Assembly (NCBI RefSeq): GCF_008365295.1
Contig: NZ_CP043505.1
Location: forward strand, 1,612,001 to 1,676,000
Reading direction: 5' to 3'
DNA length: 64,000 nt
From: Agromyces intestinalis
Lineage (GTDB): Bacteria; Actinomycetota; Actinomycetes; Actinomycetales; Microbacteriaceae
In this document: piece after piece, positions 1-64,000 of the stretch
Layout: each line of letters starts with the position of its first letter
Numbering within the stretch: position 1 is the stretch's first letter
Made by a program: the position numbers and the translations under genes
The notes under the pieces: generated by a model
Databases searched by the model: none
Told to the model about the DNA's origin: nothing
What the model saw: only the letters and a program-made list of their open reading frames with translations

Positions 1-442
1 CGAAGGCGGTCACATGGGATGCCTCGCTGAAGCCCACGTGCAGTTGGGTGATCTGCGGATGCTGCGGCGAGTCCTCGATGTGCGCGACCGCGATGTCGTC
101 GCCGCGGAAGACGGTGAGGTAGGCAGGCGCATGCGCGTCGTCGTGCACCGTGCGCAGTGCCGCCCGCACCGGCGGGGTCACGACGAGCTGCGCTTGCACC
201 GATCGGCCGAGCCGATCGACCGCGCGGCCCAGGATGTACCGGTGCTCGTCGGGCTGGCGGCCGATGTAGTCGGCGGCGTGCAGGGTCTGCAGCAGCCGGT
301 ACGTCGTCGCCTGCCCGAGCCCCAGGCGCTCGGCCACCTCGGCGGCGGTCAGGCCCGACGGCGAGTCCCCGATCGCGTCGAGCACGCGCAGCACACGCGA
401 CACCGACTGGAGGCCGGTGTCCGCGCTGCCCTGCGACGTCAT
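1..442 (-). CDS. IclR-family transcriptional regulator (3' part missing)
   Basis: The reading frame on the minus strand starts at the ATG at 442 and runs off the window edge, so only about 147 residues are visible. The N-terminal 70 residues form a winged helix-turn-helix (SVSRVLRVLDAIGDSPSGLT, then AAEVAERLGLGQATTYRLLQ), followed by the start of the IclR effector-binding domain (YILGRAVDRLGRSVQAQL). IclR proteins bind a small carbon metabolite and repress or activate catabolic genes; the target is not visible here. A TAGACT -10 box (450-455) sits 7 nt before the ATG, so the mRNA is probably leaderless. Family assignment is firm, the ligand unknown. Confidence 0.88.
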   Translation of the reverse strand, partial: MTSQGSADTGLQSVSRVLRVLDAIGDSPSGLTAAEVAERLGLGQATTYRLLQTLHAADYIGRQPDEHRYILGRAVDRLGRSVQAQLVVTPPVRAALRTVHDDAHAPAYLTVFRGDDIAVAHIEDSPQHPQITQLHVGFSEASHVTAF

Positions 443-578
443 GCCGCCGAGTCTAGGCATCTCGTGCGGCCGTGTCCGCACCCGTTTCGCACATCGTGCG
501 AATCGGGGTCGCGGAGGTCGCGGCATCCGATCGAACCTGACTCCCGACCATCCCCCGGAGTACATGGAGGTACCCCCG

Positions 579-1154
579 ATGTCCAAGATCCTCATCATCA
601 CCGGCGACGCGGCCGAGACGCTCGAGGTCTTCTACCCGTACCACCGCCTGCAGGAGGCCGGGTACGAGGTGCACCTCGGCGCACCGGCCAAGCGCAAGCT
701 GCAGTTCGTCGTGCACGACTTCGTCGACGGATTCGACACCTACACCGAGAAGCTCGGCCACACGTGGGACGCCGACATCGCGCTCGCCGACGTCGACCCG
801 GCCGACTACGTCGCCATCGTGGTGCCCGGCGGCCGCGCCCCCGAGTACCTGCGCAACAACGAGGACGCCAAGCGCATCGTCCGCTACTTCGCCGCACAGG
901 ACGCGCCGATCGCCGCGACCTGCCACGGCCCGCTGCTGCTGGGCGCCGCGGGCGTGCTCGAGGGCCGCACCTCGAGTGCATACCCCGAGCTCGCGATCGA
1001 CGTCGAGACGGCCGGCGGCGTCTTCGAGAACGGCGGCGGAGTCGTCGACGGGGCGCTCGTCACCGCCCGCGCCTGGCCCGACAACGGCACCTGGATGAAG
1101 GCGTTCCTCGAGGTGCTCGCCGCCCACGAGGCATCCGCCGCCGAAGCCGCCTGA
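579..1154 (+). CDS. DJ-1/PfpI family protein
   Basis: A 191-residue single-domain protein of the DJ-1/PfpI class I glutamine amidotransferase-like fold. It starts MSKILIITGDAAETLEVFYP and carries the nucleophile elbow AATCHGPLLL with Cys115 as the predicted reactive residue, followed by a class-typical GGVFENGGGVVDGALVTAR strand. Family members act as proteases, deglycases or hydratases, so no specific reaction can be assigned. The start at 579 was chosen because GGAGG (566-570) lies 8 nt upstream; an in-frame ATG at 564 overlaps that site. It is divergent from the IclR gene and convergent with the DUF1707 gene. Confidence 0.85.
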   Translation: MSKILIITGDAAETLEVFYPYHRLQEAGYEVHLGAPAKRKLQFVVHDFVDGFDTYTEKLGHTWDADIALADVDPADYVAIVVPGGRAPEYLRNNEDAKRIVRYFAAQDAPIAATCHGPLLLGAAGVLEGRTSSAYPELAIDVETAGGVFENGGGVVDGALVTARAWPDNGTWMKAFLEVLAAHEASAAEAA

Positions 1155-1176
1155 CCGCGACCGGCAGCGCGGGCGG

Positions 1177-1620
1177 TCAGCGCCGCCCGCGCTGCTGCGA
1201 CGCCGGTCCGTAGATGATGACGCCCGCGATCGGCACGAGCAGGAAGAACAGCCACGACCACGCCCAACCGCCCCACGCGAACCCGGCGATGAAGAACAGG
1301 CCGAGGGCGAGGAACGGCACGAACGCCATGATCGTCGCGCCCCACCCGCCGCCGAGGGCGCGGCTGGAGCCCCAGTTGTCGTCGGCCGGCCCCGACCCGG
1401 CGCGGCCTCCGCCCGCGCTGACCGAGCGCGGCAGGTCGGAGAACAGCGGTGCGAGGTCGCCCCAGGTGATCGCGCTGCGGGCGGAGGCCACGCGTTCCTC
1501 GAACTCGACCGGGCTCAGCCGCCCCTCCTCCCGTGCCTGGGTGAGCGCGCCGACTGCGGCGTCTCGGTCGGCGTTGCCGATGCGTTCGGACGGGCGGACG
1601 GGATTCGCGAAATCGACCAT
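1177..1620 (-). CDS. DUF1707 (SHOCT-like) domain membrane protein
   Basis: A 147-residue protein with an N-terminal DUF1707 domain (residues about 8-60, including RIGNADRDAAVGALTQAREE and RLSPVEFEERVASARSA). A Gly-rich linker follows, then two hydrophobic segments (about 95-115 and 118-138) predicted to span the membrane, and a short basic tail. DUF1707 occurs widely in actinobacteria on the cytoplasmic side of small membrane proteins; its role is unknown. A run of purines (GGGGGA) just before the ATG at 1620 serves as ribosome binding site. Its 5' end is 66 bp from the divergent NYN gene. Confidence 0.85.
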   Translation of the reverse strand: MVDFANPVRPSERIGNADRDAAVGALTQAREEGRLSPVEFEERVASARSAITWGDLAPLFSDLPRSVSAGGGRAGSGPADDNWGSSRALGGGWGATIMAFVPFLALGLFFIAGFAWGGWAWSWLFFLLVPIAGVIIYGPASQQRGRR

Positions 1621-1685
1621 TCCCCCAGCATGCTCGGCGACCGCCCGCTACGGAAGGCCCGCCGACCAGCGGGTAGGCTCGGAGG

Positions 1686-2723
1686 ATGGCAAGCGCAGAA
1701 CCCCGGGTCGCGCTCTACTTCGACTTCGACAACATCGTCATCTCCAGATACGACCAGCTTCACGGCGACGGCGCGTACCGCAAGGACACCTCCCGCTCCA
1801 AGACGCCCTCGGCGGGCACCAAGACCGCCGAACGGCTCGTCGAGGCGACCGTCGACGTCGACGCGGTACTCGACTTCGCGGCGACGTTCGGCACCATCGC
1901 GCTCGCTCGCGCATACGCCGACTGGTCGACACCGGTCAACGCGAGCTACCGCGGGCAGCTCATCGACCGCGCGGTCGACCTGGTGCAGCTGTTCCCGCTG
2001 TCAGCCACCAAGAACGGCGCCGACATCCGGCTCGCGGTCGACGCGGTGGAAGACCTGTTCCGTCTCGACGATCTCACGCACATCGTGATCGTCGCCGGCG
2101 ACAGCGACTACGTCGCCCTCGCGCAGAAGGCCAAACGCCTCGGGCGCTACGTCGTGGGCATCGGCGTCGCTGGCGGCACGAGCCGGGCGCTCACCGCCTC
2201 GTGCGACGAATACGCCGACTACGACGCGCTGCTCACGACGGATGCCTCGGTCGACGATGACGAAACGGATGCTCCGCCGGCCGCGCAGGCGGCGCCCGCC
2301 ACGCCGCCCGCGAAGTCATCGCGAGGTCGCGGGCGCCGGGCGACGTCCGAGACGGTGAAGCCCGAGGCATCCGATACCTCCGAGGCATCCGACGCGTCCG
2401 CGCAGGCCGACGCGCCCGAACCGCCCAAGGCCGCCGGTCTCGCGGTCGCGTTCCAGCCACCGGTCGCGGCCGGCGAGTCGAACCCGCCGTCGCGCAACCC
2501 CGGCCGGCTGCTGCTGAAGGCGCTCGAGCTGCTGCGCGCGAAGAACGACGAGGAGTGGCAGCCGTCGGGCTCGGTGAAGAACCAGATGCTGCGTATGGAT
2601 CCGTCGTTCCAGGAGCGCCGGCTCGGGTTCGCGTCGTTCACCGAGTTCCTCAAGTCGCGCGGCGGCGTCGTCGAGCTCGACGAACAGGCGAACCGCATCC
2701 GGCTCCGCCCGAAGAAGCCCTGA
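1686..2723 (+). CDS. NYN-domain (PIN-like) ribonuclease with C-terminal LOTUS/OST-HTH domain
   Basis: A 345-residue protein. Residues 1-180 form an NYN domain: ALYFDFDNIVISRYDQ supplies the first acidic cluster, and IVIVAGDSDYVALAQKAKRL holds the conserved GDSDY motif expected in a metal-dependent nuclease. A Pro/Ala/Glu/Ser-rich linker of about 80 residues follows. The last 75 residues (LLLKALELLRAKNDEEWQPS to the end) resemble an OST-HTH/LOTUS domain, a fold that binds structured or G-rich RNA. The combination suggests RNA processing or turnover, but the substrate is unknown. TAGGCT at 1674-1679 lies 6 nt before the ATG, indicating a leaderless transcript. Confidence 0.85.
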   Translation: MASAEPRVALYFDFDNIVISRYDQLHGDGAYRKDTSRSKTPSAGTKTAERLVEATVDVDAVLDFAATFGTIALARAYADWSTPVNASYRGQLIDRAVDLVQLFPLSATKNGADIRLAVDAVEDLFRLDDLTHIVIVAGDSDYVALAQKAKRLGRYVVGIGVAGGTSRALTASCDEYADYDALLTTDASVDDDETDAPPAAQAAPATPPAKSSRGRGRRATSETVKPEASDTSEASDASAQADAPEPPKAAGLAVAFQPPVAAGESNPPSRNPGRLLLKALELLRAKNDEEWQPSGSVKNQMLRMDPSFQERRLGFASFTEFLKSRGGVVELDEQANRIRLRPKKP

Positions 2724-2760
2724 CCCCGGCGCGCGCGCCCGCGTGCGCCCGCCACTTCTC

Positions 2761-2820
2761 CCGTTTGGACGCGATTCGGCGCCGGCACCCCGACCCACCC
2801 GCCGAAACTCGTCCAAACGG
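2761..2820. repeat. Intergenic palindrome, family A, copy 1
   Basis: Two 21-nt arms (2761-2781 and 2800-2820) pair at 19 of 21 positions around an 18-nt loop. The arm word TTTGGACGCGATTCGGC recurs at 47.2, 48.3 and 53.9 kb. It lies between the convergent 3' ends of the NYN gene and gdhA, so here it could act as a bidirectional terminator; there is no U-tract. Confidence 0.85.
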
Positions 2821-2869
2821 CGATGACCGAGGCCGAGGCCGCCGGGCGCGCGAGCGGAGCGCGGGCGCG

Positions 2870-4384
<1,515 letters not shown>

Positions 4385-4416
4385 TCACCCTAACCCATGT
4401 GAACTCGGTGTTTCCT

Positions 4417-4461
4417 GTGGTCTGACCACTTCGATACCCCGTGCTACTGTGGTCTGACCAC
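4417..4461 (+). promoter_or_regulatory. Twin LldR/FadR-type operators over the lld promoter
   Basis: Two identical 13-bp palindromes GTGGTCTGACCAC lie at 4417-4429 and 4449-4461, 32 bp apart centre to centre (about three helical turns). They contain TGGTNNNACCA, the core recognised by FadR-subfamily GntR regulators such as LldR. A possible -35 (CTGACC, 4422-4427) and -10 (TACTGT, 4445-4450) overlap the two sites, so bound dimers would block transcription of the downstream regulator and lldD. Confidence 0.8.
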
Positions 4462-4484
4462 ATCCGCACCGCCGAGGGGGCACG

Positions 4485-5288
4485 ATGGCGCGCACCGCCG
4501 CATACGAACGGCCCTCGGCGACGCCGCGCGCGTGGCAGGCCGTGCTCGAGCACATCGAGGCGCAATTGCTCTCGGGCGAGCTCGCTGCCGGCGACCGGCT
4601 GCCCGGCGAACGCCAGCTCTCGACCGACCTCGGCGTCGGCCGATCGAGCGTGCGCGAGGCGCTGCGCGTGCTCGAGGCGATGGGGCTCGTGCGCACCGCC
4701 ACCGGGTCAGGCCCCACCGCCGGCGCCATCATCGTCGCCACCCCCGCCGGCGCGATGGGCGCGCTCATGCGGCTGCAGGTCGCCGCCCGCGGGTTCCCGG
4801 TCGCCGACATCGTGCGCACACGGCTCGTGCTCGAGGCATCCGTCGTGGAAGAGCTCGCCGGGGCCGACCCCGTGCCCTCCCTCGCCGAACTGACCCGTCT
4901 GCTCGATGCGATGGACGCACGCGACCTCGCCCCCGACGACTTCCTCGCGCTCGACGCCGCGTTCCACCTGGGACTCGCCGAGGCATCCGGCAACCAGGTG
5001 ATCGCCGCCACCATGGCCGGCCTGCGCAGTGGCATCGAAGGGTACGCGCGAGCCGGCGTCGCCCGGCTCGCCGACTGGGGCGCGACCTCGGCGCGGCTGC
5101 GACACGAGCATCGGGGCGTGCTCGAGGCGATCCGCGCATCGGATGCCACGCTGGCGCGCACCCTCATCCGCGACCACATCGCCGGCTACTACGCCGAGAC
5201 GCTGGCCGAGACATCCGCTCCCCCGACCGCCCGGCCGGCCGCTCCGATCCCCGCTCCCCCCGTTTCGAAGGAGATCCGCTCATGGTGA
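4485..5288 (+). CDS. lldR: FadR/GntR-family regulator of lactate utilisation (LldR-like)
   Basis: A 267-residue FadR-type GntR repressor. Residues 10-75 form the winged helix ([20 protein letters not shown], then [13 protein letters not shown]); the rest is an all-helical FCD ligand domain ([20 protein letters not shown]). The two operators upstream and the lactate dehydrogenase gene, whose ATG at 5282 overlaps this stop codon, indicate autoregulation and control of lldD with lactate as probable inducer. GAGGGGG at 4474-4480 precedes the ATG. The role is inferred from context; the subfamily is clear. Confidence 0.86.
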
Positions 5289-6685
5289 AGCGCCAGTTCC
5301 CGAACCCGCGCGACGTGTTCGAACTCATGCAGTTCAAACGCCCCACCTGGAACGCCACCGATCGCCGCCTGGCCCAGGCGCTCACGATCGCCGACCTGCG
5401 CACGATCGCGAAGCGCCGCACCCCGAAGGCCGCGTTCGACTACACCGAGGGCGCCGCCGAGGGCGAACTGTCGCTCGCGCGTGCTCGCCAGGCGTTCGAG
5501 GACGTCGAGTTCCACCCGTCGATCCTGCGGAGCGTGCCCGTGGTCGACACGTCCACGACGGTGCTCGACGGGCCCAGCGCGCTGCCGTTCGGCATCGCGC
5601 CCACCGGGTTCACGCGCCTCATGCAGACCGAGGGCGAGATCGCCGGGGCCGGCGCAGCGGGTGCGGCAGGCATCCCGTTCACGCTGTCGACCCTCGGCAC
5701 CACCTCCATCGAGAATGTGAAGGCCGCGAACCCGACCGGGCGCAACTGGTTCCAGCTCTACGTCATGCGCCGGCGCGAGATCTCGTACGATCTCGTGCGC
5801 CGCGCCGAGGCCGCCGGGTTCGACACGATCTTCTTCACCGTCGACACGCCCGTCGCCGGCGCGCGGCTGCGCGACAAGCGCAACGGGTTCTCGATCCCGC
5901 CGCAGCTCACGCCCGCGACCGTCATCAACGCGATCCCGCGGCCCGAATGGTGGATCAACTTCCTCACCACCCCCAAGCTCGAATTCGCGTCGCTGTCCTC
6001 CACCGGCGGCACCGTCGGCGAACTGCTCGACGCCGCCATGGACCCGACCATCTCGTTCGACGACCTCGACATCATCCGCTCGATGTGGAACGGCAAGATC
6101 GTCGTCAAGGGCGTGCAGACCATCGCCGACGCCCGCGCCCTCGCCGACCGCGGCGTCGACGGCATCGTGCTCTCGAACCACGGCGGCCGCCAGCTCGACC
6201 GGGCGCCGATCCCGTTCCACCTGCTGCCCGACGTGGCGCGCGAGGTCGGGCGCGACCTCACCGTCATGATCGACACCGGCATCATGAACGGCGCCGACAT
6301 CGTGGCATCCATCGCGCTCGGAGCCGACTTCACCCTCATCGGCCGCGCCTACCTCTACGGCCTCATGGCCGGCGGGCGCCGCGGCGTCGACCGCACCATC
6401 GAGATCCTGCGCGGAGAGATCGAGCGCACCATGAAGCTGCTCGAGGTCGCGACCCTCGACGAGCTCGGCCCCCAGCACGTCACGCAGCTCACCCGCCTGC
6501 AGCCCATTCGTCGCGAAGTGGCGGATGCCGCGGAGCGCGCCGCGGCGACCCCGAAGCCGCGCGGCTCGCGGGCGGGTGCGTCTTCTGCTTCCGCTTCCGC
6601 GAAGCCGGCGGCGGCCAAAGCGGTGGCGGCGGCCAAACCGGCGGCGGCCAAGCCGGCGGCGCGCAGGGCGACCCCGAAGGCCTGA
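5282..6685 (+). CDS. lldD: FMN-dependent alpha-hydroxy-acid (L-lactate) dehydrogenase with Ala/Lys-rich tail
   Basis: A 467-residue member of the FMN-dependent 2-hydroxyacid dehydrogenase family, oxidising L-lactate to pyruvate. It matches the LldD2 type known in actinobacteria ([19 protein letters not shown]-terminus; [20 protein letters not shown]). The catalytic His and Arg lie in [13 protein letters not shown], and FMN-binding segments [20 protein letters not shown] and [13 protein letters not shown] are present. The enzyme domain ends near residue 415; the last 50 residues are a low-complexity Ala/Lys/Pro tail with repeated PAAAK units, unusual for the family. It is translationally coupled to lldR. 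Confidence 0.93.
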
Positions 6686-6734
6686 GGCGGGCGAGCGGCA
6701 TCTGCCGCCTCGGCCGGCCGCCAGCGCTCCGCTC

Positions 6735-6802
6735 GCGAAAACAGGATGAGCCGAGACATCCCGCCCCACCAGACCCCATAGACCACCTCATCCTGTTTTC
6801 GC
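6735..6802. repeat. Intergenic palindrome, family E
   Basis: Perfect 16-bp arms GCGAAAACAGGATGAG (6735-6750) and its complement (6787-6802) flank a 36-nt loop. The arms are much richer in A/T than the surroundings. It lies between the convergent ends of lldD and yidC and could serve as a bidirectional terminator. No second copy was noticed in the window. Confidence 0.8.
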
Positions 6803-6819
6803 ACCGGCGCGGGCGCGCC

Positions 6820-7632
6820 TCAGGCGACCGGGCTGGGCGCACCCGCTCCTGCACCATCCGCACCTGCGGCGGGCGGGTCGATCACGGTGCGGCGCAGCAC
6901 GATCCGCTGGCCGAGGGTCCAGGTGATCGTGACGGCGAGGTAGAGCCCCGCGGCGAGCGGCACGAACGGCACGATCACCGCGGTCAGGAACGGCAGCACC
7001 GCCGCGACGCGGGTCAGCGCCGCCAGGCCGGGAGCCGAGCCGGCGGCGGCGGTCGGCGCAGGTGTCACCGCGGCACCGGCTCGTGCCATCCGCCGGGTGA
7101 GTTCGCCGACGACCAGCGCGATCGCGACCAGCGCGACCGTCACTGCGACGAGCGCAGGCGTGAGGGTTCCGCCGGCGACCGCGCCCGCGAACGACGAGCC
7201 GAGCGGCACGCCGAACATGGTGTGCGCGAGCATCGCGTTCGCGTGCCCGTTGATCGTCGGCAGGATGAACAGCGCGTAGACCACCGAGATCACGGGCGCC
7301 TGCACGAGCGTCGGCAGGCATCCGGCGAGCGGTGAGACCTTCTCGCGCGCATAGAGGTCCATCATGGCCCGCTGCAGCTTCTCGGGGTTCTTCGCGTGGC
7401 GCCGCTGCAGTTCGGCGAGTTTGGGCGCGAGGCGCATCCTGGCGCGTTCGGCGCGCGCCTGCGAGATCGCGGTCGGGATGAGGGCGGCGCGCACCGCGAG
7501 CGTGAGCACGACCACCGCGAGCGCGGCGCTGCCCGCTCCGGCGAGGGGTTCGAGCGTGCTTGCGAGCCAGGCGAGCACGGCGTAGGCGCCGTCGATGACG
7601 GCGGCGATGGGCGGGAATGCGTAGAGGTTCAT
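6820..7632 (-). CDS. yidC: YidC/Oxa1-family membrane protein insertase (second paralogue type)
   Basis: A 270-residue polytopic protein with the 60KD_IMP/YidC core: five predicted membrane segments, the functionally important Arg in the groove (VVLTLAVRAALIPTAISQAR) and the cytoplasmic hairpin KLAELQRRHAKNPEKLQRAM. The MDLYAREKVSPLAGCLPTLVQAP motif region is typical of the family (Gram-positive short form without a large periplasmic domain). YidC inserts small membrane proteins alone or with SecYEG. The absence of rpmH/rnpA neighbours indicates a paralogue rather than the oriC-linked copy. AGGA lies just upstream of the ATG at 7632. The upstream gene encodes DUF6412. Confidence 0.88.
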   Translation of the reverse strand: MNLYAFPPIAAVIDGAYAVLAWLASTLEPLAGAGSAALAVVVLTLAVRAALIPTAISQARAERARMRLAPKLAELQRRHAKNPEKLQRAMMDLYAREKVSPLAGCLPTLVQAPVISVVYALFILPTINGHANAMLAHTMFGVPLGSSFAGAVAGGTLTPALVAVTVALVAIALVVGELTRRMARAGAAVTPAPTAAAGSAPGLAALTRVAAVLPFLTAVIVPFVPLAAGLYLAVTITWTLGQRIVLRRTVIDPPAAGADGAGAGAPSPVA

Positions 7633-7835
7633 GGTGTCCTGACGGTCGAAGGGATGCGGGTCCGTTCGGCCGCGGGCGGCGGGGGTGGTCGGGTCGCTGC
7701 GATGCCCCGAGCGGATGCCCCGGGCGGATGCCCCGGGCGGCGAGCGCAGGGACGCGCACCGGGCGCACAGCACTACGCAGCGATCGGATGCCCCGCCGCA
7801 GTGTCGCCCGTCTCAGCGGACGACAGCGCGGCCGG

Positions 7836-8141
7836 TCAGGCGGCGGTCGGGGCTCGCGGGCGGGTGCGCCCCGGTGCGTCGGGGTCGCTCTGCGAGAGCA
7901 GGCGCGAGACGTCGACGGTCTGCCCGCGGTGCACGGAGGCCGCGGGGTCGGGCTCGGCAGGCACGAGCACGCGCAGCGCGACGAACGCGACGGCTGCGAC
8001 ACCGAGCGCGCCGACGATGAGCAGCACCATCGCGGGGCTGCCGGTCGCGGCGGTGGCGGCGACCGCGTCGCCCGCAGAAACGACGCCCTGCGCCACGGCA
8101 GCGACCAGCTGCAGGAAGGCGGCGAGGACGACCGTGGACAT
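7836..8141 (-). CDS. DUF6412 small membrane protein
   Basis: A 101-residue protein with two hydrophobic segments (about residues 3-20 and 32-56) and a polar C-terminal tail carrying the SDPDAPGRTRPRAP signature that I associate with DUF6412, a family of Microbacteriaceae and relatives found beside a YidC paralogue. Function is unknown; constant proximity to YidC suggests a substrate or partner of the insertase. TAGACT (complement of 8149-8154) sits 7 nt before the ATG at 8141, which sets the start and implies a leaderless mRNA. The 200 bp between it and yidC are non-coding and contain repeats of GCGGATGCCCCGGG. Confidence 0.72.
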   Translation of the reverse strand: MSTVVLAAFLQLVAAVAQGVVSAGDAVAATAATGSPAMVLLIVGALGVAAVAFVALRVLVPAEPDPAASVHRGQTVDVSRLLSQSDPDAPGRTRPRAPTAA

Positions 8142-8151
8142 GCCGGGGAGT

Positions 8152-8706
8152 CTACCCGCGTGATCTGACGGCACGCTGCACACGCTTGCCCGACTTCGCG
8201 ATGGAGCGGTCGAGCTCTACGTCGGTGGGCGCGACAGTCGTCTGGGCGAGGACATGCGCGGCGACGAAGTCCGACATCTTGCGCACCTGCTCGACGCGCT
8301 TGCGGCGTCGCTTCACGGTGCGTTCGTGGGCCTTGACCCGGGCTCTCGCCTCATGGGTCGCGGCGGCGAGCGGTCGCCCGCCGCCGTAGAGTTCGGGCCG
8401 GACCGGCAGGGTGCGCCCACCAGGTCCGACGCGAATCGCCTGGCGTTCGAGCAGTGCGGCGGCGTGGGCGGCGTCCCGGGCCGCGCCCCGCGGGTCGTGC
8501 CTGCGCACTCTTCGAGCCGCCCGGCGCGTGCGACGGGCGTCGGCGATCGCCGCTTCGAGGCGCGTGCGCTGCGCGCGGTCGGTGAGCACCTTCGCCAGAC
8601 CGCGGGCCTCGTGCTCGGTGCGCTTCGCGGCGCGGATGGCGTCGCGTGCGGCGCGGTCGTCACGGCGCGCGAGGTCTCGCGCGAAGCCTCCGATTCTCGC
8701 GGTCAT
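8152..8706 (-). CDS. Hypothetical basic protein
   Basis: A 184-residue Arg/Ala-rich protein (MTARIGGFARDLARRDDRAA at the N-terminus, SIAKSGKRVQRAVRSRG at the end), predicted to be helical and strongly positively charged with no membrane segment. I do not recognise a family. Support for its reality is a promoter-like TAGACC (complement of 8713-8718) 6 nt before the ATG, the end just upstream of the DUF6412 gene with shared orientation, and a composition that is helical throughout. A nucleic-acid or ribosome contact is conceivable from charge only. Three 19-bp repeats lie immediately upstream of its promoter. Confidence 0.6.
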   Translation of the reverse strand: MTARIGGFARDLARRDDRAARDAIRAAKRTEHEARGLAKVLTDRAQRTRLEAAIADARRTRRAARRVRRHDPRGAARDAAHAAALLERQAIRVGPGGRTLPVRPELYGGGRPLAAATHEARARVKAHERTVKRRRKRVEQVRKMSDFVAAHVLAQTTVAPTDVELDRSIAKSGKRVQRAVRSRG

Positions 8707-8741
8707 GGCTCCGGTCTACGCCCGCCGTGCCTGCGTGGCAA

Positions 8742-8798
8742 GGGGTTGCGCCGGTACCGAGGGGTTGCGCCGGTACCGAGGGCTTGCGCCGGTATACG
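8742..8798. repeat. Three tandem 19-bp repeats upstream of a leaderless promoter
   Basis: GGGGTTGCGCCGGTACCGA occurs exactly at 8742-8760 and 8761-8779; a third copy at 8780-8798 differs slightly. Each holds a GGTACC core. The array begins 23 bp upstream of the -10 box of the minus-strand gene 8152-8706, so it may be an operator array for that gene. Confidence 0.85.
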
Positions 8799-8837
8799 GA
8801 TGCCTCCCTCGCGGATCAGCCGGCCCGCCCCACGCGC

Positions 8838-8891
8838 GGGCACGCGTTCGGGTCCCGGCGCGGCGGGCACGCGTCCGGGTCCCGGCGCGAC
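8838..8891. repeat. Two tandem 27-bp repeats
   Basis: Copies at 8838-8864 and 8865-8891 share GGGCACGCGTNCGGGTCCCG and differ at few positions. They lie in the non-coding gap between the basic-protein gene and the ROK gene; no function is apparent. Confidence 0.7.
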
Positions 8892-8994
8892 GCACCCGAT
8901 CGGCTCGAGGTTGCCCTCCGTGAACGGCCCCGAACGAACGCGTCCCCCGAACGGGGTACGTGACCGGATGCCCCGTGCACCCCATGCTTGGCCC

Positions 8995-10224
8995 ATGAGG
9001 CCGTTCGACTCTTCGTCTCCGGCATTCGACCGCACCCCGGTCGACGGCATGCGCGCGCACCACTCGATCGCATTGCTCGACCACCTGGTCGCCCACGGGC
9101 CGACCACGCGAAGCGAGCTCGCGTCGGCGACGGGGCTCGGACGCAGCGCGATCGCCGGTATCGCAGCACGGCTCATCGACGCGGGCGTGCTCGTCGAGCA
9201 GGCGGATGCCTCGGACGACGGTCGTGCAGTGCCCCTCGCCCTGTCGGCGGCCCACCATGTGCTCGTGACCGCGTGGCTCGCCCCCGACGCCGCCGTCGCG
9301 ACGGTCGCCGCCTTGAACGGCGAGGAGGGGGCACGGTTCGCCGAGCCGTTCGCGCGTGACGGCGAGCCGGCCGCTCCCGTCGATCTGCTCGCCACCGTGC
9401 TGACACGGGCGCTCGCGCACGCGGTGCGGGCGGGGCATCCGGTCGCCGACCTCACCGTCGTGGTCGACGGCCAGGTCGCCGGCCGACCCGCCGTGGTGGT
9501 GGGCAGCGAGCGCCTCGGAGCCGAACCGTTCGACCTGCTCGGCGAGCTGCGCCGGCTGGTGCCCGCCCTCGACGAGGTGGAGCACGGCGGCCGGTCGGCT
9601 CGGCTGGTGCCGGCCGGGCAGGCCGCGGCGGTCGCCGAGTGCGAGGCTCGCGGCGAACCCGACCTGCTCTACCTCGACGGCGACGGCGGCATCGACAGCG
9701 CGGTCGTCGACGGCGGCGTCGCGCGCGTCGGAGCGCACGGGCTCGCCGGATCCCTCGCGCACCTGCCGATCGAGCCGAACGGCCCGCGATGCACGTGCGG
9801 ACAGCGCGGATGCCTCGCGAACCTCGCGTCGGCCCGCCACGTGCTCGAGCATGCCGGGCTCGGCGACCTCGACGCGAGCGCGGGCCGCACGCCCGCGCTC
9901 GATGAACTCGTGCGCCGCATCGACGCCGCCGACGATCGGGCGCGGTGGGCGTGGCTCGACGCCGCGCACTGGATCGGACGAGCGCTCCAGGTCGTGGTGC
10001 CGGTGCTCGACCCGCCGGTCATCGTGGCCGCCGGCTACTGGGGAGACCTGCTCGATGAGATCGACACGAGCTTCCGCAGCAATCGGCCGACCATCGCGAG
10101 CGGTGCGCTGACGCGGGTGCCTCGGATCGAGCACGCGGTCGCCGATGCCGACGCGGCCCTGGTGGGCGCGCGCCGACTCGCACGCGACCGCCTCATCGCC
10201 GACCCCATCCTCCTCGCGGGCTGA
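8995..10224 (+). CDS. ROK-family transcriptional regulator
   Basis: A 409-residue ROK (repressor, ORF, kinase) protein. Residues 20-80 form a MarR-like winged helix (LVAHGPTTRSELASATGLGR, SAIAGIAARLIDAGVL). The sugar-kinase-like part contains the ROK zinc motif CTCGQRGCLANLAS, but the usual ATP-binding DxGGT is replaced by YLDGDGGIDSAVV, so it is likely a regulator without kinase activity. ROK repressors respond to sugars; the nearest sugar gene is the GH3 beta-glucosidase 1.3 kb downstream on the other strand. The start at 8995 gives a normal ROK N-terminus; the frame stays open far upstream, but that part is not protein-like. Confidence 0.85.
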   Translation: MRPFDSSSPAFDRTPVDGMRAHHSIALLDHLVAHGPTTRSELASATGLGRSAIAGIAARLIDAGVLVEQADASDDGRAVPLALSAAHHVLVTAWLAPDAAVATVAALNGEEGARFAEPFARDGEPAAPVDLLATVLTRALAHAVRAGHPVADLTVVVDGQVAGRPAVVVGSERLGAEPFDLLGELRRLVPALDEVEHGGRSARLVPAGQAAAVAECEARGEPDLLYLDGDGGIDSAVVDGGVARVGAHGLAGSLAHLPIEPNGPRCTCGQRGCLANLASARHVLEHAGLGDLDASAGRTPALDELVRRIDAADDRARWAWLDAAHWIGRALQVVVPVLDPPVIVAAGYWGDLLDEIDTSFRSNRPTIASGALTRVPRIEHAVADADAALVGARRLARDRLIADPILLAG

Positions 10225-10237
10225 CCGGCGGGGGCGA

Positions 10238-10816
10238 CTACGCTGCCCGGCGCACGTACTCCGAGAAGACCACGCCCGATCGGTACGCCGTCGTCGTGAC
10301 CTCGTCGAGACGCTCGGGCGAGTAGGGCCGTGCGCCGAACAGCGGGATGCCCGCTCCGAAGAGCACGGGGCTGCGCTTCAGCACGAGTCGGTCGATTTCG
10401 TCGGCGAGCGTCGCGGCGAGCGCGCCGCCGCCGCAGAGCCAGATGGATGCCCCGGGCTCGGCTTTCAGGCGGCGCACCACGTCGACGGGGTCGTCGGCGG
10501 TGATCTCGATGCCTTCGCCCTCGGCCTCGTGCGAGCGCGAGAAGACGAGTTGCCGCAGGTGCCGGTACGGGCTCGTCACGCCCATCGGCAGGCCGACGGC
10601 ATAGGTGTTCCACCCCATCAGCACGGTGTCGAACCTCGACCCGTCCTGCTCGACGCCGATCGCCGCCGCGAGGTCGGTGGGGATGGCGTCGGCGAACCGC
10701 TCGTTGATGGCGTCCATGTGGTCGCCCTCGATCGGGAACGCGTCGAACTCGCCGTTCGGGCCGGCGATGAATCCGTCGAGGCTGACGGCGACGTAGTACA
10801 CGAGTTCTCGCATCAT
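10238..10816 (-). CDS. Dihydrofolate reductase-like (RibD C-terminal domain) protein
   Basis: A 192-residue single RibD_C/DHFR-like domain. MRELVYYVAVSLDGFIAGPN at the start and FDTVLMGWNTYAVGLPM are typical of the YwjB/YyaP branch annotated dihydrofolate reductase family; SIWLCGGGALAATLADEIDR contains the glycine-rich NADPH-binding loop. Real folate reduction is unproven for this branch. AAGGAG precedes the double ATG (10816 or 10813). It is divergent from a TetR gene across two palindromic operators and is probably the gene that TetR controls. Confidence 0.86.
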   Translation of the reverse strand: MMRELVYYVAVSLDGFIAGPNGEFDAFPIEGDHMDAINERFADAIPTDLAAAIGVEQDGSRFDTVLMGWNTYAVGLPMGVTSPYRHLRQLVFSRSHEAEGEGIEITADDPVDVVRRLKAEPGASIWLCGGGALAATLADEIDRLVLKRSPVLFGAGIPLFGARPYSPERLDEVTTTAYRSGVVFSEYVRRAA

Positions 10817-10826
10817 GCTCCTTATT

Positions 10827-10868
10827 CACAACATCTGTAGTGATTGAGAGAGTACAACAGGTGTAGTG
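10827..10868. promoter_or_regulatory. Paired TetR-type operators
   Basis: CACAACATCTGTAGTG (10827-10842) and TACAACAGGTGTAGTG (10853-10868) are 16-bp imperfect palindromes around ACANNTGT, 26 bp apart. The gap lies between a TetR gene and the divergent DHFR-like gene. The -10 box TAGTCT of the TetR gene is at 10876-10881, so occupancy should affect both promoters. Confidence 0.78.
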
Positions 10869-10887
10869 ATCGCGCTAGTCTTCGAGC

Positions 10888-11490
10888 ATGGCGAAGAACG
10901 ACACACGACGACGGACGATCGCCGACGCCGGCCTCGCGGTGCTCGCACGCGAGGGGTCGCGAGGGCTCACGCACCGCGCCGTCGACGAGGCGGCGGGTGT
11001 GCCCGTGGGCACGACGTCCAACTACTTCCGCAGTCGCGATGCGCTCATCGGCGGCCTCGTCACGCGCATCGGCGAGCGACTCGCGCCCACCCCCGAAGAC
11101 CTCGAACGTCGCGCCGCCGAGCCGCCCGGGCGCGAGCTGTTCGCGGCGTACATCCGCGACATCGTGCGGCGCCTCACCGATCACCGCGAGGTCACCCTCG
11201 CGCTGATGGAGCTGCGCCTCGAAGCCGCACGCCGACCCGAACTCGCCGAGGTGCTCGAAGCCTGGCAGCGCGACGGGTTCGCGGCCGATGTCGCGTTCAA
11301 CGAAGCGGCGGGGCTGCCGGGCGGCGCGCGCGAGATCGCCCTGCTGCACTACGCGATCGACGGACTCATGCTCGATCGGCTGACGACATCGATCGACCCC
11401 GGCACCGCGACCGACGACATCGTCGATGACCTGGTACGGGGCCTGCTCGGCAGCGGCACGGGGGCACCCGCAGGTCCGGCAATCGAGTAG
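10888..11490 (+). CDS. TetR-family regulator
   Basis: A 200-residue TetR protein with the N-terminal helix-turn-helix at residues 5-50 (GLTHRAVDEAAGVPVGTTSN, then YFRSRDALIGGL) and a helical ligand domain. The motif GVPVGTTSNYFRSRD is typical of the branch that regulates small reductases or transporters. TAGTCT at 10876-10881 lies 6 nt before the ATG, indicating a leaderless mRNA. The twin palindromes upstream suggest it represses itself and the divergent DHFR-like gene; the inducer is unknown. Confidence 0.9.
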   Translation: MAKNDTRRRTIADAGLAVLAREGSRGLTHRAVDEAAGVPVGTTSNYFRSRDALIGGLVTRIGERLAPTPEDLERRAAEPPGRELFAAYIRDIVRRLTDHREVTLALMELRLEAARRPELAEVLEAWQRDGFAADVAFNEAAGLPGGAREIALLHYAIDGLMLDRLTTSIDPGTATDDIVDDLVRGLLGSGTGAPAGPAIE

Positions 11491-11510
11491 CGCCTGAATC
11501 GCGACGACGA

Positions 11511-13829
11511 CTACCCTCGCGCGGCGTTCGCGGCCGCGATGAGCTGCTCGAGCTGTTCGCGCGCGACCGGCACGCCCGGGAACGACACGAGCCGCCCCAC
11601 GGGGAACGACGCCATCATCTTCGCCATCCCGTCGTCGCTGAACACGTCGGTGTCGCCGAGTCCGCTCGCGAGCCCGGCCATCGCCTGCGCGACGATCGGC
11701 CCGGCGACGGGGTCGGCCATCAGATCGGCGACGGATGACTCGAACGAAAGCGGCAGGCGCACCTCGTCGCCGACGACCGCCGCGGTCGCGGTGAGTCGGA
11801 TGTCGCGACTGGACGCGCCGACCGAGACCTCGTAGTCCCCGCCCTCGACCACCCAGCGGTCGACGCGCACGTCCCAGTAGGCGAGGTCGGCACGGCGCAC
11901 GTGCACGACGACCTCACGCGAGGCGCCCGCCTCGATCTCGACCGACGCGAAGCCGGCGAGCGAGCGCGGCGCCCGCTGCACGCGCGACGCGGCGAGCCCG
12001 GTGTACACCTGCACGACCTCGCGGCCGGCGCGGTCACCGGTGTTCGTGACCGTGATCCGCACGTCCAGCCCGCCGTCGGCGGCAGTCGAGACGGTCGGGC
12101 CCGAGTACTCGAACGCCGTGTACGAGAGCCCGTGGCCGAACGGGTAGCGCACCACGGCGTCGCGCGCGTCGTACCACCGGTATCCGACGAACAGCCCCTC
12201 GCCGTAGCGCACGTGCCCGAACTCGCCCGGGAAGTCGAGGTACGCGGGGGTGTCCTCGAGACGGTGCGGGATGGTCTCGGCGAGCCGCCCCGACGGGTTC
12301 ACGATGCCGAACAACACGTCGGCGATGCCGCCGCCGCCCGCCTGTCCGCCGAGCCAGCTCTCGACGATCGCGGGCACGTCGTCGGCGAACGGCAGCTCGA
12401 CGACACCGCCGTTCGCGAGCACGACGACGACGTCGGGGTTCGCTGCGCGCACGGCGTCGAGCAGTTCGAGCTGCGAGGCGGGCAGACGCAGGTGCTCGCG
12501 GTCGAAGCCCTCCGACTCGGCGGCGGCGGGCAGGCCGAGGAAGAGCAGCACCACTTCGGCTGCGGATGCCGCGGCCAGCGCCTCGTCGACGAGCACGCGC
12601 TGCTCCGAGGCATCCGAGACATCGCCGCCGAGCGCGAAGCCGGGCGCGAACGCGACCCGCCCGGCGCCCGCGATCCGCTCGATCTCGGCGAGCGCGGTGT
12701 CGAGCCTGGTCGGACTGATGAGCGACGATCCGGCGCCCTGGTATCGAGGGGTGCGCGCGAACTCGCCGATGACGGCGATTCGGCGGCCGGGTGCGACGGG
12801 CAGGATGCCGTCGTCGTTCTTCAGCAGCACGGCGCCGCGCGCGGCGGCTTCACGGGCGAGCGCGTGGTGCGCCTCGACGTCCCGGGCGGGCACCTCGCCG
12901 CTCGCGCCGGGGTCGGCGCCCGCGACGGCCTTCTGCACGAGTTCGACGGCGCGTTTCGCGGCGAGGTCGAGGTGCGAGACATCCAGTCGTCCCGCTTCGA
13001 CGGCGTCGATGAGCTGCTGGTCGGTGCGGCCGCCCGAAGCCGGCATCTCGAGGTCGAGTCCGGCGGCCAGGCCCTCGACGCGGTCGTTCACCGCACCCCA
13101 GTCGCTGACCACGAGCCCTTCGAACCCCCACTCGTCGCGCAGCACCCGCGTGAGCAGCCACGGATCCTCGCTCGCGTAGACGCCGTTGATGCGGTTGTAC
13201 GAGCACATGACCGTCCACGGCCGGGCGTCCTCGACGACGCGCTGGAACCCGCGGAGGTAGATCTCGCGCAGCGGCCGAGGGTCGACGTCGGCCGAGACGC
13301 GCATGCGATCGGACTCCTGGTTGTTCGCGGCGAAGTGCTTCAGCGAAGCGCCGACGCCCTGCGATTGCAGCCCGCGCACGAGCGCCGCGCCGAGCTCGCC
13401 GGAGACGAGGGGGTCCTCGGAGAGGTACTCGAAGTTGCGGCCGCACAGCGGCGAGCGCTTGATGTTGATGCCGGGGCCGAGCAGCACGCCGACGCCGAGT
13501 GCGCGCGCCTCCTCGCCGAGGGCACGGCCCACCCGCTCGAGCAGTTCGGGGTCGAACGTCGAGCCGAGTGCCACGGCCGGCGGGAAGCACGTCGCCGGCA
13601 CGCTGTCGCCGATGCCGAGGTGGTCGGCGCTGCCGCGCTGCAGGCGCACGCCGTGCGGCCCGTCGGTGAGCACGATGCCGGGGATCCCGGCTCGGTCGAC
13701 CGGCTTCGTGCCCCAGAAGCTCGCGCCGCTCGTCAGGGACGCCTTCTCGGCGAGGGTCAGGTCGGCGACGAGGTCGCCCGCCGGCCGATCGAGCGGTCGG
13801 GATGTCGCGTGGTTCGGGGTGTCGGACAT
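11511..13829 (-). CDS. Glycoside hydrolase family 3 beta-glucosidase
   Basis: A 772-residue GH3 enzyme without a signal peptide, so cytoplasmic. Order: GH3 N-terminal barrel (residues about 30-310), with substrate-binding LKHFAANNQESDRMRVSADV and the nucleophile Asp in GLVVSDWGAVNDRVEG; GH3 C-terminal alpha/beta domain (about 350-570); fibronectin III-like domain (about 600-680; VTNTGDRAGREVVQVYTGL). This architecture matches bacterial beta-glucosidases/xylosidases that cleave oligosaccharides taken up by the cell. GAAGGAG upstream fixes the start at 13829. No transporter for its sugar lies next to it; the ROK gene is the closest possible regulator. Confidence 0.93.
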   Translation of the reverse strand: MSDTPNHATSRPLDRPAGDLVADLTLAEKASLTSGASFWGTKPVDRAGIPGIVLTDGPHGVRLQRGSADHLGIGDSVPATCFPPAVALGSTFDPELLERVGRALGEEARALGVGVLLGPGINIKRSPLCGRNFEYLSEDPLVSGELGAALVRGLQSQGVGASLKHFAANNQESDRMRVSADVDPRPLREIYLRGFQRVVEDARPWTVMCSYNRINGVYASEDPWLLTRVLRDEWGFEGLVVSDWGAVNDRVEGLAAGLDLEMPASGGRTDQQLIDAVEAGRLDVSHLDLAAKRAVELVQKAVAGADPGASGEVPARDVEAHHALAREAAARGAVLLKNDDGILPVAPGRRIAVIGEFARTPRYQGAGSSLISPTRLDTALAEIERIAGAGRVAFAPGFALGGDVSDASEQRVLVDEALAAASAAEVVLLFLGLPAAAESEGFDREHLRLPASQLELLDAVRAANPDVVVVLANGGVVELPFADDVPAIVESWLGGQAGGGGIADVLFGIVNPSGRLAETIPHRLEDTPAYLDFPGEFGHVRYGEGLFVGYRWYDARDAVVRYPFGHGLSYTAFEYSGPTVSTAADGGLDVRITVTNTGDRAGREVVQVYTGLAASRVQRAPRSLAGFASVEIEAGASREVVVHVRRADLAYWDVRVDRWVVEGGDYEVSVGASSRDIRLTATAAVVGDEVRLPLSFESSVADLMADPVAGPIVAQAMAGLASGLGDTDVFSDDGMAKMMASFPVGRLVSFPGVPVAREQLEQLIAAANAARG

Positions 13830-13937
13830 CTCGCTCCTTCGACGCTGAGGCAGTGCGAACACTGTAGACGAGCGATCCCGGCATCGGTGGGTACCCTCCC
13901 CGTGGGAGGTCGGAAGCGCCCCTTCGATCGCCCGGTG

Positions 13938-14714
13938 TTATCGGGTGCGTCGGTTCGGTCGCGGCATCCGGGCCGCGACCCCCCACGCCGTGACCCGCAC
14001 GATCGCCTCGAGCACGATGCCGAACGTCATCTTCGATCGCCCGTGCACCCGTTCGACGAACGTGACCGGCACCTCGACGATGCGCAGCCCGACGTCGCGC
14101 GCGTGCCACAGCATGTCGACCTGGAACCCGTACCCGCGGGTGTGCACGTCGTCGAGGCGGATGCGCCGCAGCGCGTCGGCACGAAACGCCCGGAACCCCG
14201 CCGTCGCGTCCCGCGCGGGCAGCCGCAGCAACGTGCGCGCGTACGCGCTGCCCGCCCGCGAGAGCCATTCGCGTCGACGCGGCCAGTTCACGACCGATCC
14301 GCCGGGCACCCACCGCGAACCGATGACGAGATCGGCCGGCTCCGTGGCATCCGCACCGCCGCCGTGCGACGCGGCCGCGCCGCCCGCGAGCGCCGCGAGC
14401 ATCGCCGGAAGGTCTTCGGGCCGGTGCGATCCGTCGGCGTCGAGTTGCACGATCGGGTCGTACCCGTGCTCGAGCGCCCAGCCGAAGGCGTCGAGGTACG
14501 CCGCACCGAGCCCCTGCTTGGCGGGCCGGTGGCGCACCCGCACGGCCGGGTCTGCTGCCGCGAGCTCATCGGCGAGTGCGCCGGTTCCGTCGGGCGAGGC
14601 GTCGTCGATGACGAGCACGGATGCCTCGGGCACCGCGCCGCGCACACGAGCGACGATCTCGGCGAGGTTCTCGCGCTCGTTGTAGGTGGGAATCACCACC
14701 AGCGGTTCGGGCAT
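13938..14714 (-). CDS. Polyprenol-phosphate mannosyltransferase (Ppm1/DPM1-like)
   Basis: A 258-residue GT2 enzyme. PLVVIPTYNERENLAEIVAR starts the nucleotide-sugar fold; VLVIDDASPDGTGALADELA and IVQLDADGSHRPEDLPAM hold the acidic metal/sugar-binding motifs of the DPM1 class; YGFQVDMLWHARDVGLRIVE and FVERVHGRSKM complete it. It should transfer mannose from GDP-mannose to polyprenol phosphate, supplying lipid-linked mannose for lipoglycans or protein mannosylation. It lacks the acyltransferase domain fused in mycobacterial Ppm1. TACGAT (complement of 14722-14727) 7 nt upstream suggests a leaderless mRNA. Confidence 0.9.
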   Translation of the reverse strand: MPEPLVVIPTYNERENLAEIVARVRGAVPEASVLVIDDASPDGTGALADELAAADPAVRVRHRPAKQGLGAAYLDAFGWALEHGYDPIVQLDADGSHRPEDLPAMLAALAGGAAASHGGGADATEPADLVIGSRWVPGGSVVNWPRRREWLSRAGSAYARTLLRLPARDATAGFRAFRADALRRIRLDDVHTRGYGFQVDMLWHARDVGLRIVEVPVTFVERVHGRSKMTFGIVLEAIVRVTAWGVAARMPRPNRRTR

Positions 14715-14731
14715 CCCGTGAATCGTACCCG

Positions 14732-14804
14732 CGTCGAGTGTTTCCGTTCGGACACCGCGTTTCCGCCCGAAGAGACGCGCTCTGCGCGACCGGAAACGCT
14801 CGGC
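14732..14804. repeat. Intergenic palindrome, family C, copy 1
   Basis: The left arm around CGAGTGTTTCCGTTCG (14732-14750) pairs imperfectly with CGACCGGAAACGCTCGGCG on the right; a second partial copy GCGTTTCCGCCCG sits in the loop. It lies between the POT transporter and ppm1, both on the minus strand, downstream of the former. Related copies are at 62.2-62.4 kb. Confidence 0.78.
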
Positions 14805-14810
14805 GCGCGA

Positions 14811-16301
14811 CTACCGCACACCCGACATGAGCTTCAGCACCCCGCGGCTGCCGAGGGCGAGCGCGACACCCAGCACGATCGCGATGCCGCCGAGCACCCC
14901 GAAGTACACCACCTCGTTCTGGGCCGAGTAGAACTCGGCGAGCCGACCCGAGATCGCGGTGCCGAGCGCGACCGAGAGGAAGAACAGCGCGACCATCTGC
15001 GTATGGAACACCTTCGGCGCGAGCTTCGTCGCCACCGACAGGCCGACCGGCGAGAGCAGCAGTTCGGCGACCGTGAAGACCAGCAGGATGCCGACGATGG
15101 CCAGCAGCGGCGTCGAGTTCGGGCCACCGCCGGCGAACGGGATGAACAGCAGGAACGCGACGCCCATGATCATCGTGCCGAGCGCGAACTTGATCGGCGT
15201 CGACGGCTGGCGGTCGCCGAGCTTCGTCCAGATCGCGGCGAACACGCCCGACAGCACGATGATGAAGATCGGGTTGATCGACTGCACCCACGACACCGGC
15301 ATCTCCCAGCCGAACAGGTCGCGGTTCAGCTGCTTGTCGCTGTAGATCGTGAGCACCGTGAACTGCTGCTGGTACAGCGACCAGAACGCGACGGATGCCA
15401 CGAACAACGGGATGAACCCGTACACGCGGTGTCGTTCGACCGTGCTGATCGCCCGGCTCGCGAGGATGACCGCGAAGTAGGCGATCGCGGCGACGATCGT
15501 GCCGCCGATGATCCAGAGCACCAGGTTCTGCGCGTTCACCAGGCCGGTGAGCACGAGCACCGCGACGAGCACCACGGCCGCGATCGCGATGCCGATCACG
15601 AGCGGGCGGCGTTCGCGCGGCAGCGGGTTGGGCACCACGGATGCCTCGGGCGGAAGGTGCTTGCGGCCGAAGGCGTACTGCACGAGCCCGATCGCCATGC
15701 CGACCGCGGCCAGCCCGAATCCCCAGTGGAAGCCGAGCGTGGTCTGCGCAAGGCCGGTGAGGATCGGGCCGAGGAACGCACCCAGGTTGATGCCGAGGTA
15801 GAAGACGCTGAAACCGGCGTCGCGCCGCGGATCGTGCTCGTCGTACAACGTGCCGACGACGCTCGTCGCGTTCGCCTTCAGCCCGCCGGATCCGAATGCG
15901 ACGAGCACGAGACCCACGCCGACGCCGAGGAACCCCGGCAGCAGCGCGAGCGCGATGTGCCCGGCCATGATGACGATCGCGCTGAAGAACAGCACCCTCT
16001 CGCTGCCGAGCAGCCGGTCGGCGATCCACGCGCCGAGGATCGTCGAGAGGTACACCGCCCCGCCGTACGCGCCGACGATGCCGGCAGCCGAGACCTCGTC
16101 CATGCCGAGGCCGCCGCGGGTCGCCGAGTAGTACAGGTAGATGAGCAGGATGCCCTGCATGCCGTAGAAGCTGAACCGCTCCCACATCTCCACACCGAAC
16201 AGGTGCACGAGCGCCCGCGGCTGCCCGAAGAAGCCGTGATCGTTCCGTGTGTCGTGTTCACCGGTCATGCGCACGTCGGCGCCGTCACCGCCATCCCCCA
16301 T
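14811..16301 (-). CDS. POT/PTR-family proton-dependent oligopeptide transporter
   Basis: A 496-residue MFS protein of the POT family with about 14 membrane segments. The N-terminal ALVHLFGVEMWERFSFYGMQ matches the family motif with the proton-coupling ExxER-type Glu/Arg cluster, and FSVFYLGINLGAFLGPILTG is the second POT signature. It imports di- and tripeptides. The start at 16301 was chosen because TACCCT (complement of 16308-16313) lies 6 nt upstream in the leaderless arrangement seen at many genes here; an ATG at 16268 is the alternative. Divergent from the DUF4097 lipoprotein gene. Confidence 0.93.
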   Translation of the reverse strand: MGDGGDGADVRMTGEHDTRNDHGFFGQPRALVHLFGVEMWERFSFYGMQGILLIYLYYSATRGGLGMDEVSAAGIVGAYGGAVYLSTILGAWIADRLLGSERVLFFSAIVIMAGHIALALLPGFLGVGVGLVLVAFGSGGLKANATSVVGTLYDEHDPRRDAGFSVFYLGINLGAFLGPILTGLAQTTLGFHWGFGLAAVGMAIGLVQYAFGRKHLPPEASVVPNPLPRERRPLVIGIAIAAVVLVAVLVLTGLVNAQNLVLWIIGGTIVAAIAYFAVILASRAISTVERHRVYGFIPLFVASVAFWSLYQQQFTVLTIYSDKQLNRDLFGWEMPVSWVQSINPIFIIVLSGVFAAIWTKLGDRQPSTPIKFALGTMIMGVAFLLFIPFAGGGPNSTPLLAIVGILLVFTVAELLLSPVGLSVATKLAPKVFHTQMVALFFLSVALGTAISGRLAEFYSAQNEVVYFGVLGGIAIVLGVALALGSRGVLKLMSGVR

Positions 16302-16347
16302 GGCGAAAGGGTACTCCTCGCCCCGGTTCGGCGTACTCGACGCAGCC

Positions 16348-16383
16348 GGGGGCTGTCCACCGTGAGACGGGTGGGGAGCCCCC
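16348..16383. other. Single GC hairpin in a divergent promoter gap
   Basis: GGGGGCTGTCCACC (16348-16361) pairs at 12 of 14 positions with GGTGGGGAGCCCCC (16370-16383). It lies between the POT gene promoter and the DUF4097 gene and is not one of the repeated families. Confidence 0.6.
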
Positions 16384-16434
16384 GTGACGCTCGCCGTACC
16401 CGGCGATAGCGTCGAGGACGTGAAGGGAATCGAC

Positions 16435-17175
16435 ATGACCACCACAGCTTCGCGCGTCGGCGCACTCGCCGTCGTAGCCCTCATCGCCGCCTCACTGAGC
16501 GGTTGCGCGTTCCTCGCGCCGCGCCACGTGTTCGAGGATTCCGCGTCCATCGACCAGGACATCGCGCGCATCGTGATCGACTCGAACGACGGGAGCGTCA
16601 CGGTTCGCGGGGTCGCCGGCGCCGACTCCGTCTCGCTCGAGCGCACCGTCAAGTACCGCGGCGCGGAACGCGAGATCGGCGAGACCCACCGGGTCTCGGG
16701 TGACGAGCTCGTACTCGACGACTGCGGCCGAAACTGCGCGATCGACTACGTGCTCGACGTGCCCCTCGGCGTCGAGGTGTCGGGCCGCACGTCGAACGGC
16801 TCGATCGAGCTCGCCGGCGTGTCCGAGGTCGACGTCTCGACGAACAACGGGCGTATCGACCTCGACGACGTGACGGGCGCGATCACGGCGACCACGAGCA
16901 ACGGGAAGATCGACGGTCAGGGCCTCACGGGCGACGAGCCGATCGTGGTCGAGACCTCGAACGGCGCCATCGAGCTCGAGTTCGACGAACCGCGCGACGT
17001 ACGCGCGACGACCTCGAACGGCGCGATCCGCCTCACCGTGCCCGACGCGTCGTACCGCGTCGACGCCGAGACCTCGAACGGTCGCACCACCGTCGACGTC
17101 GTCGACGACCCTGCCGGCGAGTTCGCCCTCCTGCTGCGCACGTCGAACGGCTCGATCACCGTCGAGCCGCGGTAA
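16435..17175 (+). CDS. DUF4097 lipoprotein with repeated TSNG beta-solenoid
   Basis: A 246-residue secreted lipoprotein. The signal peptide ends in a lipobox (LIAASLSGC, Cys27 or thereabouts). The mature part is a DUF4097-type beta-solenoid in which (T/S)NG-x-(I/V) units repeat about seven times with 18-22 residue spacing (TSNGSIEL, TNNGRIDL, TSNGKIDG, TSNGAIEL, TSNGAIRL, TSNGRTTV, TSNGSITV). Such proteins sit on the outer face of the membrane; function is unknown. AAGGGA at 16423-16428 precedes the chosen ATG; an upstream in-frame start at 16384 would put extra charged residues before the signal peptide. Confidence 0.85.
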   Translation: MTTTASRVGALAVVALIAASLSGCAFLAPRHVFEDSASIDQDIARIVIDSNDGSVTVRGVAGADSVSLERTVKYRGAEREIGETHRVSGDELVLDDCGRNCAIDYVLDVPLGVEVSGRTSNGSIELAGVSEVDVSTNNGRIDLDDVTGAITATTSNGKIDGQGLTGDEPIVVETSNGAIELEFDEPRDVRATTSNGAIRLTVPDASYRVDAETSNGRTTVDVVDDPAGEFALLLRTSNGSITVEPR

Positions 17176-17181
17176 CGGGCC

Positions 17182-17982
17182 TCAGCCGTTCTTCGCGTCG
17201 CGCCAGGCGAGCCAGTGCTCGACCGGCGCCAGGTCGTAGTCGGGCCCCGAGATGCCGACCGTGAACAGGCGCGTGCCCGCGGCGTGCAGCGCCTCGGCGC
17301 GCTCGTCGTCGCCGCGACGACCGAGCTCGTTCGAGACGGTGATCTGCGAGACATCCCGCCCGACCTCGTCGCCCCAGCGGCGCAGCACGTCCAGCTTGTG
17401 CGCGATCTCGTCGGGCTGCACGAACGAGTGCCAGATGTCGGCGTGCTCGGCGACGATGCGCAGCGTCTTCTGCTCTCCCTTGCCGCCGATCATGATGGGG
17501 ATGTCGCGGGTCGGCGGCGGGTTGAGCTTCGCCCAGCGGTCGCGCACCCGCGGCAGCGCGCCGGCGAGGGCGTTCAGGCGGGTGCCCGGGGTGCCGAACT
17601 CGTAGCCGTACTCGTCGTAGTCGCGCTCGAACCACCCGGCGCCCGTGCCGAAGACGAACCGGCCGACACCCGAGCCCTTCGCCGAGATGTGGTCGATGGT
17701 GCGGGCCATGTCGGCCTGCAGGTCGGCATTGCGGTACGAATTGCAGCCGACGAGGCATCCGAATTCGATGCGCTCGGTCTGCTCGGCCCAGGCGCCGAGC
17801 ATCGTCCAGGCTTCGAAATGCAGGCCGTCGGGCTCGCCCGACAGCGGGAAGAAGTGGTCCCAGTTGAAGACGACGTCGGCGCCGAGGTCTTCGATGCGCA
17901 GAACGGTGTCACGGATGGTCTGGTAGGTCGCGTGCTGCGGCTGCACCTGTACGCCGATGCGAACGGGGGAATCGAAGGTCAC
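17182..17982 (-). CDS. LLM-class F420-dependent oxidoreductase
   Basis: A 266-residue luciferase-like monooxygenase barrel of the F420-dependent subclass. Typical segments are IGVQVQPQHATYQTIRDTVL, ADVVFNWDHFFPLSGEPDGL and GRFVFGTGAGWFERDYDEYG, then IPIMIGGKGEQKTLRIVAEH. The substrate cannot be inferred. The GTG at 17982 is chosen because TAGGCT (complement of 17989-17994) lies 6 nt upstream. It converges with the DUF4097 gene with only 6 bp between stop codons, and is divergent from the Lrp gene. Confidence 0.88.
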   Translation of the reverse strand: MTFDSPVRIGVQVQPQHATYQTIRDTVLRIEDLGADVVFNWDHFFPLSGEPDGLHFEAWTMLGAWAEQTERIEFGCLVGCNSYRNADLQADMARTIDHISAKGSGVGRFVFGTGAGWFERDYDEYGYEFGTPGTRLNALAGALPRVRDRWAKLNPPPTRDIPIMIGGKGEQKTLRIVAEHADIWHSFVQPDEIAHKLDVLRRWGDEVGRDVSQITVSNELGRRGDDERAEALHAAGTRLFTVGISGPDYDLAPVEHWLAWRDAKNG

Positions 17983-18180
17983 CGCTCAAGCCTAGGTGGA
18001 GCAACAGCCGGCACCACCCGTACGGATCACCCTGCACGCCGCGACGCACCAGGTCCGTCTCGTACGCGAGCACCGCCGGGCGCACGCGATCGCGCAGGCC
18101 GAGGTGGATGATCAGGCGCGACACGTACGTCTTCGAGGCCGTGTCTCGTCCGCTGCGCGCACGAAACCCGCGCTCAGGGG

Positions 18181-18209
18181 TGCGATAACGCAAGGATCCC
18201 CCGTACACT
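18181..18209 (+). promoter_or_regulatory. Leaderless promoter and palindrome upstream of lrp-like gene
   Basis: TGCGATAACGCA (18181-18192) is a 4-4-4 palindrome located at the -35 position of a TACACT -10 box (18204-18209), which lies 7 nt before the ATG. It is a candidate Lrp autoregulatory site. The remaining gap from 17995 to 18180 shows no gene or repeat I can support. Confidence 0.55.
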
Positions 18210-18216
18210 CCCGAGC

Positions 18217-18654
18217 ATGGACAACCTCGACCGCGCGATTCTCGACCTGCTGCGCCAGAACTCGCGCGCGGGGTACGGCGACATCGGCTCGTCGGTGGGA
18301 CTGAGCGCGTCGGCCGTGAAGCGACGGGTCGACAAGCTCGTCGGCGACGGGGTGATCCGTTCGTTCACGATCCAGGTCGATCCCGCGGTCGACGGCATGA
18401 GCACCGAGGCGTACGTCGAACTGTTCTGCCGGGGCACCGTCGCGCCCGAGGAACTGCGGCGCATCCTGCAGGACGTGCCCGAGGTGGTCTACGCCGGAAC
18501 CGTGACCGGCAGCGCCGACGCGATCGTGCAGATGCGCGCCCGCGACATCACCTCGCTCGAGGACGCGCTCGAGCGCGTGCGCATCGCGCCGAACGTCGAC
18601 CACACGCGCAGCGCGATCGTGCTGTCGCGACTCGTGAACCGCGACCGGGAGTGA
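18217..18654 (+). CDS. Lrp/AsnC-family regulator
   Basis: A 145-residue Lrp/AsnC protein: an N-terminal helix-turn-helix (LDRAILDLLRQNSRAGYGDI, then LSASAVKRRVDKLVGDGVI) followed by a RAM/AsnC ligand domain (VPEVVYAGTVTGSADAIVQM). Family members bind amino acids and control amino-acid metabolism. A second regulator gene (GntR) begins 7 bp after the stop codon, so the two are probably cotranscribed. No obvious amino-acid enzyme adjoins; the target is unknown. Confidence 0.9.
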   Translation: MDNLDRAILDLLRQNSRAGYGDIGSSVGLSASAVKRRVDKLVGDGVIRSFTIQVDPAVDGMSTEAYVELFCRGTVAPEELRRILQDVPEVVYAGTVTGSADAIVQMRARDITSLEDALERVRIAPNVDHTRSAIVLSRLVNRDRE

Positions 18655-18661
18655 GGCAGCC

Positions 18662-19024
18662 GTGAAGTTCGCGATCGACCCCGAATCGGATGCTCCGCCG
18701 TACGAGCAGCTTCGCGCGCAGGTGCTGGAGGCGGTGCGCGAGGGCCGGCTCGTGCCCGGCGAACGTCTGCCGACGGTGCGGGCCCTGGCCGACCAGCTGG
18801 GGCTGGCCGCGAACACCGTCGCACGCGCGTACCGCGAACTCGAGCACGACCACCTCATCGAGACCCGCGGGCGCGCGGGCAGTTTCGTCGCCGTGCACGG
18901 CGACCCCGCGCACCGGCGCGCACAGGAGGCCGCGGCTGAGTACGCCGCGCTCGTCCGACGCCTCGGCGTACCGATCGACGACGCCGTCGATCTCGTCGAG
19001 GCGGCACTGCGGATCGGCACCTGA
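18662..19024 (+). CDS. GntR-family regulator, YtrA type
   Basis: A 120-residue short GntR regulator: winged helix (PPYEQLRAQVLEAVREGRLV, LPTVRALADQLGLAANTVAR) with a helical C-terminal extension of about 45 residues, as in the YtrA subfamily. YtrA-type repressors usually govern ABC transporter operons, but none is adjacent. The GTG start is 7 bp downstream of the Lrp stop and has a GAGTGAGG ribosome-binding site overlapping that stop. The gene ends before palindrome B1. Confidence 0.87.
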   Translation: MKFAIDPESDAPPYEQLRAQVLEAVREGRLVPGERLPTVRALADQLGLAANTVARAYRELEHDHLIETRGRAGSFVAVHGDPAHRRAQEAAAEYAALVRRLGVPIDDAVDLVEAALRIGT

Positions 19025-19063
19025 GCTCCGCCGGGCGTCTCCCCTGCCGCGCGTCTCCCCTGC

Positions 19064-19153
19064 CGCTTCGCTCTGTCCAAGGTCGATTCGCGTCAATGCG
19101 GTACGCCTCCGCCGACCTCGGTCGCGCAAATCGACCTTGGACAGAGCGAAGCG
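19064..19153. repeat. Intergenic palindrome, family B, copy 1
   Basis: Perfect 25-bp arms (19064-19088 and 19129-19153) including CCAAGGTCGATT, extended a few bases with one mismatch, flank a loop of about 32-40 nt. It lies between the convergent ends of the GntR gene and the rimK-like gene. The inner arm word AAGGTCGATT is shared with the palindrome at 26.9 kb. Confidence 0.87.
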
Positions 19154-19177
19154 CCGGGAGAGGCCGGCGCCGAGGCG

Positions 19178-20368
19178 CTACTCGACCGGGATGGGCTGCT
19201 TCGGCAGGCGGCGCACCTTGGCACGACGCCGGCGCCGCTCGGGGATCATCGAGCGCATCTCCTCGAGCTTTCCGAAGCACAGCAGCCGGTCACCCGACTC
19301 GAGCAGCACGCCCTTGCGCGGGTTGGGGATGACGTTCGCACCCCGGTGCAGGGTGAGCACCGTGATGTCGCGCTCCCACAGGCCCGATTCGCCCAGCGTC
19401 TTGCCCACCAGGTCGGCGTTGGTGTGCACGAGCAGTTCGGCAACGCCGTACCCCGTCGAGACCGTGAGGCGCTGCCGTACATCGATCTCGGGGAACGCTA
19501 CCTGGTTGGCGATGTAGTCGATGATCGCGCCCGCGACGTCCAGCTTCGTCGCCGTCTCGATGCCCTGCAGCCCGGGCGAGGAGTTCACCTCCATGACGAG
19601 GGGACCCTCGTCGCCCTCCAGCATGTCGACGCCCGCGACCTTGAGCCCCATGATCTGCGCCGACCGCACCGCGGCCTGCTCGTACTCGGGCGTGAGCTCG
19701 ACCGGTTCGACGGTGCCGCCGCGGTGCACATTCGAGCGGAACTCGTCGCCGTTCGCGACCCGGCGCATCGCGGCGACCACGCGATCGCCGACGACCAGGG
19801 CACGGATGTCACGACCCCGGCTCTCGGCGATGAAGCGCTGGATCAGCACGTTCTGCTTCGTCGAGTGCAGGGTCTCGATGATCGCCTCGGCGACCTTCAC
19901 CTCGGGCGCGAGGATGACGCCGATGCCCTGCGTGCCCTCGAGCAGCTTGATGACGACGGGCGCGCCGCCGACCCGTTCGATCGCCGGCCGCAGGTCGGCG
20001 CGGTTGCGCACGAACGTCGTGGCCGGCATGCCGATGTTGTGCCGCGAGAGGATCTGCGTCGCGCGCAGCTTGTCGCGCGCGTTCGAGATGCCGTTCGCGG
20101 TGTTCGGCGTGTAGACGTCCATCTGCTCGAACTGGCGGACGACAGCGGTGCCGAAGTAGGTGATCGAGTTGCCGATGCGCGGCAGGATCGCGTCGTAGTC
20201 GCTGAGCCGGCGCCCGCGGTACTGCAGGTCGGGCTCGTCGGCCGACAGGTCGATGCCGAATCGCAGGGTGTTGAGGACCTTCACGTCGTGACCGCGCTGC
20301 TGCGCTGCAGTTCGGAAACGCTGGGTGGAGTACGCCTGGGGAGCGCGCGACAGGATCGCGAGTTTCAT
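19178..20368 (-). CDS. rimK: RimK-family alpha-L-glutamate ligase fused to an RCK_C (TrkA_C) domain
   Basis: A 396-residue protein. Residues 1-290 form a RimK ATP-grasp ligase: LRFGIDLSADEPDLQYRGRR and LPRIGNSITYFGTAVVRQFE are typical RimK N-terminal segments, VVIKLLEGTQGIGVILAP contributes to ATP binding, and VMEVNSSPGLQGIE is the metal-binding end. RimK adds Glu residues to the C-terminus of ribosomal protein S6. Residues about 310-380 (GYGVAELLVHTNADLVGKTL, KGVLLESGDRLLCFGKLEEM) match an RCK_C/TrkA_C ligand domain, absent from E. coli RimK. It is divergent, 17 bp apart, from a RimB-like protease gene. Confidence 0.9.
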   Translation of the reverse strand: MKLAILSRAPQAYSTQRFRTAAQQRGHDVKVLNTLRFGIDLSADEPDLQYRGRRLSDYDAILPRIGNSITYFGTAVVRQFEQMDVYTPNTANGISNARDKLRATQILSRHNIGMPATTFVRNRADLRPAIERVGGAPVVIKLLEGTQGIGVILAPEVKVAEAIIETLHSTKQNVLIQRFIAESRGRDIRALVVGDRVVAAMRRVANGDEFRSNVHRGGTVEPVELTPEYEQAAVRSAQIMGLKVAGVDMLEGDEGPLVMEVNSSPGLQGIETATKLDVAGAIIDYIANQVAFPEIDVRQRLTVSTGYGVAELLVHTNADLVGKTLGESGLWERDITVLTLHRGANVIPNPRKGVLLESGDRLLCFGKLEEMRSMIPERRRRRAKVRRLPKQPIPVE

Positions 20369-20385
20369 GGAGAGCCCCTGACAAG

Positions 20386-20877
20386 ATGGGTGGGATGACC
20401 GAGCCAGCCTATGCGAACACCGCCGTCGCCGGATGGCGCGAATGGGTGAGCCTGCCGGCCATCGGCGTGCCCTGGATCAAGGCGAAACTCGACACCGGCG
20501 CACGCACGTCCGCGATCCACGCGTTCGACGTGAAGGTGTACCGCCGGCGGGGCGCCGAGTGGGTGCGATTCAGTGTGCGTCCGTGGCAGGAGTCCGACGC
20601 CGACGCGGTCGTCGTCGAGTGCCCCGTGCACGACCGACGAACGGTGCGCAGTTCGTCGGGCCACGTGCAGCACCGCATCGTGGTGCTGATGGAGCTCGTG
20701 CTGCTCGGGCGCACCGTGCCGGTCGAGGTCACCCTGTCGAATCGCGACCAGATGGGGTTCCGCATGCTCATCGGGCGCGAGGCGCTGAAGCAGGGGTTCC
20801 TCGTCGACTCGGCGCGCTCGTTCGTGGGCGGCCGGGCGCCGAAGGCCATGCGCCGCCGCAACCGCGGGCGGATCTGA
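20386..20877 (+). CDS. RimB-like retropepsin-type protease (PF05618 family)
   Basis: A 163-residue protein of the family historically called ATP-dependent zinc protease, now recognised as retropepsin-like. KAKLDTGARTSAIHAFDVKV holds the aspartic-protease D-T-G motif and FRMLIGREALKQGFLVD the C-terminal signature. In Pseudomonas the RimB member is encoded with rimA and rimK and influences RimK activity; the divergent rimK here supports the same link. The start is 20386 (GGAG 11 nt upstream) or the in-frame ATG at 20395. The basic C-terminus (KAMRRRNRGRI) may bind RNA. Confidence 0.85.
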   Translation: MGGMTEPAYANTAVAGWREWVSLPAIGVPWIKAKLDTGARTSAIHAFDVKVYRRRGAEWVRFSVRPWQESDADAVVVECPVHDRRTVRSSSGHVQHRIVVLMELVLLGRTVPVEVTLSNRDQMGFRMLIGREALKQGFLVDSARSFVGGRAPKAMRRRNRGRI

Positions 20878-20915
20878 CGCGGCAGCGGGGCGCCCGCGCC
20901 GACCCGCACCCGGCT

Positions 20916-20938
20916 CTGCGCCAAGGAGCGTGGCGCAG
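20916..20938. terminator. Hairpin between convergent genes, family F copy 1
   Basis: CTGCGCCA (20916-20923) pairs perfectly with TGGCGCAG (20931-20938) around a 7-nt loop, between the 3' ends of the rimB-like gene and the ABC permease gene. No U-tract follows, as is common for actinobacterial terminators. CTGCGCCAC recurs in the palindrome at 54.65 kb. Confidence 0.65.
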
Positions 20939-20964
20939 CACAAGCGGCTGGTGGGGCGACCCGC

Positions 20965-22206
20965 TCACACCGCGCGCAACGCTTCGGTCGGCGGGAGCCG
21001 CGCCGAGCGCAGCGCCGGGTAGATGCCGGCCACGACACCGACGACCAGCGCCGCGACGGGGCCGCCGAGGATCACCTCGATCGGCAGTACGACGACGCTG
21101 CGGTTCACAGCGGCGTAGCCGGCGACGACGAGCGCTCCGATGCCGAGCCCCGCGACGCCGCCGATGAGCGCGAGGATCGCCGCCTCGGTGAGGAACTGGC
21201 TCGCGATCTGCCCGCTGCGGGCCCCCAGTGCCCGGCGCAGGCCGATCTCGCCGCGCCGTTCGAGTGCCGCGACCACCATCGTGTTCGCGATGCCGATGCC
21301 GCCGACCAGCAGGGCGATCGCGGCGAGCCCGATCGCGAGCGACGAGAGCGTCGCGTCGGCGATGGCGCGGGCGCCGACGAGTTCCGACAGCTTCGAGACG
21401 CCCAGGTACGGCGAGTACGGGTTCGCCGTGCGGGCGAGCATCGGGCGCACCGACTCGACGGCGCCGGGCAGGCTGCGCACGTAGATCGACTCGATGCGCG
21501 AGGTCTGGTCGGGGTCGATGAGCCGGGCGGGGTCGACCTCGTCGGCCGGCCAGCGGGCGTCGGCCCACTCGGCTCCGACGAACGCCATCGAATCGAGTTC
21601 GGCCGCGAGCCCGAGGGGTTCGAGCACCCCGATCACGACGTGCCACTCGCCGCCGATCCACACCCGCTGGCCGATCTCGGCGCCGAGCCGAGCCGCCGCG
21701 GTCGAGCCGAGCACGGTCGTCGGCAGCGAGGCGCTCGCTTCGTCGAACCACTCGCCGTCGGCGAGCGCACCATCGAGCGCGTCGAGCAGCCCGAGGTCGG
21801 CAGCCCGCACCCCGAGCCCGCCGGTCTGGGCCGCGGGCACGATCGACGTGCGGTACACGGCGGCGGCCGCGTCGATCCGCTCCACGACGCCGACGGCGGT
21901 GACTCCGTCGACGCGTTCGAGCATGCCCGGCGCGGTGGCCGGGATGCCGACGGGCTCGCCCTGCGGATCGCTGCCGGGTTGCACGACGAGCAGGTTCGCA
22001 CCCTGCCGGTCGAGTTCGGCGAGCAGCTGCGCGCGGTCGGATGCCGCGATGCCGGTGATCGCCGTCAGGGACGCGATGCCGATCGCGATGCCGAGCGCCG
22101 ACAGCGCGGTGCGCAGTGGCCGCGAACGCGGGCCGGCCACGGCGGTGCGCGCCAGCTCGAGCGCACTGAGGCGGCGACGCGGCGAGCGCGCCGGCACCCC
22201 GGTCAC
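20965..22206 (-). CDS. MacB/FtsX-type ABC transporter permease
   Basis: A 413-residue permease with one N-terminal membrane helix ([20 protein letters not shown]), a large extracytoplasmic MacB-like domain (about residues 60-275), and three C-terminal helices with the FtsX signature ([40 protein letters not shown]). MacB-type systems use mechanotransmission to expel substrates or peptides. It is the last gene of a four-gene minus-strand operon; its GTG start at 22206 overlaps the ATPase stop codon by 4 bp. The adaptor, ATPase and permease together form one exporter. Confidence 0.92.
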
Positions 22207-22892
22207 GACGCCACCCCTTGCCCGGCGACCACGCGCCCGTCGTGCAACCCGAGCCGGTGGTCGAGCGAGGCGGCGATCTGCTCATCGTGGGTGATCACGA
22301 CGACCGCGGCGCCGTCGGCGGCGGCACCGCGCAGCAGGTCGACGATGCCCGCGCCGGTCGTCGAGTCGAGCGCCCCCGTCGGCTCGTCGGCGAACAGCAC
22401 GTCGGGGCATCCGACCATCGCGCGCGCGATCGCGACGCGCTGCTGCTCACCGCCCGACAGCTCGCCCGGCCGATGGTGCAGGCGATGCCCCAGCCCGACG
22501 CGCTCGAGCGCCTCGCGCGCGCGACGCCGACGCTCGGCGAGGCCCACGCCCGCGTAGAGGAGGCCCGTCGCCACGTTGTCGAGCGCATCCACCGCGGGCA
22601 GCAGGAAGAACTGCTGGAACACGAACCCGAACCGCTCGGCGCGCAGCGCGGCACGCCCGGCGTCGTCGAGCCGACCGGTGTCGACGCCGCCGACGAACAC
22701 CTCGCCAGAGGTGGGCGTATCGAGGGTGCCCATGATCGAGAGCATCGTGGTCTTGCCCGACCCCGACGCGCCGACGACCGCCGTGAGCTCGCCCGCGTGC
22801 ACCTGCAGCGAGACATCCTGCAGCGCGTGGACGGGCGGATGGCCCGGGTAGGTCTTGCCCACCCCGCGCAGCTCGAGCACGGGGGCGGTCAC
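22203..22892 (-). CDS. ABC transporter ATP-binding protein (MacB/LolD type)
   Basis: A 229-residue ATPase with Walker A ([17 protein letters not shown]), Q-loop ([20 protein letters not shown]), ABC signature ([15 protein letters not shown]), Walker B ([14 protein letters not shown]) and H-loop ([14 protein letters not shown]). It energises the adjacent permease. The GTG start at 22892 overlaps the adaptor stop codon in a GTGA arrangement, indicating translational coupling; extending the frame upstream would overlap the adaptor gene extensively. Confidence 0.94.
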
Positions 22893-24064
22893 GATGCGAC
22901 CACCACCGCGTCGCCGGCCTCGAGCGGGTCGGCTCCCCCGCCTCCGCTCGACGTGATCTGCACGCGTGCGTCGGCGATGAGCCCGATCTCGACGGGGATC
23001 CGCACGACCTCGCCGTCGCGCAGCACATCGAGGGCGTAGCCGTCGTCGCCGTCGGCGACGAGCGCGGTCACCGGCACGACGAGGGCGTCGTCGACGGTCT
23101 GGTCGCCCAGCTTCAGGCGCACGGTCGATGGCCCGACCGCGGCGACGACCTGCTGGCCGTCGGGCGCCGTGAGGTCGACCACGGCCCGAGCGGGGGTGGC
23201 CTTCGCCGTGTCGTCGAGCGCCGGCACCGACGGCTCGACGGCCGCGACGGTGCCGGCGACCTCGGTGCCGTCCTTCAGCGTGACGGTCACCGGGGTGCCG
23301 GTGGCGATCTCGCGTTCCTGCGCGTCGGTCAGGTCGGCGTACCCGTGCAGCTCGGTCTTCGTGTATTCCAGCACCGCGCCGCCGTCGGGTTCGCCGAGGG
23401 TCTTCGCGAGCGAGTCGACGCGGATCGACGGGGCATCCACTGCGATCACCGCGCCGAGCGCGACCGAGCCGGTGCGCTCCACTCCCAGCGCCGCCTGCCA
23501 CGCCTTGACCGCGGCCGCCGTGTTCGCGGTGAACGTGTCATCGACGTCGAGGTCGAGCCCGGCCGTGAACCCGAGGTCGGCGAGGTTCTGCTCGAGTTGG
23601 CGCACGTCCGGCCCGTCGGTCACGCCGAGTTCGAGCGGACGCCAGAACGGCCTCGCCCCGCGGAACAGCACGATCGGCACGCCGTTCGCCTCGTAGAGCC
23701 GCCCGCCGATGCCGATCACCTCGCCCGCGACGGGCAGCGCGGTCACCATGCCCCAGCCGGCGCCCTGCAGCGGCATCGGGTCGCCGTAGCTCAGCGTTCC
23801 CGCCAGCAGCAGGCCGCTCGTGAGCGTTACGCGCTCGGCGGGTCGGGTCACGGGGCGATCGGATGCTCCGCCGGGCTCGCCGGACCCACCCGACCCGGGC
23901 TCGCCCGACGCACCGAACCCGCTGGGCGACACAGCCTGCATCCAGCCGACCAGGCCGGCGCCCGCGAGGCCGAGGATCACGGCGGTCGCGGCGAGCGCGA
24001 CGACGCGATGCCGGGTTCGCCGCGCCGGCGCCGCCGATTCCACCGGCTCGAACCGACGCGTCAT
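22889..24064 (-). CDS. Membrane-anchored exporter adaptor with peptidoglycan-binding domain
   Basis: A 391-residue protein with one N-terminal membrane helix (residues about 20-45), a Gly/Ser-rich linker, a PG_binding_1 domain ([26 protein letters not shown]; about 145-195) and a C-terminal beta-rich HlyD/MacA-like part ([40 protein letters not shown]). In Gram-positive MacB systems such adaptors sit outside the membrane and contact the permease; the PG domain would fix it to the wall. Its ATG overlaps the lipoprotein stop (ATGA) and its stop overlaps the ATPase GTG. Confidence 0.86.
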
Positions 24065-24816
24065 CAGCGGCTCGCCCCCACGGTGACCATGAGCCCGTGG
24101 TCGGTGAGCTCGGGATAGTCCTCGAACACCCGCCCGAGGTCGCCGCCCGGGGCATCCGGGATCGCCTCCATCCGCACCGAGAGCGGCGCTTCGCTGTCGG
24201 CGAGATCGCTGCTGCAGGCGTCGAGGATGCTTCGCAGCGTGTCCTCGTCGACCGAGGCGGGCACGACCATCGAGCCCTGTTCGGGGTCGGGGAAGTCGGT
24301 GACACCCTGCTCGCGCGCGCACTCGGCGAACGCGAGCAGCAGTTCGGTCTGCGCGGCCGCGACCTCGGGATCGAGGTCGTCGTCGGGCGCCCCGAAATCG
24401 TTCGACGCCTGTTCGAAGTCGGGCACCTCGGCGAGGCAGTCGGCGTAGATCGGCTCGATCCCCCAGTCATCGGCGAAGTCGGCGGGGTCGTCGACGCTCT
24501 GGTAGACGGCGCCGTCGATCACCTCGAGGCTGACCTCGCCTCCCGGCTCGCCCTCGGGCGGTGCGACCGGCTCGGGGATCCCGTCGGCGTCGACCTCGAT
24601 CGGTACCTTCACCAGCACCCGCCCGTTCTCGGTCGTGCGGGTGTCGAGCCCGCCCGCCTGCAGGCAGGCGATGAAACGTTCGGTGGCGGCGTCGAGCCCC
24701 CGCGCGGTCGACTCGGGGGATGCCGCGGAGCACGCCGCGAGCAGGCTCACGCAGCCCGCGGCGAGCGCGGTCGCGGTGAGGGCTGCGACGGATCGAGTGT
24801 GGATGGAACGGGACAT
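24064..24816 (-). CDS. Secreted lipoprotein of the exporter operon
   Basis: A 250-residue lipoprotein: signal peptide with lipobox LLAAC near residue 27, then an acidic mature region with paired cysteines (FIACLQAGGLDTRT; FAECAREQGVTDFPDPEQG). The AECAREQGVxDFPDP pattern is shared with many uncharacterised actinobacterial lipoproteins encoded next to MacA/MacB genes. As first gene of the operon it may capture a ligand or protect the cell surface. GAGGAG lies 7 nt upstream of the ATG at 24816. The divergent gap of 125 bp separates it from the response regulator. Confidence 0.82.
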   Translation of the reverse strand: MSRSIHTRSVAALTATALAAGCVSLLAACSAASPESTARGLDAATERFIACLQAGGLDTRTTENGRVLVKVPIEVDADGIPEPVAPPEGEPGGEVSLEVIDGAVYQSVDDPADFADDWGIEPIYADCLAEVPDFEQASNDFGAPDDDLDPEVAAAQTELLLAFAECAREQGVTDFPDPEQGSMVVPASVDEDTLRSILDACSSDLADSEAPLSVRMEAIPDAPGGDLGRVFEDYPELTDHGLMVTVGASR

Positions 24817-24830
24817 GCCGGTCTCCTCAT

Positions 24831-24844
24831 GGTCGGTTTCGACC
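24831..24844. promoter_or_regulatory. Candidate response-regulator site
   Basis: GGTCGGTTTCGACC is a perfect 5-4-5 palindrome in the 125-bp gap between the exporter operon and the two-component genes, 15 bp upstream of the lipoprotein start. It may be an operator; a single small palindrome is weak evidence. Confidence 0.35.
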
Positions 24845-24941
24845 AGTTCTAGGCTCGGGGGCGTTGGGGCCGCGTCGCCGGCCGGCAAACGCGCGACAAA
24901 CGGGCTGCGGTGCACAATCGGGGTGGAGGAGCGGAGGTGTC

Positions 24942-25601
24942 ATGCGCGTGCTGATCGTGGAGGACGAGCGCGAGCTCGCCGAGACGCTCGCCGAGGGCCT
25001 GCGCCTCGACGGGTTCGGCGTCGGCGTCGTGCATGACGGTGCGGCCGCGCTGCAGCGCCTCTCCGACGGTGACTTCGACGTCGTGCTGCTCGACCGCGAT
25101 CTTCCCGTGCTGTCGGGCGACGCGGTGTGCCGCACGCTCGCGGCCCAGGGGCATCCGGCTCGCATCCTGATGCTCACCGCGGCCGGCGCGGTCGGCGACC
25201 GGGTGCGCGGACTCGACCTCGGCGCCGACGACTACCTGGCCAAGCCGTTCGCGTACGTCGAGCTGCTGGCCCGCATCCGCGCGCTCGGCCGACGGCGGGG
25301 GGATGCCCCGGCCGACGCCGTGCTCGAACGCGGCGGGGTGCGCCTCGACCCCGTGCGCCGCACGGCCGAACGCGACGGCCGCCCCGTGCGACTGACCCGG
25401 CGCGAACTCGCGGTGCTCGAGGCACTGCTGGCCGCTGACGGCGGCTACCTCACCCCGCAGCGCCTGCTCGGCCTCGCCTGGGACGAACCGGGCGATCACA
25501 CCGCCGCGACCGTGCGGCTCGCGGTGCACACCCTACGCAAGAAGCTGGGGCATCCGTGGCTGATCGACAACTCGCCCGGCCTCGGCTATCGGATCGAGTG
25601 A
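24942..25601 (+). CDS. OmpR-family response regulator
   Basis: A 219-residue regulator with a CheY-like receiver (phosphoacceptor Asp51 in VVLLDRDLPVLSG; acidic pocket VEDERE; conserved Thr and Lys in MLTAAG and YLAKPF) and an OmpR winged helix (PVRLTRRELAVLEALLAADG, TVRLAVHTLRKKLG). GGAGGTG precedes the ATG. The histidine kinase follows 2 bp after the stop codon. Orientation opposite to the exporter operon across a short gap suggests it controls that exporter, probably as an envelope-stress or antimicrobial-peptide response. Confidence 0.93.
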   Translation: MRVLIVEDERELAETLAEGLRLDGFGVGVVHDGAAALQRLSDGDFDVVLLDRDLPVLSGDAVCRTLAAQGHPARILMLTAAGAVGDRVRGLDLGADDYLAKPFAYVELLARIRALGRRRGDAPADAVLERGGVRLDPVRRTAERDGRPVRLTRRELAVLEALLAADGGYLTPQRLLGLAWDEPGDHTAATVRLAVHTLRKKLGHPWLIDNSPGLGYRIE

Positions 25602-25603
25602 CC

Positions 25604-26830
25604 ATGGACGACTCGAGACCCCTGCGCCGCCGGTGGAGCTTCCGCACCCGGCTCACCGTCACGATCGCAGCGATCTTCGTCGCTGCCGGCGTCGGCCTGC
25701 TCGCCGTGCAGTACCTGCTCGTGCAGAGCTTCTTCCGCGCGGCATCGAGCGCCACGATCTGCTCGGAGGTTCGAGGGCCGGATGCCTCTGGGCCGGCGAT
25801 GTCCACGAATTGCTACGTGATGACCGGCACCGGGCTCGGCGATGCGGATCATCCGCCCGGCGCCCAGATTCCTCGCGAGGCGCTCGAGGCCGCCTTCGAC
25901 GAGTACTCGGGCGCACTCTCGCAGGATGTGCTCGGGAGCCTGCTCGTGGCATCCGTCGTAGTGCTCGCCGTCTTCGCGATCATCGCCGTGCTGCTGGCCG
26001 GCTGGCTCGCCCGCCGCTCGCTGCGCCGCATCGCCGAGGTGACGGAGCTGACCCGGCGTATCACGACCGACGACCTCGACCGCAGGCTCGACCTGGCTGG
26101 GCCCGACGACGAGGTGAAGGAGCTCGGCGACACCATCGACGGCATGCTCGACCGGCTGCACACCGCATTCGAGGCGCAGGACCGCTTCGTCCAGAACGCG
26201 TCGCACGAGCTGCGCACCCCGCTCACGGTGACGCGCGCCGCACTCGAGATCCCGCTCGAACAGGGCCGGGTGCCCGCCGAGCTGCAGCCCGCCGTGCGTC
26301 GCGCGCTCGCGGCGAACGCGCACAGCGAGCGGCTCATCGGGTCGTTGCTGGTGCTCGCCCGTGGGCGGGGCCGCATCGACGAACGGGTGCCGGTCGAGCT
26401 CGGCACTCCGCTCGCGGCTGCGGTCGCCGAGGTCGCGGATGAGGCGGCGGCGCTCGGGGTCGAGGTGTCGTACGACGAGCCCGCCGCGGGCGCAACCGTC
26501 GACGGTGATGCGCAGCTGCTCGAGCTCGCCGCGCGCAACCTGCTCGACAACGCGGTGCGCTACAACGACGAACGCGGGGTCGTCATCGTGCGGATCGACG
26601 CCGAACGCCCCGGGTTCACCGTCGAGAACACCGGGCGCGAACTCGGCGACGCCGAGGTGGCCGCGCTCGGCGAGCCGTTCCACCGGGGTGAGGCGTCGCG
26701 GAGTGCCGACCGCGACGGGTACGGGCTCGGGCTGTCGATCGTGCGCGCCGTCGCGGCCGCGCACGGCGGCGAGTTGGTGCTCAGGCCGCGCCCCGGCGGC
26801 GGCCTGGTCGCCACCCTCTCCCTCCCCTAA
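25604..26830 (+). CDS. Sensor histidine kinase
   Basis: A 408-residue membrane kinase. Two transmembrane helices (about 18-42 and 113-135) bracket an extracytoplasmic sensor of about 70 residues with two cysteines (ATICSEVRG, STNCYVMTG). HAMP follows, then HisKA with His201 in FVQNASHELRTPLTV, and HATPase with N-box NLLDNAVRYND and G-box GYGLGLSIVRAVAAAHGGE. It is the partner of the upstream response regulator. The two sensor cysteines could form a disulphide. The start 2 bp after the regulator stop indicates one operon. Confidence 0.93.
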   Translation: MDDSRPLRRRWSFRTRLTVTIAAIFVAAGVGLLAVQYLLVQSFFRAASSATICSEVRGPDASGPAMSTNCYVMTGTGLGDADHPPGAQIPREALEAAFDEYSGALSQDVLGSLLVASVVVLAVFAIIAVLLAGWLARRSLRRIAEVTELTRRITTDDLDRRLDLAGPDDEVKELGDTIDGMLDRLHTAFEAQDRFVQNASHELRTPLTVTRAALEIPLEQGRVPAELQPAVRRALAANAHSERLIGSLLVLARGRGRIDERVPVELGTPLAAAVAEVADEAAALGVEVSYDEPAAGATVDGDAQLLELAARNLLDNAVRYNDERGVVIVRIDAERPGFTVENTGRELGDAEVAALGEPFHRGEASRSADRDGYGLGLSIVRAVAAAHGGELVLRPRPGGGLVATLSLP

Positions 26831-27031
26831 CCCCGCCCGCCCCCCCTCCCTCCCCCTCCCGTCCCTCCCCTCCCCCCGCTCCTCACGAACAAGGTCGATT
26901 TGTGCGAATGAGGGCGGCTTGCGCCATCCTCAGTCGCACAAATCGACCTTGTTCGCGCGTGGAGCGGGGGGCGGGAGGGGGGCGGAGGGGCGGGGGGGGC
27001 GGGGCGGGCGGGAGGGGGCGGGGCGGGGGGG
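26823..27031. repeat. Giant palindrome: family B core with C-rich and G-rich outer arms
   Basis: The core is a perfect 22-bp inverted repeat (26886-26907 and 26934-26955) containing AAGGTCGATTTGTGCGA around a 26-nt loop. Outside it, about 55 nt of C-runs on the left (26826-26880) face about 70 nt of G-runs on the right (26961-27031), so most of the 200-bp gap could fold into one hairpin; the G-rich strand also fits a G-quadruplex. It lies between the convergent ends of the kinase gene and putA. Confidence 0.85.
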
Positions 27032-30000
27032 TTAGATGACGGCGGTGGAGAGGTCGGTCGGGTTGCCGAAGCGGTGGTTCGTGATCGACACGGCCTGCTC
27101 TCGCAGGAACGGCAGCAGTTCGACCCGCCCGGACGGGGTGACCGGGTGCGCCCACACGGCGACATCGGGGCGGCCGTGCAACGCGGCCGTGACCGAGGCC
27201 GGGTCGGCGCCGACGAGTCGGATGCGGTCGGCGCCGGCGCCGGCGCCCTGCGCGGCGAGGTGCTCGAGCCATCCGCGGTCGTCCTCGCGTCGCACCCGGA
27301 TGTCACGTGCCTCGAGCAGCGTGCGCACGCGCTTGGGCAGCGGATGCGCCGTCGACACCGAGATCGGCGACTTCGCGAGCGTGGCCGCAGCGATGACCCG
27401 CAACCCGTCGACGAGCGTGCCGCCCTCGGCGATGCGCACGGCCACCGGCGTCGGCCGGTACCGGAACACGTTGCGCTCGACCCCGAGGCCCGAGACATCC
27501 TTCACGACGCCGTACTCTTCGGCCCAGGCGATCTCGTCCGACAGGGCACCCCGGCGCAGCAGCTCGAACTGCTCGTAGTCGAGCGACGACTGCGACGCCT
27601 CGATGAGCTCCGTGACCCGACGCTCGAGTCCGCGCAGGTGCAGCGAGGTCGACTGGCGGTCGTCGGCGGGCTCCCAGTCGCCGAGGCCGAACAGGTAGTT
27701 CGGCCCGCCGGCCTTGGCGCCCGCGCCGACGGCCGACTTCTTCCAGCCGCCGAACGGCTGGCGCTGCACGATCGCGCCGGTGATGCCCCGGTTGACGTAC
27801 AGGTTGCCGGCCTCGACCCGGTCGAGCCAGGTGGCGAGCTCGTCGGCGTCGAGCGAGTGCAGGCCCGCGGTCAGGCCGTAGTCGACCGCGTTCTGCAGGC
27901 GGATCGCCTCGTCGAGGTCCTTCGCGTGCATGACGCCGAGCACCGGCCCGAAGAACTCGGTGAGGTGGAAGTACGACCCGGGCGCCACGCCCGTGCGGAT
28001 ACCCGGCGACCACAGCCGGCCGGTCGCGTCGAGCTGGCGCGGCTCGACCAGCCACTCCTCGCCGATGCCGAGCTCGGTGAGCGCGCTCAAGAGCTTGCCC
28101 GACGCGGGTTCGATGATCGGGCCGATCTGGCTCGTCGCGTCCTCGGGGTACCCGACGCGCATCGACGTCGCCGCGTCGACGAGCTGGCGGCGGAACCGCT
28201 CGCTCTTGGCCACCGACCCAACGAGGATGACCAGCGACGCCGCCGAGCACTTCTGGCCGGCGTGGCCGAAGGCGCTCTTCACGACATCGGATGCCGCGAG
28301 GTCGAGGTCGGCCGACGGCGTCACGATGATCGCGTTCTTGCCGCTGGTCTCGGCCAGCAGCGGCAGGTCCTCGCGGAACGAGCGGAACAGCTCGGCCGTC
28401 TCGTAGGCGCCAGTGAGGATCACACGATCGACGAGCGGGCTCGCGATGAGCTGACGCCCGAGCTCGCGCTCGCCCACGTCGAGCAGGGCGAGCACGTCGC
28501 GGGGCACACCGGCCTCCCACAGCGCTTCGACCATGACCGCGCCGGCGCGCTGGGCCAGCCCGGCGGGCTTGATCACCACGCCCGATCCCGCGGCGAGCGC
28601 GGCGAGCACGCCGCCCGCGGGGATCGCGACGGGGAAGTTCCACGGCGGCGTCACGACGGTCAGCTTCGACGGCACGAACCGGGCGCCGCGCACGTGGTCG
28701 AGCTCGCGGGCGCGCTCGGCGTAGTAGTGCGCGAAGTCGATGGCCTCGCTCACCTCGGGGTCGGCCTCGGCGATGGTCTTGCCCGTCTCGGACGCCATCA
28801 CCTCGATGAGGCGGTCGCGGTTGGCGGCGAGCGAAAGGCCGGCCCGGTGCAGGATCGCAGCGCGCTCGGCGGCGGGGCGCCGGCCCCACGCCTCACCCGC
28901 GGCGCGCACGCTCGCGAGCAGTGCGGCGAGCTCGCCGGCGTCGTCGATGCGCGCGGCGCGGATCGTCTCGACGCCGAGCGCCGAGTCGGGTACGCGGGCG
29001 AGGATGCGACGGCCCCACTCGCGGTTGGCCGCGAGGGCCGGGTCGGTGTCGGGTTCGTTGCGGAAGCCCGGGGTGGTGCCAGGCCCCGCAGGCTCGGGCT
29101 CGGATGCCGCGGCGACGGGCTGTCCGTCGAGCACGGCCTCGATCGCGTCGAGCACGGCGGCCTGGTCGGCGCCCGTGCCGGTCGAGGCATCCGGGCCGCT
29201 CGACCCGCGCGCGATGTCGAGCACCGCGACGGTCAGCGACTCCTGGTCGTGCTCGGGACCGGGCGCAGGAGCGCCCGCGTGCGGCAGGTCGGCGATGGGC
29301 GTGCGGCCCTGCCACTCGGTGCGGCGGTTCTGGGTGCGGTTCGGGCGCGGTGCCGGCGTGGCATCCGTCTCGCCCGCGAGCGCCGCCAGTGAGGCGAGGT
29401 ACCGGTCGCGCTCGCGCGCGAACAGCCGTTCGTCGTCGAGGTCGAACACAGCCGACATGAAGTTGTCCTGGCTGGCGTTCTCTTCGAGGCGGCGGATCAG
29501 GTAGGCGATCGCCACGTCGAACTCGCTCGGGTTCACGACCGGCGTGTACAGCAGCAGGCGGCCGACGTCGCCGCGCACGGCCGCCGCCTGGCCGGTGGCC
29601 ATGCCGAGCAGCATCTCGAACTCGACGGCCGAGTTCACGCCGCGGTCGCTGGCGAGCAGCCACGCGTGCGCGATGTCGAACAGGTTGTGGCCGGCGACGC
29701 CGAGGCGCACCGCGTCGACCCGCTCGGGCGTGAGCGCCCAGTCGAGCACGCGCTTGTAGTTGGTGTCGGAGTCCTGCTTGGTGCCGTACGTCGCGACGGG
29801 CCAGTCGTGGATGGCGGCGTCGACGTGCTCCATCGCGAGGTTCGCGCCCTTCACGACGCGCACCTTGATCGGCGCACCGCCCGCGGCGCGGCGGGTGCGA
29901 GCCCACGCGTTCAGCTCCTGCATCGCGCCGAGCGCGTCGGGCAGGTAGGTCTGCAGCACGATGCCGGCCTCGAGACCCTGCAGCGACGGGCGGTCGAGCA

Positions 30001-30718
30001 GCGTCGTGAAGACCGCGATCGTCAGGTCGAGGTCGCGGTACTCCTCCATGTCGAGGTTGATGAACTTGGGCTTGCCGTCGGCGGACGAACGTGCCGCCAG
30101 CTCGTAGAGCGGGGTGAGCTTGGCGACGACCTTCTCGACGGCCTCGTCGAACGACCACATCGAGAGCTGGCTGACCACGCTCGACACCTTGATCGAGACG
30201 TAGTCGACGTCGTCGCGGGCGAGGAACTCGTAGGTGCCCTCGAGTCGGCGGTCGGCCTCCTGTTCGCCGAGCACGGCCTCGCCGAGGAGGTTGAGGTTGA
30301 GACGGTTGCCCGACTCGCGCAGCTTCGCGATCGCGGGGCCGAGCTTCGACGGCGTGGCGTCGAGCACGAGGTGGCCGACCATCGCGCGGAGCACACGGCG
30401 GGCGATCGGGATGACGATCCACGGGAACGCGGGCGCCAGCACGCCGCCGAGGCGCACCGCGCCGCGCAGGTACCACGGCAAGAACCTCGGCGTGAGCTTC
30501 GCGACCCGCTCGAGGTTGCGGCCGGCGACGCGCAGGTCTTCGGGGCGCATGACGCCGTCGACGAATCCGACGGTGAAGGCGAGCCCGTTCGGATCCTTCA
30601 GCACACCGGCGAGGCGCTCGGCCGAGGGGTCGGTGGGGTAGGTGCGGCTCTCGGCGAGCCAGCGTCGCACGAGGGCGACGACCTGGTCGGTGCTCACGGT
30701 CGAGTCGACGGTGGTCAT
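27032..30718 (-). CDS. putA: Bifunctional proline dehydrogenase / glutamate-semialdehyde dehydrogenase PutA
   Basis: A 1228-residue fusion enzyme that oxidises proline to glutamate. The N-terminal FAD barrel (about residues 70-430) has YEFLARDDVDYVSIKVSSVV, FINLDMEEYRDLDLT and VRVVKGANLAMEHVDAAIHD. After a linker, the aldehyde dehydrogenase part (about 600-1030) has the general base Glu in LLAETSGKNAIIV and the catalytic Cys in GHAGQKCSAASLVIL. About 150 further residues follow. It lacks the N-terminal DNA-binding ribbon-helix-helix of enteric PutA, so regulation must be separate, plausibly the divergent LysR gene. TACCGT (complement of 30726-30731) is 7 nt before the ATG, indicating a leaderless mRNA. 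Confidence 0.95.
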   Translation of the reverse strand: MTTVDSTVSTDQVVALVRRWLAESRTYPTDPSAERLAGVLKDPNGLAFTVGFVDGVMRPEDLRVAGRNLERVAKLTPRFLPWYLRGAVRLGGVLAPAFPWIVIPIARRVLRAMVGHLVLDATPSKLGPAIAKLRESGNRLNLNLLGEAVLGEQEADRRLEGTYEFLARDDVDYVSIKVSSVVSQLSMWSFDEAVEKVVAKLTPLYELAARSSADGKPKFINLDMEEYRDLDLTIAVFTTLLDRPSLQGLEAGIVLQTYLPDALGAMQELNAWARTRRAAGGAPIKVRVVKGANLAMEHVDAAIHDWPVATYGTKQDSDTNYKRVLDWALTPERVDAVRLGVAGHNLFDIAHAWLLASDRGVNSAVEFEMLLGMATGQAAAVRGDVGRLLLYTPVVNPSEFDVAIAYLIRRLEENASQDNFMSAVFDLDDERLFARERDRYLASLAALAGETDATPAPRPNRTQNRRTEWQGRTPIADLPHAGAPAPGPEHDQESLTVAVLDIARGSSGPDASTGTGADQAAVLDAIEAVLDGQPVAAASEPEPAGPGTTPGFRNEPDTDPALAANREWGRRILARVPDSALGVETIRAARIDDAGELAALLASVRAAGEAWGRRPAAERAAILHRAGLSLAANRDRLIEVMASETGKTIAEADPEVSEAIDFAHYYAERARELDHVRGARFVPSKLTVVTPPWNFPVAIPAGGVLAALAAGSGVVIKPAGLAQRAGAVMVEALWEAGVPRDVLALLDVGERELGRQLIASPLVDRVILTGAYETAELFRSFREDLPLLAETSGKNAIIVTPSADLDLAASDVVKSAFGHAGQKCSAASLVILVGSVAKSERFRRQLVDAATSMRVGYPEDATSQIGPIIEPASGKLLSALTELGIGEEWLVEPRQLDATGRLWSPGIRTGVAPGSYFHLTEFFGPVLGVMHAKDLDEAIRLQNAVDYGLTAGLHSLDADELATWLDRVEAGNLYVNRGITGAIVQRQPFGGWKKSAVGAGAKAGGPNYLFGLGDWEPADDRQSTSLHLRGLERRVTELIEASQSSLDYEQFELLRRGALSDEIAWAEEYGVVKDVSGLGVERNVFRYRPTPVAVRIAEGGTLVDGLRVIAAATLAKSPISVSTAHPLPKRVRTLLEARDIRVRREDDRGWLEHLAAQGAGAGADRIRLVGADPASVTAALHGRPDVAVWAHPVTPSGRVELLPFLREQAVSITNHRFGNPTDLSTAVI

Positions 30719-30887
30719 GCTCACGACGGTACTTCTCTTCTCTTGTTGCGCCCACGGCGGCGCCCGGGGTGGCGCACGTGCGCCCGCGCAGCATCCTCCA
30801 ACACGCAATCTGTTCGGTCAATCGGATGAATTCGACTGATACTCTTCGATGAAACCGACCAATATATTCGGATGCCACGGAGGCCTC
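30719..30887. promoter_or_regulatory. Divergent putA/LysR promoter region
   Basis: The gap is unusually AT-rich for this genome between 30805 and 30870 (TATATT at 30863-30868 is a good -10 for the LysR gene). The inverted words CGGTCAAT (30815 region) and AACCGACCAATA (30853 region) may form part of a LysR binding site. The putA -10 box is on the complement at 30726-30731. Confidence 0.5.
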
Positions 30888-31859
30888 ATGCTCGATGTCC
30901 GACGCCTGCGCCTGCTGGTCGAGTTGCACCGTCGCGGCACGCTCTCAGCGGTCGCCGAAGCGCTCTCGTACAGCCCCTCCACCGTGTCGCAGCAGCTCGA
31001 CCAGCTCGAACGCGAGGTCGGCGTGACCCTGCTCGTGCCGGCGGGCCGGCGCGTGCAGCTCACGCCGCAGGCCGAGGTGCTCGTCGAGCACGCTGCCGCG
31101 ATCCTCGACCGACTCGAGGCCGCCGAGGCCGAGGTGGCCCGCTCGCTCACCGACGTCGGCGGCACGGTGCGGGTCGCCGTCTTCCAATCGGCCGCGCACG
31201 CGGTGGTGCCGCGCGCGCTCACGACGCTCGCCGCGGAGCATCCGACGCTGCGCGTCGAGATCACCGAGCGCGAACCCGAAGCCGGCCTGTTCGAGGTCGC
31301 CGCCCGCGACTTCGACCTCGTGCTCGCCGAACAGTATCCGGGCCGCACTCGGCCGCGACACCCGGGCCTCGACCTGGTGCCGCTCGCCGCCGACGCGATC
31401 CGGCTCGCGCTGCCCGCCGAAGCCGCCGCCATCGGCGTGGGCGCGCTCGCCCGACCGGCGACGCCGGCCGACCTCGCCGGCGGCGACGCCGCGAGCCCCG
31501 CCCAGGCGCTGGCCTGGGCGGCGACCCGACCGTGGGTGCTCGAGCCGCGCGGCACCGCGTCGCGCGAGTGGGCCGAACAGCTCTGCCGGTCGGCGGGGTT
31601 CGAGCCCGACGTGCGCTTCGAGACCGCCGACCTGATGGCGCACATCCGCCTCATCGAGTCGGGCAACGCGGTCGGGCTGCTGCCCGACCTGGTGTGGGCC
31701 GGCGACGCACCGCGGCTGATGCTCGCGGCGCTGCCCGGCGAACCGCACCGCGAGGTGTTCTCGTCGGCGCGGCTGGCGAGTGCGGCTCGGCCCGCCGTGG
31801 TGGCGGTGCGTGCGGCCCTCGCGCGCGCGGCCGACCCGAGCGCGGTGTCGCAAGCCTGA
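30888..31859 (+). CDS. LysR-family regulator
   Basis: A 323-residue LysR protein: winged helix at residues 1-60 (LRLLVELHRRGTLSAVAEAL, SYSPSTVSQQLDQLEREVGV), linker helix, and periplasmic-binding-like ligand domain. CGGAGG at 30878-30883 fixes the ATG at 30888; an in-frame ATG at 30849 adds 13 residues not typical of the family. Divergence from putA suggests it regulates proline catabolism, although in other actinobacteria unrelated regulators (PruR) do this; the link is contextual only. Confidence 0.9.
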   Translation: MLDVRRLRLLVELHRRGTLSAVAEALSYSPSTVSQQLDQLEREVGVTLLVPAGRRVQLTPQAEVLVEHAAAILDRLEAAEAEVARSLTDVGGTVRVAVFQSAAHAVVPRALTTLAAEHPTLRVEITEREPEAGLFEVAARDFDLVLAEQYPGRTRPRHPGLDLVPLAADAIRLALPAEAAAIGVGALARPATPADLAGGDAASPAQALAWAATRPWVLEPRGTASREWAEQLCRSAGFEPDVRFETADLMAHIRLIESGNAVGLLPDLVWAGDAPRLMLAALPGEPHREVFSSARLASAARPAVVAVRAALARAADPSAVSQA

Positions 31860-31920
31860 CCTCTCGGCCCGCCCGCGGGCCGCGGCTCGCGCGGATGGAC
31901 CCGGGCGTAGGCTCGGCCTC

Positions 31921-32646
31921 ATGTGGGGGAATCGCAGCGCCATCGTCACGTCCGCACTCGTCGCCGCCGCGGCTGCCGCACTCGCACTCGCCGGGTGCGC
32001 GGGCGCCGGCTCGTCGGGCGGGCAGGGCGGCGACCCGATCGGCACGTGGGGCGACCCGGCGGCGACGGGCGAGCCATGGCTCTCGTTGGCGGACGACGGC
32101 GTACTCACCGGCAACGACGGCTGCAACAGCCTGCGCGGCACGTGGGAGCGCGACGACGACGGCATCGTCGACTTCAGCGGCCTCGCTGCGACGCGCATGT
32201 TCTGCCAGGGCGTCGACACGTGGTTGTCGGGCGCCGAGGCGGCGCGCATCGACGGCGACACCATGACCGTGCTCGGCGACGACGATGCCGAGATCGGCAC
32301 GCTCGCCCGCACCTCGTCGACGCCGACCACGGTCCAGCCGACCCCGGCCGCGGCCGGAGAGGGCTTCATCGGGACCTGGGGCACGGATGCCACGGGCGAG
32401 CCGTTCCTCGTCATCGCCGACGACGGCACCGTCACGGGCAGCGACGGGTGCAACCGGCTCACCGGCACCTGGGAGCCCGATGACGGCGGCGGTATCGAGT
32501 TCGAGGGCGTCGCATCCACGCTGATGGCGTGCGAGGGGGTCGACCAGTCGCTGAACCGCCTCGACTCGGCGACCGTCGACGGCGACACCCTCACCGTGCT
32601 CGACGACGACGACGTGGTGCTCGTCACGCTCACGCGCACGGCCTGA
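31921..32646 (+). CDS. Lipoprotein with two META/HslJ-like domains
   Basis: A 241-residue lipoprotein: signal peptide with lipobox LALAGC near residue 26, then two tandem copies of a short beta domain (first about 38-125, second about 145-240). Each has GTWG, a D(D/N)GxLTG(N/S)DGCN(S/R)L turn and a C-terminal TLTVLDDDD-type strand, as in META/HslJ-like proteins. The duplicated halves each keep one pair-forming cysteine (GCNSL/MFCQG; GCNRL/MACEG). Function unknown. TAGGCT at 31908-31913 is 7 nt before the ATG. Confidence 0.8.
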   Translation: MWGNRSAIVTSALVAAAAAALALAGCAGAGSSGGQGGDPIGTWGDPAATGEPWLSLADDGVLTGNDGCNSLRGTWERDDDGIVDFSGLAATRMFCQGVDTWLSGAEAARIDGDTMTVLGDDDAEIGTLARTSSTPTTVQPTPAAAGEGFIGTWGTDATGEPFLVIADDGTVTGSDGCNRLTGTWEPDDGGGIEFEGVASTLMACEGVDQSLNRLDSATVDGDTLTVLDDDDVVLVTLTRTA

Positions 32647-32663
32647 CCAGCTCACACTCCCCT

Positions 32664-32720
32664 GCCGGGGCCGCTTGTGGTCGCTTCCGCGTGTTGCGGG
32701 CGACCACAAGCGACCCCGGC
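32664..32720. repeat. Intergenic palindrome, family D, copy 1
   Basis: Arms at 32664-32684 and 32700-32720 pair at 20 of 21 positions around a 15-nt loop; the right arm contains CGACCACAAGCGACCCCGG. It lies between the convergent lipoprotein and LAxTG-protein genes. A second copy stands on the other side of the LAxTG gene at 35.8 kb. Confidence 0.85.
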
Positions 32721-32743
32721 GGGGTGCTCTCGTCGAGGGAGCG

Positions 32744-35602
32744 TCAGGCGCGCGCGGCCCGGCGACGGATGACGAGCGTCACGCCGCCCGCGACGAGCAG
32801 TGCCAGGGCGCCGAGTGCGGCGAGGCCGCCCCCGAACCCGGTCGATGCGAGGCCGCCGGCCGCGCCCGAGCCACCGCCCGAACCGCCCGAACCGCCACCC
32901 GAGCCGGGTGCCGCCGCGACCGTCACCTCAAGGCTCGCCACGACCGCCCCATCGGGGCCGACGAGCTCGATGGTGTGCTCGCCCGCTTCGACCTCGGGCA
33001 CGGTGAACGTGACGACCAGTTCACCGTCGACACCCACCGCGGCCTGCGCGACCTCGATCGGATCGGAGCGGAACACCACGGTGTAGGCCCCCGCCGGGAC
33101 ATCCGACCCGGTCAGCTCGACCTCGTCACCGACCTCGAGGTCGCCCGACACGTCGATGGCGATGCTCGGCTCGTTCGGGTTCGCCGACCCGGCGCTGTCG
33201 ATCGCCGACACGTTGCCCGCGACATCCGCAGCCCGGAAGCTGACCACCCGCGCACCCGGCTGCAGCTCGACCGGCTCCGTGTAGGCCTGCCAGTCGGCGT
33301 CGTCGCCCGCGACCGTCGACCAGAGCGCGTACTCGAGCGACGCGACGCCCGAGAGCGCGTCGGTCGCGTCGAGCGCAACCGTGCCGGCCTCGGCGTCGAC
33401 CGTGGCGACGACGACCGGTGCGGTGGCGTCGACCTTGCCCGACCAGGTGGTCGAGGCGACGTTGCCCGAGTCGTCGGTGGCGCGCACCTCGACGGCGAGG
33501 TCGCCGTCGGGCAGCGCGACCGGCGCGGTGTACGCCTGCCAGTCGCCCGAGCCGATGCGCACCTCGACCGCCGGCGGCGGCGTGAAGTCATCCGTCGCGG
33601 TCGCGGTGAGGGTGGCGCCGCGGTACCAGCCGTTCGCCTGCGCGCCGTCGACGACGGCCGAGATCGTCGGCGCCGTCGTGTCGGCCGGCGGGTACGACAC
33701 CAGCTGCGGGGAAGCGAACGACCCGACGGCCGGCTCGCCGGCGTCGTTGATGATGCGGTTGATGCCGCCCGTGCCGTTCAGGAACACGCTCGTCATCGAC
33801 TCGAACCGCACATTCTTCGACCTCGGCGTCTGGATGCCGCTCTCGACGCGGATGTCCTGCCCGCCGTTGATCGTCTGGTCGAAGAACGAGTACACGCCGA
33901 GCCCCTGGGCCAGGTGCGAGGTGACGCCGTCGCCGACGCGGTACGACGCGAAGCCGAGCCGGTCGCCGTCCATGAAGGCGGCCTGCGTCGGCGGGTCGTA
34001 CGGGATCTCGCTCTGGTAGAAGATCGTGCGACCGCCGTCGCCGTTCCAGATCACCTGGTTCTTCTGGTAATGCTCGACGAACAGGCCGAGCGCGGTGACG
34101 TCGTCGCCGTTCACGATGACGCCGTGGTCGCCGGTGTTCGAGTCCCACGCGACGCCGTCGCCGTGGTCGGCGCGCCACGCCCAGATGTGGTCGAGCAGCG
34201 TGTTCGGGCTGTTCACCTCGATCGAGGTGGTCGCCTTGCCGGCCCACGGCCCGCCGACGCGGATGAAGACGTCGGTGAGGGTGGTCGGGTCGGCCGCATC
34301 CGCCACGGATGCCCCGCGAGGCCCGACCTGCACGAGCACGTCGGAGTTCTCGAGGCCCGCGTCGACGGTGAGACCCGCGATCTTCACGCCGGCGACGTCG
34401 CCGACCTCGATCGCGGCGGTGCCGGCGGTCGGCACGAGCGAGGCGTACCCCAGGCCGAGCACGACGGTGTCGGCGCGGTCGACGTGCAGCGGAGCATCCA
34501 GCTCGTAGACGCCGGGGGTGATGAGCAGGTGCTTGCCGGTCGCGAGGGCCGCGTTGAGCTCGGCGGCGGTCGCGCCCTGCTTCGCGATGAAGAAGTCGCC
34601 GATCGCGATCGAGTCGCCGGCCGAGGCATCCGTCGACCAGTCGTGCCCGCGCGTGTCGGCCTTCGCCTTCGGCACGAACACCTTGTAGTCGTCGCCGTCG
34701 AGGTACAGGAACGGCGACTCGCGGTTGATCGGCGTCTCGTCGACGACCGTCTTGTTGCCGGTGCCGCCGCCCTCGATCGGGCCGAAGTCGTGCGCGGGTG
34801 CGCCCTCGACGCCAGAGAACACCATGTTCCAGACGCCGCCGTCCCACGTGCCGACGGTCGAGTTGCGGGTGAACCACTGCTGCTGCGACCCGGTCACGAT
34901 CGTGCCGTCGACGTTCGAGTTCGCGAGGTATCCGCCCGAGGCGTATTCGCCGACCCGGCCGAACACCGTGAGCGAGCCCTCGATGTTGATGCGGCGCAGC
35001 GGCGCGGCCTGCGACACGGCGAACCGCATCTCGTGCGGCGAGGTGATGCCGCTCGGGAACGGCCGGTCGGCGTCGATGCCGACGGGCTGCTGGATCGGGT
35101 TGAACGTGAGGTTCGACATCGAGCGCCAGAACCGGGTGAGCGACCCGGGCTGCTGGCAGTCCCACGGGTTCGGCTCGCAGGCGCGCACCGGCTCGACGTG
35201 GATCGCGCCGTTGATGCGCACGTCCTCGGGCGAGGCGCCGAGACCCGAGACCGACTGGTAGTACCCGAGCTCGGAATTGATGATGTCGGTCGCGGTCAGC
35301 GGGTCGTCCTGGCCCGCGGCCGAGCCGTAGGTGCCAGGCTTGAAGAAGAACTGGTGCCGGTTGAGGCTGAACTCCTCCTCGTGCGAGGCGGCCTGCAGGG
35401 CGGCGTTGATGTCGTCGACCGACCACGTCTCGTCGAAGATCGTGACGTTCGGGCCGAAAAGATCGTCGCCGTCGGCAGCGGCGGCGGGTGCTGCGGCGGT
35501 GATGACGGTTCCTCCGAGGGCGAGGGCGGTGATGGCCGCCCCGGCGCCGATGCGGCGGGCGAGGCGGGCGGGCGGATGCTCCGCCCGGAACGGATGCGTC
35601 AC
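32744..35602 (-). CDS. Secreted, LAxTG-anchored right-handed beta-helix protein (GH55-like fold)
   Basis: A 952-residue wall protein. Sec signal peptide (about 1-43, cut near AAAPAAAADG). Residues 45-640 form a pectate-lyase-3/GH55-like beta-helix closely resembling a family of actinobacterial secreted proteins labelled adenylyl cyclase in databases, for which I see no cyclase motif (segments FKPGTYGS, HIWAWRADHGDGVAWDSNTG, LFVEHYQKNQVIWNGDGGRT). Residues about 650-790 are two Ig-like/OmpL47-type units, followed by one more beta domain. A Gly/Ser linker leads to LASTG, a hydrophobic helix and RRRAARA: a class E sortase signal. A polysaccharide-binding or cleaving role is likely but not shown. 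Confidence 0.85.
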   Translation of the reverse strand: MTHPFRAEHPPARLARRIGAGAAITALALGGTVITAAAPAAAADGDDLFGPNVTIFDETWSVDDINAALQAASHEEEFSLNRHQFFFKPGTYGSAAGQDDPLTATDIINSELGYYQSVSGLGASPEDVRINGAIHVEPVRACEPNPWDCQQPGSLTRFWRSMSNLTFNPIQQPVGIDADRPFPSGITSPHEMRFAVSQAAPLRRINIEGSLTVFGRVGEYASGGYLANSNVDGTIVTGSQQQWFTRNSTVGTWDGGVWNMVFSGVEGAPAHDFGPIEGGGTGNKTVVDETPINRESPFLYLDGDDYKVFVPKAKADTRGHDWSTDASAGDSIAIGDFFIAKQGATAAELNAALATGKHLLITPGVYELDAPLHVDRADTVVLGLGYASLVPTAGTAAIEVGDVAGVKIAGLTVDAGLENSDVLVQVGPRGASVADAADPTTLTDVFIRVGGPWAGKATTSIEVNSPNTLLDHIWAWRADHGDGVAWDSNTGDHGVIVNGDDVTALGLFVEHYQKNQVIWNGDGGRTIFYQSEIPYDPPTQAAFMDGDRLGFASYRVGDGVTSHLAQGLGVYSFFDQTINGGQDIRVESGIQTPRSKNVRFESMTSVFLNGTGGINRIINDAGEPAVGSFASPQLVSYPPADTTAPTISAVVDGAQANGWYRGATLTATATDDFTPPPAVEVRIGSGDWQAYTAPVALPDGDLAVEVRATDDSGNVASTTWSGKVDATAPVVVATVDAEAGTVALDATDALSGVASLEYALWSTVAGDDADWQAYTEPVELQPGARVVSFRAADVAGNVSAIDSAGSANPNEPSIAIDVSGDLEVGDEVELTGSDVPAGAYTVVFRSDPIEVAQAAVGVDGELVVTFTVPEVEAGEHTIELVGPDGAVVASLEVTVAAAPGSGGGSGGSGGGSGAAGGLASTGFGGGLAALGALALLVAGGVTLVIRRRAARA

Positions 35603-35707
35603 AGGTTCTCCTTTGAACGAGGGGCCGGCGGCCGTCGCGCCGCCGGTCGACCGGTCAGTGCGAGTGGTGCTCGACCCGCGCCGACGGCGGCGCGGACGTG
35701 CTCGTCA

Positions 35708-35739
35708 CTATAGCGGAATGCTTACTGACTTGTCAGTAA
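35708..35739 (-). promoter_or_regulatory. Promoter with perfect 18-bp TetR-type operator
   Basis: TTACTGACTTGTCAGTAA (35722-35739) is a perfect 8-2-8 palindrome. On the minus strand it overlaps a CTGACA -35 element placed 18 bp from TATAGT (35708-35713), the likely promoter of the LAxTG protein gene about 105 bp downstream. None of the TetR genes in the window has operators of this sequence. Confidence 0.75.
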
Positions 35740-35770
35740 CATTTCCGGCGCAATGCGCAGGGTGGCGGGC

Positions 35771-35856
35771 TCGGGGTCGCTCGGGGTCGCTTCGGCGTTC
35801 CTCGGGGTCGCTTGTGGTCGCTTCGGCGGCCGGCGAGCGACAACGAGCGTCCCCGA
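35771..35856. repeat. Palindrome family D, copy 2, with tandem left-arm words
   Basis: The left arm (35802-35823) and right arm (35835-35856) pair at about 18 of 22 positions. Two extra copies of CTCGGGGTCGCT precede it (35770-35795). It lies in the divergent gap of 312 bp between the LAxTG gene and the FAD-oxidoreductase gene; apart from this repeat and the promoter at 35708-35739 the gap holds nothing I recognise. Confidence 0.78.
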
Positions 35857-35914
35857 CATGGCTCGAGGTGCGGGTTGCAGGTTGCGGGCGGCGGGCGACG
35901 GCTACGCTCGATGG

Positions 35915-37621
35915 ATGCCTCAGACCCACGACGTCGTGATCGTCGGCGGCGGCCACAACGGGCTGACCGCTGCCGCGTACCTCGCCCGCGCCGGCCTCGA
36001 CGTACTGCTGCTCGAGCGCGACGACCACCTCGGCGGCGCGGCCGTCTCGGCGCAGGCGTTCGAGGGCGTCGAGGCCCGCCTCAGCCGCTACTCGTACCTC
36101 GTCAGCCTGCTGCCGCAGCGCATCATCGACGACCTGGGGCTCGACATCCGGCTCGTACGTCGGCGGTTCTCGTCGTACACGCCCGACCCCCGCGATCCGT
36201 CGCGTGGCCTGCTCGTCGACACCGAGGCCGGCCCCGAGGCATCCGTCGCCGCCTTCGCACGCGTCGGCGCTGAGGCCGACGCGACCGCCTGGGACGCCTT
36301 CTACCACGACACTGCGCGGGTCGCCGAGGCGCTGTTCCCGACCCTCACCGAGCCGCTGCCGACGCGCGACGACGCCAAGGCGCTGGTTGCCGACGACCGG
36401 GTGTGGAACGCGTTCGTCGAGCGCCCGCTCGGCGAGACGATCGACCGATGCTTCGGCGACGACCTGGTGCGCGGCGTCGTCGCCACCGACGGGCTCATCG
36501 GCACGTTCGCCGAGCTCGACGACCCGTCGCTCGAGGCGAACCGATGCTTCCTGTACCACGTGATCGGCGGCGGCACCGGGGATTGGGACGTACCGGTCGG
36601 CGGCATGGGGGCCGTCACCGCCGAGCTCGCCCGGGCCGCTCGCGAGGCGGGCGCGGTGCTCGTGACCGAGGCCGAGGTCGTGGCGGTCGAGGCGACCGTC
36701 GGCGGGGCGTCGGCTTCACCGGCGGGCGCGCTCGTGCGCTGGCGCTCCGACGGCGTCGAGCACGAGGCATCCGCCCCGACCATGCTCGCGAACGTCGCAC
36801 CCGCCGTGCTCGACCGCCTGATCGCGGCCGGTGCGGATGCGCGGCGCGAGCGCGCAACCTCCTCGGCCGGTGTCGCCCCGCGTCACGGCTTCCCCGCCGA
36901 TGACGTGCCCGTGCCCATCCCGGCCGTGGTGCGCGAGCGGCTGCGCCACCTCGCCACGCCCGAGGGTGCGCAGGTCAAGGTGAACCTGCTGCTCACCCGC
37001 CTGCCGCGGCTGCGCGACGCGTCGGTGCGCCCCGAGCAGGCGTTCGCCGGCACGTTCCACATCAACGAGCTCGAGACGCAGCTCGACGCGGCGTACCGCA
37101 CCGCCGCGCGCGGCGCGATTCCCGACCCGCTGCCGTGCGAGATCTACTGCCACACGCTCAGCGACCCGTCGATCCTGTCCCCCGAGCTCGTCGCGAGCGG
37201 CGCGCACACGCTCACCGTCTTCGGCCTGCACGTGCCCGACCGGCTCGTCGAGCGCTTCGGCAACGACGAGTTGCGCGCCCGCCTCGAAGAGGCCGTGCTC
37301 GCGTCGCTCGACCGCGTGCTCGCCGAGCCGATCCGCGACGTCATCATGACGGATGCCTCGGGCCGCCCGTGCATCGAGGTGAAGACCACGCACGATCTCG
37401 AAGAGGCCCTCGCGATGCCCGGTGGCAACATCTTCCACGGCCCGCTGTCGTGGCCGTGGGCCGAGCCCGGCGCCGCACTCGACACGCCCGCAGCGCGCTG
37501 GGGCGTCGCGACCGCGCACCCGAGCGTGCTGCTGTGCGGCTCGGGTGCCGTGCGCGGTGGCGCAGTCAGCGGCATCGGCGGGCACAACGCCGCGATGGCC
37601 GTGCTCGAGTCGCGCGGCTGA
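35915..37621 (+). CDS. Phytoene-desaturase-like FAD-dependent oxidoreductase
   Basis: A 568-residue NAD(P)/FAD-dependent oxidoreductase of the CrtI/phytoene-dehydrogenase superfamily. VVIVGGGHNGLTAAAYLARA is the FAD-binding Rossmann motif; GGTGDWDVPVGGMGAVTAEL and the C-terminal LLCGSGAVRGGAVSGIGGHN resemble the flavin-closing motif of CrtI homologues. No carotenoid genes adjoin, and members of this branch (like mammalian PYROXD2) act on unknown substrates. TACGCT at 35903-35908 lies 6 nt before the ATG, so the mRNA is probably leaderless. Confidence 0.86.
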   Translation: MPQTHDVVIVGGGHNGLTAAAYLARAGLDVLLLERDDHLGGAAVSAQAFEGVEARLSRYSYLVSLLPQRIIDDLGLDIRLVRRRFSSYTPDPRDPSRGLLVDTEAGPEASVAAFARVGAEADATAWDAFYHDTARVAEALFPTLTEPLPTRDDAKALVADDRVWNAFVERPLGETIDRCFGDDLVRGVVATDGLIGTFAELDDPSLEANRCFLYHVIGGGTGDWDVPVGGMGAVTAELARAAREAGAVLVTEAEVVAVEATVGGASASPAGALVRWRSDGVEHEASAPTMLANVAPAVLDRLIAAGADARRERATSSAGVAPRHGFPADDVPVPIPAVVRERLRHLATPEGAQVKVNLLLTRLPRLRDASVRPEQAFAGTFHINELETQLDAAYRTAARGAIPDPLPCEIYCHTLSDPSILSPELVASGAHTLTVFGLHVPDRLVERFGNDELRARLEEAVLASLDRVLAEPIRDVIMTDASGRPCIEVKTTHDLEEALAMPGGNIFHGPLSWPWAEPGAALDTPAARWGVATAHPSVLLCGSGAVRGGAVSGIGGHNAAMAVLESRG

Positions 37622-37655
37622 CCGGTCCGCTCCGCGCCGGCACAGGGCGCCCGGG

Positions 37656-38024
37656 CTAGAAGACGAAGAGCTGCCCGAGGATCACGATCAGCACGACGAA
37701 GATGATCACGATCGCACCCACGATCACGAGCGAGCGCGCCGAGAGCTTCGCGACGCCGAAGCCGACCAGGAACGGCAGGGCGGCCAGCAGGATGGTCACG
37801 ATCCACCAGAACGCCTGGTAGCCGCCGGCCGATGCCTCCTCGAGCCGGCCGCCGAAGAGCTGCTGGCTGTGCGGGTGGGTCGCGAACGCGAACGCCGCCG
37901 ACAGCGGAACCGCGATGAGCGCCGCGACGATGAGGCCGGCGAGCGCCCCCCAGAGTCCCGACTTGCCCTCGCCCAGATCGAGTGTCTCCTGGTGCTTCGT
38001 TCCCTGCCCACCCTTGGAAGTCAT
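37656..38024 (-). CDS. Small three-helix membrane protein
   Basis: A 122-residue protein with a polar N-terminus (MTSKGGQGTKHQETLDLGEG) and three predicted membrane helices (about 25-47, 70-92 and 98-120). No family recognised. ACTCTA at 38032-38037 gives TAGAGT on the minus strand 7 nt before the ATG, supporting the start and a leaderless mRNA. It converges with the FAD-oxidoreductase gene and is divergent from the SRPBCC gene. Confidence 0.75.
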   Translation of the reverse strand: MTSKGGQGTKHQETLDLGEGKSGLWGALAGLIVAALIAVPLSAAFAFATHPHSQQLFGGRLEEASAGGYQAFWWIVTILLAALPFLVGFGVAKLSARSLVIVGAIVIIFVVLIVILGQLFVF

Positions 38025-38096
38025 GGCACCGACTCTAGCCGCCATCCCCTCTCCCCGATTAGCCTGAATCGCAGGGGATCGACAGGGGGATCGACG

Positions 38097-38612
38097 ATGA
38101 ACGCCAAGCCGACCGGCCACTACGTCACCAAGGGCGACGAGCTCCGACTCCAGTTCGACCGACTGTTCCACGCCCCCATCGAGGACGTCTGGTACAGCCT
38201 GACGAACCCCACCGCGACGGCCGGCTGGATCGGCACCTGGACGGGCAGTCCATCGACCGGCGGCATCCTGTTCAAGATGACCGCCGAAGACCCCGACGCC
38301 GACTGGATGAGCGTCTCGGTGCTCGAGTGCGAGCCGCCGCACAAGTTCCGCCTGCACATCGGTTCGGGCGACGCGACCCGTCGTCTGCACTGCCACGTGC
38401 GCGAGGCCGCAGGCGGGCTCACCACCCTCGTCTTCCAAGAACGCATCGTCGACCCGTCGGTGGTCGGCGAGATCGGTCCCGGCTGGGACTACTACCTCGA
38501 CCGCCTGCAGGCGGCGCGGGCCGGGCAGTCGACGCCCGACTGGGGCGACTACTACCCCGTGTTCCGCGACCACTACCGCGATATGCCGGTGCCCCGAACG
38601 GCGACCCGGTGA
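38097..38612 (+). CDS. SRPBCC-domain (START/AHSA1-like) protein
   Basis: A 171-residue SRPBCC ligand-binding fold: LRLQFDRLFHAPIEDVWYSL at the N-terminal strand-helix, TAGWIGTWTG, then LHCHVREAAGGLTTLVFQER and a C-terminal helix IGPGWDYYLDRLQAARAG. Proteins of the AHSA1 branch bind hydrophobic ligands or act with chaperones; role unknown. GGGGGA lies upstream of the ATG at 38097. The next gene, an AI-2E family exporter, overlaps the stop codon by 4 bp. Confidence 0.85.
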   Translation: MNAKPTGHYVTKGDELRLQFDRLFHAPIEDVWYSLTNPTATAGWIGTWTGSPSTGGILFKMTAEDPDADWMSVSVLECEPPHKFRLHIGSGDATRRLHCHVREAAGGLTTLVFQERIVDPSVVGEIGPGWDYYLDRLQAARAGQSTPDWGDYYPVFRDHYRDMPVPRTATR

Positions 38613-39703
38613 GGTCGGTCGACCGGCTCCGCCGCCGGCAGCAGACCGAGGACCGCACCTCGATGATGTCGGCCCAGCCGTTCCGCTGGGGATTCATCGT
38701 CACGCTCGGCGTGCTGCTCGCGCTGCTGCTCGCGGTCGCCGCGGTGAACCTGCAGAGCGTCATCCTGTCGGTGTTCATCGCGGCCTTCGTCGCCCTCGGG
38801 CTCGACCCGCTGATCCGCTGGTTCCAACGACGCGGAATGAGCCGTGGCCTCGCGATCCTGGTCGTGATCCTGTTGTTCCTCGGCGTCGTGGTGGCGATCG
38901 TCTGGGTCGTGATCCCGCCGCTGGTCGAACAGATCACGGCGCTCTTCCGGGGCATCCCCGAGCTCGTGCAGCGTGCCGAGGACGCGAACTGGTACGACGA
39001 GGTCAACGCGGCGACGAACGGCCTGCTCACCGACCTGCTCGCCGGCGTGCAGCAGATCCTGAGCGACCCGAACCTGTGGGCCACCATCGGCGGCGGTGCG
39101 CTCGCGTTCGGTGCCTCGATCATCGGCGCGGTGTCGACCGGCGTGTTCGTGGTCGTGCTGTCGATCTACTTCATCGCGACGCTCGACATGACCAAGCACG
39201 CGGTGTACCAGCTCGTGAAGGCGTCGCACCGCGAGCAGGTCGTCTCGTACTCGGAGCGCATCATGAACTCGGTCGGCAAGTACCTGAGCGGCATGGTGGT
39301 GCTGGCGTTCTTCAACGCGGTGTTCTCGACGCTGCTGCTCACGATCGTGCGGGTGCCGTTCGCGCTGCTGTTCGGCGTGATCGCCTTGTTCGTCACGCTG
39401 ATCCCGCTGATCGGAACCGTGCTGACCACGGCGATCATGACGATCTTCTCGCTCTTCGTCTCGCCGACCGCGGGGCTCATCGTGCTGCTCGCGATGCTCG
39501 TCTACATGCAGATCGAGGCGTACGTGCTGACGCCGAGGGTGATGGGCAAGGCGGTGCAGGTGCCCGGCACGATCGTGCTCATCTCGGCGCTGGCGGGCGG
39601 CACTCTGCTCGGTCTGCTCGGCGCGCTCGTGGCGATCCCCATCTCGGCGGGCATCCTGCTGATCATCCGCGAGATCGTGATCCCGAAGCAGGCGCGCACC
39701 TAG
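38609..39703 (+). CDS. AI-2E family transporter (PerM/TqsA family)
   Basis: A 364-residue polytopic protein with about eight membrane helices. Family motifs include LIRWFQRRGMSRGLAILVV, the helical insertion of about 100 residues, and IPLIGTVLTTAIMTIFSLFV with the conserved PxIG, then YVLTPRVMGKAVQVPGTIVL. Family members export AI-2 or exchange ions; the substrate is uncertain. The GTG at 38609 overlaps the SRPBCC stop (GTGA), implying coupling; an internal ATG at 38663 is the alternative start. Confidence 0.88.
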   Translation: MRSVDRLRRRQQTEDRTSMMSAQPFRWGFIVTLGVLLALLLAVAAVNLQSVILSVFIAAFVALGLDPLIRWFQRRGMSRGLAILVVILLFLGVVVAIVWVVIPPLVEQITALFRGIPELVQRAEDANWYDEVNAATNGLLTDLLAGVQQILSDPNLWATIGGGALAFGASIIGAVSTGVFVVVLSIYFIATLDMTKHAVYQLVKASHREQVVSYSERIMNSVGKYLSGMVVLAFFNAVFSTLLLTIVRVPFALLFGVIALFVTLIPLIGTVLTTAIMTIFSLFVSPTAGLIVLLAMLVYMQIEAYVLTPRVMGKAVQVPGTIVLISALAGGTLLGLLGALVAIPISAGILLIIREIVIPKQART

Positions 39704-39739
39704 CGCGCCCGCCCCGGGATCACGATCGGCCCGGCCCGC

Positions 39740-41215
39740 TCAGCGAGCGGCGAGCTCGGGCTCGGGCAGGTCGGTCGCCCGGTCGGTCGGCGCGATCATC
39801 CGGTCGGATGCTTCGCCCGAAGCACGATCGGATGCCTCGCCGGCACGCCCTGCCGGAAGGAACAGCGCCGCGACGAACGCGAGCGCGAGCGCACCCGCAC
39901 CGACGAGGATCGCCGGCACCGCGGCATCCACGTAGCCCGTCGGCGTGAGCTGGCCGCCCGCGCCCGTGAACACGGCGGTGAGCACCGCGATGCCCAGGGC
40001 GACGCCGAGTTCGCGAAGCGTCGAGTTCGTGCCCGACGCCTTGGCGTGGTCGTCGTCGGCCATGTTCGCGAGCACCGCGGTCGACATCGGCGCGAAGACG
40101 AAGGCCATGCCCACGCCGGCGATGAGGAACGGTGCGACGAGCACGCCGTAGGCGACGTTCGCGTCCATCACGAGCGCGAGCCAGGTGAGTGCGACCGTCT
40201 GCATGGCGAGACCGGCGACCATGAGCGCGCGAGTGCCGACGCGCGGTGCGATCGCCCCCGCGATCGGGGCGATGAACATCGGCGCGAGCGTCCACGGCAT
40301 GGTCTGCACGCCGGCTTCGAGCGGGCTCGCGCCCTGCACCACCTGCAGGAACTGGATGAGGATGAACACGGCGCCGAACATGCCGAAGCTGAAGGCGAAG
40401 CCGACGAGGTTGGCCACCGAGAAGCTGCGGTCGCGGAAGAGGCGCAGCGGCAGAAGAGGCGCCGTCGCCCGGCGCTCCCAGAGCACGAACACGACGAGCA
40501 GCACGGTGCCGGCGGCGAGCGCGGCGAGCACCTCGGCGCTGTCCCAGCCGGCGTCGTTGCCGCGGACGATTCCGTAGACGAGGCCGAGCACGCCGAGGCC
40601 TGCGAGGGCGACGCCGGGCACGTCGATGCGCACCCGTGCGCCGAGCGAGTTCGGCAGGGCGGCCAGCGCCAGCGGGATCGCGACCACGCCGATGGGCACG
40701 TTGAGCCAGAAGATGGCCTGCCAGTTCCAGCCCTCGACGACGGCGCCGCCGATGAGCGGGCCGAGTGCGACGCCGAGGCCGGCGACCCCGCCCCAGATGC
40801 CGATCGCCGCGGGTCGGAGCCGCGCGGGCACGGATCCGGCGATGAGCGTGAGCGAGAGCGGCATGATTCCCGCGGCGCCGACGCCCTGGACGGCGCGTGA
40901 GGCGATGAGCATCCACGGCTCGGTCGAGAAGGCGGCGAGTGCGCTCGCGATGGTGAACACGCCGATGCCTGCGAGGAAGACGTTCCGGCGGCCGAGCCGG
41001 TCGCCGAGCGCGGCGGCCGCGAGGATGAACGTCGCGAACGCGAGGGTGAACGCGTTGACGAACCACTGGAGTTCCTCGATCGAAGCGCCGAGGTCGGCCC
41101 GCATGGCGGGCAGGGCGTTGGTCACGACGAGGTTGTCGAGCGTGGCCATGAACATGGGCAGGGATGCCGCGACGACGGCGAGCCACACCGGGACACGGCG
41201 TGCGGTGGCGGACAT
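39740..41215 (-). CDS. DHA2-family MFS drug transporter
   Basis: A 491-residue transporter with 14 predicted membrane helices. Motif A-like ALGDRLGRRNVFLAG follows TM2, and the antiporter motif GGVAGLGVALGPLIGGAVVE lies in TM5, both typical of proton-driven multidrug efflux. The C-terminal tail repeats short ASDRAxGEASDR units. AAGGAG precedes the ATG at 41215. A divergent TetR gene and two palindromic operators between them indicate drug-inducible expression. Confidence 0.93.
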   Translation of the reverse strand: MSATARRVPVWLAVVAASLPMFMATLDNLVVTNALPAMRADLGASIEELQWFVNAFTLAFATFILAAAALGDRLGRRNVFLAGIGVFTIASALAAFSTEPWMLIASRAVQGVGAAGIMPLSLTLIAGSVPARLRPAAIGIWGGVAGLGVALGPLIGGAVVEGWNWQAIFWLNVPIGVVAIPLALAALPNSLGARVRIDVPGVALAGLGVLGLVYGIVRGNDAGWDSAEVLAALAAGTVLLVVFVLWERRATAPLLPLRLFRDRSFSVANLVGFAFSFGMFGAVFILIQFLQVVQGASPLEAGVQTMPWTLAPMFIAPIAGAIAPRVGTRALMVAGLAMQTVALTWLALVMDANVAYGVLVAPFLIAGVGMAFVFAPMSTAVLANMADDDHAKASGTNSTLRELGVALGIAVLTAVFTGAGGQLTPTGYVDAAVPAILVGAGALALAFVAALFLPAGRAGEASDRASGEASDRMIAPTDRATDLPEPELAAR

Positions 41216-41270
41216 GGATGCTCCTTCTGGGTTCGGTGCTGGTGGATTCGTCGGCGGGCCGGACCGCTGT

Positions 41271-41322
41271 GGTAATCGACTGATTACCTCCCTCGAGGCA
41301 CTGTAGTAATCGACTGATAACA
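41271..41322. promoter_or_regulatory. Paired TetR operators between MFS and tetR genes
   Basis: GGTAATCGACTGATTACC (41271-41288) is a perfect 7-4-7 palindrome; AGTAATCGACTGATAACA (41305-41322) is a weaker copy 34 bp downstream that overlaps the probable -10 box TAACAT (41318-41323) of the tetR gene. Occupancy would repress both the exporter and the regulator. Confidence 0.83.
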
Positions 41323-41330
41323 TGTCAAGC

Positions 41331-41927
41331 ATGCAGACGAAGATGGATCGCATCCCCGCAACGGAGCGGCGCGAGTTGATCCTCGAGGCGGCCACGCGCG
41401 TCTTCGGCGACCTCGGCTACGCGGGCGCCACGACCGACAAGGTCGCACGGGCCGCGGGCATCAGCCAGCCGTACGTGGTGCGCATGTTCGGCACGAAGGA
41501 GCAGCTGTTCATCGAGGTGCTCGAGCGCACGTGCGAACGCATCCTCGGCGCGTTCGACGAGGCCATCCGGGCCACCGACGACGAGCGCAGCGTGCAGTCG
41601 CGCGTCGGCGAGGCGTATGTCGAGCTCGTCGAGACCGACCGCGGGATCCTGCTCGCGCTCATGCAGGGGTTCATCCTCGGCCACGACGCCGGCATCGGGC
41701 CGGTCGCCCGGCGCGGATTCATGCGCATCTACGACCGGCTGCGCACGGTGTTCGAGCCCGAAGAGGCGATGAGCTTCATGGCCCAGGGAATGCTCATCAA
41801 CACGCTCATCGCGTCGGGGCTGCTCAGCCAGGTGCAGCAGCACCAGGAGAACGTCGACGAACTGCTCGCCTGCACCTTCGGCGACAAGCTCGGCATCGTC
41901 GTCGACGGGCTCGCCCGCGACGCGTGA
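41331..41927 (+). CDS. TetR-family regulator of the adjacent efflux pump
   Basis: A 198-residue TetR protein: helix-turn-helix at residues 8-55 (ERRELILEAATRVFGDLGYA, GATTDKVARAAGISQPYVVR) and helical ligand domain. The ATG at 41331 was chosen because TAACAT (41318-41323) lies 7 nt upstream, the leaderless spacing seen at many genes here; in-frame ATGs at 41322 and 41343 are alternatives. Palindromes in the divergent gap indicate it represses itself and the DHA2 transporter; the inducer is probably an exported compound. Confidence 0.9.
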   Translation: MQTKMDRIPATERRELILEAATRVFGDLGYAGATTDKVARAAGISQPYVVRMFGTKEQLFIEVLERTCERILGAFDEAIRATDDERSVQSRVGEAYVELVETDRGILLALMQGFILGHDAGIGPVARRGFMRIYDRLRTVFEPEEAMSFMAQGMLINTLIASGLLSQVQQHQENVDELLACTFGDKLGIVVDGLARDA

Positions 41928-41945
41928 AGCGGGAACGACCCGGGG

Positions 41946-42512
41946 TCAGTTCCAGACCGACGGCGCCGCCGCACGGGTCGCGGGCAGCGCGACATCCTCG
42001 CCCCAGCGGTGGATCCACTCGGGCAGCTCCTGGCCCGACGGGTCGGTGCCGAACGCCTCGATGAGCTCGGGAACCGGCACCGTGCCGCCCGTCCTGCGCA
42101 GGAACCGCCCGCGGATGAACCCCTGCGCGTAGATCTCGGGCTCGCCGTCGGGGCCGGGCCGCACGAACCGCTGCTCGACGTACACCGACTTCTCGTCGAA
42201 GCCGATCACCCGCGACTCGATCGTGAACCGCTGCCAGGGGTTCAGCGACTTGCGGAACGTGATCGTCTCGCTCGCGACGACCGGGTACCAGCCCTTCTGC
42301 ATCATGGTCTTCCAGATGCCGTTGCGCACCAGCATGTCGAACCGGGCGACGTCCATGATCGAGAAGTAGACGCCGTTGTTCATGTGCCGGTTGATGTCGA
42401 GATCGGTCGGCAGCACGATGAACCGGGTCTCGGCGACGTCCCAGTGCCCGAGGTCGGGCTTGCGGCGCGACAGGAACAGGACGTGGAGCAGCGTGCGGAA
42501 GAGCATGTGCAT
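41946..42512 (-). CDS. Hotdog-fold acyl-CoA thioesterase (THEM6-like)
   Basis: A 188-residue thioesterase. MHMLFRTLLHVLFLSRRKPD resembles the N-terminus of THEM6-type proteins, and LPTDLDINRHMNNGVYFSIM holds the conserved HMNNxxY catalytic helix of 4HBT hotdog enzymes. It should hydrolyse acyl-CoA thioesters. AGGGTA at 42521-42526 gives TACCCT on the minus strand 8 nt upstream of the ATG. It converges with the tetR gene and is divergent from the membrane-protein gene; the 174-bp gap contains TTGTC-N7-GACAA (near 42555). Confidence 0.85.
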   Translation of the reverse strand: MHMLFRTLLHVLFLSRRKPDLGHWDVAETRFIVLPTDLDINRHMNNGVYFSIMDVARFDMLVRNGIWKTMMQKGWYPVVASETITFRKSLNPWQRFTIESRVIGFDEKSVYVEQRFVRPGPDGEPEIYAQGFIRGRFLRRTGGTVPVPELIEAFGTDPSGQELPEWIHRWGEDVALPATRAAAPSVWN

Positions 42513-42686
42513 AATCCACGAGGGTACGAGGCATCCGCCACCGTGGTCATCCGCTTGTCGCTTGCTGACAATGCACCGGTCGGATGCCTCGGGCCCGCGT
42601 TGTGGGCTTGCACCGAAACCGGCGGGCGTCGCGGTGCCCTGGTCCCTGCGCGACATCCGCCGCATCCGACCCACTACCGTGGTGCC

Positions 42687-44051
42687 GTGCGATCCGTGAT
42701 CTCGACCACCGGGCGGCTGCTCGCGGCGACCTGGCCGCAGCTGCTCGCCTGGTACCTCGCGGGCACGCTCGCGCGGTACCTCATGATCCAGCTCGCGGGG
42801 TTCGTCGGAGCATCCACCGCCCTCGGCGGCCTGCTGCTCATGCCGATCGCGATCCTCGCGCGCCTGGTCGCGTTCGTCGCGATGCTGCTCGTGCTGCGCG
42901 GCGGGATGCGCCGGCTCGGCACCCTCGCCCCGGTTCCCGCCGATCCGGCCGCCGCGCGACGGTCGTTCGCCGACGCGGTGCTCGCGGGCATCCTGCCGTT
43001 CTTCGCGTTCTACGCGGCGTGGGGCTACCTGCGCGAGGACATGGCCGCCTACCTCGCTCGCGGCCTCGAGGTGCAGTCGGGCCGCATCATCGAATCGGCT
43101 CTGACGGGCGAGACGGTCGACACCGCCGCGACGCTCGACAACCTCGTGTTCGAGCCGATCACCGTGGCCCTCATCGTCGTCGCCTACGCCGGCCGCTGGG
43201 CGCTGAAGCGGTACCGCGAGCGACTGCCGCGGTGGCTCGCCGTCGTCTCGGTGTACCTCGAGGCGGTGTGGGTGTTCCTGTCGGTGACGCTCGTGTCGCA
43301 GGTGCTCGGGTGGGTGAGCGCCTGGATCGAGACCCGGCAGGCGATCGTCTGGATCGGCGACGCCCGAGCATGGGTCGATGCGCGGCTCGAGGTGGTGGGG
43401 TGGCTGTGGGGCGGGGTCGAGTGGCTCCTCGGCGAGGCGGGCGGCATCGTGCTGCTGCCGGTCGCGTGGCTCACCATCGCCGGTGTCGTCTACGGCCAGG
43501 CGGTCGCGGCGCAGGCGCCGCGCCTGGGCGGAGCCGTCGTCGAGCGTGCGCGCGACCGCTACTCGCGCGTGCCCGAGGCGGTGCGCAAGCGCCTGGGCGA
43601 CCTCTGGTCGGACTTCGCGTCGCGGTTCACCCCGATCGGCCGGGCGATCGTGCTGATGTGGCGGGCCGGCCCGGTGCTGATCGGCGGGTACGTGCTGCTG
43701 TACACGGTCGTGCTCTGGCTCGAGGGCGCGCTGACCTTCGCCGTCACGCGGGTCGTGGGCCCGCACGACGTGCAGGCGTTCTGGCTCATCGCCGACACGG
43801 CGCTGTTGCTGCTGCCGGTGGTGCTCGTCGAACCGATCAGGGTCGCACTGGTGGCGAGCGCGTACGACGCCACGCTGGCCCGGCTGGTGCCCGCCGACTC
43901 AGTCGGCGGCGGCGCTGCCGACGCGGAACCGCAGGAATCGGGGCAGGGCGTCGGCGTCGACCACGTCGAGGGCGAAGGGCCCGGTCGCGTCGTCGGGCAC
44001 GAGGAAGAGGGCGACGAGCTCGAACGGCTGGGTTCCGGCGCCGGCGCATGA
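42687..44051 (+). CDS. Polytopic membrane protein
   Basis: A 454-residue protein with about eight hydrophobic segments and no recognised domain. The N-terminal half contains clear membrane helices (LLLMPIAILARLVAFVAMLL; AVWVFLSVTLVSQVLGWVSA), the C-terminal half three more. The GTG at 42687 has TACCGT (42675-42680) 6 nt upstream. After ATLARLVPADS (near residue 406) the last 48 residues read antisense to the neighbouring minus-strand gene and look low-information (acidic, Gly-rich), so the original stop may have been lost or the tails truly overlap by about 150 bp. Function unknown. Confidence 0.75.
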   Translation: MRSVISTTGRLLAATWPQLLAWYLAGTLARYLMIQLAGFVGASTALGGLLLMPIAILARLVAFVAMLLVLRGGMRRLGTLAPVPADPAAARRSFADAVLAGILPFFAFYAAWGYLREDMAAYLARGLEVQSGRIIESALTGETVDTAATLDNLVFEPITVALIVVAYAGRWALKRYRERLPRWLAVVSVYLEAVWVFLSVTLVSQVLGWVSAWIETRQAIVWIGDARAWVDARLEVVGWLWGGVEWLLGEAGGIVLLPVAWLTIAGVVYGQAVAAQAPRLGGAVVERARDRYSRVPEAVRKRLGDLWSDFASRFTPIGRAIVLMWRAGPVLIGGYVLLYTVVLWLEGALTFAVTRVVGPHDVQAFWLIADTALLLLPVVLVEPIRVALVASAYDATLARLVPADSVGGGAADAEPQESGQGVGVDHVEGEGPGRVVGHEEEGDELERLGSGAGA

Positions 44052-44438
44052 GGTCGGGGCATCCGGGTCGTAGTCGGCTCCGACCTCGGAGGACGCCTCG
44101 GACCAGTCGCGACCCGCACCGGATGTCTCGCGCAGCGTCGGCGGCAGGCAGCTCGGTGCGTCGGCATCGGGCTCGATCGCGATCGTCGCGCGCAGCAGTC
44201 GCGCACCGGTCGGCACGTCGAGGTCGTGCACGTCGGCGACGGGCTCGAGCCGCGCGTCGCGCCAGGTCGCACCGCCGAACTCGACGGATGCCGCGTGCTC
44301 GACCACGACCGCGTCGGTCGGCGTGCCGGCGCGGACCGCGCTCCAGTCGTTCCAGGTGATCGCGCCGAACGTGGCCGGAACCAGCACCACGACCGCGGCG
44401 AGCGCGACCGCGTTGCGCCGCCACCAGCCGCGCGTCAC
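43899..44438 (-). CDS. Secreted or membrane-anchored hypothetical protein
   Basis: A 179-residue protein starting MTRGWWRRN followed by one hydrophobic helix (AVALAAVVVLVPATFGAITW), then an extracytoplasmic beta-rich region with two cysteines (PSCLPPTL, APTSCAGAG). The GTG at 44438 overlaps the upstream stop (GTGA), preferred over an ATG at 44450. It is the third gene of a minus-strand operon of three single-helix proteins that resemble one another in layout. Its 3' end overlaps the convergent membrane-protein gene. Confidence 0.72.
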   Translation of the reverse strand: MTRGWWRRNAVALAAVVVLVPATFGAITWNDWSAVRAGTPTDAVVVEHAASVEFGGATWRDARLEPVADVHDLDVPTGARLLRATIAIEPDADAPSCLPPTLRETSGAGRDWSEASSEVGADYDPDAPTSCAGAGTQPFELVALFLVPDDATGPFALDVVDADALPRFLRFRVGSAAAD

Positions 44439-45064
44439 GATCGCGCCCACTCGGTCGGGGCCACAGCCACGGATGCCTCGACGTCGAGGCCGCCCGGATC
44501 GAACCGCAGCTCGATCACCGAGTCGAGGCGCGAGTCGGGGTCGAGGCCGAGCCGCAGCGTCGCAGGCCCGCCGTCGAGCACGTCGGCCGGCACCTCGAAC
44601 GCGAGGGCGCCCGCGCGCGGCACGCCGACCGAGAGCTCAGAGTTGCGCAGCGAAGTGGTCGGGCGCTCGCTCGCCGAGAACGTACGACCGCCCTGCTCGA
44701 TGGTCGCGAGCGCGAGGCGGGCGAACTCCTCGGTCACCACGGCCTCGGCTTCGAGGTCGACCACGATCCACGTGCCCTCGGCGGACCATCCGTCGATCTC
44801 GACCTCCTCGGCCGCGCGGACGTCGGTGACGGTGACCGCGAGGTTCCGGCCCTCGACGCGCTCGCCGATCGACGCCTCGACCGGGAACGGCGATTGGACG
44901 GCGTCGGCGCCGGGCGTGACGAGCGCGACCACCCAGGCTGCGGCCACCAGGCCGACGCCGACGAGCCAGGCGAGCGCCGTGCGCGAGGTGAGCGCAGGGC
45001 GCGCAGTGCGCGAGCGGGGGCTCGTGGGCGCAGGGGACGGCGCGTGCTCGGTCGTGGTGGTCAT
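44435..45064 (-). CDS. Membrane-anchored protein with DUF4352-like extracellular domain
   Basis: A 209-residue protein: proline-rich cytoplasmic N-terminus of about 27 residues, one membrane helix (LAWLVGVGLVAAAWVVALVT), then a beta domain (RNLAVTVTDVRAAEEV; WIVVDLEAEAVVTEEFARL) similar in strand pattern to DUF4352/telomeric-repeat-like immunoglobulin folds of secreted actinobacterial lipoproteins. ATGA overlap with the upstream gene and GTGA overlap with the downstream gene show one tightly coupled operon. Function unknown. Confidence 0.75.
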   Translation of the reverse strand: MTTTTEHAPSPAPTSPRSRTARPALTSRTALAWLVGVGLVAAAWVVALVTPGADAVQSPFPVEASIGERVEGRNLAVTVTDVRAAEEVEIDGWSAEGTWIVVDLEAEAVVTEEFARLALATIEQGGRTFSASERPTTSLRNSELSVGVPRAGALAFEVPADVLDGGPATLRLGLDPDSRLDSVIELRFDPGGLDVEASVAVAPTEWARS

Positions 45065-45780
45065 CGGGTCTCCCCGCCGCTTCCCGACCCGACATCTTCG
45101 ACGCGCACCCGAACCGTGGCGGCTGCGATGGGCTCGGCCCAGTACACATCGTCGACGACCATCGTGCCCGTGAAGAGCGAGGCGTCGCTCAGCCGCACGA
45201 CGAGTTCGTCGCCGTCGCCGAACCGGTTCGCGTCGACCGCCCACGAAAGCACGAGCGTCGCCGGAACCTCGGGCTGCAGCCAGGGCGATGCCGTCGCGTC
45301 GTCGTAGCGGGCGACCCCCTCGGCAGCGACTCCCGGCAGGTCGGCGAGCTCGACGAGCCGCGACATCCCGCCCTCGCCGATCGACGACAGCGGCCGCGTC
45401 CACCGGTTCTCGGCGTCGACCACGAGCGACAGCACGCGCTGGCCTGCCTCGGGGAACACCCCGGAGCCCGGCAGGTCGTCGATGAGCACCGCGCGCCGCA
45501 CCGTCGTCGAGAACTGGTCGTTCACATGCGGTTCACCCGGTTCGAGTTCGGGCAGCGGTGCCGCCTCGACGGTCGCAATGCCGCCGAACGCCGCGGTCGC
45601 GATCAGCACGATCGCCGTCGCGATGCCGGCGAACCACGACGTGGGCACGCGGTCGCTCGCGGCTCTGAGCCATCCGAACCGCTGCGACGACCGCCGCTCC
45701 GCGCGAGCGGCCCGACGCGACCGAGCCGACGCGGCGGCCGCGCTCTCCGAAGCCGGCTCGCCCGACCGCTGGGTGCTCAC
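45061..45780 (-). CDS. Membrane-anchored hypothetical protein, first gene of operon
   Basis: A 239-residue protein with a basic, Ala/Arg-rich cytoplasmic N-terminus, one membrane helix (residues about 50-72, WFAGIATAIVLIATAAFGGI) and an extracytoplasmic beta-rich domain. The GTG at 45780 (MSTQRSGEPASES) was chosen because TATGCT (complement of 45789-45794) lies 8 nt upstream as a leaderless -10 box; the ATG inside that box is out of frame. With the next two genes it forms a set of three bitopic proteins, possibly one surface complex. No family recognised. Confidence 0.72.
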   Translation of the reverse strand: MSTQRSGEPASESAAAASARSRRAARAERRSSQRFGWLRAASDRVPTSWFAGIATAIVLIATAAFGGIATVEAAPLPELEPGEPHVNDQFSTTVRRAVLIDDLPGSGVFPEAGQRVLSLVVDAENRWTRPLSSIGEGGMSRLVELADLPGVAAEGVARYDDATASPWLQPEVPATLVLSWAVDANRFGDGDELVVRLSDASLFTGTMVVDDVYWAEPIAAATVRVRVEDVGSGSGGETR

Positions 45781-45845
45781 GGGGAGCAAGCATAGGGGGC
45801 CGCACGCCGGCTTGCGCGTCGCTGCGACGCCCCGTTCCGTCGCCC

Positions 45846-45884
45846 GCGACCCGACGCGCGACCCGACCCGGCCCGCGACCCGAC
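45846..45884. repeat. Three copies of GCGACCCGAC
   Basis: Identical 10-mers at 45846, 45858 and 45875 lie in the 119-bp gap between prpC's 3' end and the membrane-protein operon promoter. Simple local expansion is the likeliest explanation. Confidence 0.5.
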
Positions 45885-45899
45885 GCGTGATCCGGCCCG

Positions 45900-47036
45900 C
45901 TACTCGACCGGTTCGCGTGCCGGAACCTCGCGCTGATCGACGCCGTTGTACACCGACAGCGGGCGGATCAACGCGTTCGAGGCGCGCTGCTCCATGATGT
46001 GCGCCGTCCAGCCGACGACGCGCGAGGCGACGAAGATCGGCGTGAACAGCTCGGTGTCGAACCCGATCAGGTGGTAAGCCGGCCCCGACGGGTAGTCGAG
46101 GTTCGGGTGGATGCCCTTGCGCGCGACGAACTCGTCGGCGAGCGCGTTGTACAGGTCGAGGATGTCGGGACGCTCGTAGTAGCCGACCAGGCTGTCGAGC
46201 GCCGTCTTCATGGTCGGCACGCGCGAGTCGCCGTGCTTGTAGACCCGGTGCCCGAAGCCCATGATCTTGCGCTTCTGGGCGAGCGCGTCGTCGAGCCAGG
46301 CCGACACGTTGGCCGCCTCGCCGATCTCGTCGAACGTGTGCATGACCGCTTCGTTCGCGCCGCCGTGCAGCGGACCCTTGAGGGCGGCGATCGCGCCGAC
46401 GACCGCCGAGTGCAGGTCGCTCAACGTGCTCGTGATCACGCGCGCGGTGAACGTCGAGGCGTTGAACGAGTGCTCGGCGTACAGGATCATCGACACGTCG
46501 AACGCGTCGACCACCGGCAGCTCGGGCACTTCGTCGAACGTCATGAACAGGAAGTTCGCCGAGTAGCCGAGATCGTCGCGCGGTTCGACCAGGTCGAGCC
46601 CTCGCCTGCGGCGCTGGTCGTACGCGACAACGGCCGGGATCGCCGCGAACAGGCGCTTCGCCTTGCGCAGTTCGGCCTCTGGCGAGTCATCCGCCGCTTC
46701 GTCGTCGCGAGCGCCGATCGCACTGACCGCCGTACGCACGACGTCCATCGGATGCGCGGTCGTCGGCAGCTCGTCGATCACGCGCTTGACCACCGGATCG
46801 AGGTGCCGGTGCGCCCGCTCGACCTGCTCGAACTCGGCGAGCTCCTCGTCGTTCGGCAGCTCGCCGTGCCACAGCAGGTAGGCGACCTCTTCGAAGGTGA
46901 CGGCCGCGGCGAGATCCTGCACGGGGTACCCGCGGTACAGCAGCGAATTGGTCTCGGGGTTGACCTTCGAGATCGCGGTGTAGTCGACCGGAACCCCGGC
47001 CAGACCCTTGTAGATCTCGGGCTGCTGATCGCTCAT
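45900..47036 (-). CDS. prpC: 2-methylcitrate synthase / citrate synthase
   Basis: A 378-residue type-II-short citrate synthase. Catalytic His residues lie in LKGPLHGGANEAVM and KIMGFGHRVYKHGDSRVP, the Asp in YHLIGFDTELFTPIFVASRV. Length and the IYKGLAGVPVDYTAISKVNP start fit the bifunctional PrpC class, which condenses propionyl-CoA (or acetyl-CoA) with oxaloacetate. prpB and prpD lie 1.4-3.9 kb upstream on the same strand. GAGGAG precedes the ATG at 47036, and TAGGCT (complement of 47083-47088) is a likely own promoter with a leader of about 40 nt, consistent with separation from prpDB. Confidence 0.93.
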   Translation of the reverse strand: MSDQQPEIYKGLAGVPVDYTAISKVNPETNSLLYRGYPVQDLAAAVTFEEVAYLLWHGELPNDEELAEFEQVERAHRHLDPVVKRVIDELPTTAHPMDVVRTAVSAIGARDDEAADDSPEAELRKAKRLFAAIPAVVAYDQRRRRGLDLVEPRDDLGYSANFLFMTFDEVPELPVVDAFDVSMILYAEHSFNASTFTARVITSTLSDLHSAVVGAIAALKGPLHGGANEAVMHTFDEIGEAANVSAWLDDALAQKRKIMGFGHRVYKHGDSRVPTMKTALDSLVGYYERPDILDLYNALADEFVARKGIHPNLDYPSGPAYHLIGFDTELFTPIFVASRVVGWTAHIMEQRASNALIRPLSVYNGVDQREVPAREPVE

Positions 47037-47180
47037 CGTGCTCCTCGTGGGTCGGCGGCCGCCCCAGCGCGACCGCCCATCCAGCCTAGCCATCCCCTCC
47101 GTCGCCGAAGCGTTCGCGCTGCCACTCACCGGAAGCGCGGCCGCCGCGGCCCGCCCGCCACCCACCACCCACCCACGACG

Positions 47181-47240
47181 CCGATTGGACGCGATTCGGC
47201 CGGGGTGCGGGGCGGCGGGCGCCGAATCGCGTCCGAACGG
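47181..47240. repeat. Intergenic palindrome, family A, copy 2
   Basis: Arms at 47181-47200 and 47221-47240 pair at 18 of 20 positions around a 20-nt loop; the left arm contains TTGGACGCGATTCGGC. It lies in the 314-bp divergent gap between prpC and the DUF559 gene. Besides this element and the prpC promoter the gap holds nothing I recognise. Confidence 0.85.
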
Positions 47241-47350
47241 CGAAGCGGCTCGGACGCGAGTACTCCTCCCCTGCGCGCAAGCGCCAGGCGCAGTGCACCG
47301 TTCAGGGGCATCCGTGCCTCGGAGCCGTCGCTCGCGGACAAGCTGGCGCG

Positions 47351-48274
47351 GTGCCATCGCCGCAACCGCTGCCCTCCCCGCTCCGCGGGCGCGTCTTCAC
47401 CGTGGGATCCGCCCTCGACATCGGCGTCGGCCGCGATCGGCTCGACCGATCGGACCTGGCTGCGCCGTTCGGCGGCGTGCGGGCGCCGGCGGCGTTCTCA
47501 GACGACTTCCACACCCGCTGCGAAGCGGCGCTGCTCGTCTCGGGCCCGGAGGCCGTGCTCTGCGGCCCGACCTCCGCCGCGCTGTTCGGCCTCCCGTTGC
47601 CGGCGCGGCACCGGCCGGGCCCGCTCACGCCGATCCACCTCGCACTTCCTGCGGGAAGCCGCGCCGTTCGTCGTGCCGGCATCACCGGCTCAGTGCTGCA
47701 ATTGCCACCCCATCACGTCACGCGCTGGTTGCACCTGGCGACGACCCGCCCCGCACGCACCTGGTGCGATCTCGCCACGCGCCTCAGCCTGCCCGAGCTG
47801 GTCGCGGCGGGCGACCGGATGCTCCGCCTCCGCCTGTGCACCACCGACGAGCTCGCGCGGGTGGCCGACGAACGCGCCGATCGACGAGGCATCCGGGTGA
47901 TCCGCGAGGCCCTCGACCTGCTCGATCCCGCGTCAGAATCGCCGAAGGAGTCGGAGCTGCGGGTGCTGGTGGTGCGCGCCGGGCTGCCGGCACCGCGGGC
48001 GAACGCCGAGATCCGCGACGAGCACGGGCGGTTCGTCGCGCGCGTCGACCTGCTGTTCGAGGAGTACGGCGAGATCCTCGAGTACCACGGCGACCACCAC
48101 CGCACCGATCGACGGCAGTGGCGGCGCGACCGCACCCGCGAGTCCGAACTCGAGTCGCTCGGCCTGCACGTGACCGAGGTCGCCGCCGACGACCTCCGCG
48201 ATCCGCCTGCGCTCCTGCGCCGAATCGCGAGGAACCTCGCCCGCCGGGGATGGCGTGGCACCCTGCGGCTCTGA
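47351..48274 (+). CDS. DUF559-type (VSR/PD-(D/E)XK-like) endonuclease-domain protein
   Basis: A 307-residue protein. The N-terminal two thirds resemble the abortive-infection-antitoxin-like proteins common in actinobacteria (ALLVSGPEAVLCGPTSAALF; ARTWCDLATRLSLPELVAAG). The C-terminal 100 residues form a DUF559/VSR-like nuclease domain: SPKESELRVLVVRAGLP with the helical Glu, then RVDLLFEEYGEILEYHGDHH and QWRRDRTRESELESLGLHV. Whether it cuts DNA is unknown. It is oriented against prpB and prpC, separates them, and is bracketed by two family A palindromes, which suggests later insertion. No ribosome-binding site precedes the GTG. Confidence 0.8.
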   Translation: MPSPQPLPSPLRGRVFTVGSALDIGVGRDRLDRSDLAAPFGGVRAPAAFSDDFHTRCEAALLVSGPEAVLCGPTSAALFGLPLPARHRPGPLTPIHLALPAGSRAVRRAGITGSVLQLPPHHVTRWLHLATTRPARTWCDLATRLSLPELVAAGDRMLRLRLCTTDELARVADERADRRGIRVIREALDLLDPASESPKESELRVLVVRAGLPAPRANAEIRDEHGRFVARVDLLFEEYGEILEYHGDHHRTDRRQWRRDRTRESELESLGLHVTEVAADDLRDPPALLRRIARNLARRGWRGTLRL

Positions 48275-48304
48275 CGCCCGCCCGCAGCGCCCGGTCTCCC
48301 CCAT

Positions 48305-48363
48305 CGTTTGGACGGGATTCGGCTGAGGCGAGTGCCGCCAGCCCGCCGAATCGCGTCCAAACG
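48305..48363. repeat. Intergenic palindrome, family A, copy 3
   Basis: Arms at 48305-48323 and 48345-48363 pair at 18 of 19 positions around a 21-nt loop (CGTTTGGACGGGATTCGGC on the left). It lies between the convergent ends of the DUF559 gene and prpB, completing the bracket around the DUF559 gene. Confidence 0.87.
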
Positions 48364-48395
48364 GCGCGGAAGGAGAACGGGGAGGGGGGCGCCGC

Positions 48396-49295
48396 TCAGC
48401 GCGAGATGGTGAAGTTGAAGATCCCGGTGTCGAAGTGGTTGTAGCCCTCGTAGTCGACGAGGTCGTAGAGCTCGGCGCGGTGCTGCATCTCGCCGAGTTT
48501 GGCCTGCAACGATCCCTCGGCCGCCAGCTCGTCGAGTCCGCGCATCGCCGAGCCCATCGCGAGGCGCAGCAGCGACACGGGCCAGATGACGATGTTCATG
48601 CCGACATCGCGCAGCTGGTCGACCGTGAACAGCTCGCTCTTGCCGAACTCGGTCATGTTCGCCAGCAGCGGCACGTCCACGGCCGCCCGCACCGCCTCGA
48701 ACTCGGCGAGCGTCGCCATCGCCTCGGGGAAGATCGCGTCGGCGCCCGCATCGACGAGCGCCTTCGCTCGGTCGATCGCGGCGTCGAGCCCGTCGACCGC
48801 GCGGATATCGGTGCGCGCCATGATCAGGAAGTTCGGGTCGCGCCGCGCGTCGACTGCCGCGGCGATGCGCTGCAGCGCGGTGTGCTCATCGACGACCTGC
48901 TTGCCGTCGAGGTGCCCGCAGCGCTTCGGGTTCACCTGGTCTTCGATGTGCAGGCCGGCGAGGCCGGCGTCCTCGAGTTCCTGCACGGTGCGGGCGACGT
49001 TCATGGGCTCGCCGAACCCGGTGTCGGCGTCGATGATCGCGGGCAGTTCGGTCATCCGCGCGATCTGCCGACCGCGACCGGCGACCTCGCTGAGCGTCGT
49101 GAGCCCGATGTCGGGCAGCCCGAGATCGGCCGCGAGCACCGCACCCGACACGTATACGCCCTCGAACCCGCGCTGCTCGATGAGCCGTGCCGACAGCGGG
49201 TTGAACGCGCCGGGGAACCGCAGCAGCTCGCCCGTGGCGAGTCGCTCGCGGAACGCGCGCCGCTTCTCGTGCGCCGGGGTCTTCGCATACAGCAT
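48396..49295 (-). CDS. prpB: Methylisocitrate lyase
   Basis: A 299-residue PEP-mutase/isocitrate-lyase-family enzyme that splits 2-methylisocitrate to pyruvate and succinate. NPKRCGHLDGKQVVDEH holds the catalytic KRCGH motif, and PAIIDADTGFGEPMNVARTV the metal-binding loop. GAGGAGG 6 nt upstream of the ATG at 49295 sets the start. prpD ends 84 bp upstream in the same orientation, so prpDB form an operon, with prpC now separated by the DUF559 gene. Confidence 0.95.
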   Translation of the reverse strand: MLYAKTPAHEKRRAFRERLATGELLRFPGAFNPLSARLIEQRGFEGVYVSGAVLAADLGLPDIGLTTLSEVAGRGRQIARMTELPAIIDADTGFGEPMNVARTVQELEDAGLAGLHIEDQVNPKRCGHLDGKQVVDEHTALQRIAAAVDARRDPNFLIMARTDIRAVDGLDAAIDRAKALVDAGADAIFPEAMATLAEFEAVRAAVDVPLLANMTEFGKSELFTVDQLRDVGMNIVIWPVSLLRLAMGSAMRGLDELAAEGSLQAKLGEMQHRAELYDLVDYEGYNHFDTGIFNFTISR

Positions 49296-49338
49296 GGATG
49301 CCTCCTCAGAGGCCGACCGGCACGGAGCGCCGGCCGAC

Positions 49339-49371
49339 AGATGGATCAGAGCAGATGGATCAGAGCAGATG
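49339..49371. repeat. 14-bp tandem repeat between prpD and prpB
   Basis: AGATGGATCAGAGC occurs at 49339-49352 and 49353-49366 with a further partial copy, within the 84-bp prpD-prpB gap upstream of the prpB ribosome-binding site. It looks like a short local duplication. Confidence 0.75.
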
Positions 49372-49379
49372 CAGGGGGG

Positions 49380-50915
49380 TCAGAACAACCCGGTCGGCAC
49401 CTCGGTCGCGGCCAGCACACCCGGTGCCGCCGTGAAGGTGAGGCCGCCGAGCTCGTCGGGCGAGAGCTCGGGCAGCCGCTGCGCGAGGTCGAGGAACCGC
49501 TCGATCTCGGCGGGCTCGAGCGCCCACTCGGCGAGTGTGCGGAACTTCTTCACGTAGTCGTCGCGACCGAACGGGCGGGCACCGAGCGGGTGCGCATCCG
49601 CGACCGCGATCTCGTCGACGATCTCGCCGCCGTCGGCGAGCTTGATCACCACGCGCCCGCCGAACGCCTTCTCGGCGATGTCGAGCGAGTGGTAGCGGCG
49701 CGTCCACTCGGGGTCTTCGACGGTGGTCACCTTCTTCCACAGCGCGATCGTGTCGGGCTGGTGCGCCCGCTCGGGCGAGTACGACGTCTCGTGGTTCCAG
49801 GCGCCGTCCTGCAGGGCGACGGTGAAGATGTACGGGATCGAGTGGTCGAGCGTCTCGCGCGAGGCATCGGGGTCGTACTTCTGCGGGTCGTTCGCGCCCG
49901 ATCCGATGACGTAGTGCGTGTGGTGCGACGTGTGCAGCGTGATCGACTCGACCAGGTCGGGGTTGATGATCAACGGATACGCGTCGTGCAGCTTGCGCGC
50001 CAGGTCGATCCAGGCCTGGGCCTGGTACTCGGCGGAGTGCTCCTTCGTGTAGGAGTCGAGGATGGCCCGCTTCGCTTCGCCCGCGTCGGGCAGCGGCACT
50101 TCGTAGGATGCCTCGGGGCCGCCGAGCAGCCACGCGATGACGCCGTCCTCGCCCTCGTAGATCGGCACCGGGCTGGTCTCGCCGCGCATCGCGCGGTCGA
50201 CGGCCTCGACGGCCATCTTGCCGGCGAACGCGGGCGCGTGCGCCTTCCAGGTCGAGATCTCGCCCTTGCGCGACTGGCGGGTCGCCGTGGTCGTGTGCAG
50301 CGCCTGCCCGATGGCCTGGAAGATCGTCTCTTGATCGAGGCCGAGCAGGGTGCCGATGCCGGCCGCAGCCGACGGCCCGAGGTGCGCGACGTGGTCGATC
50401 TTGTGCTGGTGCAGGCTGATGCCCTTGGCCAGGTCGATCTGGATCTCGTACCCGGTCGCGATGCCGCGCACGACGTCGCGCCCGGTGAGTCCGCGCGACG
50501 CAGCGAGGTGCTGCGCGACCGCGACGATCGGCGGGATGTTGTCGCCCGGGTGCGAGTACTCCGCCGCGAGGAACGTGTCGTGGAAGTCGAGCTCGCGCAC
50601 CGCGACCCCGTTGGCCCACGCCGCCCACTCGGGGCTGGTGCGTCGGGCCGCATCGGCGCCGAACACCGTCGCGCCGTCGCCGCCGATCGACACGGGGTGC
50701 GCGAGCGCCTGGCTGCGCGCCGACACGACCGGCTTCCGGGCGATGGATGCCGCGGCCACCGCCGCGTTGTCGATCACGCGGTTCACGACCATCTCGACCA
50801 CGTCGTCGTCGAGTTCGACGGGATCGGTCGCGAGCGCCGCGAGTTGCCAGGCGAGCTGGCCCTCGCGGGCGAGGTGCTCATCGCTTCGGTGGGTGCGCAC
50901 GTGGTGGGTCTTCAC
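49380..50915 (-). CDS. prpD: 2-methylcitrate dehydratase
   Basis: A 511-residue MmgE/PrpD-family enzyme that dehydrates 2-methylcitrate to 2-methylaconitate. Recognisable segments are [40 protein letters not shown], and [20 protein letters not shown], which match the long (about 500-residue) PrpD class. The GTG at 50915 is chosen because TACCGT (complement of 50923-50928) lies 7 nt upstream, the leaderless arrangement. First gene of the prpDB operon; divergent from sufS. No dedicated prp regulator gene is visible nearby. Confidence 0.94.
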
Positions 50916-50984
50916 CCGCTCAACGGTACCGGGTGGGGTGCCGGATGTCCCGGGCCGGGCGTCGCCCTTCCAATGCGTGGGACG

Positions 50985-52289
50985 ATGGAGGGGATGACTT
51001 CGTTCGACACCGACACGGTCGGCGGCCGTCGGGTCGCCGACATCCGCCGCGACTTCCCCGCCTTCGACCCGGTCGACGGCGCAGCCCCCCGCACGTACCT
51101 CGATTCCGCGGCGACCTCGCAGCGCCCGCGGCAGGTGCTCGACGCCGAACGCGATTACCTCGAGCACCACCTCGCCGCGGTCCACCGCGGCACGAGCGCC
51201 GCGGTCGGCGAGTCGACCTCGTTCTTCGAGGACGCGCGCGAGACGGTCGCGCGATTCGTGGGCGCCGGCGAGCGCGAGCTGGTCTGGGCCGAGAACGCCA
51301 CCGATGCGCTGAACATCGTCGCGCTCGGCATGGCGGATGCCTCGGCCGGACTCGGCGGGCCCGAGGCATCCGTCTTCTCGCTCGGGCCGGGCGACGAGAT
51401 CGTGGTGACCGAGGCCGAGCACCATGCGAACCTGATCCCCTGGCAGCGGCTCGCCGCGCGCACGGGCGCGACGCTCGTCCCGGTGCGCGTCGACCAGCAC
51501 GGCCTGTGGTCGATCGACGCGATGCGTTCGGTGCTCAACGAGCGCACGCGGGTGGTCGCGTTCGCCGAGATCTCGAACGTGACGGGGTACCTCGCGCCGG
51601 TCGCGGATGTCGCGGAGCTGGCGCATCGGCACGGCGCCCTCGTCGTGCTCGACGCGTGCCAGTCGGTGCCGCACCGCCCGGTCGACTTCGCCGCCGCCGG
51701 CGTCGACTTCGCCGCGTTCTCGGGCCACAAGATGCTCGGGCCGAACGGTATCGGCGCGCTGTACGGCCGCGCCGAACTGCTCGACGCGCTGCCGCCCGCT
51801 CGCACCGGCGGGTCGACGATCACGCTCGTCACGCTCGAGCACGCCGACTTCCTGCCGTCGCCGCAGCGATTCGAGGCCGGAACGCAGCCGGTGTCGCAGG
51901 CGGTCGCCCTCGCCGAGGCGGTGCGATACCTCGACGCGATCGGCATGGAGTCGGTGGCGTCGCACGAGGCGGCGTTCGCCGAGCGGGTGATCGACGGGGT
52001 CGCGGCGCTGCCCGGGGTGCGGGTGCTCGGACCGCAGGCGGGCGCGCCGCGGGCGGGGCTCGTGAGCGTCGCCATCGAGGGGGTGCACGCCCACGACGTG
52101 GGGCAGTTCCTCGACGAGTCGGGCGTGGTGGTGCGCACCGGGCACCACTGCGCGCAGCCGTTGCACCGGGCTCTCGGACTCACCGCGTCGACGCGCGCGT
52201 CGTCGCACGTCTACACGACCGGCGACGAGGCCGACCGGTTCGTCGCCGCGCTCGCCGAGGCGCGCCGGTTCTTCGGGGTGGCGGCATGA
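50985..52289 (+). CDS. sufS: SufS-type cysteine desulfurase
   Basis: A 434-residue PLP enzyme of class-V aminotransferases, group II cysteine desulfurases. The PLP Lys is in [16 protein letters not shown], and the catalytic Cys in [35 protein letters not shown] is a further SufS motif. It mobilises sulfur from cysteine for Fe-S clusters. The next gene is sufU, overlapping by 4 bp. The start is 50985 or the in-frame ATG at 50994, which has GGAGGGG too close upstream. Other suf genes (BCD) are not adjacent, so the main suf operon may be elsewhere. Confidence 0.92.
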
Positions 52290-52750
52290 GCGGGCTGTCG
52301 GGTTCGGGTCTCGAGGGGCTGTACCAGCAGCTCATCCTCGAACATTCGAAGGCGCGGCACGGCGAGGGCGTGCTCGACCACGCGGATGCCTCGCATCACG
52401 AGCTCAACCCGAGCTGCGGCGACGAGCTGACCCTGCAGGTGCGTCTCGCCGACGACGGCGAGCGCATCGAGGCGGTCGCCTGGCAGGGCGACGGATGCTC
52501 CATCTCGATGGCCTCGACGTCGGTGCTCGTGGATCTCGTCGCCGGAGCATCCATCGAGGAGTCGCTCGCGCGGGCCGAGGCGTTCCGCACGATGCTGCGC
52601 TCGAAGGGCGCGGGCGAGCCCGACGAGGAGCTGCTCGGCGATGCCGTGGCGTTCCACGGCGTCTCGAAATACGTCATGCGCGTGAAGTGCGCGATGCTCC
52701 CGTGGGTCGCGCTCGAAGCTGCGGTGAAGCAGGCGGCAGCCGCCCACTGA
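52286..52750 (+). CDS. sufU: SufU-type iron-sulfur assembly protein
   Basis: A 154-residue SufU with the three conserved zinc-ligand cysteines in [23 protein letters not shown] and [10 protein letters not shown], plus the Asp of the first motif. SufU accepts persulfide sulfur from SufS. The ATG overlaps the sufS stop codon (ATGA), giving a two-gene operon, and it converges with the enoyl-CoA hydratase-family gene. The 18-residue insertion characteristic of SufU relative to IscU lies in the [18 protein letters not shown] region. Confidence 0.92.
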
Positions 52751-52768
52751 TCGCCCTCGCCGGTCGGG

Positions 52769-53815
52769 TCAGCCCCACACGCCGGGGTACCGCTGCTCGT
52801 CGAGCACCCGCGCCGCGAGGTCGGCGGGCACGTCGGCGAGGCGCGCGGGGTTCCACTTCGGCGCGCGGTCCTTGTCGATCACCTGCGCCCGGATTCCCTC
52901 GGCGAGATCGTGCTGCTCGATGAACCACGTCACCGCACGGAACTCCTGCTCGAGCGCGTCTTCGAGCCTCGGCAGGGTGCGCGCGCGACGCACGGCTTCG
53001 AGCGTGACGGTCAGCGCGGTGGGCGACAGGGTTTCGAGTTCATCGGCGGCGGCCGAGGCATCCGGATGCTCCGCAGTGCGCAGCCGTTCGATGATCTCGT
53101 CGACCGTGGGCGCCGAGAAGCACGCGTCGACCCAGTCGCGCGCGAGCGCGAGCTTCGATCGCCCGGGGGTCTCGTCGAAGAGCATGACGATCTCGCTCGG
53201 CGTGCCGGGGTCGGCGCGTTCGGCGAGCGCCTGCAGCAGGTGCGGCAGGTGCTCGCTCGGCACGTACGCGTCGGCGAAGCCGGCGTACAGCGCGTCGGCG
53301 GCGTCCATGGTGCGCGAGTTGAGTGCGAGGTGCACGCCGAGCTCGCCCGGCGCCGACGCGAGCAGCCAGGTGCCGCCGACGTCTGGCGTGAACCCGATGC
53401 GGGTCTCGGGCATCGCGAGCTTCGACCGCTCGGTGACGACCCGGATCGACGCGTGCCCCGCGAGCCCGATGCCACCGCCCATGGTGATGCCGTCCATGAT
53501 CGCGACGACCGGTTTCGGGTAGCGCGCGATCGCGGCATCCAACCGGTACTCCTCGCGGAAGAAGCGGTGGGCGTCCTCGTGCCGGTCGCTCGTGGCCATC
53601 TCGTGGAGCTCGCGGATGTCGCCGCCGGCGCAGAATCCGCGGTCGCCGGCGCCGTCGAGCACGACCAGCCCCACCTCGGAATCGTCGCGCCACGCGTCGA
53701 ACACGCCGGTGAGCAGCCCGATCATCTCGTAGCTCAGCGCGTTGATCGCCTTCGGCCGGTTGAGCGTGACATGGCCGACCCCGTCGGCGACGGTCGCGTC
53801 GATGGGTTCGCTCAC
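52769..53815 (-). CDS. 3-hydroxyisobutyryl-CoA hydrolase (enoyl-CoA hydratase superfamily)
   Basis: A 348-residue crotonase-fold enzyme. LVVLDGAGDRGFCAGGDIRE and MDGITMGGGIGLAGHASIRV form the oxyanion hole, RIGFTPDVGGTWLLA follows, and the C-terminal extension (LPRLEDALEQEFRAVTWFIE, RAQVIDKDRAPKWNP) is the mark of HIBCH-type hydrolases in valine catabolism, which yields propionyl-CoA precursors; that fits the prp genes nearby. The GTG at 53815 is chosen because TAGCGT (complement of 53823-53828) lies 7 nt upstream. Confidence 0.88.
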   Translation of the reverse strand: MSEPIDATVADGVGHVTLNRPKAINALSYEMIGLLTGVFDAWRDDSEVGLVVLDGAGDRGFCAGGDIRELHEMATSDRHEDAHRFFREEYRLDAAIARYPKPVVAIMDGITMGGGIGLAGHASIRVVTERSKLAMPETRIGFTPDVGGTWLLASAPGELGVHLALNSRTMDAADALYAGFADAYVPSEHLPHLLQALAERADPGTPSEIVMLFDETPGRSKLALARDWVDACFSAPTVDEIIERLRTAEHPDASAAADELETLSPTALTVTLEAVRRARTLPRLEDALEQEFRAVTWFIEQHDLAEGIRAQVIDKDRAPKWNPARLADVPADLAARVLDEQRYPGVWG

Positions 53816-53852
53816 GGATGTCACGCTAGCGCGTCGCCCCCGACCCCGACCT

Positions 53853-53914
53853 GTCGATTGGACGCGATTCGGCACCCCTCCGCCCGAGCGTCCGCCGAAT
53901 CGCGTCCAATCGAC
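53853..53914. repeat. Intergenic palindrome, family A, copy 4 (perfect)
   Basis: Arms at 53853-53873 and 53894-53914 pair at all 21 positions around a 20-nt loop (left arm includes GATTGGACGCGATTCGGC). Additional flanking CGCCCCCG/CGGGGGCG words extend the stem. Unlike copies 1 and 3, it lies in a divergent gap between two promoters, so it is not simply a terminator. Confidence 0.88.
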
Positions 53915-53991
53915 GGTGCGGGGGCGACCGTTCGGTACCCGGATCCGGCGCGGCGCGTCGACGAGCGCCGCCGGGGACGTAGGATCGGCGG

Positions 53992-54627
53992 GTGGTCCCG
54001 GTCGAGAGTCTCATCGCGTTCGCCGTGGCGTCGATCGTGCTGATCGCCATCCCCGGCCCGAGCGTGCTGTTCTCGGTGGGGCGGGCGCTCGTGCTCGGGC
54101 GTGTCGGCGGGCTGCTGAGCGTGCTCGGCAACGCGCTCGGGCTGCTGCCGATCATCGTCGCCGTCGCGCTCGGTGTCGGCGCGTTCGTCGCGAAGTCGGT
54201 CGTGCTCTTCACGATCATCAAGATCGCCGGGGCGCTCTACCTCGTGTACCTCGGCATCCAGGCGATCCGGCATCGCAGGGCCGCCGGCGCCGCCCTCACC
54301 GGTGAGGTCGTACGCGTCTCGCGCTGGCGCCAGCTCGGGCAGGGCTTCGTCGTCGGCGTGACCAACCCGAAGACGATCGCGTTCTTCGTGGCCGTGCTGC
54401 CGCAGTTCGTGTCGCTCGAGGCCGGGTCGGCGGTGCTGCAGATGCTCGAGCTCGGGCTCGTGTTCTTCGTGCTGGCGATCATCGGCGACAGCACGTGGGC
54501 GCTCGCCGCCGGCGCCGCCCGCGACTGGTTCGTGAAGTCGCCGAAGCGTGCCGAACGGCTCGCCGGAACCGGCGGGGTCATGATGCTCGGACTCGGCGGG
54601 ATCCTCGCCTTCTCGAGCAACGCCTGA
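53992..54627 (+). CDS. LysE/RhtB-family amino-acid exporter
   Basis: A 211-residue LysE-family translocator with six predicted membrane helices. IVLIAIPGPSVLFSVGRALV holds the family GPxxL motif in TM1 and GQGFVVGVTNPKTIAFFVAV the NPK motif. It exports an amino acid or a related compound. TAGGAT (53980-53985) 6 nt before the GTG indicates a leaderless mRNA. It converges with the YbhB gene across a complex hairpin region. Confidence 0.9.
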   Translation: MVPVESLIAFAVASIVLIAIPGPSVLFSVGRALVLGRVGGLLSVLGNALGLLPIIVAVALGVGAFVAKSVVLFTIIKIAGALYLVYLGIQAIRHRRAAGAALTGEVVRVSRWRQLGQGFVVGVTNPKTIAFFVAVLPQFVSLEAGSAVLQMLELGLVFFVLAIIGDSTWALAAGAARDWFVKSPKRAERLAGTGGVMMLGLGGILAFSSNA

Positions 54628-54646
54628 GCCGGGCCCCCGCCCGCCT

Positions 54647-54709
54647 CTGCGCCACGTGCGCGCGCTCCGCGCCACCTCATCTGGCGCAACCGACGCGGAA
54701 GTGGCGCAG
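54647..54709. repeat. Compound palindrome, family F copy 2
   Basis: Outer arms CTGCGCCAC (54647-54655) and GTGGCGCAG (54701-54709) enclose an inner hairpin GCGCCA (54669-54674)/TGGCGC (54682-54687). It lies between convergent lysE-like and ybhB-like genes and is a probable bidirectional terminator; the arm word recurs at 20.92 kb. Confidence 0.72.
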
Positions 54710-54773
54710 CGGGAGGGGTAGGTGGGGCGGGGGCGGGCCGGCGAGCGCGGGCCGACGGGCGAGCGCGGGCCGG

Positions 54774-55319
54774 TCAGGCGTCGGCCGGGTTCACCGCCGT
54801 GCCGACGAGGATGCCCCGCGCGAGCGCGTGCGGAAAGCTGCGTCCGCCCAGCACGGCGGGCGTGGCATCCGGGTCGAGGTCGAGCCTCGCGACGTCCAGC
54901 GCGGTGACGACGAAGAAGTACCGGTGCACGCCCGACCCCGCCGGCGGCGCCGAGCCCGCGTAGCGGTGCTCGCCGCTCTCGTTGCCGAGCACGAGCGCGC
55001 CGGGCGGCAGCTTCAACCCGCCCGCCTCGCCGGCACCCGCGGGCAGCGACGTGACCGACGCGGGAAGGTTCGCGACCGCCCAGTGCCACCACCCCGACCC
55101 GGTCGGCGCATCGGGGTCGTAGCAGGTGACCGTGAAGCTCTGCGTCTCGCCGGGGAACCCCGACCACGACAGCTGCGGCGATCGGTCGCCCGCCCCCTGA
55201 CCCGAGGCGCGCAGCGCGAGCGGGAGCGGCTCGCCGTCGGCGAAGTCGGTACTGGTCAGCTCGAACGAGCCGACCGGCCTCAGCTTCTGCAGGGCCGCGT
55301 ACGGGTCGAGATCGAGCAT
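54774..55319 (-). CDS. YbhB/YbcL-family (PEBP) protein
   Basis: A 181-residue phosphatidylethanolamine-binding-protein fold, often annotated Raf kinase inhibitor-like. [20 protein letters not shown] holds the DPDAP anion-binding motif, and [20 protein letters not shown] the second conserved loop (P-x-GxHRYxF). Bacterial members are cytoplasmic and of unknown ligand. GGAGG precedes the ATG at 55319. The gene is divergent from trhO. Confidence 0.9.
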
Positions 55320-55432
55320 CGTCGCCTCCTTCGGGGCATATACGGGCGTCCTCAGCAACCCCGCCGCCAACGGGCAGGATCCTCACCTCAGGCTATGGGC
55401 ATCCGCTCAACCTGCGCACGTACGATCGGCCC

Positions 55433-56347
55433 GTGCCGCTCGCCAAGATCCTGCTCTACTACGTCTTCACGCCGTTGGCCGACCCCGAGGCGATCCGGCT
55501 GTGGCAGCGCGACCTCGCCGAGTCGCTCGGCCTGCGCGGGCGCATCCTCATCTCGAAAGACGGCCTGAACGGCACCCTCGGCGGCGAACTCTCCGCCCTC
55601 AAACGGTACGTGCGGACGACTCGCGAGTACGCCCCCTTCCAGACGATCGACTTCAAGTGGAGCCAGGGCACCGGCCTCGATGCATCCGGGGCGAGCCTCG
55701 ACTTCCCGAAGCTCAGCGTGAAGGTCCGCGACGAGATCGTGTCGTTCGGCGCACCCGGCGAGCTGCGCGTCGACGAGCACGGCGTGGTCGGCGGCGGTCG
55801 CAAGCTCAGCCCCGAAGCACTGCATGCGCTGGTGTCGATCCGCGGCGAGGAGGTCGTGTTCTTCGACGGGCGCAACGCGCTCGAGGCCGAGATCGGCCGG
55901 TTCCGCGACGCGATCGTGCCCGACGTCGAGACCACGCGCGACTTCGTCGCCGAGCTCGACAGCGGCCGCTACGACGACCTGAAAGGCCGGCCGGTCGTGA
56001 CGTACTGCACCGGCGGCATCCGATGCGAGGTGCTGTCGAGCCTCATGCGCGACCGCGGCTTCGGCGAGGTGTACCAGCTCGACGGCGGCATCGTGCGGTA
56101 CGGCGAGGCGTTCGGCGACGACGGGCTCTGGGAGGGGTCGCTCTACGTCTTCGACGGGCGCGGCTCGGTCGACTTCAGCGACCACGCCGCGGTGATCGGG
56201 CGGTGCGGCGGGTGCGGCGCCGCGACCAAGCGCACCGCGAACTGCCCGGATGCCTCGTGCCGCGTGCAGTTCGTGGTCTGCGAGTCGTGCGACGCGATCG
56301 CGTGCGAGGCGCATGCCGGCGAGGCATCCGCTCACCGCGTCGCGTAG
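55433..56347 (+). CDS. trhO: tRNA uridine(34) hydroxylase TrhO (rhodanese-related)
   Basis: A 304-residue UPF0176/TrhO protein that uses O2 to hydroxylate U34 of tRNAs, the first step toward 5-carboxymethoxy-type modification. The N-terminal acylphosphatase-like domain ([20 protein letters not shown]) is followed by a rhodanese domain with the essential Cys in [19 protein letters not shown] and by a C-terminal cysteine-rich tail ([16 protein letters not shown]) that may bind zinc. TACGAT (55421-55426) 6 nt before the GTG supports a leaderless start. Confidence 0.9.
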
Positions 56348-56578
56348 CGACGGCTCGGCCGAGGCGACCCAGTCGAGGTACCGGGTCATCAGGCTGACCC
56401 CGACATCGTCGATCGGTTCGCCGCGGTTCGCCAGCACGATCACCGCGGTTCCGGCGGTGCAGTCGATGCGCAGCGACGCATACGCGCCGAGGGTCGACGG
56501 TTCGGCCGAGCGGCAGGCGGCGGCGCGAAGACCGGGTGAGCGCATGGGCTCGACGCGAGAGGGGCGGCGAGCCCTCCG
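56348..56578 (-). pseudogene. Possible remnant of a serine hydrolase (beta-lactamase family) 3' end
   Basis: On the minus strand an open frame of about 75 codons reads PSTLGAYASLRIDCTAG, then TAVIVLANRGEPIDDVGVSL, resembling the C-terminal strands and helix of class C beta-lactamase-like serine hydrolases (the VVLANR stretch). No start, active-site motif or own stop codon is present; the frame runs on antisense into trhO. It is in the frame of the upstream membrane-protein gene but past its stop. A decayed gene end is the best reading; it could also be chance. Confidence 0.35.
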
Positions 56579-57109
56579 TCATCGGGGTCGTCCCTGACTG
56601 GGCCGCTCCCTCGGTCGCCGCGCGTACGCGCGCGCCGGCCGGCTCGACAGCGCGAGCATGATGAGGATGTCGAGGGCGAGCGTGGCAAGGGTCTCGTCGA
56701 TGGTGATCCGCTGGTCGCCCGCCCACCAGGCGGCGAAGGTCAGGCTGATGCTGACGGTCGCGAAGACCATCACGAGGATGCGCGGCCAGTTCCAGCCGAC
56801 GAAGATGAACACGGCCAGCGCGAGCTGCACCGCGAGCACGACCGCGCCGACGACGATGACGACGGCGAGCGCCGCGTCGCTCGCCTCGCCGAGGTCTGCG
56901 GGGTCGAGGTCATCGAACTCTGCGGACAGCACGTTCCGCCACTCGACCGCGATCGCGACGAGCACCGCCACACCGGCGAGCACGCGCAGCAGCACGAGGA
57001 CCGCCCCGACCGTCGTCGCCGCGGGGCGCCGCATCCGCGGATCGGGCCGCACCGGTCGGGCGAGGTCGCTCGGCGCCTCGAACGCGGGCCGCTTGCCCAC
57101 CTCGGTCAT
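56579..57109 (-). CDS. Membrane protein of four helices
   Basis: A 176-residue protein with a cytoplasmic N-terminus and four predicted membrane helices (about 35-57, 80-102, 106-126 and 138-156), ending in an Arg-rich tail. Layout resembles small actinobacterial integral membrane proteins of unknown function. Its ATG overlaps the stop of the LssY-like gene (ATGA), so the two are coupled. No family recognised. Confidence 0.72.
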   Translation of the reverse strand: MTEVGKRPAFEAPSDLARPVRPDPRMRRPAATTVGAVLVLLRVLAGVAVLVAIAVEWRNVLSAEFDDLDPADLGEASDAALAVVIVVGAVVLAVQLALAVFIFVGWNWPRILVMVFATVSISLTFAAWWAGDQRITIDETLATLALDILIMLALSSRPARAYARRPRERPSQGRPR

Positions 57110-58044
57110 GGCAGCGCTCCGCCCGCCGACGCCTCCGCGGGTCGAGCAGCGCCCGACGAAGGAGTGCGCGTATCGAGACCCTGTGACGTGCGCTGGGTCG
57201 CGTCGGTCTCGAGAACCGCTCGCAGATCGACGATCGGCAGGTCGCCGTCGGTCGTGATCGTGTCCCCGCCGCCGTTGCGCGAGTGATAGCCGGCGGAGAA
57301 CTTCTCGATGACCGCGACGCGCACCGCGGCATCCGCACCCTGCAGCGACCGCACGATGTGGTCGCGCTCGACGTCGGTGTTCGCGTCGATCTTGTGTGTG
57401 ATCTGCAGCGTGAACAGCGAGAAGCCGACCGCGCGGTCGAACGTGCCGGCGGCGAGCCAGTCGACTCGGGCGCCGCCGGGCAGCAGCCAGTCGTCGGGGG
57501 TGCGCCAGAAGCGCACGTGGTGGCGCTTGGCCGGGTTGCCGGCGACCTCCTGCTGGTACGCGAAGTCCTGCTGGCGCCCGAACAGGAACAGCGGGCTCAC
57601 CGGCGCCTCGTCGTAACTGCGACGGGTGAGGGTCGAGGCGATGATGCGCCAGCTCGACGCGAGGGTGATGTCGTCGGCGCGGGTCCAGCCCGCCTCGGCG
57701 AGCACCCGGTGCAGTTGCGCCTCATCGCCGAGCAGTGCGAGGTTCACCGGGTCGCCGAGCAGGCCGTCGCTCGTGCGAGTGCGCCCCATGAAGTAGTCGG
57801 GCACGTAGATGGTGGTGAGGATGCGGTGGAACCGCGGCAGCACCAGGTAGGCGAGCAGCACCCAGAACGCGAGGAACAGCAGGATGCCCCACCAGCCGAA
57901 TGCGAACGACTCCGTGAGCAGCAGGTACGCGAGCCACAGCGACGCGACGCCCGCGTAGACGAAGAAGAATCCGTCGAGCACGGCGTTGACCGAGAACCGC
58001 CTCACGCGCGGTGCTCGCCGGCGCTCCCCCGTCGCCTCGGGCAT
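57106..58044 (-). CDS. LssY C-terminal-domain membrane protein
   Basis: A 312-residue protein: two membrane helices (residues about 20-70), then an LssY-C-like domain (DPVNLALLGDEAQLHRVLAE; WTRADDITLASSWRIIASTL; KRHHVRFWRTPDDWLLPGGA; THKIDANTDVERDHIVRSL). LssY was named from a Legionella type I secretion locus; the domain is common in bacteria and has no assigned activity. TAGTCT (complement of 58051-58056) 6 nt upstream sets the start. It forms an operon with the downstream four-helix protein. Confidence 0.82.
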   Translation of the reverse strand: MPEATGERRRAPRVRRFSVNAVLDGFFFVYAGVASLWLAYLLLTESFAFGWWGILLFLAFWVLLAYLVLPRFHRILTTIYVPDYFMGRTRTSDGLLGDPVNLALLGDEAQLHRVLAEAGWTRADDITLASSWRIIASTLTRRSYDEAPVSPLFLFGRQQDFAYQQEVAGNPAKRHHVRFWRTPDDWLLPGGARVDWLAAGTFDRAVGFSLFTLQITHKIDANTDVERDHIVRSLQGADAAVRVAVIEKFSAGYHSRNGGGDTITTDGDLPIVDLRAVLETDATQRTSQGLDTRTPSSGAARPAEASAGGALP

Positions 58045-58053
58045 GTCGAAAGA

Positions 58054-58638
58054 CTAGCGGGGCGGCAGTCCCGCGAGCGCGGCGACCGCGCGCGCGAGCG
58101 CATCGCCGCTCGGCACCTCGCCGTCGGGGCTGATGAGCCACAGCAGGCCGAGCCCCTGGACGAGCACGAACTCGAGCTGGGCGATCGCCTCGATCTGCGC
58201 GTCGGGGAGGTCGGGGTGGGCTGCGCGGAGGTTCTCGGCCATGCCGAGGTGGCCCGCCGCGATCGCTTGGCGAAGGTGCCGGGTCTCGTTCGAGTCGGGG
58301 TCGCGCAGCACGCGCAGGGTGTTCTCGACGCTCGCGATGAGCGCTTCGCGGTGGTCGGCGAAGACCTCGGGCATACGGTTCCATCGGTCGGCGAATCCGT
58401 CGAGCAGCGGCTGCTCGCGGGCGTCGAGCACGAGCGCCTCGATGTCGTCGCCGATGCCCGAGCCGAGTGCTTCGACGAGCGCCTCGGTGACGAGCCGGTC
58501 TTTCGAGCCGAAGTGGTACCCGATCGCGGCGAGGCTCACCCCCGCCTCGGCGGCGATGTCGCGGGCGGTCGCCTTGGCGACGCCGCGCTCGAGGATGACG
58601 CGCCGCGCGCCGGCCAGGAGGTCTTCACGGTTGCCCAT
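58054..58638 (-). CDS. TetR-family regulator of the FAD-monooxygenase gene
   Basis: A 194-residue TetR protein with helix-turn-helix at residues 4-50 (LLAGARRVILERGVAKATAR, DIAAEAGVSLAAIGYHFGSK) and a helical ligand domain. TACCAT (complement of 58645-58650) lies 6 nt before the ATG. Palindromes at 58676-58717 and the divergent monooxygenase gene imply it represses that gene and itself. TetR/FAD-monooxygenase pairs usually respond to the aromatic or antibiotic substrate of the enzyme. Confidence 0.9.
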   Translation of the reverse strand: MGNREDLLAGARRVILERGVAKATARDIAAEAGVSLAAIGYHFGSKDRLVTEALVEALGSGIGDDIEALVLDAREQPLLDGFADRWNRMPEVFADHREALIASVENTLRVLRDPDSNETRHLRQAIAAGHLGMAENLRAAHPDLPDAQIEAIAQLEFVLVQGLGLLWLISPDGEVPSGDALARAVAALAGLPPR

Positions 58639-58675
58639 GACCCCATGGTAGCGGAGCGTCTGAGACATCTGTACT

Positions 58676-58717
58676 AGACATTCGTCTGAATCCGGAGTAG
58701 AACATCTGTCTAAGACA
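58676..58717. promoter_or_regulatory. TetR-type operator palindromes
   Basis: AGACATTCGTCT (58676-58687) and TGTCTAAGACA (58707-58717) are short palindromes sharing AGACA; a further AGACATCTGT lies at 58663-58672. They occupy the divergent gap between the tetR and FAD-monooxygenase genes. Confidence 0.7.
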
Positions 58718-58760
58718 TACGTTTCACGAAGCATCCGCCGCCCTCCATGAAGGAATCGCC

Positions 58761-60038
58761 ATGACCACCCGCCCCACCCCCCACGTCCTCGTCTCGGGCG
58801 CCGGCATCGCCGGCACCGCGCTCGCACTGCAGCTCATCCGCAGCGGCATCCGCACCACGGTCATCGAGCGCGCCGCCGCTCCCCGGCCCGGCGGCCAGGC
58901 CGTCGACCTGCGCGGCCCGAGCCGCGAGGCCGCCGAGCGCATGGGCCTCATGCCCGGCATCACCCGCCACCAGCTCCAGGAGGAAGGACTCATCTACGTC
59001 GATGCCCACGGCCGCGGCTACGGCCGCATGGCGATGGAGGACTTCGACGGCCAGGGCGCCGTCGCCGAGATCGAGATCACCCGCGGCGACCTCGTCGAGG
59101 TCATCGCCGAGGCGCTGGCCGAGGCATCCGCCCTCGCCGTCGACGAGGCCGGCGAGCCGCTGCTCGACCTGCGCTACGACGACGCGATCGCGTCGCTGAC
59201 GCAGGACGCCGACGGCGTCGACATCCGCTTCACCTCGGGCCGCTCGCGCCGGTTCGACCTCGTCGTCGGCGCCGACGGCGTGCACTCCGCGACCCGCCGA
59301 CTCGCATTCGGCCCCGAAGAGCGGTACGCGACCCCGCTCGGCGGGTACGGCGCGTTCTTCACCATGCCGAGCCCCGCCGACCTCGAGCCCGACTGGTTCT
59401 CGATGCGGCTCGTGCCGGGCGCGATGCTCGGCATCCGGCCCGACGCCGACCCCGCGACCTCGAAGGCGATCCTCACCGTGCGCGGCCCGCACGACCCGTC
59501 GCTCCGGCGCGACCGCGCGGCCCAGCAGGAGGTCGTGCGCCAGGCGATCCAGGGGGCCGGATGGCACGCCGACGCGGTGCTCGCCGCGATGGAGGAAGCC
59601 GACGACTTCTACTTCGACGAGCTCGTGCGCGTCGACGTGCCCGATCTCGCCGCCGGCCGGGTCACCCTCGTCGGCGACGCCGGGTACTCGGGCTCGCCGC
59701 TGACCGGCATGGGCACCGCGATGGCGCTCGTCGGCGCGTACGTGCTCGCCGCCGAACTCGCCGCGACCCCCGGCGACCCCGCGGCCGCCATCGCACGGTA
59801 CGGGGCGGCGATCGCGCCGTTCCTCGAGCAGGCGAAGAAGATCCCCGGCGGCAGCCTTTCGACGATGCTGCCGCGCACGAAGCTGCTCTCGGCGCTGTCG
59901 AAGGCCAACGTGAAGGTGATGCTGTCGCGCCCGCTGCGACCGCTCATGAAGCGGATGTTCCTCGCCGGCCAGGGCGCCGAGCTCGACCTTCCCGCAACCT
60001 CCGCCGACGCCGCCCTCGACCGCGTGAGCGCCGCCTGA
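58761..60038 (+). CDS. FAD-dependent monooxygenase (UbiH/PHBH type)
   Basis: A 425-residue group A flavin monooxygenase. VSGAGIAGTALALQLIRSGI binds the ADP part, the DG motif is FDLVVGADGVHSATRRLAFG, and the GD motif VTLVGDAGYSGSPLTGMGTA closes the flavin site. Such enzymes hydroxylate aromatic compounds and can inactivate antibiotics such as tetracyclines or rifamycins; sequence alone does not say which. GAAGGA precedes the ATG. Adjacent divergent tetR gene indicates inducible expression. Confidence 0.9.
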   Translation: MTTRPTPHVLVSGAGIAGTALALQLIRSGIRTTVIERAAAPRPGGQAVDLRGPSREAAERMGLMPGITRHQLQEEGLIYVDAHGRGYGRMAMEDFDGQGAVAEIEITRGDLVEVIAEALAEASALAVDEAGEPLLDLRYDDAIASLTQDADGVDIRFTSGRSRRFDLVVGADGVHSATRRLAFGPEERYATPLGGYGAFFTMPSPADLEPDWFSMRLVPGAMLGIRPDADPATSKAILTVRGPHDPSLRRDRAAQQEVVRQAIQGAGWHADAVLAAMEEADDFYFDELVRVDVPDLAAGRVTLVGDAGYSGSPLTGMGTAMALVGAYVLAAELAATPGDPAAAIARYGAAIAPFLEQAKKIPGGSLSTMLPRTKLLSALSKANVKVMLSRPLRPLMKRMFLAGQGAELDLPATSADAALDRVSAA

Positions 60039-60044
60039 CGACGG

Positions 60045-60094
60045 CGCCGTCCGCGGCGCGAGAGGCCGCGCCGTCCGCGGCGCCGTCCGCGGCG
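60045..60094. repeat. CGCCGTCCGCGGCG repeats
   Basis: Three copies at 60045, 60069 and 60081 lie in the 113-bp gap between the monooxygenase and aminotransferase genes, on a 12-bp register. GC-rich local expansion; each unit contains a CCGCGG palindrome. Confidence 0.6.
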
Positions 60095-60151
60095 CGATCC
60101 ACGAGCCGAACCGCGGCCGGGCACGATCCGGCCGCGGTTAGGCTCGTCGTC

Positions 60152-61369
60152 ATGGCCTACGACGTCTCGCGCATCCGTGCGCTGTTCCCCGCGCTCGAGA
60201 CCGGATGGGCGCAGTTCGACGGGCCCGGCGGCACGCAGACCCCGCGCGCGGTCGGCGAGGCGATCGCCGCGACCCTCACGGGGCCGCTGTCGAACCGCGG
60301 CACCACGAGCCCGAGCGAGCAGCGCGCCGAGGATGCCGTGGCCGGATTCCGCCTCGCGATGGCCGACCTGCTCGACGCGCACCCGCGCGGCATCGTGCAC
60401 GGCCGCAGCGCGACCCAGCTCGTCTACGACTTCTCGCGGCACTTGTCACGCGACTGGGGCCCCGGCGACGAAGTGATCGTCACCCGGCTCGACCACGACT
60501 CGAACGTGCGGCCGTGGGTGCAGGCCGCCGAGCGCACCGGCGCGACCGTGCGGTGGGCCGACTTCGACCCCGCCACCGCCGAGCTGCCGGTCGCCGCGAT
60601 CGCCGATCTGCTCTCGGAGCGCACTCGGGTGGTCGCGGTCACGGCCGCGTCGAACCTGCTGGGCACGATGCCGGATGTCGCGGCCATCGCCGAGGCCGCG
60701 CACGCCGTCGGCGCGCTCGTGTTCGTCGACGGCGTGCACTTCACCGCGCATGAGCTGCCGGCGCTCGGCGCGCTCGGCGCCGACCTGTTCACCTGCTCGC
60801 CGTACAAGTTCCTCGGGCCGCACTGCGGCGTGCTCGCGGGCGACCCGGCGCTGCTCGAGACGATCCGCCCCGACAAGCTCGCGCCGTCGACGAACGTCGT
60901 GCCCGAGCGGTTCGAGTTCGGCACGCTGCCGTACGAGCTGCTCGCCGGGGTGACGGCCGCCGTCGACGTGCTCGCGGGCCTCGATACTGCGCCCGACCAG
61001 GGCGTGGCATCCGGTTCGCGACGAGATCGACTGGATGCCTCGTACCGGGCGCTGCACGCGCACGAGTCGGCCCTGCTCGCCGAACTGGAGGCCGCGCTGG
61101 CCGACCTGCCCCGCGTGACGGTGCACTCGCGCGCCACGCGGCGCACGCCTACCCTGCTGCTCACCTTCGAGGGACGCGAGGCGGCGTCGGTGACGGCGGC
61201 GCTCGCTTCGCGGCGCATCCTCGCGCCGAGCGACAACTTCTACGCGCTCGAGGCTTCGCGTCGGCTCGGCCTCGGCGAGGCGGGCGGGCTGCGCGTCGGG
61301 CTCGCGCCGTACACCGACGCCGACGACATCCAGCGACTCATCGACGGGCTGAAGGAGGCCATCGCATGA
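60152..61369 (+). CDS. Cysteine desulfurase-like class V aminotransferase
   Basis: A 405-residue PLP enzyme of the cysteine desulfurase-like subfamily (TIGR01976-type). The PLP Lys is in FTCSPYKFLGPHCGVLAG; VIVTRLDHDSNVRPWVQAAE replaces the usual EHHAN segment, and no SufS-type catalytic Cys loop is seen, so activity is uncertain. TAGGCT (60139-60144) lies 7 nt before the ATG. The next gene overlaps the stop codon (ATGA), implying a joint pathway with a PEP-mutase-like enzyme. Confidence 0.87.
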   Translation: MAYDVSRIRALFPALETGWAQFDGPGGTQTPRAVGEAIAATLTGPLSNRGTTSPSEQRAEDAVAGFRLAMADLLDAHPRGIVHGRSATQLVYDFSRHLSRDWGPGDEVIVTRLDHDSNVRPWVQAAERTGATVRWADFDPATAELPVAAIADLLSERTRVVAVTAASNLLGTMPDVAAIAEAAHAVGALVFVDGVHFTAHELPALGALGADLFTCSPYKFLGPHCGVLAGDPALLETIRPDKLAPSTNVVPERFEFGTLPYELLAGVTAAVDVLAGLDTAPDQGVASGSRRDRLDASYRALHAHESALLAELEAALADLPRVTVHSRATRRTPTLLLTFEGREAASVTAALASRRILAPSDNFYALEASRRLGLGEAGGLRVGLAPYTDADDIQRLIDGLKEAIA

Positions 61370-62163
61370 CTACGGAATCCGGCACGACGAACGCCACGGG
61401 CGCCGAGCGCGGCGCCGAACTGCGACGACTGCATACTGCCCCCGAACTGCTGCAGGTCGTCAACGTGTGGGACGTCGTCAGCGCGAAGGTCGTCGCCGCG
61501 CATCCAGAGACCCGCGCGCTCGCGACGGCCGGGCATTCGATCGCCGCGAGCTTCGGCTATGCCGACGGCGAGATCCCGATCCACCTGATGCTCGACATGA
61601 TCGGCCGGATCGCCGCAGCGGTCGACGTGCCCGTGAGCGCCGACCTCGACGACGGCCACGGCGATGCGGCCGAGACCGTGCGGCGCGCGATCGGCGTCGG
61701 CGCCGTCGGCGCGAACATCGAGGACCGCCTGCGCCCGCTCGATGAGTCGATCGACGTCGTGCGCGCGGTCGTGGCGGCCGCCGAGACCGAGGGGGTGCCG
61801 TTCGCGCTCAATGCGCGCACCGACGCCTTTCTGCTCGCCGGCGACCGCCCGTTCGCCGACTCGCTGAGCGACGCGATCGCACGCGGTCGCGCATACATCG
61901 ACGCAGGCGCGACGTGCGTGTTCGTGCCCGGCAACTTCGGCGAGGACGTCGTGGCGGCCCTCGTCGACGGCATCGGCGAGCGACGCGTGAGCGTGATCGG
62001 CCTGCCCGCACTGCCGGCGCCCGGCCGGCTCGAAGAGCTCGGCGTCGCACGGGTGTCGTACGGCCCGACGACGCAGCGGGTCGCGCTCGGCGCCCTCGAC
62101 GACCTCACCGCGTCGCTGTATGCGGGCGGCGTGCTGCCCCGAGTCATCCGCGACCTGAACTGA
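61366..62163 (+). CDS. Isocitrate lyase/PEP mutase-family protein
   Basis: A 265-residue barrel of the PEP-mutase/isocitrate-lyase superfamily. VNVWDVVSAKVVAAHPETRA, VSADLDDGHGDAAETVRRAI and VGANIEDRLRPLDESIDVVR are typical; the KRCGH catalytic loop of true lyases is absent, as in the uncharacterised oxaloacetate-decarboxylase-like branch. Substrate unknown. It is coupled by a 4-bp overlap to the aminotransferase gene. Confidence 0.87.
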   Translation: MTTESGTTNATGAERGAELRRLHTAPELLQVVNVWDVVSAKVVAAHPETRALATAGHSIAASFGYADGEIPIHLMLDMIGRIAAAVDVPVSADLDDGHGDAAETVRRAIGVGAVGANIEDRLRPLDESIDVVRAVVAAAETEGVPFALNARTDAFLLAGDRPFADSLSDAIARGRAYIDAGATCVFVPGNFGEDVVAALVDGIGERRVSVIGLPALPAPGRLEELGVARVSYGPTTQRVALGALDDLTASLYAGGVLPRVIRDLN

Positions 62164-62190
62164 GCGCACCACCCGACCCGCGTTGACCGG

Positions 62191-62369
62191 TCGGCGAGTG
62201 TTTCCGTTCGCCGCCCGTCCGCCCGCCCGCCGCCCGTCGCCCGCCGCCCGTCCGCCCGCCCGCCCGTCGCCCGTCGCCCGTCGCCCGTCGCCCGTCGCCG
62301 AGTGTTTCCGTTCGCGCACGCTGTTCCCGTTCGTACGGAAACACGGTGCGCCAACGGAAACACTCGGCG
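62191..62369. repeat. Family C palindrome and GC-rich tandem words
   Basis: CGAGTGTTTCCGTTCG appears as a half copy at 62195-62210; after about 85 bp of tandem CCCGTCG/CCCGCCG words a full palindrome follows with arms 62296-62319 and 62346-62369 (23 of 24 pairs), whose loop carries two more TGTTTCCGT-like words. With the minisatellite at 62385-62559 it fills most of the 500-bp gap before the ABC operon. Confidence 0.83.
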
Positions 62370-62384
62370 GGAGGAGAGGAGGGG

Positions 62385-62559
62385 TGGCGCGAGGAGGGTG
62401 GCGCGAGGAAGGGGTGGCGCGAGGAAGGGGTGGCGCGAGGAGGGGTGGCGCGAGGAGGGGTGGCGCGAGGAGGGGTGGCGCGAGGAGGGGTGGCGCGAGG
62501 AGGGGTGGCGCGAGGAGGGGTGGCGGGAGGAGGGGTGGCGGGAGGAGGGGTGGCGGGAG
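62385..62559. repeat. 15-bp minisatellite, 12 units
   Basis: TGGCGCGAGGAGGGG repeats 12 times (unit starts at 62385, 62399, 62415, 62431, then every 15 bp to 62551); the first intervals are 14, 16 and 16 bp and the last three units read TGGCGGGAGGAGGGG. All bases but T and C are purine on this strand. It ends about 100 bp upstream of the ABC ATPase gene and encodes no credible protein. Confidence 0.92.
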
Positions 62560-62663
62560 AGCGCGGCGAATCCGCGAATCCCCCGCGTGACGGATGCTGC
62601 GTGTCGGGCCCCCTCGATAGGGTGACGAGTGGCGGCAACGCCCGCCGGAGACGAGGAGCGCCC

Positions 62664-63752
62664 ATGGCGAGCGGCATCCCCATCGAGATCTCAGGGCTCA
62701 CGAAGCGATTCGGCCATGTGACGGCGGTCGACGACCTGAGCTTCACCGTCGAGCCCGGGCGCGTGACCGGGTTCCTCGGCCCGAACGGCGCCGGCAAGAC
62801 CACCACGCTGCGCAGCCTCCTCGGCCTCGTGAAGCCGACCGCGGGCACCGCCACCTTCGACGGCACCCCGTACGCGAAGCTCGAACGCCCGCTCGAGACG
62901 GTCGGCGCGGCCCTCGACGCGGCGTTCCACCCCGGGCGCACCGCGCGCGACCACCTGCGTGTGTACGCGACCGCGTCGGGCATCGCGAAGGCCCGGGTCG
63001 ACGTGGTGCTCGAGCAGGTGGGCATCGCCGAGTACGCGAACCGCCGGGTCGGCGGCTTCTCGCTCGGCATGCGGCAGCGGCTCGCCCTCGCGTACACGCT
63101 GCTGGGCGACCCCGGCGTGCTCGTGCTCGACGAGCCGATCAACGGGCTCGACCCCGAGGGCATCCGCTGGATCCGCATCTTCCTGCAGGGCCTCGCCCGC
63201 GAGGGGCGCACCATCCTCGTCAGCTCCCACCTGCTGAGCGAGGTGCAGCAGACGGTCGACGAGGTCGTCATCATCTCGCGCGGCCGACTCGTGAAGACCG
63301 GCACCCTCTCGAGCCTCGAACTCGATTCCGCACCGCGCACGGTCGTCGACTCGCCCGACAGGTCGGCGCTCGCGACGGCGCTCGACACCGCCGGGCTCGA
63401 GTACACCCCGGGCCGACAGGGCTTCATCGTCGACGAGCCCGAGCCCGGCCGGGTCGGTCACGTCGCGTTCGTCGCGCAGGTCGAGCTGAACTCGCTGCAC
63501 CGGCTGCGCAGCGGGCTCGAAGAATCCTTCCTCCAACTGGTCGGCGAACCGAACGGCCCGGATGCCACGGGCCTCGAGCCTGCCGCGACGGGCACCGCCG
63601 CAGCCGAGGCATCCGGCGGGCCCGAGGCATCCGGTGGGCCCAAGGCATCCGGTGGGCCCGAGGCATCCGCCCAGCCCGAGGCATCCGGCCCGGCCGACCA
63701 ACCCGACGCACCCGACGCCCCGCCCGCCGCGACGACCGAATCGGAGGCCTGA
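62664..63752 (+). CDS. ABC transporter ATP-binding protein with repetitive C-terminal tail
   Basis: A 362-residue ATPase of the CcmA/DrrA-like class: Walker A FLGPNGAGKTTTLRSLLG, signature region FSLGMRQRLALAYTLLGDP, Walker B VLVLDEPINGLDPEGIRWI, H-loop ILVSSHLLSEVQQ. Residues about 225-310 form the usual C-terminal regulatory part. The last 50 residues are Ala/Gly/Pro/Glu-rich with (E/K)ASGGP repeats, encoded by five DNA units of exactly 18 bp, each holding GGCATCC. GAGGAG precedes the ATG. The permease gene follows directly. Confidence 0.92.
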   Translation: MASGIPIEISGLTKRFGHVTAVDDLSFTVEPGRVTGFLGPNGAGKTTTLRSLLGLVKPTAGTATFDGTPYAKLERPLETVGAALDAAFHPGRTARDHLRVYATASGIAKARVDVVLEQVGIAEYANRRVGGFSLGMRQRLALAYTLLGDPGVLVLDEPINGLDPEGIRWIRIFLQGLAREGRTILVSSHLLSEVQQTVDEVVIISRGRLVKTGTLSSLELDSAPRTVVDSPDRSALATALDTAGLEYTPGRQGFIVDEPEPGRVGHVAFVAQVELNSLHRLRSGLEESFLQLVGEPNGPDATGLEPAATGTAAAEASGGPEASGGPKASGGPEASAQPEASGPADQPDAPDAPPAATTESEA

Positions 63753-63753
63753 C

Positions 63754-64000
63754 ATGCGCGCGATCGCCTCCGAGTTCCAGAAGACGCTGACCACCCGCAT
63801 GTGGTGGCTGCTCGCCATCCTGCTCGTCGCATACATCGCCCTGCTCGCCGGCGGGTTCGGCGCGTTCCTCGGCTGGGCGATCGGCAACCCCGAACAGGCC
63901 GCCGAGGCGAGCAGCGGAGGCGGCGCGCTGCTGCCGCCCGGCGCGCAACCGTGGCCGCTCGTCTACAGCTTCGCGACCTCGATCGGGTACGTGTTCCCCG
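63754..64000 (+). CDS. ABC transporter permease (N-terminal part)
   Basis: Only 82 residues are visible before the window ends. MRAIASEFQKTLTTRMWWLL is the typical start of ABC-2 type permeases with a cytoplasmic helix before TM1 (AILLVAYIALLAGGFGAFLG). It begins 1 bp after the ATPase stop codon and thus forms the exporter with it. Substrate unknown. Confidence 0.85.
   Translation, partial: MRAIASEFQKTLTTRMWWLLAILLVAYIALLAGGFGAFLGWAIGNPEQAAEASSGGGALLPPGAQPWPLVYSFATSIGYVFP

Follow-up and report, generated by a model that had tools for sequence, protein, structure and literature searches.

The closest described counterparts of the system reported here are the REPINs and their RAYT transposases. 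REPINs have short inverted arms around a diverse spacer, are extragenic, dispersed and species-specific, and belong to a single-copy enzyme gene that is flanked by the same repeat; a genome can hold several distinct pairs, and repeats are more numerous in enzyme-bearing genomes (PMC3116915, PMC8049555, PMC3733652). In addition, two protein families bear on the enzyme described below. The binding sites of AbiEi and Rv2827c, located upstream of their own genes, are 23-bp inverted repeats with 3 or 13 bp between them (PMC7319586), and the homing endonuclease I-Bth0305I binds as a dimer to a target of nearly 60 bp (PMC3943268).

Here we analysed a stretch of 64,000 nucleotides from Agromyces intestinalis (hereafter the window), in which a gene encoding a nuclease with an AbiEi-like part lies between two palindromes within the prp locus. 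We consider, with a probability of roughly 0.6, that the nuclease gene and the palindromes form one REPIN/RAYT-like system, with the transposase replaced by an AbiEi-EDxHD nuclease.

The nuclease gene interrupts the prp locus

The genes prpD (MmgE/PrpD; 49380-50915), prpB (PEP mutase/ICL family; 48396-49295) and prpC (methylcitrate/citrate synthase; 45900-47036) are transcribed in this order on the minus strand, and a plus-strand gene encoding a nuclease of 307 residues (47351-48274) lies between prpB and prpC. The palindromes on its two sides belong to one family, termed family A. The 5' palindrome (47179-47242) has arms of 17-22 bp and a 20-nt spacer and leaves 108 bp to the start codon, and the 3' palindrome (48305-48363) is located 30 bp past the stop codon, between the convergent nuclease gene and prpB. 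These coordinates confirm the sequence-only reading of the window, according to which an opposite-strand nuclease-type gene with a family A palindrome on each side separates prpC from prpDB. No AbiEii toxin gene stands beside the nuclease gene in the prp locus, where its neighbours are prpC and prpB/prpD.

Among 40 prp loci examined in same-genus relatives, nine carry the nuclease gene at exactly this position. In most of the others prpC adjoins prpB or prpD, usually across a gap of about 30-180 bp, so that loci without the nuclease gene show closed-up prp genes. The earlier expectation that prp genes are normally contiguous is thus borne out in most same-genus relatives, rather than prpC standing apart from prpDB throughout the family. 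Most gene-bearing relatives have palindromes as well, the sequences of which are unlike those of the window and different in each species. The same prp position is also occupied in Leifsonia sp. Leaf264 and in Agromyces binzhouensis, ramosus, humi, tardus and luteolus.

A tree was built from 103 homologues, with some rows labelled as prp by score and neighbourhood (L105 is a putative prp-locus copy, and L035 a prp-locus copy that is unlabelled). Here the prp-locus copies group almost entirely in a single clade, and two further copies branch just outside it. L122, a homologue from outside the prp locus, groups with this clade. As the prp-locus copies are almost all of one clade, the gene has probably resided at the prp site since before the split of Agromyces and Leifsonia sp. 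Leaf264, and has been lost many times. As a test of self-homing, nuclease and PrpD distances were compared and showed a moderate correlation (rho 0.41, p 0.03). At the prp locus, mean identity is 53% for the nuclease versus 87% for PrpD.

Other changes are seen at the prp loci of relatives. The sister genome G045 (L052, about 300-6050, prpD-minus orientation) carries a different insert of ~5.7 kb at the same prpC/prpB boundary, with a two-component system, an ABC transporter and a membrane protease-like protein, and this boundary may therefore be an insertion hotspot. In L091 (G005) prpB is apparently in two pieces, corresponding to residues 1-195 and 219-299, and in L090 (G016) an extra small gene between the nuclease gene and prpB apparently encodes a secreted or anchored protein.

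The protein joins an AbiEi-like part to an EDxHD nuclease domain

The nuclease consists of an AbiEi-like N-terminal part and a C-terminal Vsr/EDxHD nuclease domain. The AbiEi resemblance extends over residues ~54-205, with weak PADLOC AbiEi matches, and the sole Pfam hint of the window protein is MTES_1575 (PF18741; E 0.006), which is below the cut-off. Matches at E<=0.01 among 22 homologues were to MTES_1575 in 18, to DUF559 in eight and to AbiEi_1 in three. DUF559 was rejected as the family name, as the window protein itself does not reach a match to it.

The AlphaFold2 model of the window protein (pLDDT 92.4, pTM 0.88) predicts a C-terminal domain with a fold similar to that of the catalytic domain of I-Bth0305I (Foldseek; PDB 3r3p, target TM-score 0.80, E 0.011), to which the sequence profile of the nuclease also points (E 0.005). 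Mitochondrial ribosome proteins in the top Foldseek rows were set aside owing to their low TM-scores, leaving I-Bth0305I as the best genuine match. The invariant residues E200, D233, E244, H250 and D260 fit the E-D-x-H-D pattern. The complete set is retained by 98 of the 103 homologues, so the predicted catalysis appears to be under selection despite the fast divergence of the protein.

Two palindrome families are dispersed in the host genome

With up to three mismatches allowed, the window contains nine occurrences of the 17-nt family A arm TTTGGACGCGATTCGGC, compared to 0.45 expected, and no shuffle reached nine. As single-stranded DNA, both nuclease-flanking palindromes fold much more favourably than their shuffled versions (z -4.05 and -7.17). 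Dispersed family A palindromes of the window lie at 2761-2820 and 53853-53914. Pattern searches, on which the genome-wide counts rest, gave 16 family A copies in the host genome (3.80 Mb), of which 14 are extragenic according to a crude gene call. The spacer measures 20 nt in 14 of the 16 copies with unrelated spacer sequences, and the arms show compensating changes; both the constant spacer and the compensating changes would be expected if the arms and their distance are recognised. The Rfam search of the palindromes found no family near threshold, and a reading as an RNA family was rejected.

A second nuclease gene of the host, a paralogue outside the window (G000 C1:1274090-1274995), has its own palindromes, termed family B, several of which stand on each side of it. 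The host genome holds about 38 family B copies, with 75 arm matches versus two for the reversed control, and two of these palindromes (32660-32724 and 35802-35856) lie in the window. Many dispersed palindrome copies are found between convergent genes.

Some family B copies form tandem arrays of regular copies that resemble REPIN clusters (G000 C1:2157279-2157690, C1:2719121-2719301 and C1:2658410-2658606). A truncated third host homologue (L003; G000 C1:3457675-3458091) has a 66-bp palindrome of a further sequence family near its end. Moreover, two palindromes of the window (26886-26955 and 62297-62368), both very strong, belong to other families, for which no nuclease partner was identified in the host genome.

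Nucleases and palindromes are paired across relatives

Palindromes were surveyed around 81 homologues in the host genus, Microbacterium, Leifsonia and Okibacterium at a score threshold of 12. Of these, 57 have a palindrome on the 5' side, 47 have one on the 3' side and 40 have both, compared to 4.7%, 14% and 0.6% (1/172), respectively, for 172 control genes of the same loci. The control genes were called crudely, as long ORFs that passed a codon-composition filter, but with so wide a difference this is of no consequence. About a fifth of the homologues (17/81) have no strong palindrome on either side, and the commonest feature is a 5' palindrome ~100 bp before the start codon. The association of nuclease and palindrome is solid. 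The layout also recurs in other families of the order: of 26 loci sampled order-wide, 13 are flanked by a palindrome on each side, several of these pairs being long, nearly perfect and matching.

The two palindromes of one locus match each other. The mean arm match score is 14.35 within loci versus 1.98 between loci, the summed within-locus score was equalled in none of 10,000 permutations, and the own partner ranks first in 32 of the 40 loci with palindromes on both sides. In addition, palindrome similarity rises with nuclease protein identity. The identities of the N- and C-terminal parts correlate equally with palindrome similarity, a comparison that favours neither as the reading domain. 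CGAG is found near the palindrome foot in 24 of 54 loci, versus 4.3 expected, and is possibly a conserved tag.

Each lineage has a palindrome family of its own. When 19 palindromes were joined as one query against 18 genomes, the result was essentially diagonal, each genome returning its own family. Among the matches listed (the stronger ones, from the best 24 candidates per genome, so that copy numbers are at least those seen), most of the 18 genomes have their own palindrome in many dispersed copies, with next to no copies of the remaining families. A few genomes have no dispersed copies among the matches listed; G008 and G080 gave two matches each, and dispersal is hence not universal; cross-matches between families occurred in Microbacterium genomes with nucleases 65-69% identical. 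The exact window palindrome is present in none of 59 other same-genus genomes, and the family A arm at two mismatches is at background level in all same-genus genomes searched except the sister genome. Within-locus matching, lineage specificity and dispersal are shown by these results, and the nuclease likely recognises its own palindrome.

Palindromes differ between the host and a sister genome

The sister genome G045, with flanks about 91-98% identical to those of the host, has no full-length nuclease homologue and serves as the one nuclease-less genome of the comparison. It has five family A palindromes, all at sites common to the host, whereas eight host family A sites have no palindrome there, including 53853-53914, for which the flanks were aligned on both sides. 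The palindrome at 53853-53914 is also absent from the more distant G032, which suggests that the host lineage gained it. The L005 and L011 sites differ between the host and G045 by about the length of a palindrome, and at the other sites the intergenic DNA differs more widely. Neither a target duplication nor a clean insertion boundary was seen at the compared sites of host and sister genomes.

Proposed mechanism and alternative explanations

AbiEi proteins bind paired inverted repeats and I-Bth0305I binds a long target as a dimer; by analogy, we propose that a dimer of the fused protein binds the arms and nicks or cuts the spacer or a hairpin. Two arms of ~20 bp with a spacer of 10-20 nt, ~58 bp in total, should fit an AbiEi-EDxHD dimer. 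In this model, two nuclease molecules would sit on one palindrome, each AbiEi-like part reading one arm of ~17-22 bp, and two EDxHD domains would thereby be placed over the spacer. Such an arrangement would explain why the arms are conserved in sequence but the spacer in length only. The palindrome would be nicked or cut, in the spacer or as a hairpin, and host repair would then give rise to new copies at extragenic sites. The 5' copy is probably also an operator that controls nuclease expression, and enzyme and palindrome would co-diverge to give each lineage its own pair. We infer binding, cutting, the causing of spread and autoregulation alike, and the weakest link is how a cut would lead to a further copy at another site. 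Cutting at 16-38 chromosomal copies would be hazardous, unless the enzyme nicks, works on hairpins or is kept under tight repression.

Part of these observations could be explained by regulation alone, with the palindromes as operators of an AbiEi-like autoregulator and its small regulon, and the nuclease domain put to another use by which the palindromes are not mobilised. AbiEi-family proteins indeed autoregulate via inverted repeats upstream of their own genes, and the commonest feature is a 5' palindrome at ~100 bp from the start codon. Nevertheless, we regard this explanation as unlikely, since over half of the loci have a palindrome beyond the stop codon, many dispersed copies lie between convergent genes, some copies form tandem arrays, and eight host sites are empty in the sister genome. 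Somewhat less probable still is that the palindromes are spread by replication slippage, template switching or another enzyme, with the nuclease a homing-type parasite settled between two of them. The nearest solved relative is a homing endonuclease, and slippage can make tandem arrays such as those seen. However, every lineage of the nuclease is paired with a palindrome family of its own that co-varies with the protein, the prp-locus copies largely form one clade instead of scattered re-insertions, and no Y1 transposase was found in 31 genomes of the genus.

The sequence-only reading had favoured a small cargo unit, in which two palindromes serve as the ends of a composite element that moves the nuclease gene. 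The palindrome-gene-palindrome layout, the empty and closed-up prp site of most relatives, and the grouping of L122 with the prp clade all speak for it, and as a recurring unit the arrangement is indeed found in some relatives. Its part as cargo of a palindrome-ended element found no support: the gene is present once per palindrome family and genome, its residency at the prp locus is clade-wide, so that it has remained in place, many sites have palindromes without the gene, and the target duplications anticipated at the junctions were not seen. We therefore consider a composite element very improbable. A reading as plain terminators of transcription, or as inverted repeats arising by chance in G+C-rich DNA between genes, has in its favour that 14% of the control genes have a 3' palindrome. 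It is countered by the strong enrichment over controls on both sides, the matched sequence, the fixed spacing and the dispersed members, and no Rfam family comes near threshold; the control comparison and the within-locus matching refute this reading, to which we assign almost no weight.

Our preferred reading thus remains a nuclease and its palindromes acting as one REPIN/RAYT-like system. Whether it extends to an order-wide class, in which AbiEi-EDxHD nucleases would recognise and spread cognate palindromes, with fast co-evolution, a private pair in each species and several pairs in some genomes, is a question on which our judgement is evenly balanced. The occurrence of own matched pairs in dozens of related bacteria suggests that a class of repeat-reading or repeat-spreading systems has so far escaped description. 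No published description of such nuclease-palindrome pairs was found in the open-access literature, the scope of the search (subscription papers and preprints lay outside it). If the reading is true, bacteria have a second, unrelated way of keeping and spreading short palindromic repeats besides the RAYT transposases, and have it in actinobacteria, the one tested genus of which is without such a transposase. A large set of proteins now annotated by a DUF559 or AbiEi domain only would thereby gain a likely partner. Moreover, the matched enzyme-palindrome pairs, from more than 50 loci, provide a natural data set on joint changes of specificity in a nuclease and its long DNA target.

Comparison with known systems

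Several known systems share single features with this one. Like I-Bth0305I, an EDxHD/Vsr-like homing endonuclease with a dimer target of ~60 bp in the literature, the window protein has the nuclease fold and the E-D-x-H-D residues; compared to EDxHD homing endonucleases, it lies outside introns and inteins, has an additional AbiEi-like part and is associated with dispersed palindromes, and its self-homing is putative. It resembles the AbiEi antitoxins of the AbiE type IV toxin-antitoxin systems in weak sequence matches, and relatives of these bind paired inverted repeats upstream. By contrast, the prp locus has no neighbouring AbiEii toxin gene, the protein is a nuclease fusion, and the palindromes are also 3' and dispersed. 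The C-terminal domain matches MTES_1575 or DUF559 of Pfam weakly in most homologues, but these families merely define domains, for which no repeat partner has been described. A composite transposon differs in that no target-site duplications were seen at the compared sites, nor were mobile whole units encountered.

The closest likeness is to REPIN/RAYT. Family A has conserved inverted arms and a variable spacer and is extragenic and dispersed, and the nuclease gene is flanked by its own repeat family. However, the enzyme has an AbiEi-EDxHD nuclease fold instead of that of a Y1 HuH transposase. The Y1 transposase (PF01797) was found in none of 31 genomes of the genus, with control genomes positive, and Y1/RAYT-driven repeats were rejected on this ground. 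The GTAG foot is likewise seen at none of 54 loci, CGAG standing near the foot at 24 of them, and copies number in the tens rather than the hundreds. Altogether, the system works like REPIN/RAYT but is not a member of it. What sets it apart is the pairing of this enzyme with such a repeat, and if the definition of a REPtron were widened to any enzyme, the system would count as a further form of REPtron.
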